From positions 1 to 50,639 of the forward strand of contig MHAY01000078.1 in NCBI GenBank assembly GCA_001804705.1: a DNA stretch of 50,639 bases, read 5' to 3'. This document shows, piece by piece, positions 1 to 50,639 of the stretch (positions within the stretch are counted from its first letter, which is position 1; the number at the start of each line of letters is the position of its first letter). The notes below the pieces were generated by a model, which saw only the letters and a program-made list of their open reading frames with translations, made no database searches and was not told the DNA's origin. The position numbers and the translations under genes are program-made. The DNA is from Ignavibacteria bacterium RIFOXYC2_FULL_35_21. GTDB taxonomy: Bacteria > Bacteroidota > Ignavibacteria > Kapaibacteriales > UBA2268.

Positions 1-62
1 ATTTCTTATATTTACCCATACTCTAACTTACAAAAAGTTGGCGGCAAAGCCAAGTGGTCATA

Positions 63-81
63 CCACCGCCATAGGCGGTGG
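63..81. repeat. Perfect short palindrome, 8-bp arms
   Basis: CCACCGCC-ATA-GGCGGTGG is a perfect inverted repeat in the AT-rich leader ahead of the first gene. It is much more GC-rich than its surroundings. No T-run follows, so it is not an obvious terminator. It resembles in build the other small palindromes of this window (17824, 28301, 30201, 38201) but not in sequence. Confidence 0.7.
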
Positions 82-116
82 ATTTCTTTGATTAAAGAAG
101 GTGTAAATAATTTTAA

Positions 117-154
117 CACAAAGTTCACTAAGTTAAGCACAAAGTTCGCAAAGT
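117..154. repeat. Two-copy direct repeat, 21-bp period
   Basis: CACAAAGTTC starts at 117 and again at 138, each followed by a related ...AAGT string, so the unit repeats with a 21-bp period. It is noncoding leader sequence of the downstream lipoprotein gene. No function is visible. Confidence 0.6.
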
Positions 155-181
155 ATGAATGTAAAACTAATGTTAAAAAAA

Positions 182-207
182 ACCGTGTCAGGAGTTACTC
201 CTTACAC
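182..207. repeat. Imperfect palindrome related to the one at 38201
   Basis: The left arm opens with CCGTGTCAGG and the centre is AGGAGT-T-ACTCCT. The palindrome at 38201-38227 opens with the same ten bases but has a different centre (AGGTGT-AA-CACCT). The right arm here is degraded (TTACAC instead of GACACGG). It lies 30 bp ahead of the start codon at 238. Confidence 0.55.
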
Positions 208-237
208 ATTATCATCAACAGTCTTATTAATGTTGAA

Positions 238-1122
238 ATGAAATTAATACACAGCATATTACTCCTACCTTTCTTTTTCTTTTCGGCTTGCGAGCAGAAT
301 GGAAATGCATCGAATAATCCCGACACAATCTCAATCGCAACATTCAATATCTCATGGCTGGGAGACGGGATTGATGATGAATTACCAAGAACGGATGCAG
401 ATTTGCAAAGAATTGCAGATATTATATCACAATTAAATCCCGACATCATGGGATTACAGGAAATTGAAAATGATGCTGCAATCAACAAATTACTGAAATA
501 TTTACCGGATTATGAATCCTTCATTGGAACTAATGGAGGAAATCAGAATCCCTGCGTTATTTATAAAAAAGGCATTGAAGTTTCTGAAGAAAGTGAATAT
601 ACTCCACTGATTGTCGAACCTTATAAAACAAGGCCAGGACTAATTGCCAAAGTTCGTAAAGGTAATTTCGATTTTATAATGCTTGTCGTACATCTTAAAT
701 CAACATCCCGATATGATTCGACTGCCGAACTCGAACAATACAGCAGGAAATTAAGAAAGCAACAATCTGGTATTATTTCATTCTGGGCTGATTCAATTCT
801 TTCACTCAAAACCGAAAAGGATATAATTATACTTGGTGATTTCAATGATTATCCAAATAGAGTAACTAATCCCACATTAACTTCTATTGCAGAAAATCCG
901 CATCTCAACTTCATTACCCATGATTTGAAAAGCTGTAAATTTCCAATTCTGAATGGAATTGACCACATTATTGCATCGGATGATGCTTCAAAAAGATATG
1001 TCTTAGGTAGTCTAAGACTATATGATTTTTTCAGTTCTATGAGTGAATCAGAGATAGAAAAAGTCTCAGACCACTGCCCTGTCCTTGTTCAATTCGAGGT
1101 GAAAACGAAATACAATGATTGA
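238..1122 (+). CDS. Endonuclease/exonuclease/phosphatase-family lipoprotein
   Basis: A 294-residue protein of the EEP (DNase I-like metal-dependent phosphodiesterase) fold. Seen: an N-terminal lipoprotein signal ending in FSAC about residue 18, TFNISWLGDG near the start of the mature domain, the metal-binding glutamate in LQEIEND, VVHLKS, the ILGDFND motif and the terminal SDHCPV motif. These are the usual catalytic blocks of the family, so it is probably active. The open frame runs further upstream to 88, but that stretch is repeat-rich leader without a signal peptide, so the ATG at 238 is chosen. The lipobox predicts an envelope-anchored protein acting on exported or environmental nucleic acid or phosphoester. 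The substrate cannot be told; some family members are sphingomyelinases or phosphatases. It stands alone on its strand. Confidence 0.85.
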   Translation: MKLIHSILLLPFFFFSACEQNGNASNNPDTISIATFNISWLGDGIDDELPRTDADLQRIADIISQLNPDIMGLQEIENDAAINKLLKYLPDYESFIGTNGGNQNPCVIYKKGIEVSEESEYTPLIVEPYKTRPGLIAKVRKGNFDFIMLVVHLKSTSRYDSTAELEQYSRKLRKQQSGIISFWADSILSLKTEKDIIILGDFNDYPNRVTNPTLTSIAENPHLNFITHDLKSCKFPILNGIDHIIASDDASKRYVLGSLRLYDFFSSMSESEIEKVSDHCPVLVQFEVKTKYND

Positions 1123-1154
1123 GACATTTTGAATTTTGATTTTTATATAATTTC

Positions 1155-1251
1155 ATTGTTGTCCGAAAATAATTCCCCCTTAAAAAAGGGGAACTCTCTG
1201 AAAAATAATACTATGTCTTATTAATAATATTTTTATATCGGACAATAGTGA
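1155..1251. repeat. Small inverted-repeat element with internal hairpin
   Basis: CATTGTTGTCCGAAA near 1154-1168 and its imperfect complement TATCGGACAATAGTG near 1237-1251 (12 of 15 matching) flank about 70 bp. Inside sits a hairpin TTCCCCCTT-AAA-AAGGGGAA (1173-1193). It lies between two genes that converge. It may act as a terminator for either, but there is no clean T-run. Confidence 0.4.
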
Positions 1252-1340
1252 TATAATTTATATTAATCATAAATAATATCTTTTCAATAAAAAATGGCAT
1301 AGTTTTCTTAATTCTTTTTTTGATTCCATAACAAGTATTT

Positions 1341-3308
1341 TCATATCTTCATATAATTACAATAATTATCCTTTGTTATTTTTATAAAACCATCTCGAAT
1401 AAATCTTTCTAAAATTATCTTTGATTGAAGAGAATTAAATTTGAATTTCCTATTGAGAATTCCAATAATTTTCAAATAATTGATGGGATAAGATAAATCA
1501 TTAAGTAAAAATTTAATTTTAATAATTGGTATCCTTCTCATTTTCTGAAAATTAATCTCACTTTTTTTGTATTTAACATTTTTTAATCCAATAAAACTTC
1601 CATCAAAAAACCTAAATCTTTGTGGATGGTCAATTTTTAAATTACTTCGAATACTTTTTTCAGAACATTTGGTATATTTTTTCAATTCTTTACTTAATTC
1701 CGTTGAATGCATAGGGCGTTTATTTGTTTTTAAAATATACTCAACCATATCCTTTAAGGATGTGCCGTAACAATCACCCCAAATTTTTAGTCCGTATGTG
1801 CTTTTTTTTCCATAACAAACAATTTCTTCTACAGTATTTGCAGTAGAACTGATTGAACTTCGAGTAAATTTTAGATGAGGAAAGATTAATCTCATTTGTT
1901 TCTCAATCTCAGAAATATGCATTGGACGCTCATTTTTTTCTAAAATATCGATCATATATTCATGTAAGGTTTTCTTTGTTGTTTTTTCAATATAAATGTT
2001 ATAATCTGAATCTACATTAAGATTAAACTCTTTATTTACTATTAAACCAATCATAATTCTTACGCTGTTTGATTGTTCAATACTATCTTTTTTTGAAAAA
2101 AACCTGAAATAATCATCAAAGAACATTGTATAACTTTTTTTAACAATTCTTGTACGAACTTGTAAATCTTGATAAAAATCAGCAAAATCAAATTGTTTCC
2201 ATAATTCATTTTTGATATAGAATTGATTCTTTATGTTTTTTTTGTTACTAATTAATAATTGATGTGTATTTATTACCAATATTTGTAGTAAAAAACAAAA
2301 GTAATTAAACGTAAAATTTAATTTTTCCTCATTATTTACTTTTTTGGCAAATGATTCTGTTAATAATATATAATCATTATCTGTGTTTATCTGATACTTT
2401 GTATGATTAAAAAATATTTTAGCTAAAAATGAAAAAATAGATAAATTCTTTATTATTTTAATATTTATTTCTTCTGATAATTGTCTAACTCTTTCATGTG
2501 ATAATCCTAAATCTAAGCTAATTTTTCTCAATGTTGTTTTTCCTTCGTAATTATAGTATCCATACAAATGTGAAAAAATAAAATTCTCCCTATCATCTAA
2601 AATATAATTTATGATAATTATATCAAGTAGTTTAAAAAGTTTCAAGTTTTTATTGTTAAAAGAAGTTTCATATTTATTAAAAATATCTGATTTGATTCCA
2701 GTGCTTACATTAATTAATTTCTTTATTTTGGAAAAAGAGTTATCCCATTTTTTTTCTTTATATTTAATGCTTGTCGAAAACTCCCATATTTCGGAAACAA
2801 AACGTTCAACTTCAATTATAGTTGCCTCACCAACCCCTTTCATATTTCTTGCTTTGTTATCTATGAATTGTTTTATATTTAAGAAAAACTTTTCTAAATT
2901 ATTATTAGTATTGAAAAACAGAGATTTAAGAACATTTCGCAATCTTCCTGATTGTTGATTCATTCTTGTTTTTATGTATTCGATTAATACATCGTTTTTT
3001 ACTAATTCACTATTTAACAAATAATTAATTTTGTCAAATTTTTTGGTTTCATTTGTTTCCTGATTCTTTGTTTGGTATGATTGGGTTTTATAATAATTAA
3101 ATTTATTTTTATTAATTATGTTTTCACAAAATTCCGTCAATTCGGCATTTATTTTAGAAGCACAACCACGAAATTTTAGGAAAGTTTTATTGTTCTTATA
3201 GTATTCTAATATGTCTTTCACTCGTACTAAGTTATTACTTAAGCATACATTTATTGCTTTTACAGTAAATTTATAGTCCTCCAATTTATTATCTAAAACA
3301 CTTATCAT
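1341..3308 (-). CDS. DNA-binding protein: HhH, sigma-70 region 4 and HARE-type winged helices
   Basis: Product of about 655 residues that I do not recognise as a named family. Seen in order: an alpha-CTD-like helix-hairpin-helix region (about 15-65); a second HhH motif NMKGVGEATIIEVERFV (about 155-175); a sigma-70 region 4-like helix-turn-helix with TLRKISLDLGLSHERVRQL (about 255-280); a long helical middle part; then two winged-helix repeats, each opening with the phrase RPMH (about 450-515 and 525-590), like HARE-HTH/RpoE-delta domains. No catalytic domain is apparent. The ATG at 3308 is preferred to TTG at 3320 because GGAA lies six bases ahead of it. GC is strikingly low, about 23% in a sampled line, well below the flanking genes, which suggests transfer. 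A role in transcription control or defence is only a guess. Confidence 0.6.
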   Translation of the reverse strand: MISVLDNKLEDYKFTVKAINVCLSNNLVRVKDILEYYKNNKTFLKFRGCASKINAELTEFCENIINKNKFNYYKTQSYQTKNQETNETKKFDKINYLLNSELVKNDVLIEYIKTRMNQQSGRLRNVLKSLFFNTNNNLEKFFLNIKQFIDNKARNMKGVGEATIIEVERFVSEIWEFSTSIKYKEKKWDNSFSKIKKLINVSTGIKSDIFNKYETSFNNKNLKLFKLLDIIIINYILDDRENFIFSHLYGYYNYEGKTTLRKISLDLGLSHERVRQLSEEINIKIIKNLSIFSFLAKIFFNHTKYQINTDNDYILLTESFAKKVNNEEKLNFTFNYFCFLLQILVINTHQLLISNKKNIKNQFYIKNELWKQFDFADFYQDLQVRTRIVKKSYTMFFDDYFRFFSKKDSIEQSNSVRIMIGLIVNKEFNLNVDSDYNIYIEKTTKKTLHEYMIDILEKNERPMHISEIEKQMRLIFPHLKFTRSSISSTANTVEEIVCYGKKSTYGLKIWGDCYGTSLKDMVEYILKTNKRPMHSTELSKELKKYTKCSEKSIRSNLKIDHPQRFRFFDGSFIGLKNVKYKKSEINFQKMRRIPIIKIKFLLNDLSYPINYLKIIGILNRKFKFNSLQSKIILERFIRDGFIKITKDNYCNYMKI

Positions 3309-3409
3309 CTGAAATTCCAATATGTTGTTTACAAATATTAAATTATAAATATTAACATTTTTTAAAAATTATTTTTTCCAAATTCAAATTTTGTAATATA
3401 GCAAATATT

Positions 3410-5764
3410 TTATTCGAAACTATCCTTTTCTTTTTTCTTTTCGGCAATTAAACAAATGATGAAAGTGATTATGCTTAGTAGCAATGTTACTGCGGATATG
3501 TACATACCTGCATAAAATGTGTCGGATTCGTATTTCATTTCAATTGTATGATTGCCTGAAGGAACAGCGACTGCACGGAAACAATAATTAGCACGATATA
3601 TCTTTGCAGGTTTGCCGTCAATGTAGGCTTTCCATGCGGGATACCAGATTTCACTGAAAAAAACAATCGAAGGTTGTTTAAGACTGACCTGGTATTCAAA
3701 TTTGTTGTTGTCATATTTCACACACTGCACCTTTTCAGGTATGCTGTCGGTTTTTGTTCCAGACATTGCAAAAGGTGGTGGTTCTTCCAAAATAACTTCA
3801 TTTTTATAATCGAACTCACTGGTTTTCATTGTTTCGAATACTTCTTCAGGATTCATTACAATAGCTTTATGGACGGCATAAGCACGCGGGAAATAAGGCC
3901 CATACTCGAAGAACCGATAATCTTTTGAAATGGAATCTTTGAGAATAGCATACCTGACATTGTTGAACTCATGGACGGTTTTGAGCCCTGGAGCAGGCGC
4001 TCCTCCCCTTTTCAGGACAAGAGGATTATAGCCGTCTGTTGTCATAATTTTGTCCATAATTCCCTGGTTGCGTGTCATTGCAATCACGCCTTCCTTGTAT
4101 AGCCTGATAGATACCCTGAACAAATCCTTAGGAGGCTTAGCAACGAAAAGCTTTTTGGTTTCTGCATTGATAGCATAAGATTTTTCGGGATTGTCCGGTC
4201 CCCGGTTGAATGGTGAACCTGCAATAAACAAATCGAGCACTGCGACTAATATTAATAAACCACCGCCAATTCCCGGCTTCAAAATCTGTTGATTGATTAA
4301 TGCCGACAGTATAAAAACAGCAACTATAAAAGCGAGAGCCACAAGCCCTGCATTTTTCACTACACCCTGAAACTGCTCGGGTGTATTAAGGACGCTCACC
4401 ATAACACCAACTGCCGTGAGAACCGCTATGAGCAATGGAATAGACGACGACAATATAATTTTTCTGAATGCCATTGATTCTTTGGGCTTGTTCCAAAGAA
4501 CATCAAAACCGAATCCTGCAGATACTGAGAAAATAAGTACAAGATAGAACATCATCCTTGCCGGCATTCTGAAATATTCAAAAAGCGGAAGCTTGTAGAA
4601 AAGCTCGAATATAAAGAAATTCTTACCGAATGAATAAAGCAAGCTGAAAGCGATGACAATTAGAAACAGAATCCCTTCCTTCGTTTTGAACCTGTAGAGT
4701 AAACCTATGAAACCAAGTATGAGCGCGGCAATTCCGAAGTAATATGCCGTTTCCCAATAATTATAATAAGCAGAATCTTCGAGATGATAATCGAAATTTC
4801 GGGATTTGAAACTCTTGCCATCAATAGAACCAAATAAATTGGGAACAACAGAAGTAAAAATCTGTTTCATTTCGAGAGAGCCTTCTGTTGCTTTTTCATA
4901 AGTTATATTTTGTCTTTGTGCAAGTGAAGCAAGCTCACGTGATGGTAAAAGCTGAATAGAAAATATACCAATAGAAATAATAAACGGTATGACACCACAG
5001 ATTATAAATTTAATATTGTCTTTGCCTTTCAATTCTTTATTTTTTACTGCAATGAAATAATACCACAACAGCACTATGCCAAGCATGATAGATTCGTACA
5101 ATGTTGACTGGGGATGCCCTGCAAGCATAGATAAAGCAAGGAACCAAGCAGATAATATAGAATATTTAATTTTTCTCTGTTCGATTCCTTTAATAAATAA
5201 CATCAGCACGAATGGGAACCATGCAAAATGGAAAAGTATCATCGGATGAATCAAATGGCAAACGAGAATTAATGAAAAAGCAAATGACACCGATGCTATA
5301 ATCGAGCCGATATGGCTGATTTTCCAGTAGCGGGATAATGAATACATTGCAAGTTGTGCAATCAGGAAATGAAGGATAATCGAGAACTGAATGAACCAAA
5401 TTGCCACATGCCCGTTTGAATCAACAAACAAAGATAATAATCTATTTAATGGGTAGAAAAAACCTACCTCGATATCTGCAAGGAATGGCATACCTGAAAA
5501 AATGTAGGGATTCCAGAACGGAAGAACTCCTTTTGAAAACTCTCTTGCGGCAAAAGTTTGGAAGGGATACCAAAGTTCAGTAATATCTTCCCAAAAAAAT
5601 GCTTTAGAAGTTAATTGGTCCCAGAAAAAAAGCAAGGTTGTTCCTATAAAGAATAAGAATATCAACCAGAATTGAATTCGAGGAGGTGGAACAATAGTGA
5701 TTTTTGCTTTCTGCTTTAGTTCCGTTACTTTTTTATTGATTTGCTTTTTTGCAATTTTTCCCAT
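3410..5764 (-). CDS. YfhO-family multi-spanning membrane protein (paralogue 1)
   Basis: A 784-residue polytopic inner-membrane protein of the YfhO/GT-C-like family. A cytoplasmic basic N-terminus (about 30 residues) is followed by a first membrane segment, a large loop with DITELWYPFQTF and PFWNPYIFSGMPFLAD, about a dozen further hydrophobic segments, and a C-terminal extracytoplasmic domain ending in WYPAWKAYIDG and a last membrane helix. The acidic residues in the first loop fit the GT-C pattern of lipid-linked sugar transferases. In Firmicutes YfhO acts in teichoic acid/lipoglycan glycosylation; the substrate here is unknown. A second member lies at 34375-36756 with the same ends, but in a much more AT-rich gene. 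Confidence 0.85.
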   Translation of the reverse strand: MGKIAKKQINKKVTELKQKAKITIVPPPRIQFWLIFLFFIGTTLLFFWDQLTSKAFFWEDITELWYPFQTFAAREFSKGVLPFWNPYIFSGMPFLADIEVGFFYPLNRLLSLFVDSNGHVAIWFIQFSIILHFLIAQLAMYSLSRYWKISHIGSIIASVSFAFSLILVCHLIHPMILFHFAWFPFVLMLFIKGIEQRKIKYSILSAWFLALSMLAGHPQSTLYESIMLGIVLLWYYFIAVKNKELKGKDNIKFIICGVIPFIISIGIFSIQLLPSRELASLAQRQNITYEKATEGSLEMKQIFTSVVPNLFGSIDGKSFKSRNFDYHLEDSAYYNYWETAYYFGIAALILGFIGLLYRFKTKEGILFLIVIAFSLLYSFGKNFFIFELFYKLPLFEYFRMPARMMFYLVLIFSVSAGFGFDVLWNKPKESMAFRKIILSSSIPLLIAVLTAVGVMVSVLNTPEQFQGVVKNAGLVALAFIVAVFILSALINQQILKPGIGGGLLILVAVLDLFIAGSPFNRGPDNPEKSYAINAETKKLFVAKPPKDLFRVSIRLYKEGVIAMTRNQGIMDKIMTTDGYNPLVLKRGGAPAPGLKTVHEFNNVRYAILKDSISKDYRFFEYGPYFPRAYAVHKAIVMNPEEVFETMKTSEFDYKNEVILEEPPPFAMSGTKTDSIPEKVQCVKYDNNKFEYQVSLKQPSIVFFSEIWYPAWKAYIDGKPAKIYRANYCFRAVAVPSGNHTIEMKYESDTFYAGMYISAVTLLLSIITFIICLIAEKKKEKDSFE

Positions 5765-5852
5765 TAACAGCTCAAAATAATAAATATGGATTTGATGAAA
5801 ATATTTTCATTGTAAATTAATAATGACTGTTCTATTAAACAAATTCTTTTGG

Positions 5853-5860
5853 TAAATTTG
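5853..5860 (+). promoter_or_regulatory. Possible -7 promoter element (TAAATTTG)
   Basis: Matches the Bacteroidota -7 consensus TAnnTTTG. It lies about 145 bp ahead of the nitronate monooxygenase-like gene, which would give a long leader. This is a weak assignment in AT-rich DNA. The rest of the 5765-6003 gap holds nothing I recognise. Confidence 0.25.
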
Positions 5861-6003
5861 GTGTTTCGATTTTTTATTTAAAATATTTTATTTATTCGCA
5901 TATTCCTTTCGTATGTTCACGAATGAAGCATAATTGAATTAAATTGAATTGAAAAGCTACTTTTATCAAGTTATATGAAACAATTATTTAAAGAAAATAA
6001 TTT

Positions 6004-7116
6004 ATGAATAAAATAAAAATACCAAGTTTAAGGATAGGAGAAATTGAAGTTAAAACACCAATCATTCAAGGAGGTATGAGCGTTGGCATTTCTTTATCAG
6101 GGTTGTCATCTGCTGTAGCAAATGAAGGCGGTATAGGAGTTATTGGCACAGCCGGTATTGGTATGCTTGAACCTGATTATACTACAAATTTCAAAGCAGC
6201 AAACAACTGGGCCCTGAGAAAAGAAATAAGAAAAGCAAGGGAAATGACGAATGGGATTATTGGAGTAAATATATTGTTAGCTCTTTCAGATTTTGATGAA
6301 CTTATGCTTGTTGCTTTGGAAGAAGGAGTAGATTTAATCTTCGTAGGAGCAGGACTTCCATTGAGAATACTAAAAGCAATACCACCGAATAAATTTAGAG
6401 AGTATTCAAGCAAGGTTGTTCCAATTGTATCTTCAGCAAGAGCAACAAAAATTTTATTTCAGCATTGGGTGAATGAACATAATTTTGTTCCTGATGCGAT
6501 AGTTGTAGAAGGACCTTTAGCCGGCGGGCATCTTGGTTTTAAAATAGAGCAGATAAAAAATCCTGATTTTACACTGGAAAAATTACTGGGAGAAGTTATT
6601 TCTGTTTTAAAACCATTTGAGAAACAATTTAATAAACATATTTCAGTTATAGTTGCCGGAGGCATTTTCACAGGAGCGGATATACATAAATTTTTGAAGT
6701 TGGGAGCAAATGGAGTACAAATGGCAACCAGGTTTGTTGCTACTCATGAGTGTGATGCCTCGATTAAATTTAAAGAGACTTACGTGAAATCCCAGAAGGA
6801 TGACATTATTATAATTGAAAGTCCTGTTGGATTGCCGGGTAGAGCGATAAAAAATCAATTTCTGGAAGATGTTGCAAACGGTTACAGAAAACCATTTACA
6901 TGCCCCTGGAAATGCCTGAAATCCTGTGAATTCAAAGCTGCCCCTTATTGTATTGCACTCGCATTGATAAACGCCAAAAAAGGAATTTATGAAGAAGGAT
7001 TCTCTTTTGCAGGTGCCAATGCTTACAGAATTGATAAAATCATCAGCGTTAAGGAACTCATTGATACTTTATTGGAAGAATATAAAACGGAGTACTTAAG
7101 GTTTAATAAAAATTGA
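6004..7116 (+). CDS. Nitronate monooxygenase-family flavoprotein
   Basis: A 370-residue TIM-barrel FMN enzyme of the nitronate monooxygenase/2-nitropropane dioxygenase family. Seen: the opening PIIQGGMSVGISLSGL, the FMN-phosphate region VAGGIFTGADIHKFLKLGA followed by GVQMATRFVATHEC, and the central VEGPLAGGHLGF containing the family's catalytic-type histidine. The C-terminal part carries four closely set cysteines (CPWKCLKSC then PYC, about residues 299-316), a feature I associate with one subgroup of anaerobe homologues; it could bind metal or Fe-S. Members oxidise alkyl nitronates, but many paralogues are FabK-like or uncharacterised. The gene stands ahead of yqeY with a 116-bp gap, so no clear pathway context. 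Confidence 0.85.
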   Translation: MNKIKIPSLRIGEIEVKTPIIQGGMSVGISLSGLSSAVANEGGIGVIGTAGIGMLEPDYTTNFKAANNWALRKEIRKAREMTNGIIGVNILLALSDFDELMLVALEEGVDLIFVGAGLPLRILKAIPPNKFREYSSKVVPIVSSARATKILFQHWVNEHNFVPDAIVVEGPLAGGHLGFKIEQIKNPDFTLEKLLGEVISVLKPFEKQFNKHISVIVAGGIFTGADIHKFLKLGANGVQMATRFVATHECDASIKFKETYVKSQKDDIIIIESPVGLPGRAIKNQFLEDVANGYRKPFTCPWKCLKSCEFKAAPYCIALALINAKKGIYEEGFSFAGANAYRIDKIISVKELIDTLLEEYKTEYLRFNKN

Positions 7117-7232
7117 TTAAGTAAATTGTTGATTTGTTGTTCTAATAATTGAAATTAAAAGAAATTTAATCAACATGAATTAATAAAATAAATCGTTATA
7201 AAAATTAAATTTTAACTTTTATTGGAGTTACT

Positions 7233-7691
7233 ATGGGACTTGAAGAAAAAATAAATGAGGAGTTGAAAAACTCAATCAAATCAGGTGATAAAATCAGGAT
7301 GGAAACACTTCGTTCGATACGTGCAGGAATTATTGAATTTAATAAAAGCGGTGCCGGTAGAGAAATGAACGAAGAAGATGGTTTGAAAATACTAAATTCA
7401 AATGCGAAGAAAAGAAAAGATGCTATTGCACTTTATGAGCAGGGAGGCAGGACTGACCTTGCCGATAAAGAGAAACAGGAATTGGCAATAATCGGGGAGT
7501 TTCTTCCTCAACAATTAAGTGATGATGAGGTGAAGGATATTATTAAGAAAATTAAAAATGAAATTGGTGCTGTAGATATTAAAGACCTTGGCAAAGTGAT
7601 GGGACCGGTTATGAAGGAACTGAAAGGCAAGGCGGATGGCGGGAAGGTACAGCAGTTTGTGAGAGAAATATTATCAACAAATGAATCATAA
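7233..7691 (+). CDS. yqeY: YqeY/GatB-tail domain protein
   Basis: A 152-residue stand-alone YqeY-type protein, similar to the C-terminal tail domain of GatB. Seen: MGLEEKINEELKNSIKSGD, the METLRSIRAGIIEFN helix, the conserved KKRKDAIALYEQGGRTDLADKE block, LPQQLSDDEV and the terminal KGKADGGKV. Length is typical for the family. The related GatB tail binds tRNA in the amidotransferase; the free-standing protein has no settled function. The ATG follows a weak TTGGAG site. The next gene begins 17 bp after the stop, so the two may be co-transcribed, but their functions are not obviously linked. Confidence 0.9.
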   Translation: MGLEEKINEELKNSIKSGDKIRMETLRSIRAGIIEFNKSGAGREMNEEDGLKILNSNAKKRKDAIALYEQGGRTDLADKEKQELAIIGEFLPQQLSDDEVKDIIKKIKNEIGAVDIKDLGKVMGPVMKELKGKADGGKVQQFVREILSTNES

Positions 7692-7708
7692 ATTTGTTTA
7701 TTGAAAAT

Positions 7709-8929
7709 ATGAAAAGTAATAAAACAGCATTAAAAACAAAAAATAAGAAGTTAGATACCGTATTATATAAAAATATTAAATATATAATCGAAACAGCACG
7801 TAACTATTCTTATAATGCTGTTAATTTCGCTATGGTTCAGGCATATTGGAATATCGGAAGAAAAATCGTCGAAGAAGAACAAAAAGGAAAAGCCAAAGCT
7901 GATTATGGAGGATTTTTAATTAATGAATTATCAATTAAGCTTACAAATGAATACGGGAAAGGATTTGACAATAGAAATCTATTCTATATGAAAAAATTTT
8001 ATTTGACTTTCCCAATAGTGAACGCACTGCGTTCACAATCTTCGATGCTGAACAATCAAAAAGTGAACGCACTGCGTTCACAATCTAAAAAAAGAACAAA
8101 AAGCTACGCGATGCATGATCAATCTAATCAAAACAAAAAAGTTTATGCATTGAGTAGCAAAACAGAATTCATGATTAATAATGATTTACGAAATGAATTG
8201 ACATGGACACATTACCGTTTATTGATGAGGGTTGAAAATAAGAAGGCAAGAGATTTTTATATCAAAGAATCAATAGAGAATAACTGGTCAACCCGGCAAT
8301 TAGAACGACAAATCCAATCTTTTTACTATGAACGGCTTATTGCCAGCCAGGATAAATTATCAGTAAAACGAGAGACAAAAAAAACCTGCAAGGAACTCCA
8401 AGTTGAAGAATTCATAAAAAATCCTTACGTACTTGAATTTCTTAATATTAAACCTAATACCACATATCTCGAAAAGGAAATTGAAACTGCTTTGATTGAT
8501 AAACTACAAGAATTTTTACTGGAACTTGGTAAAGGTTTTGCGTTTGTCGAACGACAGCAAAGAATAACAACAGATAACGATAATTTCTTTATTGACCTTG
8601 TATTTTACAACTACATGTTAAAATGTTTTGTACTGATTGACCTCAAAGTAGGTAAACTTACTCATCAGGATATTGGTCAAATGGACATGTATGTCAGAAT
8701 GTATGAAGATTTAAGAAAAGATAAGGACGACAATCCAACTATTGGTATTATTCTTTGTAGTGAAAAAAGTGAAACTGTTGTTAAATACTCTGTTTTGAAG
8801 AATAGCAGACAGTTATTTGCTTCCAAATACATGCTGTATCTTCCAACCGAAGAAGAATTAAGAACAGAAATGCAAAAAGAATTTGATAATATAAGAATTG
8901 AAAAACTATTGAAAAGTAAAAACAAATAG
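7709..8929 (+). CDS. YhcG/DUF1016-type PDDEXK nuclease with in-frame palindromes
   Basis: A 406-residue protein of the YhcG (DUF1016) family. The N-terminal domain is seen in AYWNIGRKIVEEEQ and GFDNRNLFYMKKFY, the middle in LTWTHYRLLMRVEN and NNWSTRQLERQIQS, and the C-terminal PDDEXK fold in FFIDLVFYN and LIDLKVGKL, where D and DxK are candidate catalytic residues. ATG at 7709 is preferred to TTG at 7694. Between the N-terminal domain and LTWTHYRLL is a linker of about 50 residues built from repeats: VNALRSQS twice, then the weaker SYAMHDQS and VYALSS. The DNA of the two exact copies is a palindrome. YhcG proteins often sit near restriction or mobile genes; here the neighbours are yqeY and mutS2. 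Function is inferred to be DNA cleavage, with no target known. Confidence 0.85.
   Translation: MKSNKTALKTKNKKLDTVLYKNIKYIIETARNYSYNAVNFAMVQAYWNIGRKIVEEEQKGKAKADYGGFLINELSIKLTNEYGKGFDNRNLFYMKKFYLTFPIVNALRSQSSMLNNQKVNALRSQSKKRTKSYAMHDQSNQNKKVYALSSKTEFMINNDLRNELTWTHYRLLMRVENKKARDFYIKESIENNWSTRQLERQIQSFYYERLIASQDKLSVKRETKKTCKELQVEEFIKNPYVLEFLNIKPNTTYLEKEIETALIDKLQEFLLELGKGFAFVERQQRITTDNDNFFIDLVFYNYMLKCFVLIDLKVGKLTHQDIGQMDMYVRMYEDLRKDKDDNPTIGIILCSEKSETVVKYSVLKNSRQLFASKYMLYLPTEEELRTEMQKEFDNIRIEKLLKSKNK
8018..8081. repeat. Two in-frame palindromes inside the YhcG gene
   Basis: GTGAACGCA-C-TGCGTTCAC occurs at 8018-8036 and again at 8063-8081, exactly 45 nt (15 codons) apart, each followed by AATCT. 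They encode VNALRSQS. Two more diverged copies seem to follow near 8105 and 8142. The location is a linker between domains, so the frame is kept and the catalytic core is spared. Confidence 0.85.
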
Positions 8930-8959
8930 GATAATGCTTTATTAATGTAAAATAAAATT

Positions 8960-11329
8960 ATGAAAGATAATTTTTTTGAAGAAGAACAATACATTATTGA
9001 TGATACTTTAAATCAGCTTGAATTTCCGGTTATACTCGATTCCATTTCTAAATTCTGTTTCTCAGAACCGGCACAAGAAGTAATTACGAAACTAAAACCT
9101 TCTGAAGAAATTTTTTGGCTAAGAAAAGAACATGATTTAATCGAAGAAATAATCAGCCTTCAGATAGCTGATGAGAAGCTGCCATTTGAGGGTTTTAAGG
9201 ACATAAGGCAGAAACTTTATAAGTCACTTATTCAAAATGCCATTCTTTTACCTGAGGAAATTCTCGATGTTTTATCAACTATTACAGCATCAAGATTAAT
9301 AAAAAGTTTCTTTATTCATAGAAAAGAAAAATACCCCCGGAGCAATGAAGAAACTGAGTTGTTGCATGAGAACAGGTTGCTTGAAAAACATATTGAAGAT
9401 ACGATTAGTGAAACCGGAGATGTTAAAGATAATGCTACAAAGGAACTCGCAAGAATAAGAAAAGAAATACGCCGAAAATCCGAAATGCTGAGGCATAGAT
9501 TGCAGGCTATTTTGAAGAAAGTAAGCGATGAAGAATTACTTCAGGATGAATTTGTCTCATTGAGAGAAGGAAGATTTGTTCTTCCTGTAAAGGTTGAACA
9601 CAAGCGGCACCTGACAGGCATTATTCATGGTATGTCTCAGACCGGCTCGACTGTTTTCATCGAACCGGCAGAAGTTATAGAGATGAATAATGAACTTTCA
9701 CTTTTGTTGAATGAAGAAAAAAGAGAGATACACAAAATATTAACTAATCTCACTGCAGAAATCGGTGATGATGCCAAACAATTCTTATCATCAGTTGATA
9801 TTATCGCTCATATTGATTCAATCAATGCCAGGGCAAGATACTCAATTAAGTTCGGGGGAATGAAACCGATTATCACAGAAGAAAGTGAGATATATCTTGG
9901 GAATGTAAGGCATCCTATTTTGGTTCAGGCTAAGGGCCTGAATAAAGTTATACCTTTATCCATTGATTTTGATTCGTCAAGAATGGGACATCTTATTTCG
10001 GGTCCAAACGCTGGCGGGAAAACAGTTGCTCTGAAAAGTATCGGACTGAATATTGCGATGGCTCTTAGCGGAATTTATCCTATGGGGTATTGTAAAACGA
10101 ATTTCAGAAGAATATTTTCTGCAATCGGCGACCACCAATCTATTCAGAATGACTTGAGTACATTCAGTTCACAAATTCTTCAACTTAAGAAGATACTTTC
10201 TTATGCCGAAAAAAGTACTTTGGTGCTGATTGATGAAATCGGTTCTGGGACTGACCCTCAGGAAGGCACCGCACTTGCATCGGGTATATTGGACAGCCTT
10301 CTCGAAGTTAATTCTTACTTTGTTGCAACTACACATCAATCATCACTGAAAAGCTATGCTTTGACACGTTCGGAAATCGAAAATGATTCCCTTGAATTTG
10401 ACGAGAATCAACTTAAACCAACATATAAATTTTTACAGGGTGTTCCGGGTAATAGTTATGCTTTTCAATTAGCAGAGAATTTAGGGCTACCCGAATTGGT
10501 ATTGAACAGGGGAAGAAAATATCTTGGGACTAAACAATCGGAACTTGAAGAAAGCATAACCATTTTGCAGAAATTCAAGTCAGAGGCAGAAGAACTCAGA
10601 ATGAAGGCTGAGAGCGAGAAATTGCAATCAGAAAAGATTAGAATTAATTATGAAGAAAAGCTTAAAGATATTAAGCAGAAGAGACAGTCATTAATTGACA
10701 ATGCACACAAAGAAGCTTATGAAATAATTGACTCTGCTAATGCCCTGATTGAAAATACAATCAAGGAAATCCGGGAAGAAAAGAAGCAGGTAACAGAAAT
10801 AAAACAAGAATTTGCAAAGACAAAAAAATCACTTGAGAAAAAGATTAAGGAGTCTGAGGAATTATACGGAATAGATGAAGGTAAACATGATTTTCATGTT
10901 GGTGAGCATGTAGTATCCTCTGATTCAAATGTTACAGGTGTAATACTTGAATTATACCCTGATAACCAGACAGCGCAATGCGATTTCAACGGTGTGAAAT
11001 TCAAAATGCCTCTAAAAAATCTAATACCCGTTAAAGCACCAAAACCAACTAAGTCAACGACTATTTCAGAGCATATCAGGTTTGACATTAGCTCATCAAT
11101 TGACTTACGTGGTAAAAGAGCCGCAGAAGCCTTGCGTGAACTTGATGAGTTCATATCAAATGCAATTATGTCGAATATCAACACAATACAAATTATTCAT
11201 GGGAAAGGCACAGGTGCATTAAGACAGGCAATACATGAGTTTCTTGTAAATCATCCATCAAACCTTAGTTTCAGAGAAGGAACATTGGTCGAAGGTGGTG
11301 CAGGAGTAACGTTTATTGATTTGTTGTAA
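8960..11329 (+). CDS. mutS2: Endonuclease MutS2
   Basis: A 789-residue MutS2, the usual length. Seen: the MutS core and clamp region with SLREGRFVLPVK, the Walker A GPNAGGKT (about 347-354), the Walker B LVLIDEIGSGTDPQEG (about 421-436), the TTHQSSLKSYA motif, a long charged coiled coil (about 525-640) and a C-terminal Smr domain with IDLRGKRAAEAL and IIHGKGTGALR. MutS2 lacks the mismatch-recognition domain; family members suppress recombination or act on stalled ribosomes, with the Smr domain as nuclease. The gene runs towards phoR, and the two stops are only 4 bp apart, so no separate terminator is possible between them. Confidence 0.95.
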   Translation: MKDNFFEEEQYIIDDTLNQLEFPVILDSISKFCFSEPAQEVITKLKPSEEIFWLRKEHDLIEEIISLQIADEKLPFEGFKDIRQKLYKSLIQNAILLPEEILDVLSTITASRLIKSFFIHRKEKYPRSNEETELLHENRLLEKHIEDTISETGDVKDNATKELARIRKEIRRKSEMLRHRLQAILKKVSDEELLQDEFVSLREGRFVLPVKVEHKRHLTGIIHGMSQTGSTVFIEPAEVIEMNNELSLLLNEEKREIHKILTNLTAEIGDDAKQFLSSVDIIAHIDSINARARYSIKFGGMKPIITEESEIYLGNVRHPILVQAKGLNKVIPLSIDFDSSRMGHLISGPNAGGKTVALKSIGLNIAMALSGIYPMGYCKTNFRRIFSAIGDHQSIQNDLSTFSSQILQLKKILSYAEKSTLVLIDEIGSGTDPQEGTALASGILDSLLEVNSYFVATTHQSSLKSYALTRSEIENDSLEFDENQLKPTYKFLQGVPGNSYAFQLAENLGLPELVLNRGRKYLGTKQSELEESITILQKFKSEAEELRMKAESEKLQSEKIRINYEEKLKDIKQKRQSLIDNAHKEAYEIIDSANALIENTIKEIREEKKQVTEIKQEFAKTKKSLEKKIKESEELYGIDEGKHDFHVGEHVVSSDSNVTGVILELYPDNQTAQCDFNGVKFKMPLKNLIPVKAPKPTKSTTISEHIRFDISSSIDLRGKRAAEALRELDEFISNAIMSNINTIQIIHGKGTGALRQAIHEFLVNHPSNLSFREGTLVEGGAGVTFIDLL

Positions 11330-11333
11330 TAAT

Positions 11334-13103
11334 TTATGCTATAGGTAAAGATACAACAAATCTTGTCCCCTTCCCTAATTCACTCTCTACCTTAATTTCC
11401 CCATTGTGCAATTGAACGATGTGTTTAACTATTGATAAACCCAATCCGGTGCCTCCAAGTTTCTTGGAACGGGATTTATCAACAGTGTAAAATCTTTCAA
11501 ATATTCTTTCCTGCTGGTCTTTGGGGATGCCGATACCGGAATCTTTAACTTCTATAATTATTTTGTTATCAGATTTATTTTTTACTGATGGGGAAGGTTG
11601 TGAACCTACCCCTACTTTATCGGTAATATTTAATTGAATTGTTCCTTCGTTTGTATATTTGATTGCATTGTCAATAAGGTTGATTAGCAATTGTTCTAAT
11701 TTGAATGGGTCAGCTTTGATTAGTGGGAGGTTTTCTGAAAAATTGCTTTGCAGATTCAGGCCTTTCGTAGAAACTGATTGATCAAATATTTTCAAAATAT
11801 TTTTAGATAATTCAATCAAATTAACTTCCTGAAATTCTAGTTCCTGTTTCTTTTCCTCGAGTTCAGATAATATTGTCAAATCCTCAATGATTCTGATAAT
11901 TCTGTCTGTGTTTTTTTCAATTACATTAAGATAAGGCTTGTGTCTTTCATCAATTTCCATCTGCAATGTCTCAACATACCCCTTAATAGAAGTCAATGGT
12001 GTTCTTAATTCATGTGAAGCATTTGAAATAAAATCTTTTTTCACAAGCTCCAGCTTTTTCATCTCAGTAATATTGTATAAAATCAAAATAATTTCATCTT
12101 TGGCTTCAATATAGCTGCCACTGCATATGTAAAATCCATCGGCAATCTGGATTTCCTTTGTTATGCTTCTGTATTGAGATTTTAATTGTTTGATAAGTTT
12201 GGCTACTTTAGCATCCTGGAGAACAGACCAATAATCAGTCCCAATAAGATTTTCTTTGTCGAAAAGAATATTAAAACTTTTATTCGAAAGAATAATCTTT
12301 CCGTGTTTGTCAATTACAACAAAACCTTCCTGTAATCCGGAGAGCAGGCTGCTTAGCTCTTCTTTTTGTTCCCTTATTTCTTTAAATGATGAACTCAGTT
12401 TTATTGTCATATCGTTAAAACTATCGGCAAGTTCTCTAAGTTCGTCACTTCTTTTAAGCAGTATTTTTGTATCGAAATCACCTGCGGATATTTTCCTCGA
12501 TGCTTCAGCCAAAGATTTTATGGGTTTTGTAAAACTTAATGAAAAGAAGAATACACCTATAAGAGTAATCAATGACAGGATTATAGAAGAACTGATAATT
12601 CTATTCCTTAATCTTGAATATAGAATATCAATGTCTTTGGTATGCATACTGACACGTGAAACCGCAATTATATTCCCGTCCTTCAGAATCGGAAGAGCAA
12701 CATAGAGCATGTCTTCCTTTATCGTATTACTAAATCTCAGAGAAGTTCCAAAACCGTTGTTGATAGCCTGTGCTATTTCTGTCCTTGTCCTGTGATTTTC
12801 CATTTCAGCAGGGTCTTTTTCAGCATCAGCTACAACCAAGCCATCAGGAAGTATGACTGTTATTCGAGCGTGAATTTCTCTGCCCAACTTTTTTATGTAA
12901 TTATCAAGCTCCTGGTAATCCTGACTATCAACTTTTGTTTCAATTATATTTTTAATACTGTAGTTTAAATTCTTCAGATGATTTGTCAAATTGTCGAGAT
13001 ATTGCTCACGGACAGTGTAATATGTTAACAATATCAGTAATGTTGTTAAAGTTACAATTACAATTAAAAATCCGATGAAAATTTTAAGGAAAATCTTACT
13101 CAT
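11334..13103 (-). CDS. phoR: PhoR-type membrane sensor histidine kinase
   Basis: A 589-residue kinase. Seen: membrane segment 1 (about 7-29), extracytoplasmic sensor region (30-165), membrane segment 2 (about 168-190), HAMP (about 190-243) with the DELRELADSFN block, PAS (about 255-345), the phospho-acceptor box SNASHELRTPLTSIKGYVE with His364, N box LIDNAIKYT, G1 VKDSGIGIPK, F box ERFYTVDKSRS and G2 GGTGLGLSI. The gene follows phoU in the same direction with an 80-bp gap, so it most likely senses phosphate through the Pst-PhoU complex. No response regulator gene is beside it. A palindrome of the 13177 family is inserted in frame at about residues 496-511 (VGVGSQPSPSV), in a loop of the ATPase domain. 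Confidence 0.9.
   Translation of the reverse strand: MSKIFLKIFIGFLIVIVTLTTLLILLTYYTVREQYLDNLTNHLKNLNYSIKNIIETKVDSQDYQELDNYIKKLGREIHARITVILPDGLVVADAEKDPAEMENHRTRTEIAQAINNGFGTSLRFSNTIKEDMLYVALPILKDGNIIAVSRVSMHTKDIDILYSRLRNRIISSSIILSLITLIGVFFFSLSFTKPIKSLAEASRKISAGDFDTKILLKRSDELRELADSFNDMTIKLSSSFKEIREQKEELSSLLSGLQEGFVVIDKHGKIILSNKSFNILFDKENLIGTDYWSVLQDAKVAKLIKQLKSQYRSITKEIQIADGFYICSGSYIEAKDEIILILYNITEMKKLELVKKDFISNASHELRTPLTSIKGYVETLQMEIDERHKPYLNVIEKNTDRIIRIIEDLTILSELEEKKQELEFQEVNLIELSKNILKIFDQSVSTKGLNLQSNFSENLPLIKADPFKLEQLLINLIDNAIKYTNEGTIQLNITDKVGVGSQPSPSVKNKSDNKIIIEVKDSGIGIPKDQQERIFERFYTVDKSRSKKLGGTGLGLSIVKHIVQLHNGEIKVESELGKGTRFVVSLPIA
11591..11614. repeat. Palindromic element inside phoR, in frame
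   Basis: GGGAAGGTTGTGAACC followed by TACCCCTAC is one copy of the GGAAGGTT-n3-AACCTTCC family, with one mismatch in the second arm. It codes for GVGSQPSPS on the phoR strand. It falls between the strands NITDK and IIIEVKDSGIG of the histidine kinase ATPase domain, a position where family members usually have a short loop. Confidence 0.85.
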
Positions 13104-13176
13104 ATTTATTTAGAATTTATAAATCAATATATTTGTCTTGTTCAAAATTGTCCTTTATAATGTTTTTTATATTGGG

Positions 13177-13369
13177 GGAAGGTTATGAACCTTCCCCTAC
13201 ATTATCCACATTTTCGGATTGGGAAGGTTGTGAACCTTCCAATTTATCGTCATCGTTTGATTGGGAAGGTTGTGAACCTTCCCCTACATTATCCACATTT
13301 TCGGATTGGGAAGGTTGTGAACCTTCCAATTTATCGTCATCGTTTGATAGGGAAGGTTGTGAACCTTCC
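13177..13369. repeat. Tandem palindrome array forming the phoU tail
   Basis: Five copies of the 19-bp palindrome GGAAGGTTGTGAACCTTCC start at 13177, 13222, 13264, 13309 and 13351. The spacings alternate 45, 42, 45, 42, so the larger unit is an 87-bp repeat present twice plus a partial copy. The linkers also alternate: CCTACATTATCCACATTTTC type and AATTTATCGTCATCG type. The first copy has A instead of G at the centre, which on the phoU strand turns CAA (Gln) into TAA, the phoU stop codon. Confidence 0.95.
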
Positions 13370-14052
13370 CCTACATTAATGCCAGTTTCATTTATTTTAT
13401 TTTTTTTATGATGTTTAATTACCTCACCGTCAATTGCAAATACGACATCCTCTGCAATGTTTGTCGTTAGGTCGGCTATTCGCTCGAGGTTTCTCGTTAT
13501 GTCTATGAATTGCATAGAGACATTAATCATGGACTTATCTTCATGCATTACCCCGATTAATTCTGTCATTAAATTATTCTTAGCATCATCCACAATCTTA
13601 TCCCGACTGCAAACATCCTTTGCTAAATTAATATCATTTTCAATGAAAGAATTAATACTGTCCTTGAGCATTTTATTCACTTGTTCGGAAATTATATGGA
13701 TTGAAGTCAGAATTTTTGTCTGATTGGGTTCATCAATTAAATCCAAAGCACACCTGCTGATGTTCACACAATGGTCAGCCATCCTTTCGAGGTCATTGTT
13801 CATTTTCATTATCATGAGAATGGTTCTCAGGTTGACAGCAAGCGGGCTGTATTGAGCTATAATTACAACACAATTTTTATCAATATTCATCTCTAATTTG
13901 TTGGCAGACTTTTCATCATGTTTCATCACTTCATTCAATAAATCACTGTCTTTATCCATCAACCCTTTGATGGATTTATTAATCATTGACTCAACATGAA
14001 AAGCATATCCGACAATTTTCGCTTTTAATTTATTTAATTGGTCCTCAAGCAT
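13183..14052 (-). CDS. phoU: PhoU phosphate regulator with palindrome-derived tail
   Basis: A 289-residue PhoU. The core (to about residue 212) has the two helical repeats with the metal-binding signatures NNDLERMADHCVNI (about 86-99) and RNLERIADLTTNI (about 188-200). PhoU links the Pst transporter to the PhoR kinase and represses both when phosphate is ample. Normal PhoU proteins end near AEDVV plus 10-20 residues; here about 68 residues follow, rich in Gly, Ser, Gln, Asp and Asn and made of alternating EGSQPSQSENVDNVG and EGSQPSQSNDDDKL units encoded by the palindrome array. The tail is probably disordered and its effect is unknown. ATG at 14052 has GGAG seven bases ahead and is preferred to TTG at 14055. 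Confidence 0.92.
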   Translation of the reverse strand: MLEDQLNKLKAKIVGYAFHVESMINKSIKGLMDKDSDLLNEVMKHDEKSANKLEMNIDKNCVVIIAQYSPLAVNLRTILMIMKMNNDLERMADHCVNISRCALDLIDEPNQTKILTSIHIISEQVNKMLKDSINSFIENDINLAKDVCSRDKIVDDAKNNLMTELIGVMHEDKSMINVSMQFIDITRNLERIADLTTNIAEDVVFAIDGEVIKHHKKNKINETGINVGEGSQPSLSNDDDKLEGSQPSQSENVDNVGEGSQPSQSNDDDKLEGSQPSQSENVDNVGEGS

Positions 14053-14090
14053 CAAATTTCTCCATATTTTTAATCAATTTTAAATCTATT

Positions 14091-14170
14091 AGTCATTAGT
14101 CGTTAGTCATTAGTTATTAGTGAATTTTGATTTCTTGCTTTCGACTTTCGACTGTTAACTTTCGACTTAC
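14091..14170. repeat. Two heptad-period arrays between pstB and phoU
   Basis: 14091-14125 reads as AGTCATT-AGTCGTT-AGTCATT-AGTTATT-AGTGAAT. 14138-14169 reads as CTTTCGA-CTTTCGA-CTGTTAA-CTTTCGA-CTTAC. Both have a strict 7-nt period with different heptamers. They fill nearly the whole gap between the two genes. Confidence 0.85.
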
Positions 14171-14928
14171 TATCCGAATTTTCCTGTTAAATACTCCTCA
14201 GTTCTTTTATCCTGGGGAGTTGTAAATAACTTTTTGGTTTTTCCATGTTCAATCAACTCGCCAAGATATAAAAAAACTGCGTCATTTGAAATTCTTGCCG
14301 CCTGCCCCATATTATGAGTTACAATTAACATTGTGACATAGCTTCTTAACTCACCGATTAGTTCTTCAATATGAGCAGTCGCTTTAGGGTCTAATGCTGA
14401 AGTCGGTTCATCGAGTAATAGAATTTCAGGTTTCATTGCCAATGCACGTGCTATGCAAAGTCTCTGCTGCTGGCCGCCTGAAAGAAATGTACCTTTTTTA
14501 TATAAATTGTCTTTCACCTCACCCCACAAAGCAGATTTCATTAATGAATCTTCAACAATAATATCTTTTTCACTTTTTTTCAGTTTAATACCATTAAGAT
14601 TATATCCTGCAATAACATTATCATAAATATTCATTGTCGGAAAGGGATTCGGCTTCTGAAAAACCATACCTATTTTTCTTCTTACAAGGATTGGGTCAAG
14701 CTCATAAATATTTTCATCGTAGAGCTTGATACTGCCTTCAGTCCTTGTGTTTTCTGTTAACTCATGCATTCTGTTGATAGCACGAATCAAAGTTGTTTTG
14801 CCGCAGCCGGAAGGTCCCATAATCGCAGTAACGCGATTCTTAATTATTGAAAGATTGATATCTTTCAACGCCTGTGAATCATCATAATAAAAACTAAAAT
14901 TTTCTATATTTAAAACTTGATTTTCCAT
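14170..14928 (-). CDS. pstB: Phosphate ABC transporter ATPase PstB
   Basis: A 252-residue ABC ATPase. Seen: Walker A GPSGCGKTT (about 38-46), Q-loop GMVFQKPNPFPTMNIYDNV (the PNPFP string is typical of PstB), signature LSGGQQQRLCIARALA, Walker B EILLLDEPTSALD and the switch histidine in IVTHNM. It powers high-affinity phosphate uptake with PstC and PstA. The open frame extends 24 codons upstream to 15000, but the family starts near MENQVLNIENFSFYY, so ATG at 14928 is chosen. That start lies 19 bases inside the end of pstA, pointing to coupled translation. Confidence 0.95.
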   Translation of the reverse strand: MENQVLNIENFSFYYDDSQALKDINLSIIKNRVTAIMGPSGCGKTTLIRAINRMHELTENTRTEGSIKLYDENIYELDPILVRRKIGMVFQKPNPFPTMNIYDNVIAGYNLNGIKLKKSEKDIIVEDSLMKSALWGEVKDNLYKKGTFLSGGQQQRLCIARALAMKPEILLLDEPTSALDPKATAHIEELIGELRSYVTMLIVTHNMGQAARISNDAVFLYLGELIEHGKTKKLFTTPQDKRTEEYLTGKFG

Positions 14929-15791
14929 TTTCTTGATATAATCTTTGCAGTAATATTCAAAATTAAAATCATTAAAACCAATAAAAAAGAAGCTCCCCAT
15001 GCGAGGTTATGCCATTCCTTGTAGGGACTGCTTGCATAATTAAATATAACAAGCGGAAGTGAGTTCATGGGCTTCATTACATCTGTACTCATAAATGGAT
15101 TGCCGAAGGAAGTAAATAACAAAGGTGCGGTCTCCCCTGCAATACGTGCCACAGCGAGCAGAATACCTGTTAAAATACCGCTTAAACCTGAAGGAAGAAC
15201 AACTTTCAGAATTGTCTTATAATAAGGAACACCGAGTGCCATTGATGCTTCCTTTAGCGAATAGGGAACCATTTTCAATGTTTCTTCAGTTGATTTGGCA
15301 ATAACAGGCAACATCATAATAGCTAATGCTATACCACCTGAAAAACCGCTGAAACTGCCCATTTGAAGAACTACCCAAATATAAACAACAATTCCGATTG
15401 ATATTGAAGGCATTCCCTGTAATATTTCCAAACCTGTTCTTACCCAATATGATAATTTTGTCTGTCTGTCCTCCGATAAATATACACCGATTGCAATTGA
15501 AACAGGAATTGCAATGATTGATGCAAGCAAAATCATTATCAGAGTTCCAACAATTGCATTTGCAACTCCTCCGCCAATTTCTCCGGGTGGCTTTGGCAAC
15601 CCTGTAAGAAAACTCCAATTGATTGAACTGATACCCTGCTTTGCAATATAAAATAGAATATATGCTAATAAAAGTGATATGAATATTGCTCCGGCAATTG
15701 TAGCATATTTGAATAACTTATCCTTAAAAATTCTGAAATTGATTTTTTTCTCCTTGAAATAGTCAACATCAAAATTTTGATTTGATATCAT
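14910..15791 (-). CDS. pstA: Phosphate ABC transporter permease PstA
   Basis: A 293-residue inner-membrane permease with about six membrane segments. Seen: an N-terminal cytoplasmic stretch, LSEDRQTKLSYWVRTGLEIL, the SISIGIVVYIWVV segment, the EAA-type loop SLKEASMALGVPYYKTILKVVLPSGLSGI and ARIAGETAPLLFTSFG near the end, all typical of PstA. The frame can start with GTG at 15821, but that codon lies inside a heptad repeat array (15813-15840); ATG at 15791 is preferred. It pairs with PstC to form the phosphate channel. pstB overlaps its end. Confidence 0.93.
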   Translation of the reverse strand: MISNQNFDVDYFKEKKINFRIFKDKLFKYATIAGAIFISLLLAYILFYIAKQGISSINWSFLTGLPKPPGEIGGGVANAIVGTLIMILLASIIAIPVSIAIGVYLSEDRQTKLSYWVRTGLEILQGMPSISIGIVVYIWVVLQMGSFSGFSGGIALAIMMLPVIAKSTEETLKMVPYSLKEASMALGVPYYKTILKVVLPSGLSGILTGILLAVARIAGETAPLLFTSFGNPFMSTDVMKPMNSLPLVIFNYASSPYKEWHNLAWGASFLLVLMILILNITAKIISRKWKIKF

Positions 15792-15812
15792 TTCACTTTT
15801 ATTATTTATCTC

Positions 15813-15840
15813 GTTATTCACTATTCCTTATTCACTAACT
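15813..15840. repeat. Heptad-period array between pstC and pstA
   Basis: Reads as TTATTCA-CTATTCC-TTATTCA-CTAACT, a 7-nt period at the pstC-pstA junction. It covers the possible GTG start of pstA and reaches the end of pstC, so this sequence has been accommodated within an operon. Confidence 0.75.
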
Positions 15841-16716
15841 AAACCGTGTAGTTTTCTTTATAATATATTTACCGATTAAATTTATTAAAGCAGTTACAAT
15901 AAACAACAACAGACCTATTTCAACCAATGCCGACAAATAGGTGCTGTCAGTTGCTTCTGTAAATTCATTTGCAATTACTGATGCCATTGTGTTTCCGGGA
16001 GAAAAAATTGAAGTGGGCATTATATTGGAATTTCCGATAATCATCGTTACAGCCATAGTCTCACCTAATGCTCTGCCCAAAGCTAATAAAGCACCTGCAA
16101 AAATACCTGAACCTGAATATGGTAGAATAATTTTTCTTATGACTTCATACTTTGTTGCACCAAGTGAATATGCCGCTTCTTTGACATCCGAAGGTACCAT
16201 TGTAATTACCTCCCTCGATATGGAAGCAGTATAAGGTATAATCATGATTGACAAAACTATAGCAGACGAGAAAATGCCGACACCATAAGCTTCGACTCCA
16301 ATTGCAACCTGAAAGTCCCTGATAATTGGTACAAGCACAAACAAACCCCAAAATCCAAATACAATGGAAGGTATGCCTGCAAGTAATTCAACAGAAGTTT
16401 TAATTACATTATGAAAAAAACCTTTGTAAAAATATTCACTTAAAAATACTGCTATCATTAATGAAACTGGAAAAGAAATTAACAAAGCAAGAAATGATGT
16501 TATCAATGTGCCTATTAAAAAAGGTAATGCTCCAAACTGTCCATCTACAGGGTCCCATTGCTTACCTGTTAGAAATCCGAAACCGAATTTTGATAATGAT
16601 TCCGAAGATTCAAAAATAAATGTGATAAAAAATCCGAATAAAAGAATAATCAGAAAAAAAGCAGAGGCATATAAAATGCCTCTGTAAGTTTTATCACCAT
16701 TTAATAATTTTCTCAT
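15835..16716 (-). CDS. pstC: Phosphate ABC transporter permease PstC
   Basis: A 293-residue permease with about six membrane segments. Seen: FGFLTGKQWDPVDGQFGALPFLIGT after the first segment, the ELLAGIPSIVFGFWGLFVL segment, the loop DVKEAAYSLGATKYEVIRKIILPYSGSGIFAG and ALGRALGETMAVTMIIGNS. These are standard PstC blocks. Its ATG overlaps the TGA of pstS by four bases (ATGA), so the two are translationally coupled. It works with PstA, PstB and the binding protein PstS in high-affinity phosphate import. Confidence 0.95.
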   Translation of the reverse strand: MRKLLNGDKTYRGILYASAFFLIILLFGFFITFIFESSESLSKFGFGFLTGKQWDPVDGQFGALPFLIGTLITSFLALLISFPVSLMIAVFLSEYFYKGFFHNVIKTSVELLAGIPSIVFGFWGLFVLVPIIRDFQVAIGVEAYGVGIFSSAIVLSIMIIPYTASISREVITMVPSDVKEAAYSLGATKYEVIRKIILPYSGSGIFAGALLALGRALGETMAVTMIIGNSNIMPTSIFSPGNTMASVIANEFTEATDSTYLSALVEIGLLLFIVTALINLIGKYIIKKTTRFS

Positions 16717-17783
16717 TCTTTTATTGGTTTCCCATTATATGTAACTGATTTCAAGATTGTCTCTGCTTTTAAAAGTGCCTGCTGTGGCAATGGTGAATAA
16801 TGAAGAGGTTCTGCATATTGTTCACCCTGGTGAATTAGCCACCAGATTAAATCCACAATTTCCTTTGCATGACTTTCATCCCTGTTATTATATTTTAATT
16901 CTTTGAATAAAATGACCCAAGTGAAACTGCTTATAGGATAACCGTCAGCAGAAGTTGTATTTGTTATTGATGCTCTTGTGTCGGCAGGTAGTTCAAAATT
17001 AGCTGCCAAACTGACTGAACTAATTGTCGGGTCAATGAAATTCCCAGATGAATTCTTAATCAATGCGGCAGGCATATTATTGCTTTTTGAATAAACAAGT
17101 TCGACATATCCGATAGAACCGGGTGTTTGTTGAACAAGACCCGCAACTCCCTCATTTCCTTTGCCTCCTAATCCGATAGGCCAGTTAAGAGATTTGCCTC
17201 TTCCGACCTTTGTTTCCCATTCTTTAGAAATTTTTGTTAAATAGTCACTGAAAATAAAAGTTGTTCCACTCCCATCGGAACGATGAACGACAACAATCTT
17301 TTGTGATGGGAGTTTGACATCGGGATTAAGTTCAATAATTCTTTTATCATTCCATTTCTTTATTTTCCCAAGAAAAATGTCAGCAATTACATCACCTGTA
17401 AATTTTAGTTTAGGATTACCCGGCAGGTTGTACGTTATTACATCAGCACCCAGACAAGTAGGAATGTGTACAATTGCTTTTCCTGCTTCGGAGAGTTCCT
17501 TCTCATCCATAAAAGCATCTGTCCCACCGAAATCAATTGTTTTACTAACAAGCTGCTTGATACCGCCACCGGAGCCAATTGACTGGTAATTAACTTTTAC
17601 CCCCTTTATTTTATAATACTCATGAAAAACTTTTGAGTAAAAGGGAAAAGGGAAAGTAGCACCGGCTCCGAGGATTTCAGTGGTACCGCTTACCCCTTCT
17701 TTCAAGGATTTCATATCCTTCTTTTCTCCCGAACATGCTGTTATTAATATTACAGCCAATATCAATAATCCAATTTTTTTCAT
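16713..17783 (-). CDS. pstS: Phosphate-binding lipoprotein PstS
   Basis: A 356-residue periplasmic phosphate-binding protein. Seen: a lipoprotein signal with LITAC at about residues 13-17, and the phosphate-contact loops GAGATFPFPFY, SIGSGGGIKQL, FGGTDAFM and HRSDGSGTTFIFSDYL. It delivers phosphate to PstCAB. The start has AAGGAAAT about seven bases ahead. It follows the porin gene after a 69-bp gap that contains one palindrome of the phoU family (17824). No separate Pho box is seen ahead of it, so it probably shares the porin promoter. Confidence 0.95.
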   Translation of the reverse strand: MKKIGLLILAVILITACSGEKKDMKSLKEGVSGTTEILGAGATFPFPFYSKVFHEYYKIKGVKVNYQSIGSGGGIKQLVSKTIDFGGTDAFMDEKELSEAGKAIVHIPTCLGADVITYNLPGNPKLKFTGDVIADIFLGKIKKWNDKRIIELNPDVKLPSQKIVVVHRSDGSGTTFIFSDYLTKISKEWETKVGRGKSLNWPIGLGGKGNEGVAGLVQQTPGSIGYVELVYSKSNNMPAALIKNSSGNFIDPTISSVSLAANFELPADTRASITNTTSADGYPISSFTWVILFKELKYNNRDESHAKEIVDLIWWLIHQGEQYAEPLHYSPLPQQALLKAETILKSVTYNGKPIKE

Positions 17784-17823
17784 ATATTATTTCCTTAATT
17801 TATTTGGTAATTTTTTTTTATCA

Positions 17824-17849
17824 GGAAGGTTTAGAACCTTCCCCTACAT
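17824..17849. repeat. Palindrome of the phoU/phoR family, intergenic
   Basis: GGAAGGTTTAGAACCTTCC followed by CCTACATTATT. The trailing CCTACATTAT is the same as in the long phoU repeat unit, so the shared unit is larger than the palindrome itself. It sits between the porin stop and the pstS start. It has no T-run typical of a terminator. Confidence 0.85.
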
Positions 17850-17852
17850 TAT

Positions 17853-18974
17853 TTATATGTTAATCTGCATTGTCAATTTCACAAGGTTCATATCCGCCTT
17901 GCTTTTGTCATCAAAGTACCTTTTATCAAAATCCAGTATCAGAATATTTTGATTGCCGAAATTATATCCAATACCAATAATAACTCTGTTATCTCCATCT
18001 TTGTCCTTATCAGTATTCGGGTCAAAGTGGTCATACCTGCCGATTACTCTGAAATTCTCATCAATTTTTCCTTCTGCATAAACCGAATATCCCTGATGTT
18101 TTAATGCTGTATTTTCAGAATCTACCATAGAACCTTTGTAATTACCCTTACCCGATTCGAACTGTCCGGATAAAGTAAAATATTCATGTTCGTAAGACAG
18201 CATACACGTGTTTACAACCCATTCTGGCGCCTCCCAATCAGGTAATGTATCAATCCTAGCCTGATTACCCGAACCGAAAATACCAAGATATGACAATTGC
18301 AGACCCGGAAGTATTTCCGCAATTGGACGTAAGGTTAATCTTGATTGGATTACTTTTCCCGTTGTTTTTTCCAGGCCATGGTAACCGCTTCCGTTATAAA
18401 CACCAACAGCAAGGCTTCCAAATTTACCTGCATATTCTTTATTAACAGTTTGCGTATAATTATCATCCATCTCGCCGCCAAGTAAACATGCGGCAGTCAA
18501 ACCGAAATCAGCAGAGTTAAACAAACCTGCTCTTTCCATAAACATTGTTCCCTGCATCCTGTAAAAATTCAAATGCTCCTCAAAATCCAGCCATGCAGTA
18601 TGAACTTGACCAAATTCAATATTGGGCTTTGTGAAAAATGCAAAATCTCCGAATTTTATATTTGCATAAATGTACTTCAATCTCACTTTCATATCCCCTG
18701 TTTCATCCTGCCATGCGTCAATGGTTGTCCGGTAACTTAACCAATCGAAAACATTCTTTTTTGCCGTTAAATATGCCCTGTTAATTTTAAATTGATTATC
18801 CTTCATTTCGCCTGCATTAATATTTGCTTCGTATGACAAATAACTCAAAACATTAAAAGTGAATGTATCACTTTTCGATTTATCCTCCCCATTCATTATT
18901 TGAACCGAATAAAACATAACAATAAAAATAGCTAACGTAATGAACGCAGCCTGTTTCATTCTCAATTGTATCAT
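17853..18974 (-). CDS. Phosphate-responsive outer-membrane porin (OprP/OprO-like)
   Basis: A 373-residue outer-membrane beta-barrel with a signal peptide (about 1-28). The mature part has alternating hydrophobic strands, with GQFESGKGNYKGS, YAEGKIDENFRVIGRYDHFDP and a terminal KLTMQINI strand, as in the phosphate-selective porin O/P superfamily. Its place as first gene of the pst operon, downstream of Pho box-like arrays, makes a phosphate or anion channel likely. Selectivity cannot be read from sequence: the lysine clusters of true OprP were not recognised. ATG at 18974 has GAGGAAAA eight bases ahead; ATG at 18959 is the alternative. Confidence 0.82.
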   Translation of the reverse strand: MIQLRMKQAAFITLAIFIVMFYSVQIMNGEDKSKSDTFTFNVLSYLSYEANINAGEMKDNQFKINRAYLTAKKNVFDWLSYRTTIDAWQDETGDMKVRLKYIYANIKFGDFAFFTKPNIEFGQVHTAWLDFEEHLNFYRMQGTMFMERAGLFNSADFGLTAACLLGGEMDDNYTQTVNKEYAGKFGSLAVGVYNGSGYHGLEKTTGKVIQSRLTLRPIAEILPGLQLSYLGIFGSGNQARIDTLPDWEAPEWVVNTCMLSYEHEYFTLSGQFESGKGNYKGSMVDSENTALKHQGYSVYAEGKIDENFRVIGRYDHFDPNTDKDKDGDNRVIIGIGYNFGNQNILILDFDKRYFDDKSKADMNLVKLTMQINI

Positions 18975-19056
18975 ACAATTTTCCTCTGTTTATATGTGAC
19001 AAATCTGAAATTGTTTGGATTTGCGATTTTATTAGGAGGTAATTGTTCATAGTCAG

Positions 19057-19064
19057 CAAACTTA
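19057..19064 (-). promoter_or_regulatory. Likely -7 promoter element of the porin-pst operon
   Basis: On the minus strand this reads TAAGTTTG, matching TAnnTTTG. It begins nine bases downstream of the proximal Pho box array (19074-19112) and about 80 bases ahead of the porin start. That geometry fits activation from a box that replaces the -33 element. Confidence 0.5.
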
Positions 19065-19073
19065 CCCCTTTTG

Positions 19074-19112
19074 TGTGAAGTTATTGTTAATATAATCTGA
19101 ATTTTGTGTTAA
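19074..19112 (-). promoter_or_regulatory. Pho box-like array, proximal (11-bp phasing)
   Basis: On the plus strand TGTGAA (19074), TGTTAA (19085), TCTGAA (19096, weak) and TGTTAA (19107) recur at 11-bp steps; on the operon strand these read TTCACA/TTAACA. Direct repeats with 11-bp phasing are the binding mode of PhoB/PhoP-type regulators, and TTAACA is the Bacillus PhoP half-site. The array lies directly ahead of the porin-pst operon. Confidence 0.7.
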
Positions 19113-19141
19113 GAAAATCATTCACGAAATTAACATTCCTG

Positions 19142-19180
19142 TGTGAAGTTAATGTTAATTAATTGTTAAGATTGTGTTAA
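19142..19180 (-). promoter_or_regulatory. Pho box-like array, distal (11-bp phasing)
   Basis: TGTGAA (19142), TGTTAA (19153), TGTTAA (19164) and TGTTAA (19175) on the plus strand, exactly 11 bp apart, that is three TTAACA and one TTCACA on the operon strand. It has the same order as the proximal array (TGTGAA first), 68 bp further upstream. Two dimers could bind each array. Confidence 0.75.
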
Positions 19181-19307
19181 GATTATTTCTTGAAAAGTGA
19201 AATGCTAAATACAGCAGAGAATTATGTTAGAGGCTTTAATTTATTTATTCATCAATATTTGACAATATATTGATAATTTCTTTTTCTGTTATATCAGGTA
19301 TTTCTGA

Positions 19308-19574
19308 TTAATCGTAAATTGAAAGCAAATAAACTGTGGTTCGAATTTGAACAATATGTGTTATTATCCTTGCACCACCCGACTTACCTCGTCCTTTCGA
19401 TGAAATAGCTAATCTGATTTTATAACACTTATTTCCAAGTGGTTCACCTTGAATTGGATTTTCAATTAAACTTTTTCCTAATACAATTATTTCATTTTTC
19501 AAAGATTTGTATTTTTTACAAAGTCTCTTAAGTTGTTTATCAAATGGTGGGACAGTAAGTATTTTATATTTCAT
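19308..19574 (-). CDS. RelE/ParE-like toxin cut short by an in-frame stop
   Basis: An 88-residue RelE/ParE-superfamily toxin. Seen: FDKQLKRLCKKYKSLKNEI, NPIQGEPLG, CYKIRLAISSKGRGKSGGARIIT and the strand TVYLLSIYD. Family members usually continue with a charged tail of about 20 residues. Here a TAA follows IYD directly, and in the same frame a plausible tail SEIPDITEKEIINILSNIDE follows to a second stop at 19245. So one codon (expected Lys, AAA) seems to have become TAA. The protein may be weakened or dead. Its start overlaps the antitoxin end by 11 bases. Confidence 0.8.
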   Translation of the reverse strand: MKYKILTVPPFDKQLKRLCKKYKSLKNEIIVLGKSLIENPIQGEPLGNKCYKIRLAISSKGRGKSGGARIITHIVQIRTTVYLLSIYD

Positions 19575-19770
19575 TTAAAACATCATCGAGTGGGATTGCT
19601 TTCATTTTATTTTTTTTTATAGAGTTGAGATTTTTAACAGCTTGGTTCATTTCTAAAATAAACCTCTTTTTATTCTCAGAAATAAGATAATACTTTACAA
19701 ATGGTAAGTTATTTATCAATTCAATAAAGAATTCTTTTTTGTCTTGCTCTATATCTACTAAAATCGTCAT
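19564..19770 (-). CDS. Putative antitoxin partner of the RelE-like toxin
   Basis: A 68-residue protein starting MTILVDIEQDKKEFFIEL. The helical body ends in KAIPLDDVLNEI, an ending I associate with small antitoxins paired with this RelE subgroup. It lies directly ahead of the toxin and overlaps it by 11 bases, the usual toxin-antitoxin layout. The frame extends upstream to 19827, but the ATG at 19770 gives the compact domain. No separate DNA-binding motif is recognised, so the assignment rests on context. Confidence 0.65.
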   Translation of the reverse strand: MTILVDIEQDKKEFFIELINNLPFVKYYLISENKKRFILEMNQAVKNLNSIKKNKMKAIPLDDVLNEI

Positions 19771-19874
19771 ATAAAGGATATAGTAAATAAAATTTATTAA
19801 TTTTATTGTATAATGATACGTTTCCAAAAAAATATTATTTCGGTTTAAATAATTAAAATTATCAAAAGATTATT

Positions 19875-20714
19875 TTAAAATCCAAACCACTCAATCAAAT
19901 TAAACAATGTGCTTTTCAGCTCATTTCTTTTTACGACCATATCAACAAATCCATGTTCGAGAACAAACTCAGCACGTTGGAAACCTTGTGGTAATTTTCT
20001 TTTAATTGTTTGTTCGATAACACGAGGCCCTGCAAAACCGATAAGTGCATTTGGTTCGGCAATTATTATGTCTCCAAGCATGCCATAAGAGGCACTGACA
20101 CCTCCAGTTGTCGGGTCAGTTAAAATTGAAATGTAGGGAATCTTAGCTTCTTCCAATAAAGATAGAACAGCACTGGTTTTTGCCATTTGCATCAGGGAGA
20201 AGGCTGCCTCCTGCATTCTCGCACCCCCTGTTGCACTTACGACAATAAGTGGTACTTTTTTGTCTAAAGAATATTTTGCCGCTCGGTAAAACTTCTCACC
20301 AACAACTGCTCCCATACTGCCGCCTATGAAGTTGAAATTCATGCAGCCAAATGAAACAGCTTTACCATTAATTGTACCAAAACCGACTGTTAATGCATCA
20401 TTCAATTCTGTCTTGGAATAATTTTCTTTCAGTCTTATTTCATAGGATTTGGAATCGGTAAATTTCAGAGAATCAACTGATTTGACATTTGTCTCAGTTT
20501 CAACAAAACTACCATCATCAAGTATAATCTGAATAAATTCTTCACTTCCAATCCTGAAATGGTAGCTGCATTTCGTACACATGAAATAATTGTCTTCGAG
20601 CTGTTTCTTAAATATCACTTCGGAACATTCGGGGCATTTTGCCCATAATCCGTCAGGCATCTCCAACTGCCCTTTTTCCTGTATGTTTTCTTTAGTTCTC
20701 TGGAACCATGCCAT
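19875..20714 (-). CDS. accD: Acetyl-CoA carboxylase carboxyltransferase subunit beta
   Basis: A 279-residue AccD. Seen: the N-terminal four-cysteine zinc ribbon at Cys27, Cys30, Cys46 and Cys49, and the crotonase-like carboxyltransferase core with SFGCMNFNFIGGSMGAVVGEK, VSATGGARMQEA, ILTDPTTGGVSASYGMLGDI and GFAGPRVIEQT. With AccA it moves the carboxyl group from biotin to acetyl-CoA, the first step of fatty acid synthesis in the cytoplasm. The start has AGGAAAG six bases ahead. It stands between a toxin-antitoxin pair and a 490-bp gap. Confidence 0.96.
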   Translation of the reverse strand: MAWFQRTKENIQEKGQLEMPDGLWAKCPECSEVIFKKQLEDNYFMCTKCSYHFRIGSEEFIQIILDDGSFVETETNVKSVDSLKFTDSKSYEIRLKENYSKTELNDALTVGFGTINGKAVSFGCMNFNFIGGSMGAVVGEKFYRAAKYSLDKKVPLIVVSATGGARMQEAAFSLMQMAKTSAVLSLLEEAKIPYISILTDPTTGGVSASYGMLGDIIIAEPNALIGFAGPRVIEQTIKRKLPQGFQRAEFVLEHGFVDMVVKRNELKSTLFNLIEWFGF

Positions 20715-20808
20715 TTACTTTCCTTTTCTGAAAATGAATTATTTTTCATTTAAGCTAAGTTAACAAAAATTTTTCTAACAAATAATTATTATTTCTATGA
20801 GAAATTTT

Positions 20809-21072
20809 ATTAATAATTCATGTTACGCATAAATTTTACAAACCTTAGTCAAAACCTTATTTCACCCTTTTTACCTTAGTAACAAAACTTATTATTCTAC
20901 AAATCAAACCTTATTACCTTATTTTGATTTTGATTTTTGGTTGAATAAGCTAATAAGGTTAATATAGCCGGTTACTTTACTTTTTACTAAGGTTAAATGT
21001 ACTTGATAAGGTTTTTAAAATTACAAAGGTGTAGAATAAAGTTTTCAATATTGCTTAACATGAGTTAATAAT
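20809..21072. repeat. 264-bp imperfect inverted-repeat (MITE-like) element
   Basis: The left end (20809-20829) and the complement of the right end (21052-21072) match at most positions, sharing TTCATGTTA/CTCATGTTA and GCA. Further inside, AAAACCTTAT, ACCTTAGTAA and AACCTTATTA occur in the same order in both arms, giving arms of about 120 bp around a centre near 20935 (TTGATTTTGATTTTTGG). ACCTTA-type boxes recur at least eight times. There is no coding capacity. It occupies most of the 492-bp gap between accD and the LolA-like gene. Confidence 0.7.
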
Positions 21073-21160
21073 TCCAGGTTCTTATTAATAAAACAACAAA
21101 AAGGATTTAATTATGAATATACTTAAAACATAAATATTATTTTTTTGATAAAATATTATT

Positions 21161-21168
21161 TAACTTTG
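21161..21168 (+). promoter_or_regulatory. -7 promoter element of the LolA-like gene
   Basis: TAACTTTG matches TAnnTTTG, 38 bases ahead of the start codon, which allows a leader of about 30 nt with the GGAG ribosome site at 21199. Confidence 0.45.
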
Positions 21169-21206
21169 TAATACATTTATTTTAAATCAAATTCAACGGA
21201 GTAAAT

Positions 21207-21920
21207 ATGTTTAAAAAGATTCTTTTTGCATTGTTAATAGCAACAATTATCACCTGTCTTGCACAAGCCCAAACCGTTGATGATATTGTCAACAACATGA
21301 ATAAAAATAAAGGCAGTGCGGAGGCTTTTGCTAAAGTACAGAATTGGAAGATGACCGGTTCAACTTCTATGATGGGACAAAACATTGCTTTTGTTCAGTA
21401 TTTCAAAAAGCCAAATATGTTAAGGTTAGAACAGGATATGATGGGTCAGCATATTATACAAACATTTGACGGGAAAGAAGGTTGGATGGTAAATCCAATG
21501 ACAGGAAGTAATGAACCACAGCCTATGGATTCGACAACAATTGAGCAAATGAAAAGGATGAATGACGTTTTTGAGGGACCTGTCAGTAATTATAAAGAAA
21601 AAGGATTAAAGATTGAATTATTAGGCAATGAAGACGTTAATGGAACAAATTGCTTCAAATTGAAAATTATTAAACAAGATAATGAATCAACTTTATGGGT
21701 TAACTCTTCTACATATTTCCCTGTTAAAATGAAATCTACTGTAAATCAAATGGGGCAAAGTATGGAAGTTGAAACAAGCTTTCTCGATTATAAAAACTTC
21801 GAAGGTATTAACATGCCGACAAAAATAGTAATGTTAGCAATGGGCATGGAGATAGCAATGGTATTTGAGAAAATTGAGTTTAATACTGCAATGTCGGATT
21901 CTCTATTTAAAAAACCATAA
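21207..21920 (+). CDS. Secreted LolA-like protein
   Basis: A 237-residue exported protein with a signal peptide (about 1-21, cut after AQA). The mature part matches the LolA/LppX-like half-barrel: repeats of VQYFKKPNMLRLEQDMMGQ, TFDGKEGWMVNPM, ELLGNEDVNGTNCFKLKI and TLWVNSSTYFPVKM, then FKNFEGINMPTKI-like final strands. Such proteins bind lipid or lipoprotein acyl chains in the periplasm. It is met as a stand-alone family in Bacteroidota rather than a true LolA, so the cargo is unknown. GGAG precedes the ATG by eight bases and a good terminator follows. Confidence 0.8.
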   Translation: MFKKILFALLIATIITCLAQAQTVDDIVNNMNKNKGSAEAFAKVQNWKMTGSTSMMGQNIAFVQYFKKPNMLRLEQDMMGQHIIQTFDGKEGWMVNPMTGSNEPQPMDSTTIEQMKRMNDVFEGPVSNYKEKGLKIELLGNEDVNGTNCFKLKIIKQDNESTLWVNSSTYFPVKMKSTVNQMGQSMEVETSFLDYKNFEGINMPTKIVMLAMGMEIAMVFEKIEFNTAMSDSLFKKP

Positions 21921-21936
21921 ATAAAATGTTTTTAAT

Positions 21937-21968
21937 AAACCGGTGCAGGATGTTCTGTTCCGGTTTTT
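21937..21968 (+). terminator. Rho-independent terminator after the LolA-like gene
   Basis: AAACCGG (21937) pairs with CCGGTTT (21960), with a second short stem inside, followed by a T-run. It ends at the stop of ftsW on the other strand, so it serves the plus-strand gene. Confidence 0.8.
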
Positions 21969-23141
21969 TTATTCTTCAAACAAGGAGGGTTGAGTTTCCT
22001 GTTCCGCCTCTTCGATAATCGGTTTTACTTCCTTTGGATATACACCTGCCTGAGCAGAAATATTTAATAGAACACCAACAGCCGCACAGTGGAAGATAAC
22101 TGCCGTACCTCCATAACTGATGAAAGGCATTGGTAATCCCGTTGTTGGGAGTAATCCGCAATTTACACTTGCATTCACAAAGGCATAGAGAGTTAAGGTT
22201 ATTATTATTCCACATGTCAGAAAATATCCGAGTGTATCGGGTGCATTTTTTGCAACTATCATTCCTCGCCAAAGAATAATCAGGAAAACAATGATAATTA
22301 TTGCCGCTCCTATAAATCCATATTCCTCTCCTATTACAGAAAAAATAAAATCGCCATAAGATTCAGGCAAAAATAATGCACTCTGCCTGCTCTGGCCTGG
22401 ACCTAATCCAAAAATACCCCCATTACCCAATGCTATTAATGATTGTTGGAGCTGGTAATTAAATACCTCAACCACTTCACTTGATTTAGATAATCCCAGA
22501 AATGCCGAAACTCTCTGTATCGGATACTTTGCTACAATTGCATAAGAAGTTAAGATTGCAAATCCTGTAAGAGATAATCCACCAAGATGAAATAAATTCA
22601 CATTTCCTATAAACATCATGGCAATGGAAATTAATAAGATAATTAGGGCTGTTGAATGATTTGGCTGAAGAAGTATCAAAAATATTACTAATCCGCTCCA
22701 TATAAGAAGAGGGAGCATCCCTTCCTTGAAATCCTTGATATATTCCTGCTTTTTAGTAAGCAAAACCGAAAGATGAAGTATAAGTGCAAACTTAGCTAAT
22801 TCAGACGGTTGAAACCTGAAGAATCCAAGATTTACCCACCTTGATGCACCCTTTACTTCTTCCCCTCCGAATAAAACGAAAACTAGAAGTGCGATTGATA
22901 AAATCAGAAAGAATTTTGAAAGTTTTGCTATTAAATGGTAATCTATTCTTGAAAAAAACAGTAAAGCAAGTAATCCTATTCCGATTCTTATCGAGTGGCT
23001 GAGGAACAGGGTTTCCCTCGAACCGAATTTCAATTCCGCAAAAGGAGCGCTGGCACTATACACAAAGGCAATGCTGAAAAACATCAGCCCGATTATTGGC
23101 AATAGAATATACCAGTCAATATGTCCTATTCTTTTTCCCAT
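21969..23141 (-). CDS. ftsW: SEDS-family peptidoglycan polymerase FtsW
   Basis: A 390-residue SEDS protein with about ten membrane segments. Seen: HIDWYILLPIIGLMFFSIAFVYSAS at the first segment, SRWVNLGFFRFQPSELAKFALIL, the large loop GLGPGQSRQSALFLPESYGDFIFSVIGEEYG carrying the conserved acidic residue, and TTGLPMPFISYGGTAV near the end. SEDS proteins polymerise lipid II glycan at the septum (FtsW) or side wall (RodA). The position downstream of murD in the same direction favours FtsW. A 364-bp repeat-rich gap separates the two, so the usual division-wall cluster is loose here. Confidence 0.88.
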   Translation of the reverse strand: MGKRIGHIDWYILLPIIGLMFFSIAFVYSASAPFAELKFGSRETLFLSHSIRIGIGLLALLFFSRIDYHLIAKLSKFFLILSIALLVFVLFGGEEVKGASRWVNLGFFRFQPSELAKFALILHLSVLLTKKQEYIKDFKEGMLPLLIWSGLVIFLILLQPNHSTALIILLISIAMMFIGNVNLFHLGGLSLTGFAILTSYAIVAKYPIQRVSAFLGLSKSSEVVEVFNYQLQQSLIALGNGGIFGLGPGQSRQSALFLPESYGDFIFSVIGEEYGFIGAAIIIIVFLIILWRGMIVAKNAPDTLGYFLTCGIIITLTLYAFVNASVNCGLLPTTGLPMPFISYGGTAVIFHCAAVGVLLNISAQAGVYPKEVKPIIEEAEQETQPSLFEE

Positions 23142-23505
23142 CCATCGAATTAATAAACTATGAGTTTTACTTACAATTCAGCATGTATATATGACAAAAA
23201 TGATTTAAGAATAATTATTAACGATTTTTGATTTAAGATTTTTTGCCTAATAATTTTGCTCTGGTTTGTTTCCTTTTAAATCTTAAATCGTTAATCCTTG
23301 TTCATTATTCTTTCCCGCTAAATAGTTGCTGTTTACAAATTCTGTTATTAAAACAAAATAGTCGTGTTGAATAATGATGAACTTCAACACAAGCATATTT
23401 CATCATCCATAGGTTTTATCTCAAATGGATTCTGAACCAAGTTCATATTGACAATTATTGATTAAGTCCCTCTCCTCTTGGAGAGGGATTTAGGGTGAGG
23501 TTAAA
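23142..23505. other. Repeat-rich gap between murD and ftsW
   Basis: No gene is seen. 23217-23245 and 23278-23295 form an imperfect inverted pair (ATTAACGATT...ATTTAAGATT and AATCTTAAATCGTTAAT). 23427-23452 (GGATTCTGAACCAAGTTC...) is a degenerate reverse copy of the repeat at 50547. 23468-23500 carries a hairpin CCCTCTCC-TCTT-GGAGAGGG followed by ATTTAGGGTGAGG, a repeat text I know from many unrelated genomes. Confidence 0.65.
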
Positions 23506-24843
23506 TTACAACCCATTTACAATTTGCTTGAAAACCTCTCCCCTATGCTCAAAATTCATGAACATGTCAAATGATTTGCATGCAGGAGTAAATAATACAA
23601 TATCCCCCCCTTCAGCAAATTTCCTTGCCTTTTTCACTGCTGATTCCAAAGAATCAGCTTTTACACAACGAATCATTGATGAATAATGATTGAATATTGA
23701 ATCCGCTTCCTCCCCAATCGCCACAACGCACTTTACATTCTTTTTCACAAGCTCATCGAGGGATGAATAATCGTTATTATCCCCTCTGCCTCCTGCAATC
23801 CAAATAAGCGGTTTGTTGTAACTCGATAGAGCATACCATGTCGCATTCACATTCGTTGCTTTGGAATCGTTGATGTAGTCAACTCCGTCAAGAGTTCTCA
23901 CAAACTCGAGACGATGCTCCACACCCTCGAAACTCATTAAGCTGTCGCGAATGTTCTCATTACGCACCTCAAAGGCACGCGCGGCTAAGGCTGCTGCCAT
24001 AGAATTATAGACGTTATGCACGCCGGGAAGGCGAATCTCATCAAGCTGCATGATGACCTCCTCTTTATTATGCTCCGGAAACCGCATAACCAATTTGCCT
24101 TCTTTTGCATAGACGCCGTATTGCACGGGCGACATGGAAAAGTAAGCTGTTTCCCCCTTGGTTTGCGTCTCATTTGCCAACGTTGCTGCATCGTCGGCAT
24201 TCAAAATTACAAAATCTTTTTCAGTCATATTTGAAAAAGTTTTCCACTTTGTTTGAGCATAATCTTCGAAAGTTCCGTGGTAAGCCAGATGGTCGGGTGA
24301 TATATTCAATATTATTCCCACATGTGGTCGAAATTCTCTTATCCTGTCTAATTGATAACTACTTACTTCAACAACTAAAATCGTATCTAAATCTAAATCC
24401 CTCACGATTGCCGAGAGTGGTGTCCCGATATTCCCGACAGCGAGTGCCTTTTTACCAGCTTGATTTAATATATATGCAGTGAGAGTTGTAACCGTTGTTT
24501 TTCCATTAGTGCCTGTTATTGCAATCAGTGGATTATTCTGGCAAAACTGCCAGGCGAATTCCAATTCGCTAATGACAGGAATTCCTCTTTTGTCTGCTTC
24601 TTCAATAACCCATGCTTTGCGAGGCACACCCGGTGAGGTGATGATACAATCAGCATTAACTAATGCCTTTTCTGTATTCCCTCCGAATTCAAATTCAATT
24701 CCTGCTTCGATAAGCTTTTTTACAGCATCATTAAATTCATTTTCAGCTTTCAATTCAGAAACAAAAACATCATGCCCAGATGATTTTGCAAGCAAAGCCG
24801 CAGCTAATCCACTTCGGGCAGCACCAATTATTGTGTAGTTCAT
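23506..24843 (-). CDS. murD: UDP-N-acetylmuramoyl-L-alanine:D-glutamate ligase
   Basis: A 445-residue Mur ligase, the usual length. Seen: N-terminal Rossmann part (MNYTIIGAARSGLAAALLA), ITSPGVPRKAW, the ATP loop AITGTNGKTTVTTLTAY (Lys115), VEVSSYQLD, LNISPDHLAYHGTFEDYAQTK and the C-terminal domain with GVEHRLEFV, DSKATNVNATWYAL and WIAGGRGDNNDY. It adds D-glutamate to UDP-MurNAc-L-Ala in the cytoplasm. A stretch near 23940-24120 (substrate/central domain) is visibly more GC-rich than either side. Confidence 0.96.
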   Translation of the reverse strand: MNYTIIGAARSGLAAALLAKSSGHDVFVSELKAENEFNDAVKKLIEAGIEFEFGGNTEKALVNADCIITSPGVPRKAWVIEEADKRGIPVISELEFAWQFCQNNPLIAITGTNGKTTVTTLTAYILNQAGKKALAVGNIGTPLSAIVRDLDLDTILVVEVSSYQLDRIREFRPHVGIILNISPDHLAYHGTFEDYAQTKWKTFSNMTEKDFVILNADDAATLANETQTKGETAYFSMSPVQYGVYAKEGKLVMRFPEHNKEEVIMQLDEIRLPGVHNVYNSMAAALAARAFEVRNENIRDSLMSFEGVEHRLEFVRTLDGVDYINDSKATNVNATWYALSSYNKPLIWIAGGRGDNNDYSSLDELVKKNVKCVVAIGEEADSIFNHYSSMIRCVKADSLESAVKKARKFAEGGDIVLFTPACKSFDMFMNFEHRGEVFKQIVNGL

Positions 24844-25023
24844 ATTAATTCAACTTTAATAATTAATGAATGCAAAATTAGTTTAATTTTAGAAAAATCG
24901 TGTTGATATTCTTTTTTTAAAAAAATTTCATATAGTCTTAATTCAAACTTTAAATTATTATAATTGACAATAAAATTTATTTCTTTAAATTCCGTCAGAA
25001 ATTTGGATTATTGAAGGGAATTT

Positions 25024-25233
25024 ATGAATATGACATTTAATGACTTAATTGATACCGTGGATGAGCTTCCACCTGAAGAGCAAGAAGTACTTGCTGACGT
25101 AATTAATAAAAGGATTATCGAAAGAAAACGAAATGAAATTATTAATGATGTTATTCAAGGAAGGAAAGACTATCAGGAAGGGAATGTTCGAAGAGGCTCT
25201 GTTGCTGACTTAATGAAAGACTTGACAGAATGA
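25024..25233 (+). CDS. Putative antitoxin (RelE/YafQ-type pair)
   Basis: A 69-residue, mainly helical acidic protein: FNDLIDTVDELPPEEQEVL, a basic helix RIIERKRNE, then RKDYQEGNVRRGSVADLMKDL. The LPPEEQ phrase and the terminal GSVADLMKDL are typical of small antitoxins with a neutralising C-terminus. Its last bases overlap the next gene (ATGA), which is a RelE-like toxin. GAAGGGAA precedes the ATG. Confidence 0.75.
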   Translation: MNMTFNDLIDTVDELPPEEQEVLADVINKRIIERKRNEIINDVIQGRKDYQEGNVRRGSVADLMKDLTE

Positions 25234-25511
25234 ATAACATTGCCTGGTCTGGAAACTTTACCCCTACAGTAAAAAAAGCCATTAAGAAAAATCCTGAATT
25301 AGCCGCTAAAATAGAACGAACCTTAGAAAATCTCAAAACAGATATATTTCATCCCTCTTTGTACAGTCATAAATTAAAAGGAAGATTATCCGGTTGTTGG
25401 TCATGCACAGTTGATTATGACAATAGAATTATTTTTGAAATAAATAAAACAGAAAACAATGAAACAGAAATCCTACTCCTATCATTTGGTTCACATGATG
25501 CTGTCTATTAA
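25230..25511 (+). CDS. RelE/YafQ-like mRNA interferase toxin
   Basis: A 93-residue RelE-superfamily toxin. Seen: SGNFTPTVKKAIKKNPELAAKI, HPSLYSHKLKGRLSGCWSC, VDYDNRIIFEI and the C-terminal LLSFGSHDAVY, the GSHDxVY ending shared by YafQ-like toxins of this type. It appears intact. These toxins cut mRNA at the ribosome unless bound by the antitoxin. It starts inside the antitoxin stop (4-base overlap), so the two are made together. Confidence 0.85.
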   Translation: MNNIAWSGNFTPTVKKAIKKNPELAAKIERTLENLKTDIFHPSLYSHKLKGRLSGCWSCTVDYDNRIIFEINKTENNETEILLLSFGSHDAVY

Positions 25512-25681
25512 AAAATCAATCTTACAAATTTAAAGGAAATAGCTCTCCAATAATCACTTTTTTCAATTTAAAGTTATTATTCGAAAGACAAATAACCATT
25601 AAATTTCACCAAACTGATATAATACCAAATAAGGAATTTATGAAGTTTAAATAAATTTTTTTCACAGTAATCAAATTACTT

Positions 25682-25689
25682 TATTTTTG
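25682..25689 (+). promoter_or_regulatory. -7 promoter element of the mntA-hepT pair
   Basis: TATTTTTG matches TAnnTTTG, 24 bases ahead of the start codon, which leaves a leader of about 17 nt. Confidence 0.45.
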
Positions 25690-25713
25690 CAAATGTAATA
25701 TTACTATTTAACT

Positions 25714-26022
25714 ATGAAACCAAAAAAAGAAATATCAAAAAGTGAAATTGTAAAAACAATCAGGAAAGAAAAGAAATTTCTGAAAGACAAGTACAATGTT
25801 AATGAAATCGGGCTTTTCGGTTCATTTTCTCGTTCAGCTCAAAACAAAAGAAGTGACATTGATATACTAATAGACTTTTCAGTTATACCTGATTTGTTTA
25901 CTTATGTTGAAATAATGCTTTACCTGAAGGAAAAACTTGGAAGGAAAGTGGATTTGGTTATGCAATCGGCACTCAGACCCGAAATTAAGGATTATGTCAT
26001 GAAAGAGGTGATTTTTTTGTGA
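25714..26022 (+). CDS. mntA: MntA-type minimal nucleotidyltransferase antitoxin
   Basis: A 102-residue minimal nucleotidyltransferase. Seen: the motif GLFGSFSRSAQNKRSDIDIL (Gly36-Ser37, Asp48, Asp50) and the third acidic residue in KVDLVM (Asp80), so all metal-binding residues are present. In characterised pairs MntA adds AMP groups to the tyrosine of the HepT RNase and so silences it. The next gene is a HepT homologue starting inside the MntA stop codon. Confidence 0.88.
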   Translation: MKPKKEISKSEIVKTIRKEKKFLKDKYNVNEIGLFGSFSRSAQNKRSDIDILIDFSVIPDLFTYVEIMLYLKEKLGRKVDLVMQSALRPEIKDYVMKEVIFL

Positions 26023-26381
26023 AAAGAAATCTTCAGTTATACTTAAATGACATTTATAATAATTCAAAGCAAATTCTTGAGTTCGTAAAAGGAATGACTT
26101 ATGATAATTTCATAAATGATACAAAAACAGTATATGCTGTAATGAGGGCATTGGAAATTATTGGAGAAGCCTCAAAAAAAGTACCTTTAAGTTTCAGAAA
26201 GATGTATCCTCTGATTGAATGGAGGAATATGTCAGGATTAAGAGATGTATTAATTCATGAATACTTCGGTATAAATCACATTGTCATCTGGCAAATAATT
26301 GATAGTAAAATCCCCTCATTAATTAAAAACCTAAATCAAATTTTACAAGAATATAATTCAAAACAAAATTCGATTTTTTAA
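26019..26381 (+). CDS. hepT: HepT-like RNase toxin
   Basis: A 120-residue HEPN-family protein. Seen: RALEIIGEASKKVP and the active-site motif RDVLIHEY (Arg75, His80, Tyr82), the Rx4HxY signature of HepT; the tyrosine is the known target of MntA modification. It starts with GTG at 26019, overlapping the MntA stop. Gene order is antitoxin first. The pair is intact by sequence. Confidence 0.88.
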   Translation: MKRNLQLYLNDIYNNSKQILEFVKGMTYDNFINDTKTVYAVMRALEIIGEASKKVPLSFRKMYPLIEWRNMSGLRDVLIHEYFGINHIVIWQIIDSKIPSLIKNLNQILQEYNSKQNSIF

Positions 26382-26447
26382 TTGTTATTTGAATGAATAT
26401 AGGACTTTAAATTACAATAGATAAAATCAACATTAAAACTTTTTCCT

Positions 26448-26455
26448 TATATTTG
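26448..26455 (+). promoter_or_regulatory. -7 promoter element of lysA
   Basis: TATATTTG matches TAnnTTTG, 43 bases ahead of the lysA start. No lysine riboswitch fits in the short leader. Confidence 0.45.
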
Positions 26456-26498
26456 CTGACTTTATGATTTGTTAAGTTTAATCTAAATAATAATTACA

Positions 26499-27731
26499 AT
26501 GGAGCTAAAAGACAACAGGTATGTCATTGACGGGGTTGATGTTCTCGACCTGTGCAATAAGTACGGGAGCCCGCTTTACGTCTATGACACTGCAAAAGTG
26601 CAGGAACAGTATGAAAAAATGATGGATGCATTCAAATCCACACGTCTGAAAATAAATTATGCCTGTAAGGCATTAACTAATATTAGTGTATTGAAATTTT
26701 TTAAAAAGCTTGGGGCAGGGCTCGATACGGTTTCCATTCAGGAAGTATGGCTGGGTTTGCGTGCAGGATTTAATCCGAAGGATATTATTTACACACCGAA
26801 TTGTGTTTCGATGGAAGAAATAAATCTTGCAGTCAAAGAAGGTGTACGAATTAATATTGATAACATCTCAACACTTGAACAATTCGGCTTGGCTTATGCT
26901 GATAAATATCCGATTTGCATACGGGTCAATCCACATATAATGGCAGGCGGCAATGACAAAATCAGCGTCGGACACATTGACTCAAAATTCGGTATTTCAA
27001 TACACCAGATGCCTCATGTCGAGCGTATCGTTAAATCGAGCCACCTTGTAATCGAAGGACTGCACATGCACACAGGTTCGGACATACTCGACATTGATGT
27101 ATTCATGCAGGGTGCAGAAATACTTTTTGAAATTATCGGAAAATTTGATTCCGTAAAATATGTTGATTTTGGAAGTGGTTTCAAAGTTGCATACAAAACT
27201 GATGATTACGAAACGGACATAAATCAACTTGGTGAAATTTTATCCGACAGGTTTAATCAATTCTGTAATGAAATCGGAAAAGAAATAACACTAATGTTCG
27301 AACCGGGGAAATACCTCGTAAGCGAGGCTGGTTATTTGTTTGCTAAAGTGAATGTGATTAAACAAACGACATCCACTATGTTTGCCGGGCTTGATACGGG
27401 AATGAATCATTTAATCCGTCCTATGTTTTATGATGCATATCATCAAATAATAAACATTTCGAAACCTGATGGAAAAACCAGGCTCTATACTGTTGTCGGT
27501 TATATTTGCGAAACGGATACATTTGGATGGAACAGAAAAATCAGCGAAATTTCGGAAGGAGATATTTTGTGTTTCAAAAATGCCGGTGCATATTGTTTCT
27601 CGATGTCGTCAAATTATAATTCGAGATTCAAACCTGCCGAGGTTTTGATACATAATGGTAAGGATTATCTAATCAGAGAAAGAGATGACATAAACGATTT
27701 ATTAAATAAGCAAATAGAAATAGAATTATAA
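26499..27731 (+). CDS. lysA: Diaminopimelate decarboxylase
   Basis: A 410-residue fold-type III PLP enzyme. Seen: the PLP lysine in INYACKALTN (Lys57), HIDSKFGIS, the GLHMHTGSDI substrate block, DFGSGFKV (phosphate-binding glycines), EPGKYLVSEAG, and the C-terminal CETDTFGWN and YNSRFKPAEVL blocks. It decarboxylates meso-diaminopimelate to L-lysine, the last step of lysine synthesis. The C-terminal CE(S/T)xD motif supports DAP decarboxylase rather than an ornithine-type homologue. A small secreted protein gene follows after 20 bp. Confidence 0.94.
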   Translation: MELKDNRYVIDGVDVLDLCNKYGSPLYVYDTAKVQEQYEKMMDAFKSTRLKINYACKALTNISVLKFFKKLGAGLDTVSIQEVWLGLRAGFNPKDIIYTPNCVSMEEINLAVKEGVRINIDNISTLEQFGLAYADKYPICIRVNPHIMAGGNDKISVGHIDSKFGISIHQMPHVERIVKSSHLVIEGLHMHTGSDILDIDVFMQGAEILFEIIGKFDSVKYVDFGSGFKVAYKTDDYETDINQLGEILSDRFNQFCNEIGKEITLMFEPGKYLVSEAGYLFAKVNVIKQTTSTMFAGLDTGMNHLIRPMFYDAYHQIINISKPDGKTRLYTVVGYICETDTFGWNRKISEISEGDILCFKNAGAYCFSMSSNYNSRFKPAEVLIHNGKDYLIRERDDINDLLNKQIEIEL

Positions 27732-27751
27732 ACTCTAATCGAGGGGAAGTT

Positions 27752-28273
27752 ATGAAAAAATTATTTTACTCAGTAATAATCGCAATAATTCTGATTCCAT
27801 TATTATCAATTGCGCAAACAAAATTAATAGAAAGAAGAATAGGGCATGTCTATTTTCTCAGTGTTCCAAATTATATGACAGCTACAAAAGACCTGAACAA
27901 ATCTGCAAGTCTTCAGTATCAAAACACATTGAAAGAGGCTTATGTCATTGTAATCGAAGACAACAAAGCTGAATTGGATTCACTTGGTATTAGATTCACA
28001 GACCCTCAGGATTTTTACGATGGCTTCATAACAGACTTCACTGCCGACCTGGAAAATAAAAAATTCACAGGCACTAAAAGAATTAAAATAAAAAAGAATA
28101 ATGCAGTGCAATCTGAGGTTTCGGCTATTTTTAATGGTAATCCCATCTGGTATCTAATAACAGTAGTTGAATCACCTACACACTTTTATAAAATAATCTC
28201 CTGGACACTTGAAGAAAATAAAGAAAAACTGAAGCCGGATTATATTAAGATGGTCAATTCATTTCATGAATAA
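27752..28273 (+). CDS. Secreted protein of unknown function
   Basis: A 173-residue exported protein not recognised as a named family. A signal peptide (about 1-21, ending SIAQ) is followed by an alpha/beta domain with GHVYFLSVPNYM, LKEAYVIVIEDNK, a central DPQDFYDGFITDFTADL helix and PIWYLITVVESPTHFYKIISWTLEE. The strand-helix pattern, with a final line about a function retained at each time point of fitting, recalls PsbP/DUF1795-like exported domains, but this is only a resemblance. GAGGGGAAG precedes the ATG, and the gene is only 20 bp after lysA, so it is probably co-transcribed. Confidence 0.7.
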   Translation: MKKLFYSVIIAIILIPLLSIAQTKLIERRIGHVYFLSVPNYMTATKDLNKSASLQYQNTLKEAYVIVIEDNKAELDSLGIRFTDPQDFYDGFITDFTADLENKKFTGTKRIKIKKNNAVQSEVSAIFNGNPIWYLITVVESPTHFYKIISWTLEENKEKLKPDYIKMVNSFHE

Positions 28274-28300
28274 AAAATATTAACAGCGTCAGATTCAACA

Positions 28301-28328
28301 GTAGGGACACGGCATACCGTGTCCCTAC
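28301..28328. repeat. TGTAGGG-family palindrome, ACACGG centre
   Basis: GTAGGGACACGG-CATA-CCGTGTCCCTAC: perfect 12-bp arms around a 4-nt loop. It lies 28 bp after the previous stop and could double as a transcript end, though no T-run follows. The outer GTAGGG is shared with 17824, 30201, 30243, 44927 and the phoU array; the inner text is not. Confidence 0.85.
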
Positions 28329-28532
28329 AACTTCAGAAATTTTTCACATCCATTAGTAATTTTTATATTATTTGTAACCTTTTTTCATCTCATTGTGTCT
28401 TTTTGACATTGGTATAAGGCTGCGAATATTTTTTTATGAAATTTCATGAGTGAGAAGCATTAAAAAAACAGGACTGATATTAAATTAAATAAATCTATCA
28501 ACACTTTTATAAACAAATGCTTAGGTGACGAT

Positions 28533-30173
28533 ATGAAAAAGTCCTTTACAACTTTTCTTGTATGTTTATTATTAATTATTTTCTTATCTCCGGTAATCAC
28601 TACTTCAAAAACCGGCTTATCAGATAAAAAGTCCGAATCCACATTAAGGGCTCCAATAGGATTTCTTGATAATCAAAAAAATGCGGTTAGTAATGTAGAA
28701 TTTTATACGAGTAATTATGGAATTTTCGGTCTAAACTATACATATAATAAAGGTGGCCTATTTTGGCCTAGGAATTCAGGAAACCAATATTTATATGCAG
28801 CAGGGTTCTGGTTTGGAGCTCAGAAATTTCTTCCCGGTGAGACTTTCCCAAGAAAATTAGTTGAGGTTTCATATAATCCGAACAATGGTAAGTCATGGTT
28901 TATTCCCGGTAGAATTGAAGATGGTGATTTATCCAACCAGACTGACAGTAATACATATCGTGCCTACTTTTCATCAGATTTCAGGAAATATTCCGGTGTA
29001 CCTTTTGACGTGACAGATGGACCAAATTGGCCCTTATGGATTAATCCCGATGATTTATTATCAACAGGACTTTATCTTGGAGGTTATGAACCTGATATTT
29101 CAAAACGTAACAAGGATAATTATCCCTTTGGTCCGGCTTTTGTTTCAGGTGAGGATATTTTTTCAACATATAAGGATACCGATTTAGAACAATTCGATGG
29201 TGGCCCCGGATTGAGAGAACCACTTGGTTATCCGTTAAGATTGCAGGTTGAGCAGACAATATATACATGGGGAAATGATTTATTGAAAGATGTTGTTATT
29301 ATTTATTATAACATTATCAATTTTTCTCAGGATACACTCTACGATTGTTGGTTTGCTCCGGTTTATGATGTTGATATAGGTAAGATTCCTTCACCGGAAG
29401 CAGAAAATGATTATACAAAACTTTATAATGATGACAGAACTTTGAACCTTGTTATTGCCTGGAGTGATACAATGACTTATGAAGGAGATAAAGAACCGGA
29501 TGGTATTATTGGATTCTCTTATCTTATGACTCCATCTGTTGATAGTAATAATTTTCTTAGGAAAGATAAAAAGATCTTTCTGGTAACCGAACAACTGGGA
29601 ATAAAGACATATAAGAATTGGCCAATTGACGAAGATTATTGTGGTGATATAGATAGATATGCTGTTCTTTCAAGTTGTACAATTGATACAATAGAAGGAA
29701 ATGGAGACATGAGATTATTTTTCTCAACAGGACCATTTAATATGCTTCCCGGTGACTCTTCGAAAATTGCTTTATCAATTATGTTCACTACGCAGGATTC
29801 TATTATTGGATTTCAGAAATTTACAACGTCAAAACCTGATTTCACAAAGATTGTTGAACTTGCCCGATATACTCAAAACTTTTTCTATAACAACATGGTT
29901 TTAGGTATAGATGATGAAAAAAAATATGATGATGATAATCTTAATATCTATCCCAATCCTGCTGTTGATTTGTTCAATATTTTGTCTGAAAATTCAGACA
30001 TTATAGAGCAAATAGAAATTTTCAATGTCCTCGGAGAAAAGATTTTTGTACAAAATGATATACTTACTTCTGAATATAAGCTGAACACACGAAATTTGCA
30101 GAATGGGTCTTATTACATTAGAATAAAATCAGGAAATAGTACAGATACAAAATTGCTGCAAATCGCCAAATGA
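28533..30173 (+). CDS. Secreted protein with type IX secretion sorting domain
   Basis: A 546-residue exported protein. Seen: signal peptide (about 1-27); a large central region of unknown fold with many Asp, Asn, Trp and Tyr residues (for example GGLFWPRNSGNQYLYAAGF and YGLRLQ-like strands), and a C-terminal T9SS type A sorting domain of about 75 residues opening LNIYPNPAVD and ending in NGSYYIRIKSGN and KLLQIAK. The C-domain is cleaved on export through the type IX system and the protein is released or anchored at the surface. The central region is known to me only as a conserved uncharacterised module in such bacteria. No T9SS machinery gene is in the window. Confidence 0.85.
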   Translation: MKKSFTTFLVCLLLIIFLSPVITTSKTGLSDKKSESTLRAPIGFLDNQKNAVSNVEFYTSNYGIFGLNYTYNKGGLFWPRNSGNQYLYAAGFWFGAQKFLPGETFPRKLVEVSYNPNNGKSWFIPGRIEDGDLSNQTDSNTYRAYFSSDFRKYSGVPFDVTDGPNWPLWINPDDLLSTGLYLGGYEPDISKRNKDNYPFGPAFVSGEDIFSTYKDTDLEQFDGGPGLREPLGYPLRLQVEQTIYTWGNDLLKDVVIIYYNIINFSQDTLYDCWFAPVYDVDIGKIPSPEAENDYTKLYNDDRTLNLVIAWSDTMTYEGDKEPDGIIGFSYLMTPSVDSNNFLRKDKKIFLVTEQLGIKTYKNWPIDEDYCGDIDRYAVLSSCTIDTIEGNGDMRLFFSTGPFNMLPGDSSKIALSIMFTTQDSIIGFQKFTTSKPDFTKIVELARYTQNFFYNNMVLGIDDEKKYDDDNLNIYPNPAVDLFNILSENSDIIEQIEIFNVLGEKIFVQNDILTSEYKLNTRNLQNGSYYIRIKSGNSTDTKLLQIAK

Positions 30174-30200
30174 TACAATAAATTACCTTTTTGGTTTTAA

Positions 30201-30229
30201 TGTAGGGGCATAGAATTCTATGCCCCTAC
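30201..30229. repeat. TGTAGGG-family palindrome, CATAGAATTCTATG centre
   Basis: GTAGGGGCATAGAATTCTATGCCCCTAC is an uninterrupted 28-bp perfect palindrome (30202-30229) with an EcoRI site at its centre. It lies between two converging genes, 13 bp from the next palindrome. Confidence 0.9.
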
Positions 30230-30242
30230 TTATTTTATTTTT

Positions 30243-30268
30243 AGGACACAGAATCCTGTGTCCCTACA
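30243..30268. repeat. TGTAGGG-family palindrome, ACACAG centre
   Basis: GGACACAG-AATC-CTGTGTCC followed by CTACA. The right end keeps CCCTACA; the left end has lost it (TTTAGG). The last bases run into the stop of the glycosyltransferase gene. Confidence 0.8.
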
Positions 30269-31388
30269 TTTTTTTATTTTCAATTACCTGTTCGCATCGT
30301 TTCAACATTAACTCTGCCGATTCATCCCATGAAAAGGTTTGTGCCCATTCGACAGCACCTTCAGATAAGCGATTGAATTCGATTTGATTGGTTAACAGTG
30401 AAAAGATTTGTTCTGAAAGTTGTTTTATATTTCCATATTCATATAGCAAGCCTGAAACACCCGCTTTTACTGAATCACGTAAACCCGGCACATTGGCTGA
30501 TATAACAGGTGTTCCGCAGGCATTAGCTTCTATGTTTGTTATTCCCCAGCCTTCTTTGATTGATGTATTAACAACAATATGTGATTTACTTAATAATTCT
30601 ACTTTCTCTTCTTCGCTGACAAAGCCGTAAAATTTTGTCCTGTCTTTCAATCCAAGCTCTGAAACCATTCTTTCAAGTTCAGGCTGGAAGTCTCCCCTGC
30701 CAATAAATTCAAGTCTTGCTTCTGGTACTTTTTCAGCAATCAAGGCGAATGCTTTTACAAGATGGTCAACACTTTTATACTTCTTTAATCTTCCGAAATA
30801 CACAACAGTCGGCTTATCAAACTTAGTGCAGATTTTCATAGGAAACCGCTCCTGCTCAATTGCATTTGTTACTATCGAAAACTGTTTGCGATTGAAACCT
30901 TTTTCTATAAATTCATCCAATGTACTTTCTGAGACAACCACAAACTGTGTGTTCCGATAAATTCTATTTACTAACTTTTCTGCAAGATAAACATATGAAC
31001 CTGAAATAAATCCTGCTTCCCTGAAAATAGCCTTCCCGAAAAAATGATGGCTGATTGCGAGCAATGGCTCTTTCACATAGCAGGGTGTGTAAAACGGTAT
31101 CTTATTTATATCATCAATTATTATATCATATTTATTTTCTTTACTCAATTTTTTATATAAACCCCTGACATTATAATTGAAGAAGCTCCTGCTCCCCTTT
31201 CTGACAACTCTTATTCCATCTATAATTTCTTCTTCGGATGAACCATCAAAACGGCAACATGCAAGAGTTATATCATGTCCCTTTGCGGCAATGCGTTTGA
31301 ATATTTCATGAAGATGCACCTCTGCCCCTCCCCCGAATGGATTCTTTATGTCTTGCCAATTGAATATGAGAATTTTCAGATTTTTCAT
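30264..31388 (-). CDS. Glycosyltransferase, GT4 family
   Basis: A 374-residue GT-B fold enzyme. Seen: N-terminal ILIFNWQDIKNPFGGGAEVHLHEI with the acceptor-side glycine loop, a central VYFGRLKKYKSVDHLVKAF at the start of the nucleotide-sugar domain, and the EGWGITNIEANACGTPVI motif with the two glutamates of the retaining GT4 family. It should add a sugar from an activated donor to an envelope glycan at the cytoplasmic face; donor and acceptor are not evident. It follows the TonB-domain lipoprotein gene by 10 bp. Its last codons overlap a palindrome of the TGTAGGG family. Confidence 0.88.
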   Translation of the reverse strand: MKNLKILIFNWQDIKNPFGGGAEVHLHEIFKRIAAKGHDITLACCRFDGSSEEEIIDGIRVVRKGSRSFFNYNVRGLYKKLSKENKYDIIIDDINKIPFYTPCYVKEPLLAISHHFFGKAIFREAGFISGSYVYLAEKLVNRIYRNTQFVVVSESTLDEFIEKGFNRKQFSIVTNAIEQERFPMKICTKFDKPTVVYFGRLKKYKSVDHLVKAFALIAEKVPEARLEFIGRGDFQPELERMVSELGLKDRTKFYGFVSEEEKVELLSKSHIVVNTSIKEGWGITNIEANACGTPVISANVPGLRDSVKAGVSGLLYEYGNIKQLSEQIFSLLTNQIEFNRLSEGAVEWAQTFSWDESAELMLKRCEQVIENKKM

Positions 31389-31398
31389 ATAGGAAATT

Positions 31399-32199
31399 TT
31401 AAAATATTCTTAAGAGAAAATTTACAGGAATTGTTACCCACAAAAATTCGGGATAACCATCAATTTTCGCTGGAATGAATAATTTATTATTTTGAAAAAC
31501 TCTGATAATCTCATTTACAAAATATATTGAATTATCACTATCATAACGTATTTTAACCGGAGTTCCAAGTGTATCTAATAAAACACGTAAAACAATTTTT
31601 TCTTCAATTCCTGCTCTCCTCATATTCTCAGGATAAATAAGTGCACTTTGGAATTTTCCTAAATCAATATATGGTTCAATTAAATAAGGAAAATATTCAA
31701 CTTCATTCCCCAAACTATCAAAGCATTTCCCAGATTTTAATTCATTACGAATATAATTATCAAGTCTCTTTATCTGTCCATTCTTATAATATATTATGAG
31801 TTCGCCATCTAATTGATTGTTATTTTTTAAATTTATAATTTTTTTTATTTTCCCATTTGGATACCAATAACGGTTCTCACCAATACATTGCAATCCTAAA
31901 TATTGACATGTACTATCAATTTGAGATAAATTTTTTTTAGGTAATATTTCACGTGCAATCATAACACTATCTTTTGTATAAGTTTTTATGAGTAACAAAC
32001 TATCATTTAACGATTCAATATTAATAAGAACATTAATATTATTTTTCGAATTTAAGTTCACCAAATCTCTTTGGACATCCCATTTCTTTGTGGTATATCT
32101 TATATTATGACATGAACTTAAAGAGAACAAAATACTCAATATAATTAGAATTGATATGGATGACCAATAATTTTTGTTTTTTGATTTTATTATTTTCAT
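31399..32199 (-). CDS. Lipoprotein with MORN-like repeats and TonB C-terminal domain
   Basis: A 266-residue lipoprotein: a basic start, a hydrophobic segment and lipobox LSSC (about residues 26-29). The middle shows YwqK/MORN-type repeats (YWYPNGKIKKIINLKNNNQ, then IYYKNGQIKRLDNYIRN). The C-terminal 85 residues match a TonB C-terminal fold: YPENMRRAGIEEKIVLRVLLD, GTPVKIRYDSDN and the final FIPAKIDGYPEFLWVTIPVNF. TonB normally sits in the inner membrane; a lipid-anchored version would not transmit force in the usual way. It may be a structural or sensing variant. Probably one transcript with the glycosyltransferase. Confidence 0.8.
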   Translation of the reverse strand: MKIIKSKNKNYWSSISILIILSILFSLSSCHNIRYTTKKWDVQRDLVNLNSKNNINVLINIESLNDSLLLIKTYTKDSVMIAREILPKKNLSQIDSTCQYLGLQCIGENRYWYPNGKIKKIINLKNNNQLDGELIIYYKNGQIKRLDNYIRNELKSGKCFDSLGNEVEYFPYLIEPYIDLGKFQSALIYPENMRRAGIEEKIVLRVLLDTLGTPVKIRYDSDNSIYFVNEIIRVFQNNKLFIPAKIDGYPEFLWVTIPVNFLLRIF

Positions 32200-32334
32200 A
32201 ATATTCTATTCGAAATTGATAGAAATAATATTTCAATTTATGATTTTCAAAATGAATAGCAAAACTGTGGAAGAATTTCTATTCATTCCCAAAATGTATA
32301 ATTAAAATTGTGCAATTTTAAAATGTTAAATCCG

Positions 32335-32342
32335 TATTTTTG
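32335..32342 (+). promoter_or_regulatory. -7 promoter element ahead of the DUF5618-like gene
   Basis: TATTTTTG matches TAnnTTTG and ends 27 bases ahead of the chosen ATG at 32370. This also argues against the TTG start at 32340, which would lie inside the promoter. Confidence 0.5.
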
Positions 32343-32369
32343 TATGAGAAAACATTGATAGAGATATAT

Positions 32370-32768
32370 ATGAACGAAAATCCATACAAGGAAGCAATAC
32401 GTTATATAGAAAATGCTGAAGAAGTCTTAAAAAAGGCAGGCAAAGAGGGCAAATTCTATAAGGATGAAAAGTACGTCAAAGCTGCATGTGGGATTGCCTA
32501 TTCAGGTGCTCTTAAAGCATTAGACTTATTATTTGATATAAAAACACTACCAAAAAGGAAAGGAAGAAAATCAATACAATATTATCAAGCAACTTTAACT
32601 GTTATAGATAAAAAACTTCTTGACCATTTAAACAGTGTGTATCATGCATTACATTTAGATGGTTATTATGATGGTGAAAGAAGTGTCTCAATCATAAATG
32701 GCGGATTTGACCATGCAATATCAATTATCTCAGCATTGAAGCCATATTCGAGAAATGGAAGGAAATAA
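32370..32768 (+). CDS. DUF5618-like small helical protein
   Basis: A 132-residue, all-helical protein. Seen: NPYKEAIRYIENAEEVLKKAG, YVKAACGIAYSGALKALDLL, TLPKRKGRKSIQYYQATL and YHALHLDGYYDGERSVSII. I associate this pattern with DUF5618, a HEPN-like bundle of unknown role common in Bacteroidota. No HEPN catalytic motif (Rx4-6H) stands out. The ATG at 32370 is used because the upstream frame start at 32340 falls in a promoter motif. It is flanked by minus-strand genes on both sides, so it is a single-gene unit. Confidence 0.75.
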   Translation: MNENPYKEAIRYIENAEEVLKKAGKEGKFYKDEKYVKAACGIAYSGALKALDLLFDIKTLPKRKGRKSIQYYQATLTVIDKKLLDHLNSVYHALHLDGYYDGERSVSIINGGFDHAISIISALKPYSRNGRK

Positions 32769-32834
32769 TTTTAATAGATTTATTTTACCTACTTTAAATA
32801 TAAATTCATCAGAAGTCTCAAAACAAATTTTTTT

Positions 32835-34055
32835 TTAATTCATAGGTTCAACTATTTTTCCTATAAATACTATTGTTCCAGAGTTATTTTCACGTATGAC
32901 AAATACGAATGGACGATCTAATCTAACAGTTGGATTTTGTGGTATATAAGAAGTAGGAACCATTACGACTGAAGTCGCTGCTGCCGCTTCTGTTCCTTCC
33001 TCATCTACCAGTATAAACGTTTTAAGCTTGACTTCTGATATAAATAATTCCACATTTTTTAATATATAAGAAAAATCTGCTCTTTCACCATCAAAAGCTA
33101 TTGACATACCAAGATTTTTCAATGCATCATTAAGTAGTAAGCCATATTCAATTTTATATTTAGGCATAAATAAATTAACAGAATCAGTATTGAAATTTAA
33201 TAACCATTGTTTGTAATTATCATCATTCATTTCATTAATTAAATCATTAATATTATTCTCTGGCTTTGGCAGAAATATTGTCATACTATAATCTTTATTC
33301 CCATAAGGTAAATCTACTGATTGAAAATCATTATTGGAATAATAAGAAAATTTATTTTTCTGATTCATCATTCTGCAATCTTTACTTGAACCATTGATAA
33401 GATAAAATTGGTCATTTTTTGTTTTAGTCGAATCAAATTTATAAGTCCAATTGCCCTTGAAATAAATTGCATTAATCAGGAACATAACACTTTCCGGATT
33501 AATATTATCTATTATATCTTTGATTTTTCCTTTTGTATTAGTGTTTACCCAATCATTGATTATATCTTTTGCCGATGGGTCATCAAAATTCAAACCTGTA
33601 ACTTGTGCGTTAAAGTATTTTCCACACAAATCAAAAAAACTTTGCTCAAAGGGAAAAGTGTTTCTATACCATATAGAATTAGCTAACTCGAACTGTACTT
33701 TACTGTCAATATTTAAAAGTAAATTAATTAAGCTTTGATATGAATTATTCACCTGGTCCATCGAAAGGCCGAGCATTTCAAGTGTTTTGAGCATTGAATC
33801 CCGAGTCGAACCTGCTGCACCATTAACGGTCATACCGAGTGCCATAGATACACTTAAAGGTGAAAGAACAATGTTCTTATCTCCTTCCTCACGGTTTACT
33901 TCCCTGAAAAACTTCAATCCGAAGTTGTTACCTGACGTAACAATTTGCTTTTCGTCTTGTGTCAGCGGTCTTACGGGTGTATTGTCGGTGGATTCAGAAC
34001 ATGAATTAATCAAAAGCAGTATCAAGATTGCGATTATTAAAAGGATATTTCTCAT
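32835..34055 (-). CDS. Lipoprotein serpin (serine protease inhibitor)
   Basis: A 406-residue serpin with an N-terminal lipoprotein signal (LINSC, about residues 15-19). Seen: NIVLSPLSVSMALGMTVNGAAG, LANSIWYR, NAIYFKGNWTYKF, VDLPYGNKDYSMTIFLP and the reactive loop hinge DEEGTEAAAATSVVM, followed by RPFVFVIRENNSGTIVFIGKI. The hinge with small residues at P15-P9 is of the inhibitory type. Counting 17 residues from the hinge glutamate places P1-P1' near Thr-Ser in VPTSY, though this is an estimate. Membrane anchoring would guard the cell surface against proteases, either from predators and hosts or its own. Confidence 0.92.
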   Translation of the reverse strand: MRNILLIIAILILLLINSCSESTDNTPVRPLTQDEKQIVTSGNNFGLKFFREVNREEGDKNIVLSPLSVSMALGMTVNGAAGSTRDSMLKTLEMLGLSMDQVNNSYQSLINLLLNIDSKVQFELANSIWYRNTFPFEQSFFDLCGKYFNAQVTGLNFDDPSAKDIINDWVNTNTKGKIKDIIDNINPESVMFLINAIYFKGNWTYKFDSTKTKNDQFYLINGSSKDCRMMNQKNKFSYYSNNDFQSVDLPYGNKDYSMTIFLPKPENNINDLINEMNDDNYKQWLLNFNTDSVNLFMPKYKIEYGLLLNDALKNLGMSIAFDGERADFSYILKNVELFISEVKLKTFILVDEEGTEAAAATSVVMVPTSYIPQNPTVRLDRPFVFVIRENNSGTIVFIGKIVEPMN

Positions 34056-34234
34056 TGTAAGCCTTATATAAATAAAATAACAAGATTAAAATCCATTGAT
34101 TAAATTAATGAAATATAAATTGAAAAACAAGTGTTTTTTATACACCCCTTAATGCTCTCTTTGTAGAGGGGAAATAAATGGTGTTGTTTTTAACTTTCGC
34201 AGGGATGACAAGCTATTTCAAATATATATCCACC

Positions 34235-34266
34235 ATTCGTAATTCCTAATTCGTAATTCGTAATTG
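34235..34266. repeat. Heptad-period array TAATTCG
   Basis: Reads as ATTCG-TAATTCC-TAATTCG-TAATTCG-TAATTG, a strict 7-nt period. Confidence 0.9.
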
Positions 34267-34271
34267 ATTTC

Positions 34272-34287
34272 TGGCACAAACATTGAA
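34272..34287 (+). promoter_or_regulatory. Sigma-54-like promoter site, antisense-facing
   Basis: TGGCACAAACATTGAA matches the -24/-12 layout TGGCAC-n5-TTG, but has GA where GC is nearly invariant. It faces right, towards the 3' end of the minus-strand YfhO gene, so there is no gene to serve unless a small RNA is made. Confidence 0.3.
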
Positions 34288-34374
34288 ATAATCTGTAGAA
34301 AATTAATTGTTAAAAATGAAAACGAAGTATTGAAATTATCTCTTATGCTGTTATCAAAATTATTCAATGAACAA

Positions 34375-36756
34375 TTACCGATTTTTCATATAAATAAAAC
34401 AAATACCAATTGAAATTAAAGTAATAAGTGAAATTATACAACCAAGTTTAAAAACGAAGGGTTTAAAAATAAATTCTACTCTGTGATTTCCCGGAGGAAC
34501 AATAATAGCCCTCATACAATCATTAGCCTTATATATTTGTGTTTCTTCGCCATCAATAAATGCTTTCCAACCGGGGTAATAAACATCTGCTAATTTTAAA
34601 TAAGCAGAATCTATTGAAAAATAGGCTATTTTTATAATATTATTCTTGTACGAAGTGATACGAGCATTACCGGAGCTAACCTGCTTGGGATAGAAACGTG
34701 TTTCGGATTCTTCTAAAAATAAAGTATCGCCGGAAAAACTTTGATTTGAAATTAATTGACAAGTCTTTTTACTACTTATATACCTGATTTTAGTAAATAA
34801 TTCTACTCTATCTTTTACAAGTTTGTTTTTATAAACTACATAATTTTGATAAGAAAAAACTTTCTCGACAGAATTTTCAGGAAATGTAAATGCAGAATCA
34901 GTTACCAAATATTTAACATTGAACAATCCGAGTAGAACCGGATCCGATAATTTATTATTATCCTTGGGATTACAATAATCAAAAAATGTGTGAGGCAGAA
35001 TTCCTTCGTATCCATCTATGAATTGAAGATTATAGATATCTCCCAAATTTTCTGGTAAAAGATTTAATGCTCCCTGAACCCGAATGGCAGCAATTCTTTC
35101 ATATCCAGAATTTTTCTGCAAATACTTAATTAATTTGTTTTCCGGATAAAATGGATATTTTGTAGAATCAATAAATGGAGTAACAAAATGAACAAATCTA
35201 AAAAGTTGTATAAAAGTAATAATTGTAATTAACCAATAAAAATTCTTTGATTTTAACTTGCCTTTCGAAAAATATATAAAAATAATTATTGTAGTTAAAT
35301 TAATTAATAGTCCGATTAAAACGTGAAAATTTGTTAATTTATAACCATTTAGAGTAATCCATAATCTGTTCTCGAACCAGTTTTTTTCATAATAAGCTCT
35401 ATGGGATAAGGATTCATTCATTTTTATTCTTAAAAAATCAATAATATCTTTATGATATATAGAAATAATCACATTTACTATAACAAATCCCAAAATAATT
35501 ATGCAAAATAGTATCAGTGTTATTTTTATTATTTTGAATAAACTATCATTTTTCCTGACAAAATCCGTACTTATAAAATCATTAAGTACAATCCCGCCAA
35601 CAATAATACCTGAGGTTATAAACAGAATAAAGAATCTATCATAAACATAATTATAAAATGGCGTTAAAAGCGGTAAAACAAGAGAAACTCCTGCGATAAT
35701 TATCCAATGCCTGATATTATATCTTTTGTAATTGATAATACCGTAAATAAATAATAATAATAACGCAAGGCCAATATATGCATGAAAATCATTAGGAAAG
35801 GCATCAAGAATTCTTCTAATATCAAATCCTCTAAAATCACCTGTCAATTCGGGAAATGCAAAAGATATTGTTAATAATGTTAAAATTAATCTCTTAAAAA
35901 TATTAAATGTAATACCACTACTTTCAAATCTTGAATTTCCTTTTATAATATCCAGCAAAATATATTGAATCTGTGGAATCCATAAAAAAGCAGTTAACAG
36001 GAAACTTAAAATAATAATACCGAATGCGATTTTTATATGCTTAAAGGTTGTTGATTTATCGCTATATTTTTTTGTCAAGGCATAAAGAATCAAAAACAAA
36101 ATAATAAATGATACTGACTGAATAAAACCTCCTAACATAGACAAACCTAAAAATAAAGATGTCATGAAAAAGTATTTTATTTTTCCACTATCTATATAAC
36201 GTTCGAAAAAAAGAAGTATAAATGGCAGCCAGCAAAAAGCACCGGCAATGTAGAAATAAAGCAAATAGCTTACAAACATACTATTAAGAGAATATGCAAG
36301 GCCACATAAAAAAGCCACTCTGTTGTCTATTTTCAAATACCGCATAAAGGTAAACATCGCTATTGCTGATATTAGACATTGTAAGATTATCTGTAAATGC
36401 CAGGAAATAATAAATGGGAAAATAAGGTAAATAAAATTTGTGATTTCATAATTGGTAGCATAAGTTATAGAATATTGCGGAATACCACCACATTTATTTG
36501 GATTCCAAAAATCAAAATTGCCTTTCTTATGGGATTGTTGGGTAACATAACGATAAGGTGCAAATTGTAGAAAGACATCATTAATATAATGATTGTGTGA
36601 TTCAACTTTAGAATAATTATGATTGAAGGGCTGATAGTAAGACAATCCAAAATCGTTAGGTAACATTTGCTTGTTAAAAAAAATCGGGTAGAAGACTACT
36701 GAAATCAATCCTGAATACAAAAGCAAAGCAATTAGATAGGGTTTGAATTTTTTCAT
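34375..36756 (-). CDS. YfhO-family multi-spanning membrane protein (paralogue 2)
   Basis: A 793-residue polytopic protein of the same family as 3410-5764. The opening loop has DFGLSYYQPFNHN and NDVFLQFAPYRYV, then FWNPNKCGGIPQYS in place of FWNPYIFSGMPFLAD. The C-terminal extracytoplasmic part has YYPGWKAFIDGEETQIYKAND and VPPGNHRVEF, close to the paralogue, followed by a last membrane helix. It should be an inner-membrane GT-C-like enzyme or flippase partner acting on lipid-linked glycans. It is far more AT-rich than its paralogue, with AAA/ATT/TTA-heavy codons, so the two have different histories. Confidence 0.85.
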   Translation of the reverse strand: MKKFKPYLIALLLYSGLISVVFYPIFFNKQMLPNDFGLSYYQPFNHNYSKVESHNHYINDVFLQFAPYRYVTQQSHKKGNFDFWNPNKCGGIPQYSITYATNYEITNFIYLIFPFIISWHLQIILQCLISAIAMFTFMRYLKIDNRVAFLCGLAYSLNSMFVSYLLYFYIAGAFCWLPFILLFFERYIDSGKIKYFFMTSLFLGLSMLGGFIQSVSFIILFLILYALTKKYSDKSTTFKHIKIAFGIIILSFLLTAFLWIPQIQYILLDIIKGNSRFESSGITFNIFKRLILTLLTISFAFPELTGDFRGFDIRRILDAFPNDFHAYIGLALLLLFIYGIINYKRYNIRHWIIIAGVSLVLPLLTPFYNYVYDRFFILFITSGIIVGGIVLNDFISTDFVRKNDSLFKIIKITLILFCIIILGFVIVNVIISIYHKDIIDFLRIKMNESLSHRAYYEKNWFENRLWITLNGYKLTNFHVLIGLLINLTTIIIFIYFSKGKLKSKNFYWLITIITFIQLFRFVHFVTPFIDSTKYPFYPENKLIKYLQKNSGYERIAAIRVQGALNLLPENLGDIYNLQFIDGYEGILPHTFFDYCNPKDNNKLSDPVLLGLFNVKYLVTDSAFTFPENSVEKVFSYQNYVVYKNKLVKDRVELFTKIRYISSKKTCQLISNQSFSGDTLFLEESETRFYPKQVSSGNARITSYKNNIIKIAYFSIDSAYLKLADVYYPGWKAFIDGEETQIYKANDCMRAIIVPPGNHRVEFIFKPFVFKLGCIISLITLISIGICFIYMKNR

Positions 36757-37149
36757 TCAATAAAATTATCAAATTTTAGAACTTACAAATCGTAAAGTAG
36801 ATTTATAATATTTGCAACTTATCATATTGTCAGGTTGTTCCCACTTCTATTTTTGACATTGCGAGAATAAGCGGTATTAGATTTTCAGATATTTTTTCAA
36901 ACTAATAATAAATAATTATACACAAATATTAATATCTATCTACAAATTTTCAACAATTTCTTTTGCTTTAAAATTTAACTTTGCATGCAATTTTGTTACT
37001 TTATTGCTAATCAATGCTAAAAATAATAAATTGTAACTTCAATTCAAAAAATAGAATTCAAAAATTATTTGGCACAGTCATTGAAAATACACTTGTAGAA
37101 TTTGAGTGAAAATTTAAAGGATGTTAGAGTAGCTCTAAGTTTTGGGAAA
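36757..37149. other. Divergent promoter region, YfhO and YbgF-like genes
   Basis: 393 bp between genes on opposite strands. A sigma-54-like site lies at 37070. TAACTTTG at 36976 matches the -7 consensus but lies far from the gene. Nothing else was recognised. Confidence 0.5.
37070..37085 (+). promoter_or_regulatory. Sigma-54-like promoter of the YbgF-like gene
   Basis: TGGCACAGTCATTGAA has GG at -24 spaced as for sigma-54, with GA instead of GC at -12. It lies 65 bases ahead of the ATG at 37150. The site at 34272 matches it across GGCACA-nn-CATTGAAA, and both have GTAGAA about 10-15 bases further on. Confidence 0.4.
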
Positions 37150-38193
37150 ATGAGAATGATTGGCGGATGTAGAATAAAATACACTTGTATAATAATAATC
37201 ACCATTTCGGTGGTTTTGGTTCTTAATGGATGTTCATTTTCGAGGAGCGTTCGGCAGGGAAGCCGCACATCTGTTAAGAAACACACTACAGAACAAAATT
37301 CAGCATCAAAAACTCAGGATGAAAACAGGCAGGATGCCCTACTTGATGCTGAATCGGGAAATGTGTTGCAAAGTACTTATAACACAAGTCAGAACATTAA
37401 AATTCCTACTCTCAGTCAACAGCTTAAAACCCTCAGCGATGAACAGCAGGTAATGAAAACGACAATTTCGGGTATGCAAACCGACATTACCGAAATTAAG
37501 TCAACATTGGCAGATATAAAAAATGCACTTAGCAACTCAATACCAAAACCTCAGGATGCTGTCAAAGGTGTAAATTCCGATAATAATTCGGTTAATAATC
37601 CTGTAATTACCAAATCAAATATTATTTTATCGGATGAAGCAATTGAAAATATACCCGAAACAAAAACTGAAGTTAAATCTAATGAAAAACCAAAAGCAAA
37701 GCCGCTCATTGTACAAAAAAAGCCTGTCCAAAGAAATAATAATTATGTGAAATATGTTAATAATGAGAAACCGGTAATTAAAACTTCGCCACAAGTTTTT
37801 TCCAAAGAAGAGACTACTGAACCAACAAATGAAAATGTTTCATTTACTTCCGTTGTTCAGGATTTAAGCAAAAAAGATTATCAGGATGCTATAAGAAAAT
37901 TAAATAAACTGATTACAACAGAAAAAGACCCCGAACAAATAAACAATTGCAACTTTTTATTGGGTGAGTCACATTTCGGATTGAAGCAATACGAAATTGC
38001 AATTTCGTATTACAAAAAAGTAATCGCTTCAAGGCTGCCTGTAAAGAAGGACAATGCCCAAATCATGCTCGCTGAAGCACAGGTAAAATCAGGACGAATT
38101 GACGAAGCCAGGAAGGCTTACCGGGTTTTTGTAGAAAAGTACCCCACAAGCGAATTTCTGCCGAAAGCCCGGAAAATGCTTCAGCAATTGTAA
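37150..38193 (+). CDS. YbgF/CpoB-like TPR lipoprotein
   Basis: A 347-residue lipoprotein (lipobox LNGC at about residues 24-27). Seen: a Ser/Thr/Gln-rich stretch; a coiled coil (LSQQLKTLSDEQQVMKTTIS and on to IKSTLADIKNAL, about 80-130); a low-complexity linker rich in Asn, Lys and Pro; and C-terminal tetratricopeptide repeats (VVQDLSKKDYQDAIRKLNKL, FGLKQYEIAISYYKKVI, KSGRIDEARKAYRVFVEKYP). This order, coiled coil then TPR, is that of YbgF/CpoB, which links the Tol-Pal system to cell-wall synthesis at division. No tol or pal gene is beside it. ATG at 37150 gives the signal sequence; the frame opens earlier at a TTG. Confidence 0.8.
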   Translation: MRMIGGCRIKYTCIIIITISVVLVLNGCSFSRSVRQGSRTSVKKHTTEQNSASKTQDENRQDALLDAESGNVLQSTYNTSQNIKIPTLSQQLKTLSDEQQVMKTTISGMQTDITEIKSTLADIKNALSNSIPKPQDAVKGVNSDNNSVNNPVITKSNIILSDEAIENIPETKTEVKSNEKPKAKPLIVQKKPVQRNNNYVKYVNNEKPVIKTSPQVFSKEETTEPTNENVSFTSVVQDLSKKDYQDAIRKLNKLITTEKDPEQINNCNFLLGESHFGLKQYEIAISYYKKVIASRLPVKKDNAQIMLAEAQVKSGRIDEARKAYRVFVEKYPTSEFLPKARKMLQQL

Positions 38194-38200
38194 TATTAAA

Positions 38201-38227
38201 CCGTGTCAGGTGTAACACCTGACACGG
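38201..38227. repeat. Palindrome CCGTGTCAGGTG, 12-bp arms
   Basis: CCGTGTCAGGTG-TAA-CACCTGACACGG, a perfect palindrome eight bases after the YbgF-like stop. It has the same opening as 182-207. It may contribute to transcript termination with the next hairpin. Confidence 0.85.
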
Positions 38228-38244
38228 TACATTTATGAATTATG

Positions 38245-38278
38245 CCGGTACACAAAATTTTGTGTCCCGGTTTTTTTT
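38245..38278 (+). terminator. Terminator hairpin with T8 run
   Basis: CCGGTACACAAAA pairs with TTTTGTGTCCCGG (one mismatch), followed directly by eight T. It is a clear rho-independent terminator for the YbgF-like gene. The inner ACACAAAATTTTGTGTCCC recalls the TGTAGGG palindrome family. Confidence 0.8.
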
Positions 38279-38346
38279 GCAATGTATTTGGTATAATTTC
38301 TTTGATTTGGGTGTATATGTGACAAGATGTTATTTAAACTAAATTT

Positions 38347-38427
38347 TGTCATTCCGAACGAAGTGAAGAATCTCCCAAATACAGCATCAATTCTTGTTAA
38401 AGATTCTTCGCTACGCTCAGAATGACA
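38347..38427. repeat. Inverted pair of the GTCATTCCGAAC...AATCT repeat
   Basis: TGTCATTCCGAACGAAGTG...AATCT at 38347-38373 and its approximate complement AGATTCTTCGCTACGC... at 38401-38427 face each other over a 27-bp loop. Translated on the minus strand it gives the HSERSEES string, a well-known spurious peptide from a widespread intergenic repeat. It follows the stop of the barrel gene by 11 bp. Confidence 0.85.
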
Positions 38428-38437
38428 ATAAAAATTA

Positions 38438-39082
38438 TTAGAATTTCCCGAATTTGAATGCAAGGTTTGCCGAAGGCCCGCTTATGTCCTTGTTTGTAGT
38501 TTTCGATAAATCCACACCGGAAACGAATCTATAGCTTGCTCCTAAAGAAATTCTAAAGAATTTTGCAACATTCAAATCAACAGTAGCACCGGGTTCCACT
38601 ACAAAGAAGGGTGTTGATTCATAAACCCAACCATCATTATCCCAATTCATTCCGTCATGAAATGACTTTGTGTAGGAAGCACCACCCGCACCAATCAGAG
38701 TGTTAACAGTAAAATGGACGAGTTTGTTTGAGCTATTGATATACTCGATAAAAACACCGCCCCAGCCAACACGCAGGTATGCCGTAGAATCAAAAGGTGG
38801 CTGATAATTATTTATTTTATGAGTTGTAACAAGTCCGTAACCACCGCCGCCTATCGAGAAGGAACTATTAATTATCCATCCACCGCGGCCTCCTGCCATT
38901 AAACCTAATTCACCCTGGATTTGAGTTAGTTTAAGTTCGGGAGCGCCATATCCACCATGTGTGATTTCACCGTTTCCGAATAAAGTTTCGGATTCATCGG
39001 TATCTTGCCTGGTTTCCAAAGCCAACGTAATTATCGGATATATCAATAATACCGCTAATAATAATAATGCAAATTTTTTCAT
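38438..39082 (-). CDS. Glycine-rich outer-membrane barrel protein
   Basis: A 214-residue exported protein. Signal peptide (about 1-21), then alternating strands with HGGYGAPELKLTQIQGELGLMAGGRGGW, a turn with GGGGYGL, YLRVGWGGVFIEY, EPGATVDLNVAKFFRISLGASYRF and the final strand ANLAFKFGKF, ending in Phe as outer-membrane barrels do. It is probably a small beta-barrel of unknown role. ATG at 39082 has GGAATGAA just ahead and opens a signal peptide; the open frame runs 72 codons further up without reason. Confidence 0.7.
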   Translation of the reverse strand: MKKFALLLLAVLLIYPIITLALETRQDTDESETLFGNGEITHGGYGAPELKLTQIQGELGLMAGGRGGWIINSSFSIGGGGYGLVTTHKINNYQPPFDSTAYLRVGWGGVFIEYINSSNKLVHFTVNTLIGAGGASYTKSFHDGMNWDNDGWVYESTPFFVVEPGATVDLNVAKFFRISLGASYRFVSGVDLSKTTNKDISGPSANLAFKFGKF

Positions 39083-39169
39083 TTCATTCCTCAATAAAAA
39101 CCTAATAAAACAATAACAATGCAAAATACGAATTAAGTTTTTATAAGTTTCAAACAAGTTTTGAAAAAT

Positions 39170-39210
39170 AAAAAAAAACAGCACCCCATAAATTGAGGAA
39201 CGCTGTTTTA
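39170..39210 (-). terminator. Terminator of the 39234 barrel gene
   Basis: On the minus strand AAAACAGC pairs with GCTGTTTT after a 19-nt loop, followed by more T. It lies 24 bp after the stop of the gene at 39234-39884. Confidence 0.7.
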
Positions 39211-39233
39211 AAATTTTTCTATAATTTATTTTT

Positions 39234-39884
39234 TTAGAAAAATGCACCAAGGGAAAGAGAAATAAAAGCTTTTGCTTCCTCCCCTGCTGCCTGTCCAATA
39301 AGATTTATATAATTATATTTAACCTCCAGATTTAATGTAACAAGCTGTACATCAAGGTCTACTCCAGCACCAAGTCCAAAGCCAATACGGCTATCGGAAG
39401 GACTGGTAGAAATCGGTAGGTCAACATCCCCTTTAGGATAATCAACTGAGCTGAATAAGTAATTATAAGTCAAATCACCGACAGCATAAACACCAATGAA
39501 TTTTTTAATAATAAAGAAGTTTATCCCTGCTGTAATTGGTACAACATTTTGTGAAGTCTTTAGTGTTGTTAATAATGAATCGGTAATAGGATGCCTGACT
39601 TCGATTGTTGTTTCAGGAAATTTGTGGTAAGCTATTCCACCGACAAAATACAGATTATCAGACATTCCCACTCTTACTTTTGCTCCGAAATGATAACCAA
39701 GTTTAGAGCCTTCCCTGAATAATTTTCCAACATCAGTTATACTATTACTGTTGTAAACATTATTTACCTGGTCATTAGGTGTTGACAAACCTAGTAAGAC
39801 TCCGAAATTAGTTGCGTCTGCACGAGAATAAAAAATACCAATGAAAAGAAAAATAATTAGTATTGGTTTCAAAATTTGTTTCAT
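39234..39884 (-). CDS. Outer-membrane beta-barrel protein, PorT-like size
   Basis: A 216-residue exported protein. Signal peptide (about 1-24), then eight or so amphipathic strands: FGVLLGLSTPNDQVN, KLGYHFGAKVRVGMSDNLYFVGGIAYHKF, VVPITAGINFFIIKKFIGVYAVGDLTYNYL, IGFGLGAGVDLDVQLVTLNLEVKYNYINLI and the final FISLSLGAFF. This is the outer_membrane_beta-barrel family widespread in Bacteroidota. The role is not evident. It is followed by its own terminator, so it is not joined with the next barrel gene. Confidence 0.78.
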   Translation of the reverse strand: MKQILKPILIIFLFIGIFYSRADATNFGVLLGLSTPNDQVNNVYNSNSITDVGKLFREGSKLGYHFGAKVRVGMSDNLYFVGGIAYHKFPETTIEVRHPITDSLLTTLKTSQNVVPITAGINFFIIKKFIGVYAVGDLTYNYLFSSVDYPKGDVDLPISTSPSDSRIGFGLGAGVDLDVQLVTLNLEVKYNYINLIGQAAGEEAKAFISLSLGAFF

Positions 39885-40004
39885 AACTTATCCCCTATTT
39901 TGATTTTTGAACTATTATTTTTAATAATAACTGATTAGTTGAAAAACTATTTTATCATATCGTAAAGTAACATTGTTAACTGCAAATTTATCAGCTTTTT
40001 TTGA

Positions 40005-40012
40005 TATATTTG
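40005..40012 (+). promoter_or_regulatory. -7 promoter element of the OmpA-family gene
   Basis: TATATTTG matches TAnnTTTG, 38 bases ahead of the chosen ATG at 40051. It lies downstream of the earlier possible start at 39973 and so argues for 40051. Confidence 0.5.
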
Positions 40013-40050
40013 TAAAATTTATTAAAATGTTAAACTTTCAAAGCAGCATT

Positions 40051-42009
40051 ATGAAAATAACACTTTTAAATAAGCTCAAAATTACGATAAGCATAGCATT
40101 ATTCCTTATCACTTCAGACACAATACTATCGGCTCAGGATGATAATCTCATCATGCCCGCAAATTTAGGTATTTATGGTGGATTGAATTTTAATATGCAT
40201 ACTCCATCTTTTATTTTTTCTAAATTTCAACCAAATATAAATTTTGATGAAAACAATAATAATTTATGGTTTCATCTTGGTTTTATCGGAAACTACCCAT
40301 TAAATGAAACATTTACTATATCCGGAAGACTTGGGTATAACGGATTAAATGGCGAATTATCAAAAATTGAAAGATTTGGTACACCTGATACAATAACATC
40401 AAATAGTTTGCAAGGCGATTTGCATTATATTGAAATTACACCTATAATTCAGTTCCATAATTTACTCCCGTTGAAAAGATTGTATTTTTTAGCAGGGCTT
40501 GAATTCGGAATTCCTTTTTCGACTAAATACACAGCAAAACAAACTCAAGTATCACCCCTGCCCGCACAGAATACTTTATCACAAAGTGGTGCCATACCCG
40601 ATGCTACATTAAGATTTGCAGGAGCTATCGGAGCAGGATATGTTTTTAATCTTAGTGAATCGGTATATCTGATACCTGAAATTTCTTATAGAATACCATT
40701 CACTCACGTATCATCCAATAGTGGTTTTACAACTTGGGATGTTCCCCAACTAAGAGCTGGTGTGGCACTGACATTTGGTCTGTCGAAGACACCCGAAAAA
40801 CCACCTGAAACATATTCCGATTTACAAATCGGATTTAAAGAAGTTAATTATTATGACAAAGAAAGAGGGAAACATCCATTGCAGAATATTCGGGTTGAGG
40901 ATGTGCAGTACACAGAACTTTTCCCAATGGTGCCTTATATTTTCTGTGATGAAAATCAGCCTGCACCTTCTGACAGCACACAAATACTGACTGGTTCAAC
41001 TGAAAAAGGGGAATTCAGGATTGAAACTGTTGAACCGGATGCTATGAAAATCAATGTAAAAACACTCGATATCGTCGGTAAAAGAATGACTGAAAATCCG
41101 GATGCCGATTTAACTATAACAGGAACAATTGATAATAAGAAGGAAACACCTGCATCCCAGCTTTCATTACGCAGAGCCGAATTTGCAAAAGAATATCTTG
41201 TTAATATTTACAAAATCAATCCTGATAAAATAAATATTAAAACCGGAGGTTTGCCTGAGAAACCATCGGCTCAGACAGTTGCAGAAGGTGATGCAGAAAA
41301 CAGGAGAATAGAACTATCGAGTTCAAACCCAAAAATTTTAACCCCGATTATAATGAAGGGTGAAAGTCAGACAATTGCAGAACCAAATCTCGTTGAGTTT
41401 GTACCTTTTATTACTTCGACAGATTCTGTAACAATGTGGCAATTTGAAATCGAGCAAGCAGGACTAACTATAAGAAACATAAAAGGCAGTGGTGATATTC
41501 ATCCGATTCAGTTCGTTATTATCCCAAATGAATTGAAGAAAAGCCAAATACCTGTTGATTATGTTTTGACAGTAACAAATGCAAAAGACCTAAAGAGAAC
41601 AGTCTCAGGCTCAATTCCTACTGAATATTTCTCGTTTACAAGGAAAAAAACCGAAGAGTTGCCTGATAAGACTATTTCAAAATATAGCTTAATACTTTTT
41701 GATTTTGATAAAGCAGATATTTCCGAAAAAGACAAAGCAATAATCGAAGAAAATATTTTGCCGGAAATCAAATTTAATTCGACTGTTAAAATTTACGGAT
41801 ATACAGATAAAATCGGGAAAGAGGATTATAATAAAAATCTTTCGGAACGCAGAGCCTTAGCAGTGAAAGAACTTCTTTCATCAAAAGTGAAAGATGCAAA
41901 GTATGAAACATGTGGTGTCGGTGAAAATGAAGTTATTTTCGATAATAATTCGCCTATTGGACGGCATTTATCGAGAACTGTACAGATTTATGTTATAACA
42001 CCAAGATAA
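40051..42009 (+). CDS. OmpA-family protein with N-terminal barrel and two OmpA-like regions
   Basis: A 652-residue exported protein. Signal peptide (about 1-27). Residues about 28-245 form a beta-barrel (LGIYGGLNFNMHTP, AGLEFGIPFSTKY, GAGYVFNLSESVYLIPEISYRIPF). A first OmpA-like region (about 330-425) has LSLRRAEFAKEYLVNIYKINP and AENRRIELSS; a beta-sandwich-like part follows; and a full C-terminal OmpA domain has YSLILFDFDKADIS, YGYTDKIGKEDYNKNLSERRA and GRHLSRTVQIYV, where D and R contact diaminopimelate of peptidoglycan. It should tie the outer membrane to the cell wall. ATG at 40051 opens the signal peptide. Confidence 0.88.
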   Translation: MKITLLNKLKITISIALFLITSDTILSAQDDNLIMPANLGIYGGLNFNMHTPSFIFSKFQPNINFDENNNNLWFHLGFIGNYPLNETFTISGRLGYNGLNGELSKIERFGTPDTITSNSLQGDLHYIEITPIIQFHNLLPLKRLYFLAGLEFGIPFSTKYTAKQTQVSPLPAQNTLSQSGAIPDATLRFAGAIGAGYVFNLSESVYLIPEISYRIPFTHVSSNSGFTTWDVPQLRAGVALTFGLSKTPEKPPETYSDLQIGFKEVNYYDKERGKHPLQNIRVEDVQYTELFPMVPYIFCDENQPAPSDSTQILTGSTEKGEFRIETVEPDAMKINVKTLDIVGKRMTENPDADLTITGTIDNKKETPASQLSLRRAEFAKEYLVNIYKINPDKINIKTGGLPEKPSAQTVAEGDAENRRIELSSSNPKILTPIIMKGESQTIAEPNLVEFVPFITSTDSVTMWQFEIEQAGLTIRNIKGSGDIHPIQFVIIPNELKKSQIPVDYVLTVTNAKDLKRTVSGSIPTEYFSFTRKKTEELPDKTISKYSLILFDFDKADISEKDKAIIEENILPEIKFNSTVKIYGYTDKIGKEDYNKNLSERRALAVKELLSSKVKDAKYETCGVGENEVIFDNNSPIGRHLSRTVQIYVITPR

Positions 42010-42010
42010 T

Positions 42011-42042
42011 AATTAGTGAATAACGAATAGTGAATAATTATT
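42011..42042. repeat. Heptad-period array AGTGAAT
   Basis: Reads as AGTGAAT-AACGAAT-AGTGAAT-AATTATT after the OmpA stop. 7-nt period. Confidence 0.8.
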
Positions 42043-42103
42043 GGTTAAAAGATATTTTAATTAAGAATAAATGTTTGTTGATTCGTCTTAGTAACTTGTT
42101 TAA

Positions 42104-44062
42104 ATGACGATATTAAAAATGATTGAAGAAAAAAGAAATTATAAATATTTATATAACCTGAATTCACCTGCTGACCTGAGAAAGCTAAAGGTAAATGAAC
42201 TTCCCAAGGTATGTGATGAAGTGCGGGATTACATGGTTGATGTGATAACCAAAACCGGCGGCCATTTCGGTGCAGGCCTTGGAGTTGTTGAACTCACCGT
42301 TGCGATGCATTATGTCTATAACACTCCTATAGACAAAATAATTTTTGATGTTGGGCACCAGGGCTACCCTCATAAAATATTAACCGGCAGAAGAGACCTA
42401 CTCCCAACAATCAGGCAAAAGGGAGGTTTATCGGGATTCCTCAAACAGAGTGAAAGCGAATATGATGTCTTTGGTGCCGGGCATGCCAGCACCAGCATTT
42501 CTGCAGCCCTCGGCATTGCTACTGCAAGGGATTTGATGAAGAAAAAATTCAGGGTTGTTGCCGTGATGGGCGATGGTGCAATGACAGGCGGAATGTCTTA
42601 TGAGGCAATGAACAATTGCGGTGTTCAAAAACGGGATATAACTGTGATACTTAATGATAATGATATTTCAATATCCGAAAACGTTTCTGCCCTATCAAGT
42701 TATTTTAATAAATTATATGCAACTGCAACAGTCCAGAAATTAAGAGAGAACATCTGGGAAATTACAGGCAGGATGGAGCATCTCGGCGATAGAATACGCC
42801 TTGCGGCATCGAGAATTGAAGGTAGTGTTAAAGCATTCATTACGCCCGGATTGCTTTTCGAAGCTCTTGGATTCAATTATTTTGGCCCTATTAATGGAAA
42901 TAACGTAAGACAAGTTGTTAATATGCTGAACTCCATAAAGGATGTTCACGGACCAATACTTCTTCACATTTTAACACAAAAAGGGAAAGGTTATGGCCCT
43001 GCCGAAAATGATTCATCCAAGCTTCATGCTATAGCAAAAATTGATAAATCTGACGGGAAGGCACATAATCTTAACACCAAGCCTGCACCATCATATTCAA
43101 AAGTATTTGGTGAAGCAATGATTGAACTATGCACTAATGACCCTAAAATAGTTGCTGTTACAGCCGCTATGGGCGAAGGTACAGGTTTGGATTTGTTAGA
43201 ACTAAAATTTCCCGAGCGGGTAATTGATGTTGGAATAGCCGAAGAACATGCTGTAACTTATGCCGCAGGTTTGGCAACAGGTGGAATGACACCCGTTTGT
43301 GCCATATACTCGACTTTCCTGCAAAGAGCGTTTGACCAGATAATTCATGATTGTGCATTGCAAAAGCTTCACGTTGTTTTTGCTATAGACCGTGCCGGAT
43401 TAGTCGGTGAAGACGGTCCCACACATCATGGTATTCTCGATATGGCTTACCTCAGGCCTATTCCAAACCTCGTTGTTGCCGCACCAAGGGACGAACAGGA
43501 TTTTCGAAATCTACTTTACTCCGCTATTTATAATTATACAAATGGTCCTGTGGCAATCAGGTATCCAAGGGGAAAAGGTTTAGGAGTTAAGATAAGCTCT
43601 ATGACATCAATTCCACTTGGAAAAGGTGAAAAAATAATTAATGGTAAAGATATAGCCATTCTTGCTGTTGGGAAAATGGTTCATGAAGCCGAAAAAGCCG
43701 CATCAATGCTAATGAAATATGACATATCTGCCGAAGTTATTAATGCAAGATTTATTAAACCTCTCGACACAGAACTCCTGGATGAAATTTGTTACAGGTT
43801 CGATAAAATTCTGACCTTTGAAGACGGGCAGGAAAAAGGCGGATTTGGTTCTGCAGTTTTGGAATACATAAGTTCAAAACATTACAATAATGTTGACGTA
43901 AAAATTCACGGATTACCTGATAAATTTATCCAGCATGGGACACAAGCTGAATTACTTCATGAGTTAAAACTCGATGCTGATGGAATAACATCAAGTGTAC
44001 TTGAAATGTTAAACATCAGCGAAGATTTTCAATTGGAACACATACACGAAATCGCTGATTGA
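42104..44062 (+). CDS. dxs: 1-deoxy-D-xylulose-5-phosphate synthase
   Basis: A 652-residue transketolase-type enzyme. Seen: DVGHQGYPHKILTGRRD, the thiamine diphosphate motif GDGAMTGGMSYEAMNN (from about residue 156) with the metal-binding Asn at 185, GPINGNN, the pyrimidine-domain VGIAEEHAVTYAAGLA with the catalytic-type glutamate, DRAGLVGEDGPTHHG and the C-terminal domain from about 540. It joins pyruvate and glyceraldehyde 3-phosphate in the first step of the MEP isoprenoid pathway. It may start at 42104 or at the second ATG, 42119. It stands alone. Confidence 0.96.
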   Translation: MTILKMIEEKRNYKYLYNLNSPADLRKLKVNELPKVCDEVRDYMVDVITKTGGHFGAGLGVVELTVAMHYVYNTPIDKIIFDVGHQGYPHKILTGRRDLLPTIRQKGGLSGFLKQSESEYDVFGAGHASTSISAALGIATARDLMKKKFRVVAVMGDGAMTGGMSYEAMNNCGVQKRDITVILNDNDISISENVSALSSYFNKLYATATVQKLRENIWEITGRMEHLGDRIRLAASRIEGSVKAFITPGLLFEALGFNYFGPINGNNVRQVVNMLNSIKDVHGPILLHILTQKGKGYGPAENDSSKLHAIAKIDKSDGKAHNLNTKPAPSYSKVFGEAMIELCTNDPKIVAVTAAMGEGTGLDLLELKFPERVIDVGIAEEHAVTYAAGLATGGMTPVCAIYSTFLQRAFDQIIHDCALQKLHVVFAIDRAGLVGEDGPTHHGILDMAYLRPIPNLVVAAPRDEQDFRNLLYSAIYNYTNGPVAIRYPRGKGLGVKISSMTSIPLGKGEKIINGKDIAILAVGKMVHEAEKAASMLMKYDISAEVINARFIKPLDTELLDEICYRFDKILTFEDGQEKGGFGSAVLEYISSKHYNNVDVKIHGLPDKFIQHGTQAELLHELKLDADGITSSVLEMLNISEDFQLEHIHEIAD

Positions 44063-44099
44063 CACTCATCTTTGAAAAACATCTCCTTTATAAACTCGA

Positions 44100-44233
44100 T
44101 TGAATAGCCACTATCTTCAGATAGTGGGAAAATGTCTGAACAACAATTATGACTTCAGTCACTTATTTTAAGTTGATAAATCCAATTTGAAGTGATGCAA
44201 CAAGTCCACTACTTGAAAGTAGTGGCTATTCAA
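44100..44233. repeat. 134-bp element with inverted ends, upstream of tRNA-Lys
   Basis: The ends TTGAATAGCCACTA (44100) and TAGTGGCTATTCAA (44220-44233) are exact complements, and each is followed inwards by its own small stem (CCACTATC..GATAGTGG and CCACTACTT..AAGTAGTGG). About 75 bp lie between them. There is no coding capacity. It is MITE-like in build and lies between dxs and the tRNA gene. Confidence 0.75.
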
Positions 44234-44308
44234 TTAAATAAAATCATTAGAGTAATTTATATCAAAATGAAAATTCTCAACAATCTTTGAGATTTAGCAA
44301 ATACTTCG

Positions 44309-44316
44309 TAATTTTG
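44309..44316 (+). promoter_or_regulatory. -7 promoter element of tRNA-Lys
   Basis: TAATTTTG matches TAnnTTTG, 18 bases ahead of the tRNA 5' end, which fits a start a few bases before the mature tRNA. This is the most convincing promoter in the window because its product is certain. Confidence 0.65.
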
Positions 44317-44333
44317 TAGTCTTGTTAAAATGA

Positions 44334-44406
44334 GATCTCGTAGCTCAGTTGGTAGAGCATTTGACTTTTAATCAAAGGGCCGCAGGTTCGAGTCCTGCCG
44401 GGATCA
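44334..44406 (+). tRNA. tRNA-Lys (anticodon TTT)
   Basis: A 73-nt cloverleaf: acceptor GATCTCG pairs with CGGGATC (one G-T), D stem GCTC/GAGC, anticodon stem TTTGA/TCAAA with loop CTTTTAA (anticodon TTT), T stem GCAGG/CCTGC with loop TTCGAGT, and discriminator A. The CCA end is not encoded (CAA follows). It has its own promoter and stands between dxs and the ATP synthase genes. Confidence 0.97.
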
Positions 44407-44595
44407 CAAATTCAATCAAATTATTCTTCCTGCAATTTATAAATATTCTCTTCAAAACATAACAATTTATTGACTTTAATTCTTAATATTATTTTTGAAA
44501 TAAATTCTGCAAATTAATTTGTTTATTATAAATCCAATTCCCAAAAGTTCATTAATCAACAGCAATACAATGATTACAAAACCAAATAAATAGAA

Positions 44596-44644
44596 TATAT
44601 TTGTGAGACTGGTTTGTTTAAGTTTTGTAAATCAAGTATTTTTG
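44596..44644 (+). promoter_or_regulatory. Two candidate -7 elements ahead of or within the atpZ-like gene
   Basis: TATATTTG at 44596-44603 and TATTTTTG at 44637-44644 both match TAnnTTTG. The first overlaps the GTG at 44603, so the true start of the first atp gene could lie downstream, perhaps at an in-frame TTG. Confidence 0.4.
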
Positions 44645-44923
44645 CAGGATATTTTGGATAAGGAAGGCAATAAAAAATTTATTAGGCTTATTCGAAGTAA
44701 GGACAGTAAAATTCTGAAAGAGCTATCCCCTTTTTTAATCATGGGATGGCAGATGGTACTGACAATCGTACTCTGCGGAATTTTAGGCTGGTGGCTCGAT
44801 AAGCAATTTGACACAAAACCGTGGTTATTAATTGGCTTCCTGTTTTTTGGTGTGTTTGCAGCAATGGTATCATTTTTAAAAACTGCTGCAAATTATAATA
44901 AGAAAAAAAAAATTAACAATTAA
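44603..44923 (+). CDS. atpZ: AtpZ/AtpI-like ATP synthase accessory protein
   Basis: Up to 106 residues with two membrane segments: LSPFLIMGWQMVLTIVLCGILGWWLDKQF and PWLLIGFLFFGVFAAMVSFLKTA, the AtpZ pattern (GWWLD and a closing Lys-rich tail). AtpZ/AtpI proteins help assemble the c-ring or supply magnesium to the ATP synthase. The start is uncertain: GTG at 44603 gives about 40 residues ahead of the first helix, and TTG codons at 44642 and 44654 would give a more usual length. It is first in the atp cluster. Confidence 0.78.
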   Translation: MRLVCLSFVNQVFLQDILDKEGNKKFIRLIRSKDSKILKELSPFLIMGWQMVLTIVLCGILGWWLDKQFDTKPWLLIGFLFFGVFAAMVSFLKTAANYNKKKKINN

Positions 44924-44926
44924 TAT

Positions 44927-44952
44927 TGTAGGGGTTTAAAATTTTAAATCCC
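44927..44952. repeat. TGTAGGG-family palindrome, TTTAAA centre
   Basis: TGTAGGGGTTTAAAA-TTTTAAATCCC. Arms pair with one G-T, and the outer TGTAGGGG is intact on the left while the right end is cut to CCCG. It lies in the gap between the first two genes of the atp cluster. Confidence 0.7.
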
Positions 44953-44992
44953 GCATATAAAAGAGAGTGTTTAGCATAATAATATAATTTGA

Positions 44993-45301
44993 ATGAAATC
45001 ATTTTTCTGGGCTGTTCTGATATGCCTTATAAATACAGTTGCGGCAGTAATCACAGCCAGGATTGGTTTGAAAAAAGATAGTAAAAATTTCAGCAGAATA
45101 ATTTTCGGTTCATTTGTTATCAGGTATTTCTTAGTTTCTGCTGCCGTATTATTTGTTTTATTATTTGTAAATATAAATAAGTTGGTTTTCGGACTGACGT
45201 TTTTAATTTCGACTTTTATTTTAATTATTTCTGAAATTTTATATTTGAATAACAGGGCGGACTTGCTCAAGACGCAAAACAAAACAACGAAACAGGATTA
45301 A
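44993..45301 (+). CDS. Small membrane protein of the atp cluster
   Basis: A 102-residue protein with about three or four membrane segments (FFWAVLICLINTVAAVITARIG, FGSFVIRYFLVSAAVLFVLLF and LVFGLTFLISTFILIISEILYL) and a basic, Gln/Lys-rich end. It sits where an AtpI-type subunit is found in related clusters, between atpZ and atpB, and its stop is 2 bp ahead of the atpB start. So it is probably an ATP synthase assembly factor, but the sequence alone does not name a family. Confidence 0.7.
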   Translation: MKSFFWAVLICLINTVAAVITARIGLKKDSKNFSRIIFGSFVIRYFLVSAAVLFVLLFVNINKLVFGLTFLISTFILIISEILYLNNRADLLKTQNKTTKQD

Positions 45302-45303
45302 AT

Positions 45304-46398
45304 ATGGCTGGAAATAATATTTACCTCAATCAATCAACTGAACATGGCAATTATCCATCACATACAACTAATGAAGCACAAGCTAATCACCCGGTTGAAA
45401 ATCCTGCTCAGGGACATGGACAGTTAGCTCCCGGAGACGTATTCCCTACATTACTCAGTAATCTTGGAAATCATCGCCAAATTTCATTTTTCAATGCAGA
45501 TATTTCCGAACTGCCTGTAATAATTTATGATTCTAAAGTTGGCTTCCATGCTTATTCTTCATCGAGCAGTATGGTTAATCAGAAACTATTTACTATGCAT
45601 CAGGATGCTCACGGACATTTCCATCCGCCAATCAGGAGAGCGGTTGACAATCAACCTGTGAGTTTGGATTTGTCGGTTACATCCCTTATCGTATTTGAGT
45701 GGATTGCAATAATTGTTGTTGTGTTTTTATTCGGATGGGTAGGTAGAAAATATAAAAAGAATCCGACAAAAGCTCCTTCAGGATTTCAAAATGCATTAGA
45801 ATCATTAGTGGTATATTTAAGAGATGAAGTCGTATATCCTAATGTAGGTTCAGTAAAGTCAGCTAAAACGCTACTACCCTATTTCATAGGATTATTCTGC
45901 TTCATACTTCTTTGTAATATATTTGGATTGATACCAGGAGGGCATACAGCGACCGGTGCAATAGCAGTAACAGGAGCTTTGGCAATAACAGCATATTTTG
46001 TTATTAATATTACAGCAATAAAAGAAGCAGGAATTGGACACTGGTTAAAACATCTTCTCGGAGGAGCTCCAATCTGGCTGTGTTGGATAATGATACCAAT
46101 TGAAATAATATCAATGTTTGTCAAGCCTTTTGCATTGACAATACGTCTTTTTGCAAATATGACTGCAGGACATGTTGTTTTGCTTTCACTAATTGGATTG
46201 ATTTTCTTTTTTAGGCTTTCAAACGGGCTTGGTGTAGGACTTGCAATCACACCAATTTCTGTCGGATTCTCAATTTTCATGTATATATTGGAATTGCTGG
46301 TTGCTTTCCTTCAGGCATATATATTTACGATATTGACGGCAGTATTTGTCGGGCTGGCAATTGGTGAACATGCTCATGAAGAAGAACACGCTCATTAA
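45304..46398 (+). CDS. atpB: ATP synthase F0 subunit a
   Basis: A 364-residue subunit a, longer than the usual 240-290. About 130 residues, rich in His, Asn and Gln, precede the first membrane segment (SVTSLIVFEWIAIIVVVFLF), an extension I know from Bacteroidota and Chlorobi. The proton path is seen in MFVKPFALTIRLFANMTAGHV with the essential Arg (about 281) and in VAFLQAYIFTILTAVFVG. A His-rich tail (HAHEEEHAH) closes it. It forms the proton half-channels with the c-ring. The start is 2 bp after the preceding gene. Confidence 0.94.
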   Translation: MAGNNIYLNQSTEHGNYPSHTTNEAQANHPVENPAQGHGQLAPGDVFPTLLSNLGNHRQISFFNADISELPVIIYDSKVGFHAYSSSSSMVNQKLFTMHQDAHGHFHPPIRRAVDNQPVSLDLSVTSLIVFEWIAIIVVVFLFGWVGRKYKKNPTKAPSGFQNALESLVVYLRDEVVYPNVGSVKSAKTLLPYFIGLFCFILLCNIFGLIPGGHTATGAIAVTGALAITAYFVINITAIKEAGIGHWLKHLLGGAPIWLCWIMIPIEIISMFVKPFALTIRLFANMTAGHVVLLSLIGLIFFFRLSNGLGVGLAITPISVGFSIFMYILELLVAFLQAYIFTILTAVFVGLAIGEHAHEEEHAH

Positions 46399-46400
46399 TT

Positions 46401-46432
46401 AATTACGAATTATAAATTACGAATTACGAATG
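46401..46432. repeat. Heptad-period array ATTACGA
   Basis: Reads as ATTACGA-ATTATAA-ATTACGA-ATTACGA-ATG in the atpB-atpE gap. It is the complement of the TAATTCG type at 34235. Confidence 0.9.
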
Positions 46433-46494
46433 AAACAATAATTTAGAATAAATATAATAATTTTGTTTTTTAATAATGATTTGGAGGAATTAAG

Positions 46495-46716
46495 ATGGAT
46501 TTAGGAACACTTGGAGCAGGACTTGGTGCAGGTATAACAGTATTAGGTGCAGGCTTAGGAATTGGAAGATTAGCCGCTGCAGCACTTGAAGCATTGGCAA
46601 GACAACCTGAAATTGCCGGAGATGCACGTACAACTATGATTATTGCCGCCGCACTTATCGAAGGCGTTGCACTGTTCTCATGCGTGATTTGCATGTTGCT
46701 CGTTGTAATGAAATAA
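46495..46716 (+). CDS. atpE: ATP synthase F0 subunit c
   Basis: A 73-residue two-helix hairpin: a glycine-rich first helix (LGAGLGAGITVLGAGLGIG), the polar loop ARQPE (Arg36-Gln-Pro38) and a second helix with the ion-carrying Glu56 in ALIEGVALFSC. The surrounding residues lack the Gln/Ser/Thr set of sodium-type rings, so proton use is likely. A strong GGAGG site precedes the ATG, the best ribosome site in the window, fitting the need for many copies per complex. A hairpin follows the stop. Confidence 0.96.
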   Translation: MDLGTLGAGLGAGITVLGAGLGIGRLAAAALEALARQPEIAGDARTTMIIAAALIEGVALFSCVICMLLVVMK

Positions 46717-46734
46717 TAATTATTAATGAATACC

Positions 46735-46760
46735 ACTCCACTGCTTAATTGTGGTGGAGT
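46735..46760 (+). promoter_or_regulatory. Hairpin after atpE
   Basis: ACTCCAC pairs with GTGGAGT around a 12-nt loop, 18 bp after the atpE stop and 86 bp ahead of atpF. There is no T-run. It could protect the atpE transcript end or cause partial termination, which would raise subunit c over the rest. Confidence 0.5.
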
Positions 46761-46846
46761 CGTTTGAATGTATATGAAAATTATGATGCATGAAAATAAA
46801 GCATCACTGAATAAATAAAATTTATCATTTGAACTGAAGGATAAAA

Positions 46847-47341
46847 ATGGACAAAATAATGGATATCGAGCCGGGGCTGATGATATGGACTATATTCAGC
46901 TTTTTAATTTTCCTGGCTATTCTTATTAAATTCGGGACCAAGCCTCTTTTGAATGGTTTAACAGCCCGCGAAAACCGAATTAAAGAAGCAATTGAAAATG
47001 CTGATAAAGCAAATGAAAAGGCTCAAAAAATCCTGAAAGAAACAGATGACAAACTCAGCACCGCTCAAATCGAAATGGCTGAAATCGTTCGTAAAGGGAA
47101 AGTTCAGGCTGAAGAGTTAATCAAAAAAGCCGGTGACGAAGCTGATAAAGTGAAGAAGCAGAAAGTTGAAGAGGCTATCAGGGAAATCGAAAGAAATAAG
47201 GAAATTGCTATTAAACAGCTAAGAACTGAAGTTGCAAGCCTTGTTGTAGCGGCTACAGAAAAGATTCTCGATGAGACTTTAGACAAAGAAAAACATTACA
47301 AAATGGTTGAATCATATATCGAAAAACTACCATCTAATTAA
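46847..47341 (+). CDS. atpF: ATP synthase F0 subunit b
   Basis: A 164-residue subunit b. One N-terminal membrane segment (GLMIWTIFSFLIFLAILIKFG) is followed by a long charged helix with ENADKANEKAQKILKET, RKGKVQAEELIKKAG and the ending TEKILDETLDKEKHYKMV. It forms the outer stalk that holds F1 to subunit a. AAGGA precedes the ATG by six bases. One copy only; no b' is seen. Confidence 0.93.
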   Translation: MDKIMDIEPGLMIWTIFSFLIFLAILIKFGTKPLLNGLTARENRIKEAIENADKANEKAQKILKETDDKLSTAQIEMAEIVRKGKVQAEELIKKAGDEADKVKKQKVEEAIREIERNKEIAIKQLRTEVASLVVAATEKILDETLDKEKHYKMVESYIEKLPSN

Positions 47342-47355
47342 TTTAAAGTGAGAGA

Positions 47356-47895
47356 ATGACCGAACAGAAAGTATCATACAGATATGCACTTGCATTACTT
47401 GAAACAGCTAAACTGGAAGGTGTGGTTGAAAATATTTACAATGACCTGAAATTTATCAGACACACAATCGAACAATCTAAGGATTTGAAAAATTTAACTT
47501 TCAGCCCTGTCATTCCTTTTTGGCGGAAAAAGAAAATTTACGAAGAGATATTTTCAGGGAAGTTAAATTCCCTGACTATGAAATTTATTACTTTGCTTTC
47601 AAACAAAAGAAGAGAAAGACTGTTACCTGATATATGTTATCAATATGAGGCTCAGTTTGATGAGTTAAATAATATTTTACCTGTTGAAATTGAAACAGCA
47701 GTGGATTTATCGGATGTTATAAAATTAAAAATTGTACAAAAGATTGAAAAGCAAACGAATAAGAAAGTTATTCCGGATTTTAAGATTAATATATCTATGA
47801 AGGGTGGATTACTGGTTAAAATTCAGGATTGGGTTTTCGATGCATCCCTGAAAAATCAACTTGAAATATTGTTTAAGAAATTATCAACGGATTAA
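47356..47895 (+). CDS. atpH: ATP synthase F1 subunit delta
   Basis: A 179-residue subunit delta (OSCP-like). Seen: the N-terminal helical domain (SYRYALALLETAK, SPVIPFWRKKKIYEEIF, NKRRERLLPDICYQYEAQF) and the C-terminal part with INISMKGGLLVKIQDWVFDASLKNQLEIL. It joins the outer stalk to the top of the alpha-beta head. It begins 14 bp after atpF. Confidence 0.93.
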   Translation: MTEQKVSYRYALALLETAKLEGVVENIYNDLKFIRHTIEQSKDLKNLTFSPVIPFWRKKKIYEEIFSGKLNSLTMKFITLLSNKRRERLLPDICYQYEAQFDELNNILPVEIETAVDLSDVIKLKIVQKIEKQTNKKVIPDFKINISMKGGLLVKIQDWVFDASLKNQLEILFKKLSTD

Positions 47896-47900
47896 TATTA

Positions 47901-47931
47901 ATGTAAAATGTAGAATGCAAAATGTAAAATG
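47901..47931. repeat. Heptad-period array ATGTAAA
   Basis: Reads as ATGTAAA-ATGTAGA-ATGCAAA-ATGTAAA-ATG in the atpH-atpA gap. Each heptamer holds an ATG. Confidence 0.88.
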
Positions 47932-47997
47932 AATTAATAAATTTTATTGAATTTGGTAAGAAAATAAATTATAATAAAATAACAAAAAGGAAAAACT

Positions 47998-49554
47998 ATG
48001 GTTGATGTTCGACCGGATGAAATATCTGCTATATTGAGAAGACAGCTTACAGGCTATGAAAAAGAAGCGGATATTTATGAAGTAGGAACCGTACTGCAGG
48101 TTGGTGACGGAGTTGCTCATATCTACGGCTTAAGTAAAGTGATGGTATCGGAGCTTGTTGAATTTCCGAACGGAGCTTTCGGAATGGTATTGAATCTCGA
48201 GGAAGACAATGTCGGCGTTATGCTCTTTGGTGATGAGAGAGGTGTTAAAGAAGGTGATACTGTCAGAAGGACAAAAAGGATTGCTTCTGTTCCGGTTGGA
48301 AAAGAACTTCTCGGAAGAGTTGTAAATCCTCTTGGATTTCCGATTGATGGTAAAGGGCCAGTCAATACCAAGTTGACATTACCAATCGAGAGGAAGGCTC
48401 CGGGTGTGATTTTCAGACAGCCTGTTAAAGAGCCGCTCCAGACAGGTTTGAAAATGATTGATGCTTTGATACCGATTGGAAGAGGTCAGAGAGAATTAAT
48501 CATCGGCGACCGCCAGACAGGTAAAACAGCAATCGCACTCGATACAATCATCAACCAAAAATATACTCATACTGAAGAAGCAAAAAAACACGGTATAAAT
48601 CCTGTCTATTGTATTTATGTTGCCATAGGTCAAAAAGGTTCAACCGTAGCGAACGTCGTGTCATATCTTGAAGAATTCGGGGCAATGCACTATACAATCG
48701 TTGTTGCCGCTAATGCTTCAGACCCTGCACCATTGCAGTTCATCGGACCTTATTGCGGATGCTCTATGGGCGAATATTTCAGGGATAACGGGATGCATTC
48801 GCTTGTTATTTATGACGACTTATCCAAACAAGCCGCGGCTTACAGGCAAGTCTCATTACTTCTCAGAAGGCCGCCGGGACGTGAAGCTTATCCCGGGGAT
48901 ATTTTCTATCTTCATAGCAGATTGCTCGAACGTGCTGCAAAATTTTCAGACAAAGAAGGTGGCGGAACATTGACCGCACTACCTGTAATCGAAACACAGG
49001 CAGGCGACGTTGCAGCTTATATTCCGACAAATGTGATTTCAATTACAGACGGACAGATATATCTTGAGCCGAACCTATTCAATGCAGGTATCAGGCCCGC
49101 TATGAATATTGGTATTTCGGTATCCCGTGTAGGCGGTAATGCACAGAATAAAGCTATGAAAAAAGTTGCTGGTCCACTGAAGCTCGACCTGGCTCAGTAT
49201 CGTGAACTCGAAGCTTTTGCAAAATTCGGTTCCGACCTTGACAAAGCTACATTGGCTCAGCTTACAAGAGGTGCAAGGTTAACCGAAATATTGAAGCAGA
49301 AGCAGTTCACTCCGATTCCTGTTGACAAGCAGATAGCATTGATTTGGACAGCTACAAAGGGTTATCTCGATGACCTTCCGTTAAATGCAATGGTAAAATA
49401 TGAACATGAATATTTCCAGTTCATGGAAAGTAATTATAGTAACATTCTTACTCTTCTTATCGAGAAGAAAGAATTGAATGAAGAAGTTGTCGCAGGATTG
49501 ACAAAAGCCGCCGACGAATTTACTGCATTATTCAAAAAAACATTGGGTAAATAA
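47998..49554 (+). CDS. atpA: ATP synthase F1 subunit alpha
   Basis: A 518-residue alpha subunit. Seen: the N-terminal barrel ([20 protein letters not shown]), the P-loop [11 protein letters not shown] (about 171-181), [16 protein letters not shown], the [22 protein letters not shown]-type block, [12 protein letters not shown], the arginine-finger region [15 protein letters not shown] and a helical C-terminal domain. It carries the non-catalytic nucleotide sites. AAAGGAAAAA precedes the ATG. Its stop shares one base with the start of hldD; the gamma subunit gene expected next is absent. Confidence 0.97.
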
Positions 49555-50504
49555 TGATTGTACTCACAGGAGGAGCCGGATTTATAGGTTCCTGCTTACT
49601 CGGGAAATTCAACAGCATGAATAGAAGCGATATCCTGGTTGTTGACCATCTCGGAGAAGGGAACAAATGGAAAAATCTTGTGGGAAAAAATTTCCTGAAC
49701 TACAAGCATAAGACTGAGTTCAGAAGCCAGCTCAAAAGCGGTTTTTACGGAAAAGAAATTGAAGCGATTATACATTTTGGTGCTTGTTCTTCTACAACTG
49801 AAAAGAATGCAGATTACCTGCTCGATAATAATTTCACATACAGCGTGGAATTAGCGGAGTTTGCTCTTGCGAATGAAATTAGGTTCATCTATGCAAGCAG
49901 TGCCGCCACTTATGGAAGCGGTGAAAACGGTTATTCAGATAGTGAATTTGACAAGCTTCGTCCTTTGAATATTTATGGTTTTTCAAAACACCTGTTCGAT
50001 TTGTGGGTCATCAATAAAAGCTATGACAAAACTTTTACAGGCCTGAAATTTTTTAATGTCTTTGGAAATAATGAATACCACAAAGGCGTTATGGCAAGTA
50101 TGGCTTATAAATCATACTGCCAGGTCAAAGAAACAGGCAAGGTTAAACTTTTTAAATCGAATAGTCCTGACTATAAGGACGGTGAACAGAAACGGGATTT
50201 CGTTTATGTCAAAGATTGTGTTGATATCATCTGGGATATTTTTGAGAAGGAAGATTTCGCAGGTATTTATAATCTCGGTTCAGGTGTTGCAAGGACTTGG
50301 AATGATTTGGCAAATACAGTGTTTTCTGCAATGAAGTTAAAACCTAATATAGAGTATATTGAAATGCCTGAATCAATAAAAAATCAGTATCAGAATTTCA
50401 CTCAGGCTGATATGACAAAATTAAAAGGAACAGGATTAAAAGTAGAATTTCGACCATTAGAAGATAGTGTTAAAGATTATTTAGAAAATCATTTGTCAAA
50501 ATGA
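49554..50504 (+). CDS. hldD: ADP-L-glycero-D-manno-heptose 6-epimerase
   Basis: A 316-residue short-chain dehydrogenase-type epimerase. Seen: NAD-binding GGAGFIGS (6-13), VDHLGEGNKWKNL which is specific to HldD, IHFGACSSTTE, ASSAATYG (Ser116), YGFSKHLFD (Tyr141, Lys145), FFNVFGNNEYHKGVMASM and KRDFVYVKDCVDI. It makes the heptose donor for the LPS inner core. Its ATG overlaps the last base of the atpA stop, so it is translated with atpA, an unusual pairing of energy and LPS genes. Confidence 0.93.
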   Translation: MIVLTGGAGFIGSCLLGKFNSMNRSDILVVDHLGEGNKWKNLVGKNFLNYKHKTEFRSQLKSGFYGKEIEAIIHFGACSSTTEKNADYLLDNNFTYSVELAEFALANEIRFIYASSAATYGSGENGYSDSEFDKLRPLNIYGFSKHLFDLWVINKSYDKTFTGLKFFNVFGNNEYHKGVMASMAYKSYCQVKETGKVKLFKSNSPDYKDGEQKRDFVYVKDCVDIIWDIFEKEDFAGIYNLGSGVARTWNDLANTVFSAMKLKPNIEYIEMPESIKNQYQNFTQADMTKLKGTGLKVEFRPLEDSVKDYLENHLSK

Positions 50505-50574
50505 ATATCATTCTGAACTTATTTCAGAATCCATATAAAATAATGAATGTCATTCTGAACTTGGTTCAGAATCT
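50505..50574. repeat. Two direct copies of ATTCTGAACTT...CAGAATC
   Basis: ATATCATTCTGAACTTATTTCAGAATCC (50505-50532, given here in two parts: ATATCATTCTGAAC, TTATTTCAGAATCC) and ATGTCATTCTGAAC-TTGGTTCAGAATCT (50547-50574) are 42 bp apart. Each holds an internal inverted repeat TTCTGAA...TTCAGAA. A reverse degenerate copy is at 23427. Confidence 0.8.
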
Positions 50575-50584
50575 ATTAATTTAA

Positions 50585-50637
50585 AATTGATTATTGAAAA
50601 TTTATTGAAAATTGAAAATTAGAAATTGAAAATTTTA
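50585..50637. repeat. Heptad-period array TTGAAAA at the window end
   Basis: Reads as TTGATTA-TTGAAAA-TTTATTGAAAA-TTGAAAA-TTAGAAA-TTGAAAA-TTTT. 7-nt period with one slip; it probably continues past the window. Confidence 0.85.
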
Positions 50638-50639
50638 CT

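Follow-up and report, generated by a model that had tools for sequence, protein, structure and literature searches.

How did a palindromic repeat come to write the end of a PhoU protein, and does the resulting tail mean anything for this protein? REPs are repetitive palindromes whose movement is attributed to Y1 tyrosine transposases (RAYT/TnpA_REP). In the window, the whole stretch of 50,639 nucleotides that was analysed, such palindromes are found in tandem at the 3' end of phoU. The genome to which the window belongs, that of an uncultured bacterium, is called G000 here, and its three same-genus relatives are G001, G002, and G003.

The palindrome array and the PhoU tail

The phoU gene is located on the minus strand at 13183..14052 (stop included), starts with the ATG at 14052, ends with the stop at 13183-13185, and encodes 289 residues, divided into a core (residues 1-217) and a tail (residues 218-289). 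The product matches Pfam PhoU (PF01895) at 4.7e-38, and its residues 5-216 match the solved structure 1t72 at 2.7e-33. In an AlphaFold2 model built from an alignment of 12 sequences, 199 residues have a pLDDT of at least 90, and residues 216-289 are below 50. A fold search only bore out the PhoU identity (1t72, TMt 0.93). The core ends with HHKK (residues 214-217), and the tail that follows is predicted to be disordered. A phoR-type histidine kinase gene is found at 11334..13103 on the same strand, and the pstS, pstC, pstA, and pstB names of the ORFs near phoU are putative, being our reading of these ORFs. Between phoU and the pstB-like gene there is a 7-bp tandem repeat, ATTAGTC, with 4.9 copies (14088-14121).

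The REP array (13176..13378, minus strand) consists of five GGAAGGTTCAYAACCTTCC palindromes organised as an 87-bp dimer unit, for which Tandem Repeats Finder gives 2.3 copies, 98% matches, and a score of 392. The five palindromes are 19 bp long and start at 13176, 13221, 13263, 13308, and 13350, so that their spacing alternates between 45 and 42 (45, 42, 45, 42). The part from 13186 to 13374 encodes the last 63 of the 289 PhoU residues in frame. The sequence-only reading had proposed an in-frame array of two and a half 87-bp copies at 13177-13426 that encodes about 68 residues after the core. The array, its frame, and its period are as proposed, but it has 2.3 copies and ends at 13378, the stretch 13379-13426 is unique coding DNA, and 72 residues follow HHKK, 63 of them array-coded. 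The linkers encode SENVDN and NDDDKL, as had been read.

The units alternate between an A-type with a GTAG foot and a B-type with ATTGG in place of the foot. The A-type unit has an unpaired GTAG foot, a 9-bp stem, and a 3-nt loop (-13.9 kcal/mol, z -4.4). Searching the whole window for GGAAGGTTNTGAACCTTCC with at most three mismatches resulted in 14 matches, which are seven places on both strands, five of them in the array (shuffle mean 0.04). In the last palindrome (13177..13195, minus strand) the loop is changed from CAC to CAT, which gives the TAA stop of phoU. The codons are TCA TAA there and TCA CAA in the other four, in agreement with the earlier suggestion that the stop is a variant of the palindrome. 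An Rfam search gave one match that fell short of its gathering score, SNORA11 at 13151-13284 (32 bits versus a gathering score of 36), in which two hairpins were judged to match by chance. The terminator-like calls at 13222 and 13309 belong to the plus strand, antisense to phoU, and an antisense 107-aa ORF over the array was dropped as a chance frame.

Tails of related PhoUs and the phoU-phoR junction

A PhoU match is present in 40 of 60 genomes (own included), and 30 loci were returned, 29 of these from relatives. The comparison of the relatives' tails took 26 of the 29, leaving out L058, L067, and L068 for odd length or truncation, and a REP-coded tail was found in none of the 26 aligned. 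The nearest relative is G001, whose PhoU is 94% identical versus 87% and 84% for the other two of the same genus. In the three same-genus PhoUs, the ends after HHKK are EKQIDSNIEDSSNEPE, EKQNEVEDSTEHLV, and EIQNEITIERESENINKQ, each directly before the stop. All three tails have only 14-18 residues, and no perfect palindrome with an arm of at least seven is found in any of them. Together with the dispersal of the palindrome in the genome, these short, palindrome-free tails bear out the idea that a mobile-type repeat wrote a new C-terminus. The tail had also been described as acidic and disordered. It is acidic, and disorder is what the model predicts, but the acidity is not new: the net charge per residue is -0.18, and the short tails of the relatives are similarly acidic or more acidic (G001 -0.31, G002 -0.29, G003 -0.17).

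Past the TAA in the palindrome, the phoU frame continues open as PSPNIKNIIKDNFEQDKYIDL to the next TAA (13117..13119, minus strand), a candidate older phoU stop 13 nt before the phoR ATG. Therefore, the palindrome TAA may have cut off the remainder of an older PhoU tail. This is the weakest step of the origin account, because the first stop falls at this position in 4.4% of mononucleotide shuffles, and because the phoU-phoR gap, which is 14 nt in G001 and G002, is 1 nt in G003. In G000 the gap is at present 79 nt. The claim that the repeat supplied the end of the protein is thus only half right: the stop is part of the last copy, but it is a point change, and the frame would otherwise stay open through PSPNIKNIIKDNFEQDKYIDL to the candidate older TAA.

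The position at this junction could also mean that the array persists because of its RNA or DNA structure, as an mRNA stabiliser or an attenuator setting the PhoU:PhoR ratio, and that its translation is incidental. The array RNA (13160-13400) indeed folds with -80.2 kcal/mol (z -6.3), and REPs are described as being located mostly downstream of coding regions (PMC3733652). However, the array is part of an open frame, in which ribosomes would open most hairpins, and the junctions of all three same-genus relatives are short and do not have such a palindrome. In addition, the spacing is a multiple of three here versus a period of 41 in an array on contig C24, which is outside any ORF of at least 90 aa, although this is a single comparison. 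Altogether we consider a structural role unlikely.

Dispersal of the palindrome and in-frame copies in other genes

With at most one mismatch, GGGAAGGTTGTGAACCTTCC is found at nine places in the genome and the reversed control at none. With at most three mismatches, GGAAGGTTNNNAACCTTCC is found at 43 places on each strand. Because the reversed control reaches 21 versus 43 at this setting, we rely only on the 22 genome sites of the phoU type with no or one mismatch, five of which are the phoU array. Palindromes with both feet, GTAGGGGN{6,26}CCCCTAC, are present at nine places (control 0) and belong to palindrome types other than that of phoU; some of these footed palindromes are found in 27 of the 60 genomes (own included). 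One in the window, GTAGGGGCATAGAATTCTATGCCCCTAC at 30202..30229 (no strand assigned), is a double-foot palindrome of another type outside ORFs of at least 90 aa. An outward-footed pair is located at C38:27242-27309, and in the array on contig C48 a GTAG-footed palindrome is followed by a palindrome preceded by ATTGG, as in the phoU array.

Two single copies are close to the phoU array. One is found in the leader of pstS (17824..17847, minus strand), upstream of the gene, and is absent at the same place in G001. A promoter-like site, TTGACA-17-AATAAT, is found immediately upstream of the hairpin. The other (11590..11615, minus strand) encodes VGVGSQPSP in frame in the HATPase domain of phoR. 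The insert GSQPSP is common to G000 and G002, G001 is without it, and the respective stretch in G003 cannot be related to it. Because G001 is the nearest relative yet does not have the copy, an older insertion into phoR that was later lost in G001 is probable; the alternative would be that two insertions hit the same site. Three REP sites within 7.1 kb are found twice in the genome (C78 and C48), for which the simulated chance is 0.006 for at least one such triple and 0.0001 for at least two, with 17 hand-counted clusters including weak ones and a width chosen after seeing the data. The three sites within 6.3 kb at the phosphate locus suggest local spread, with the same reservation that the width was set post hoc.

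In-frame palindromes were accepted in nine genes: phoU, phoR, tgt, a STAS gene, a PolyA_pol/HD gene (CCA-type), a CHASE2 gene, an esterase gene, and two Y1-transposase-like genes. The tgt gene contains a 9-aa REP-coded insert with the ends GTTG..CTAC and a clean insertion boundary, which is absent in all three same-genus relatives. The C-terminus of the CCA-type gene (L084, C38:54103-54167) is REP-coded and ends with KVAEGSKSSPIKN in G000 and with VEFNRKED in G001. In G003 it ends with KIAEGYKPFPDQK, which looks like a decayed REP form, and in G002 it is different and without a clear palindrome. The STAS gene (L080:38-60, C48) has a REP-coded tail in G000 and a REP-like one in G001, but not in G002 and G003. 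The CHASE2 gene (L087:1097-1247, C70) contains a REP and, behind it, a 21-bp tandem repeat (APKGTGF units), both in frame; the tandem repeat may have grown from the 3' half of the REP, and the G001 gene has an apparent decayed REP copy. The esterase, which has a secretion tail, carries an in-frame palindrome of another type. All nine genes read the palindrome in one frame, as VGEGS.., VAEGS.., and similar peptides. We dropped selection as an explanation of this bias: the second frame begins with TAG, some versions contain a stop in the third, and therefore the survival of open frames explains most of it. Palindromes in ORFs on C81 and C53, which do not have the GTAG foot, were dismissed as chance, as were short ORFs on C1 and at 17641-17949 of the window and a second 97-aa ORF on C32.

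These copies also bear on the possibility that the tail is a functional module altering PhoU contacts. Such a role would agree with the predicted disorder and the acidity of the tail, and the peptide GSQPSPS is also found in PhoR of the same operon. However, the tail is absent in all 26 relatives aligned, G001 does not have the phoR copy, and REP peptides are found in unrelated proteins, so that a functional module seems very improbable. Nothing was found in favour of the earlier suggestion that the new tail could alter the contact with PstB or PhoR. The length of the array or its joining to phoU might also be wrong. The assembly is fragmented into 105 contigs, and a related array elsewhere contains an N run (either a gap in the assembly or masked sequence). 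The copy number of the phoU array is uncertain in this respect, but the end copies have variants of their own, the array and its flanks are continuous with phoU as a single open frame, and the single tgt copy has a clean boundary against three relatives. An assembly artefact is therefore very improbable.

Y1_Tnp (PF01797) has six matches in the genome. In the C28 gene (L081:1037-1639) an outward-footed pair, GGGGCAGGTT(CAC or GTG)AACCTGCCCC, is in frame after MPNHIH; its palindromes are a sister type of the phoU palindrome and not the exact one. The C101 gene (L171:1132-1857) has a third palindrome type, also in frame, in the loop that follows the MPNHxH/HuH motif. Its product has no Pfam match at 0.001 and is Y1-transposase-like by the motifs MPNHVH and YYEHI only. 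Transposase-like genes of G009, G019, and G007 have their own palindromes in the same loop after MPNHxH. Altogether, 24 candidate transposase frames were read, a non-random set for which some regions were picked because their matches looked interrupted. Six of them have a REP-like palindrome in the loop (L038, L171, L162, L164, L170, and L174), two have other palindromes (L144 and L163), and 16 have none. The exact phoU type, GGGGAAGGTT..AACCTTCCCC, was not found in the transposase-like frames of G000 that were read. In L162 (G019:C178) the palindrome GTAGGGGCAATTCATGAATTGCCCCTAC is inside the frame, which is interrupted by a stop, and is found again past its end.

Origin of the tail and comparison with known REPs

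Based on these data, the array is best understood as a GTAG-type REP cluster that was inserted and tandem-amplified in frame in phoU and whose product is tolerated, to which we assign a probability of about 0.85. We infer that a REP, probably moved by a transposase, would have entered phoU close to its 3' end after the split from the G001 line. Tandem duplication of the hairpin and its flank would have generated the A-B dimer, and the 87-bp dimer would have been duplicated again. Because the duplications were in multiples of three, the phoU frame would have remained open. The present stop would then have been created by a C-to-T change in the last palindrome loop, possibly at the cost of the old tail's remainder, and the product would be a PhoU with a disordered tail of 72 residues. 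Since it comes after the folded core, the tail is most likely near neutral, a selfish insertion that is tolerated. It is hard to believe, but conceivable, that the array instead tunes phosphate signalling through a variable length: slippage would change the PhoU tail and the phoU-phoR junction at once, signalling would vary among the cells of a population, and the phoR and pstS-leader copies would stem from one and the same colonisation of the operon by REPs.

The phoU array adds a clear case of a REP near a gene end that was amplified in frame until it made up about a fifth of PhoU (63 of 289 residues). The same-genus genomes form a small comparative series, in which the REP is present, decayed, or absent (phoU, phoR, tgt, STAS, CCA-type, and CHASE2). 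How REP insertions become protein sequence is therefore open to comparison.

Many properties of the array are familiar from the GTAG REPs of Di Nocera et al. 2013 (PMC3733652): a GTAG foot, a short stem and loop, dispersal, dimers and clusters, in-frame intragenic copies, and copies at gene ends. The families described there range from at most 20 to thousands of members, intragenic clusters code for 43-82 residues, and slightly more than 10% of the intragenic REPs are at the end of the CDS; the TAG of the foot is often a stop. In contrast, the copy number is low here, the array is head-to-tail, and the stop is in the palindrome loop and not in the foot. phoU does not occur in the main text of that paper, and among the literature matches listed there is no comparable palindromic tandem-repeat extension of a PhoU C-terminus. 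The Rickettsia palindromic elements (RPE), as cited in PMC3733652, are also in frame in unrelated protein genes. Unlike these, the palindromes here are 25-29 bp long and GTAG-footed, and REP-bearing Y1-transposase-like genes are present in the same genome. The text on TnpA_REP subclass 2.4 in PMC6006769 describes "double-foot" REPs, in which one end has GTAG and the other CTAC, and transposase genes whose loop behind the HuH motif contains REP palindromes in frame. The nine genome places with both feet, of non-phoU palindrome types, resemble the former, and the C28 and C101 genes with their in-frame palindromes after the HuH motif resemble the latter, the subclass being assigned by motifs and not by a tree. 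However, the copies in the phoU array keep at most one foot. The phoU array is not a new system but a neat instance of a phenomenon that has already been published.
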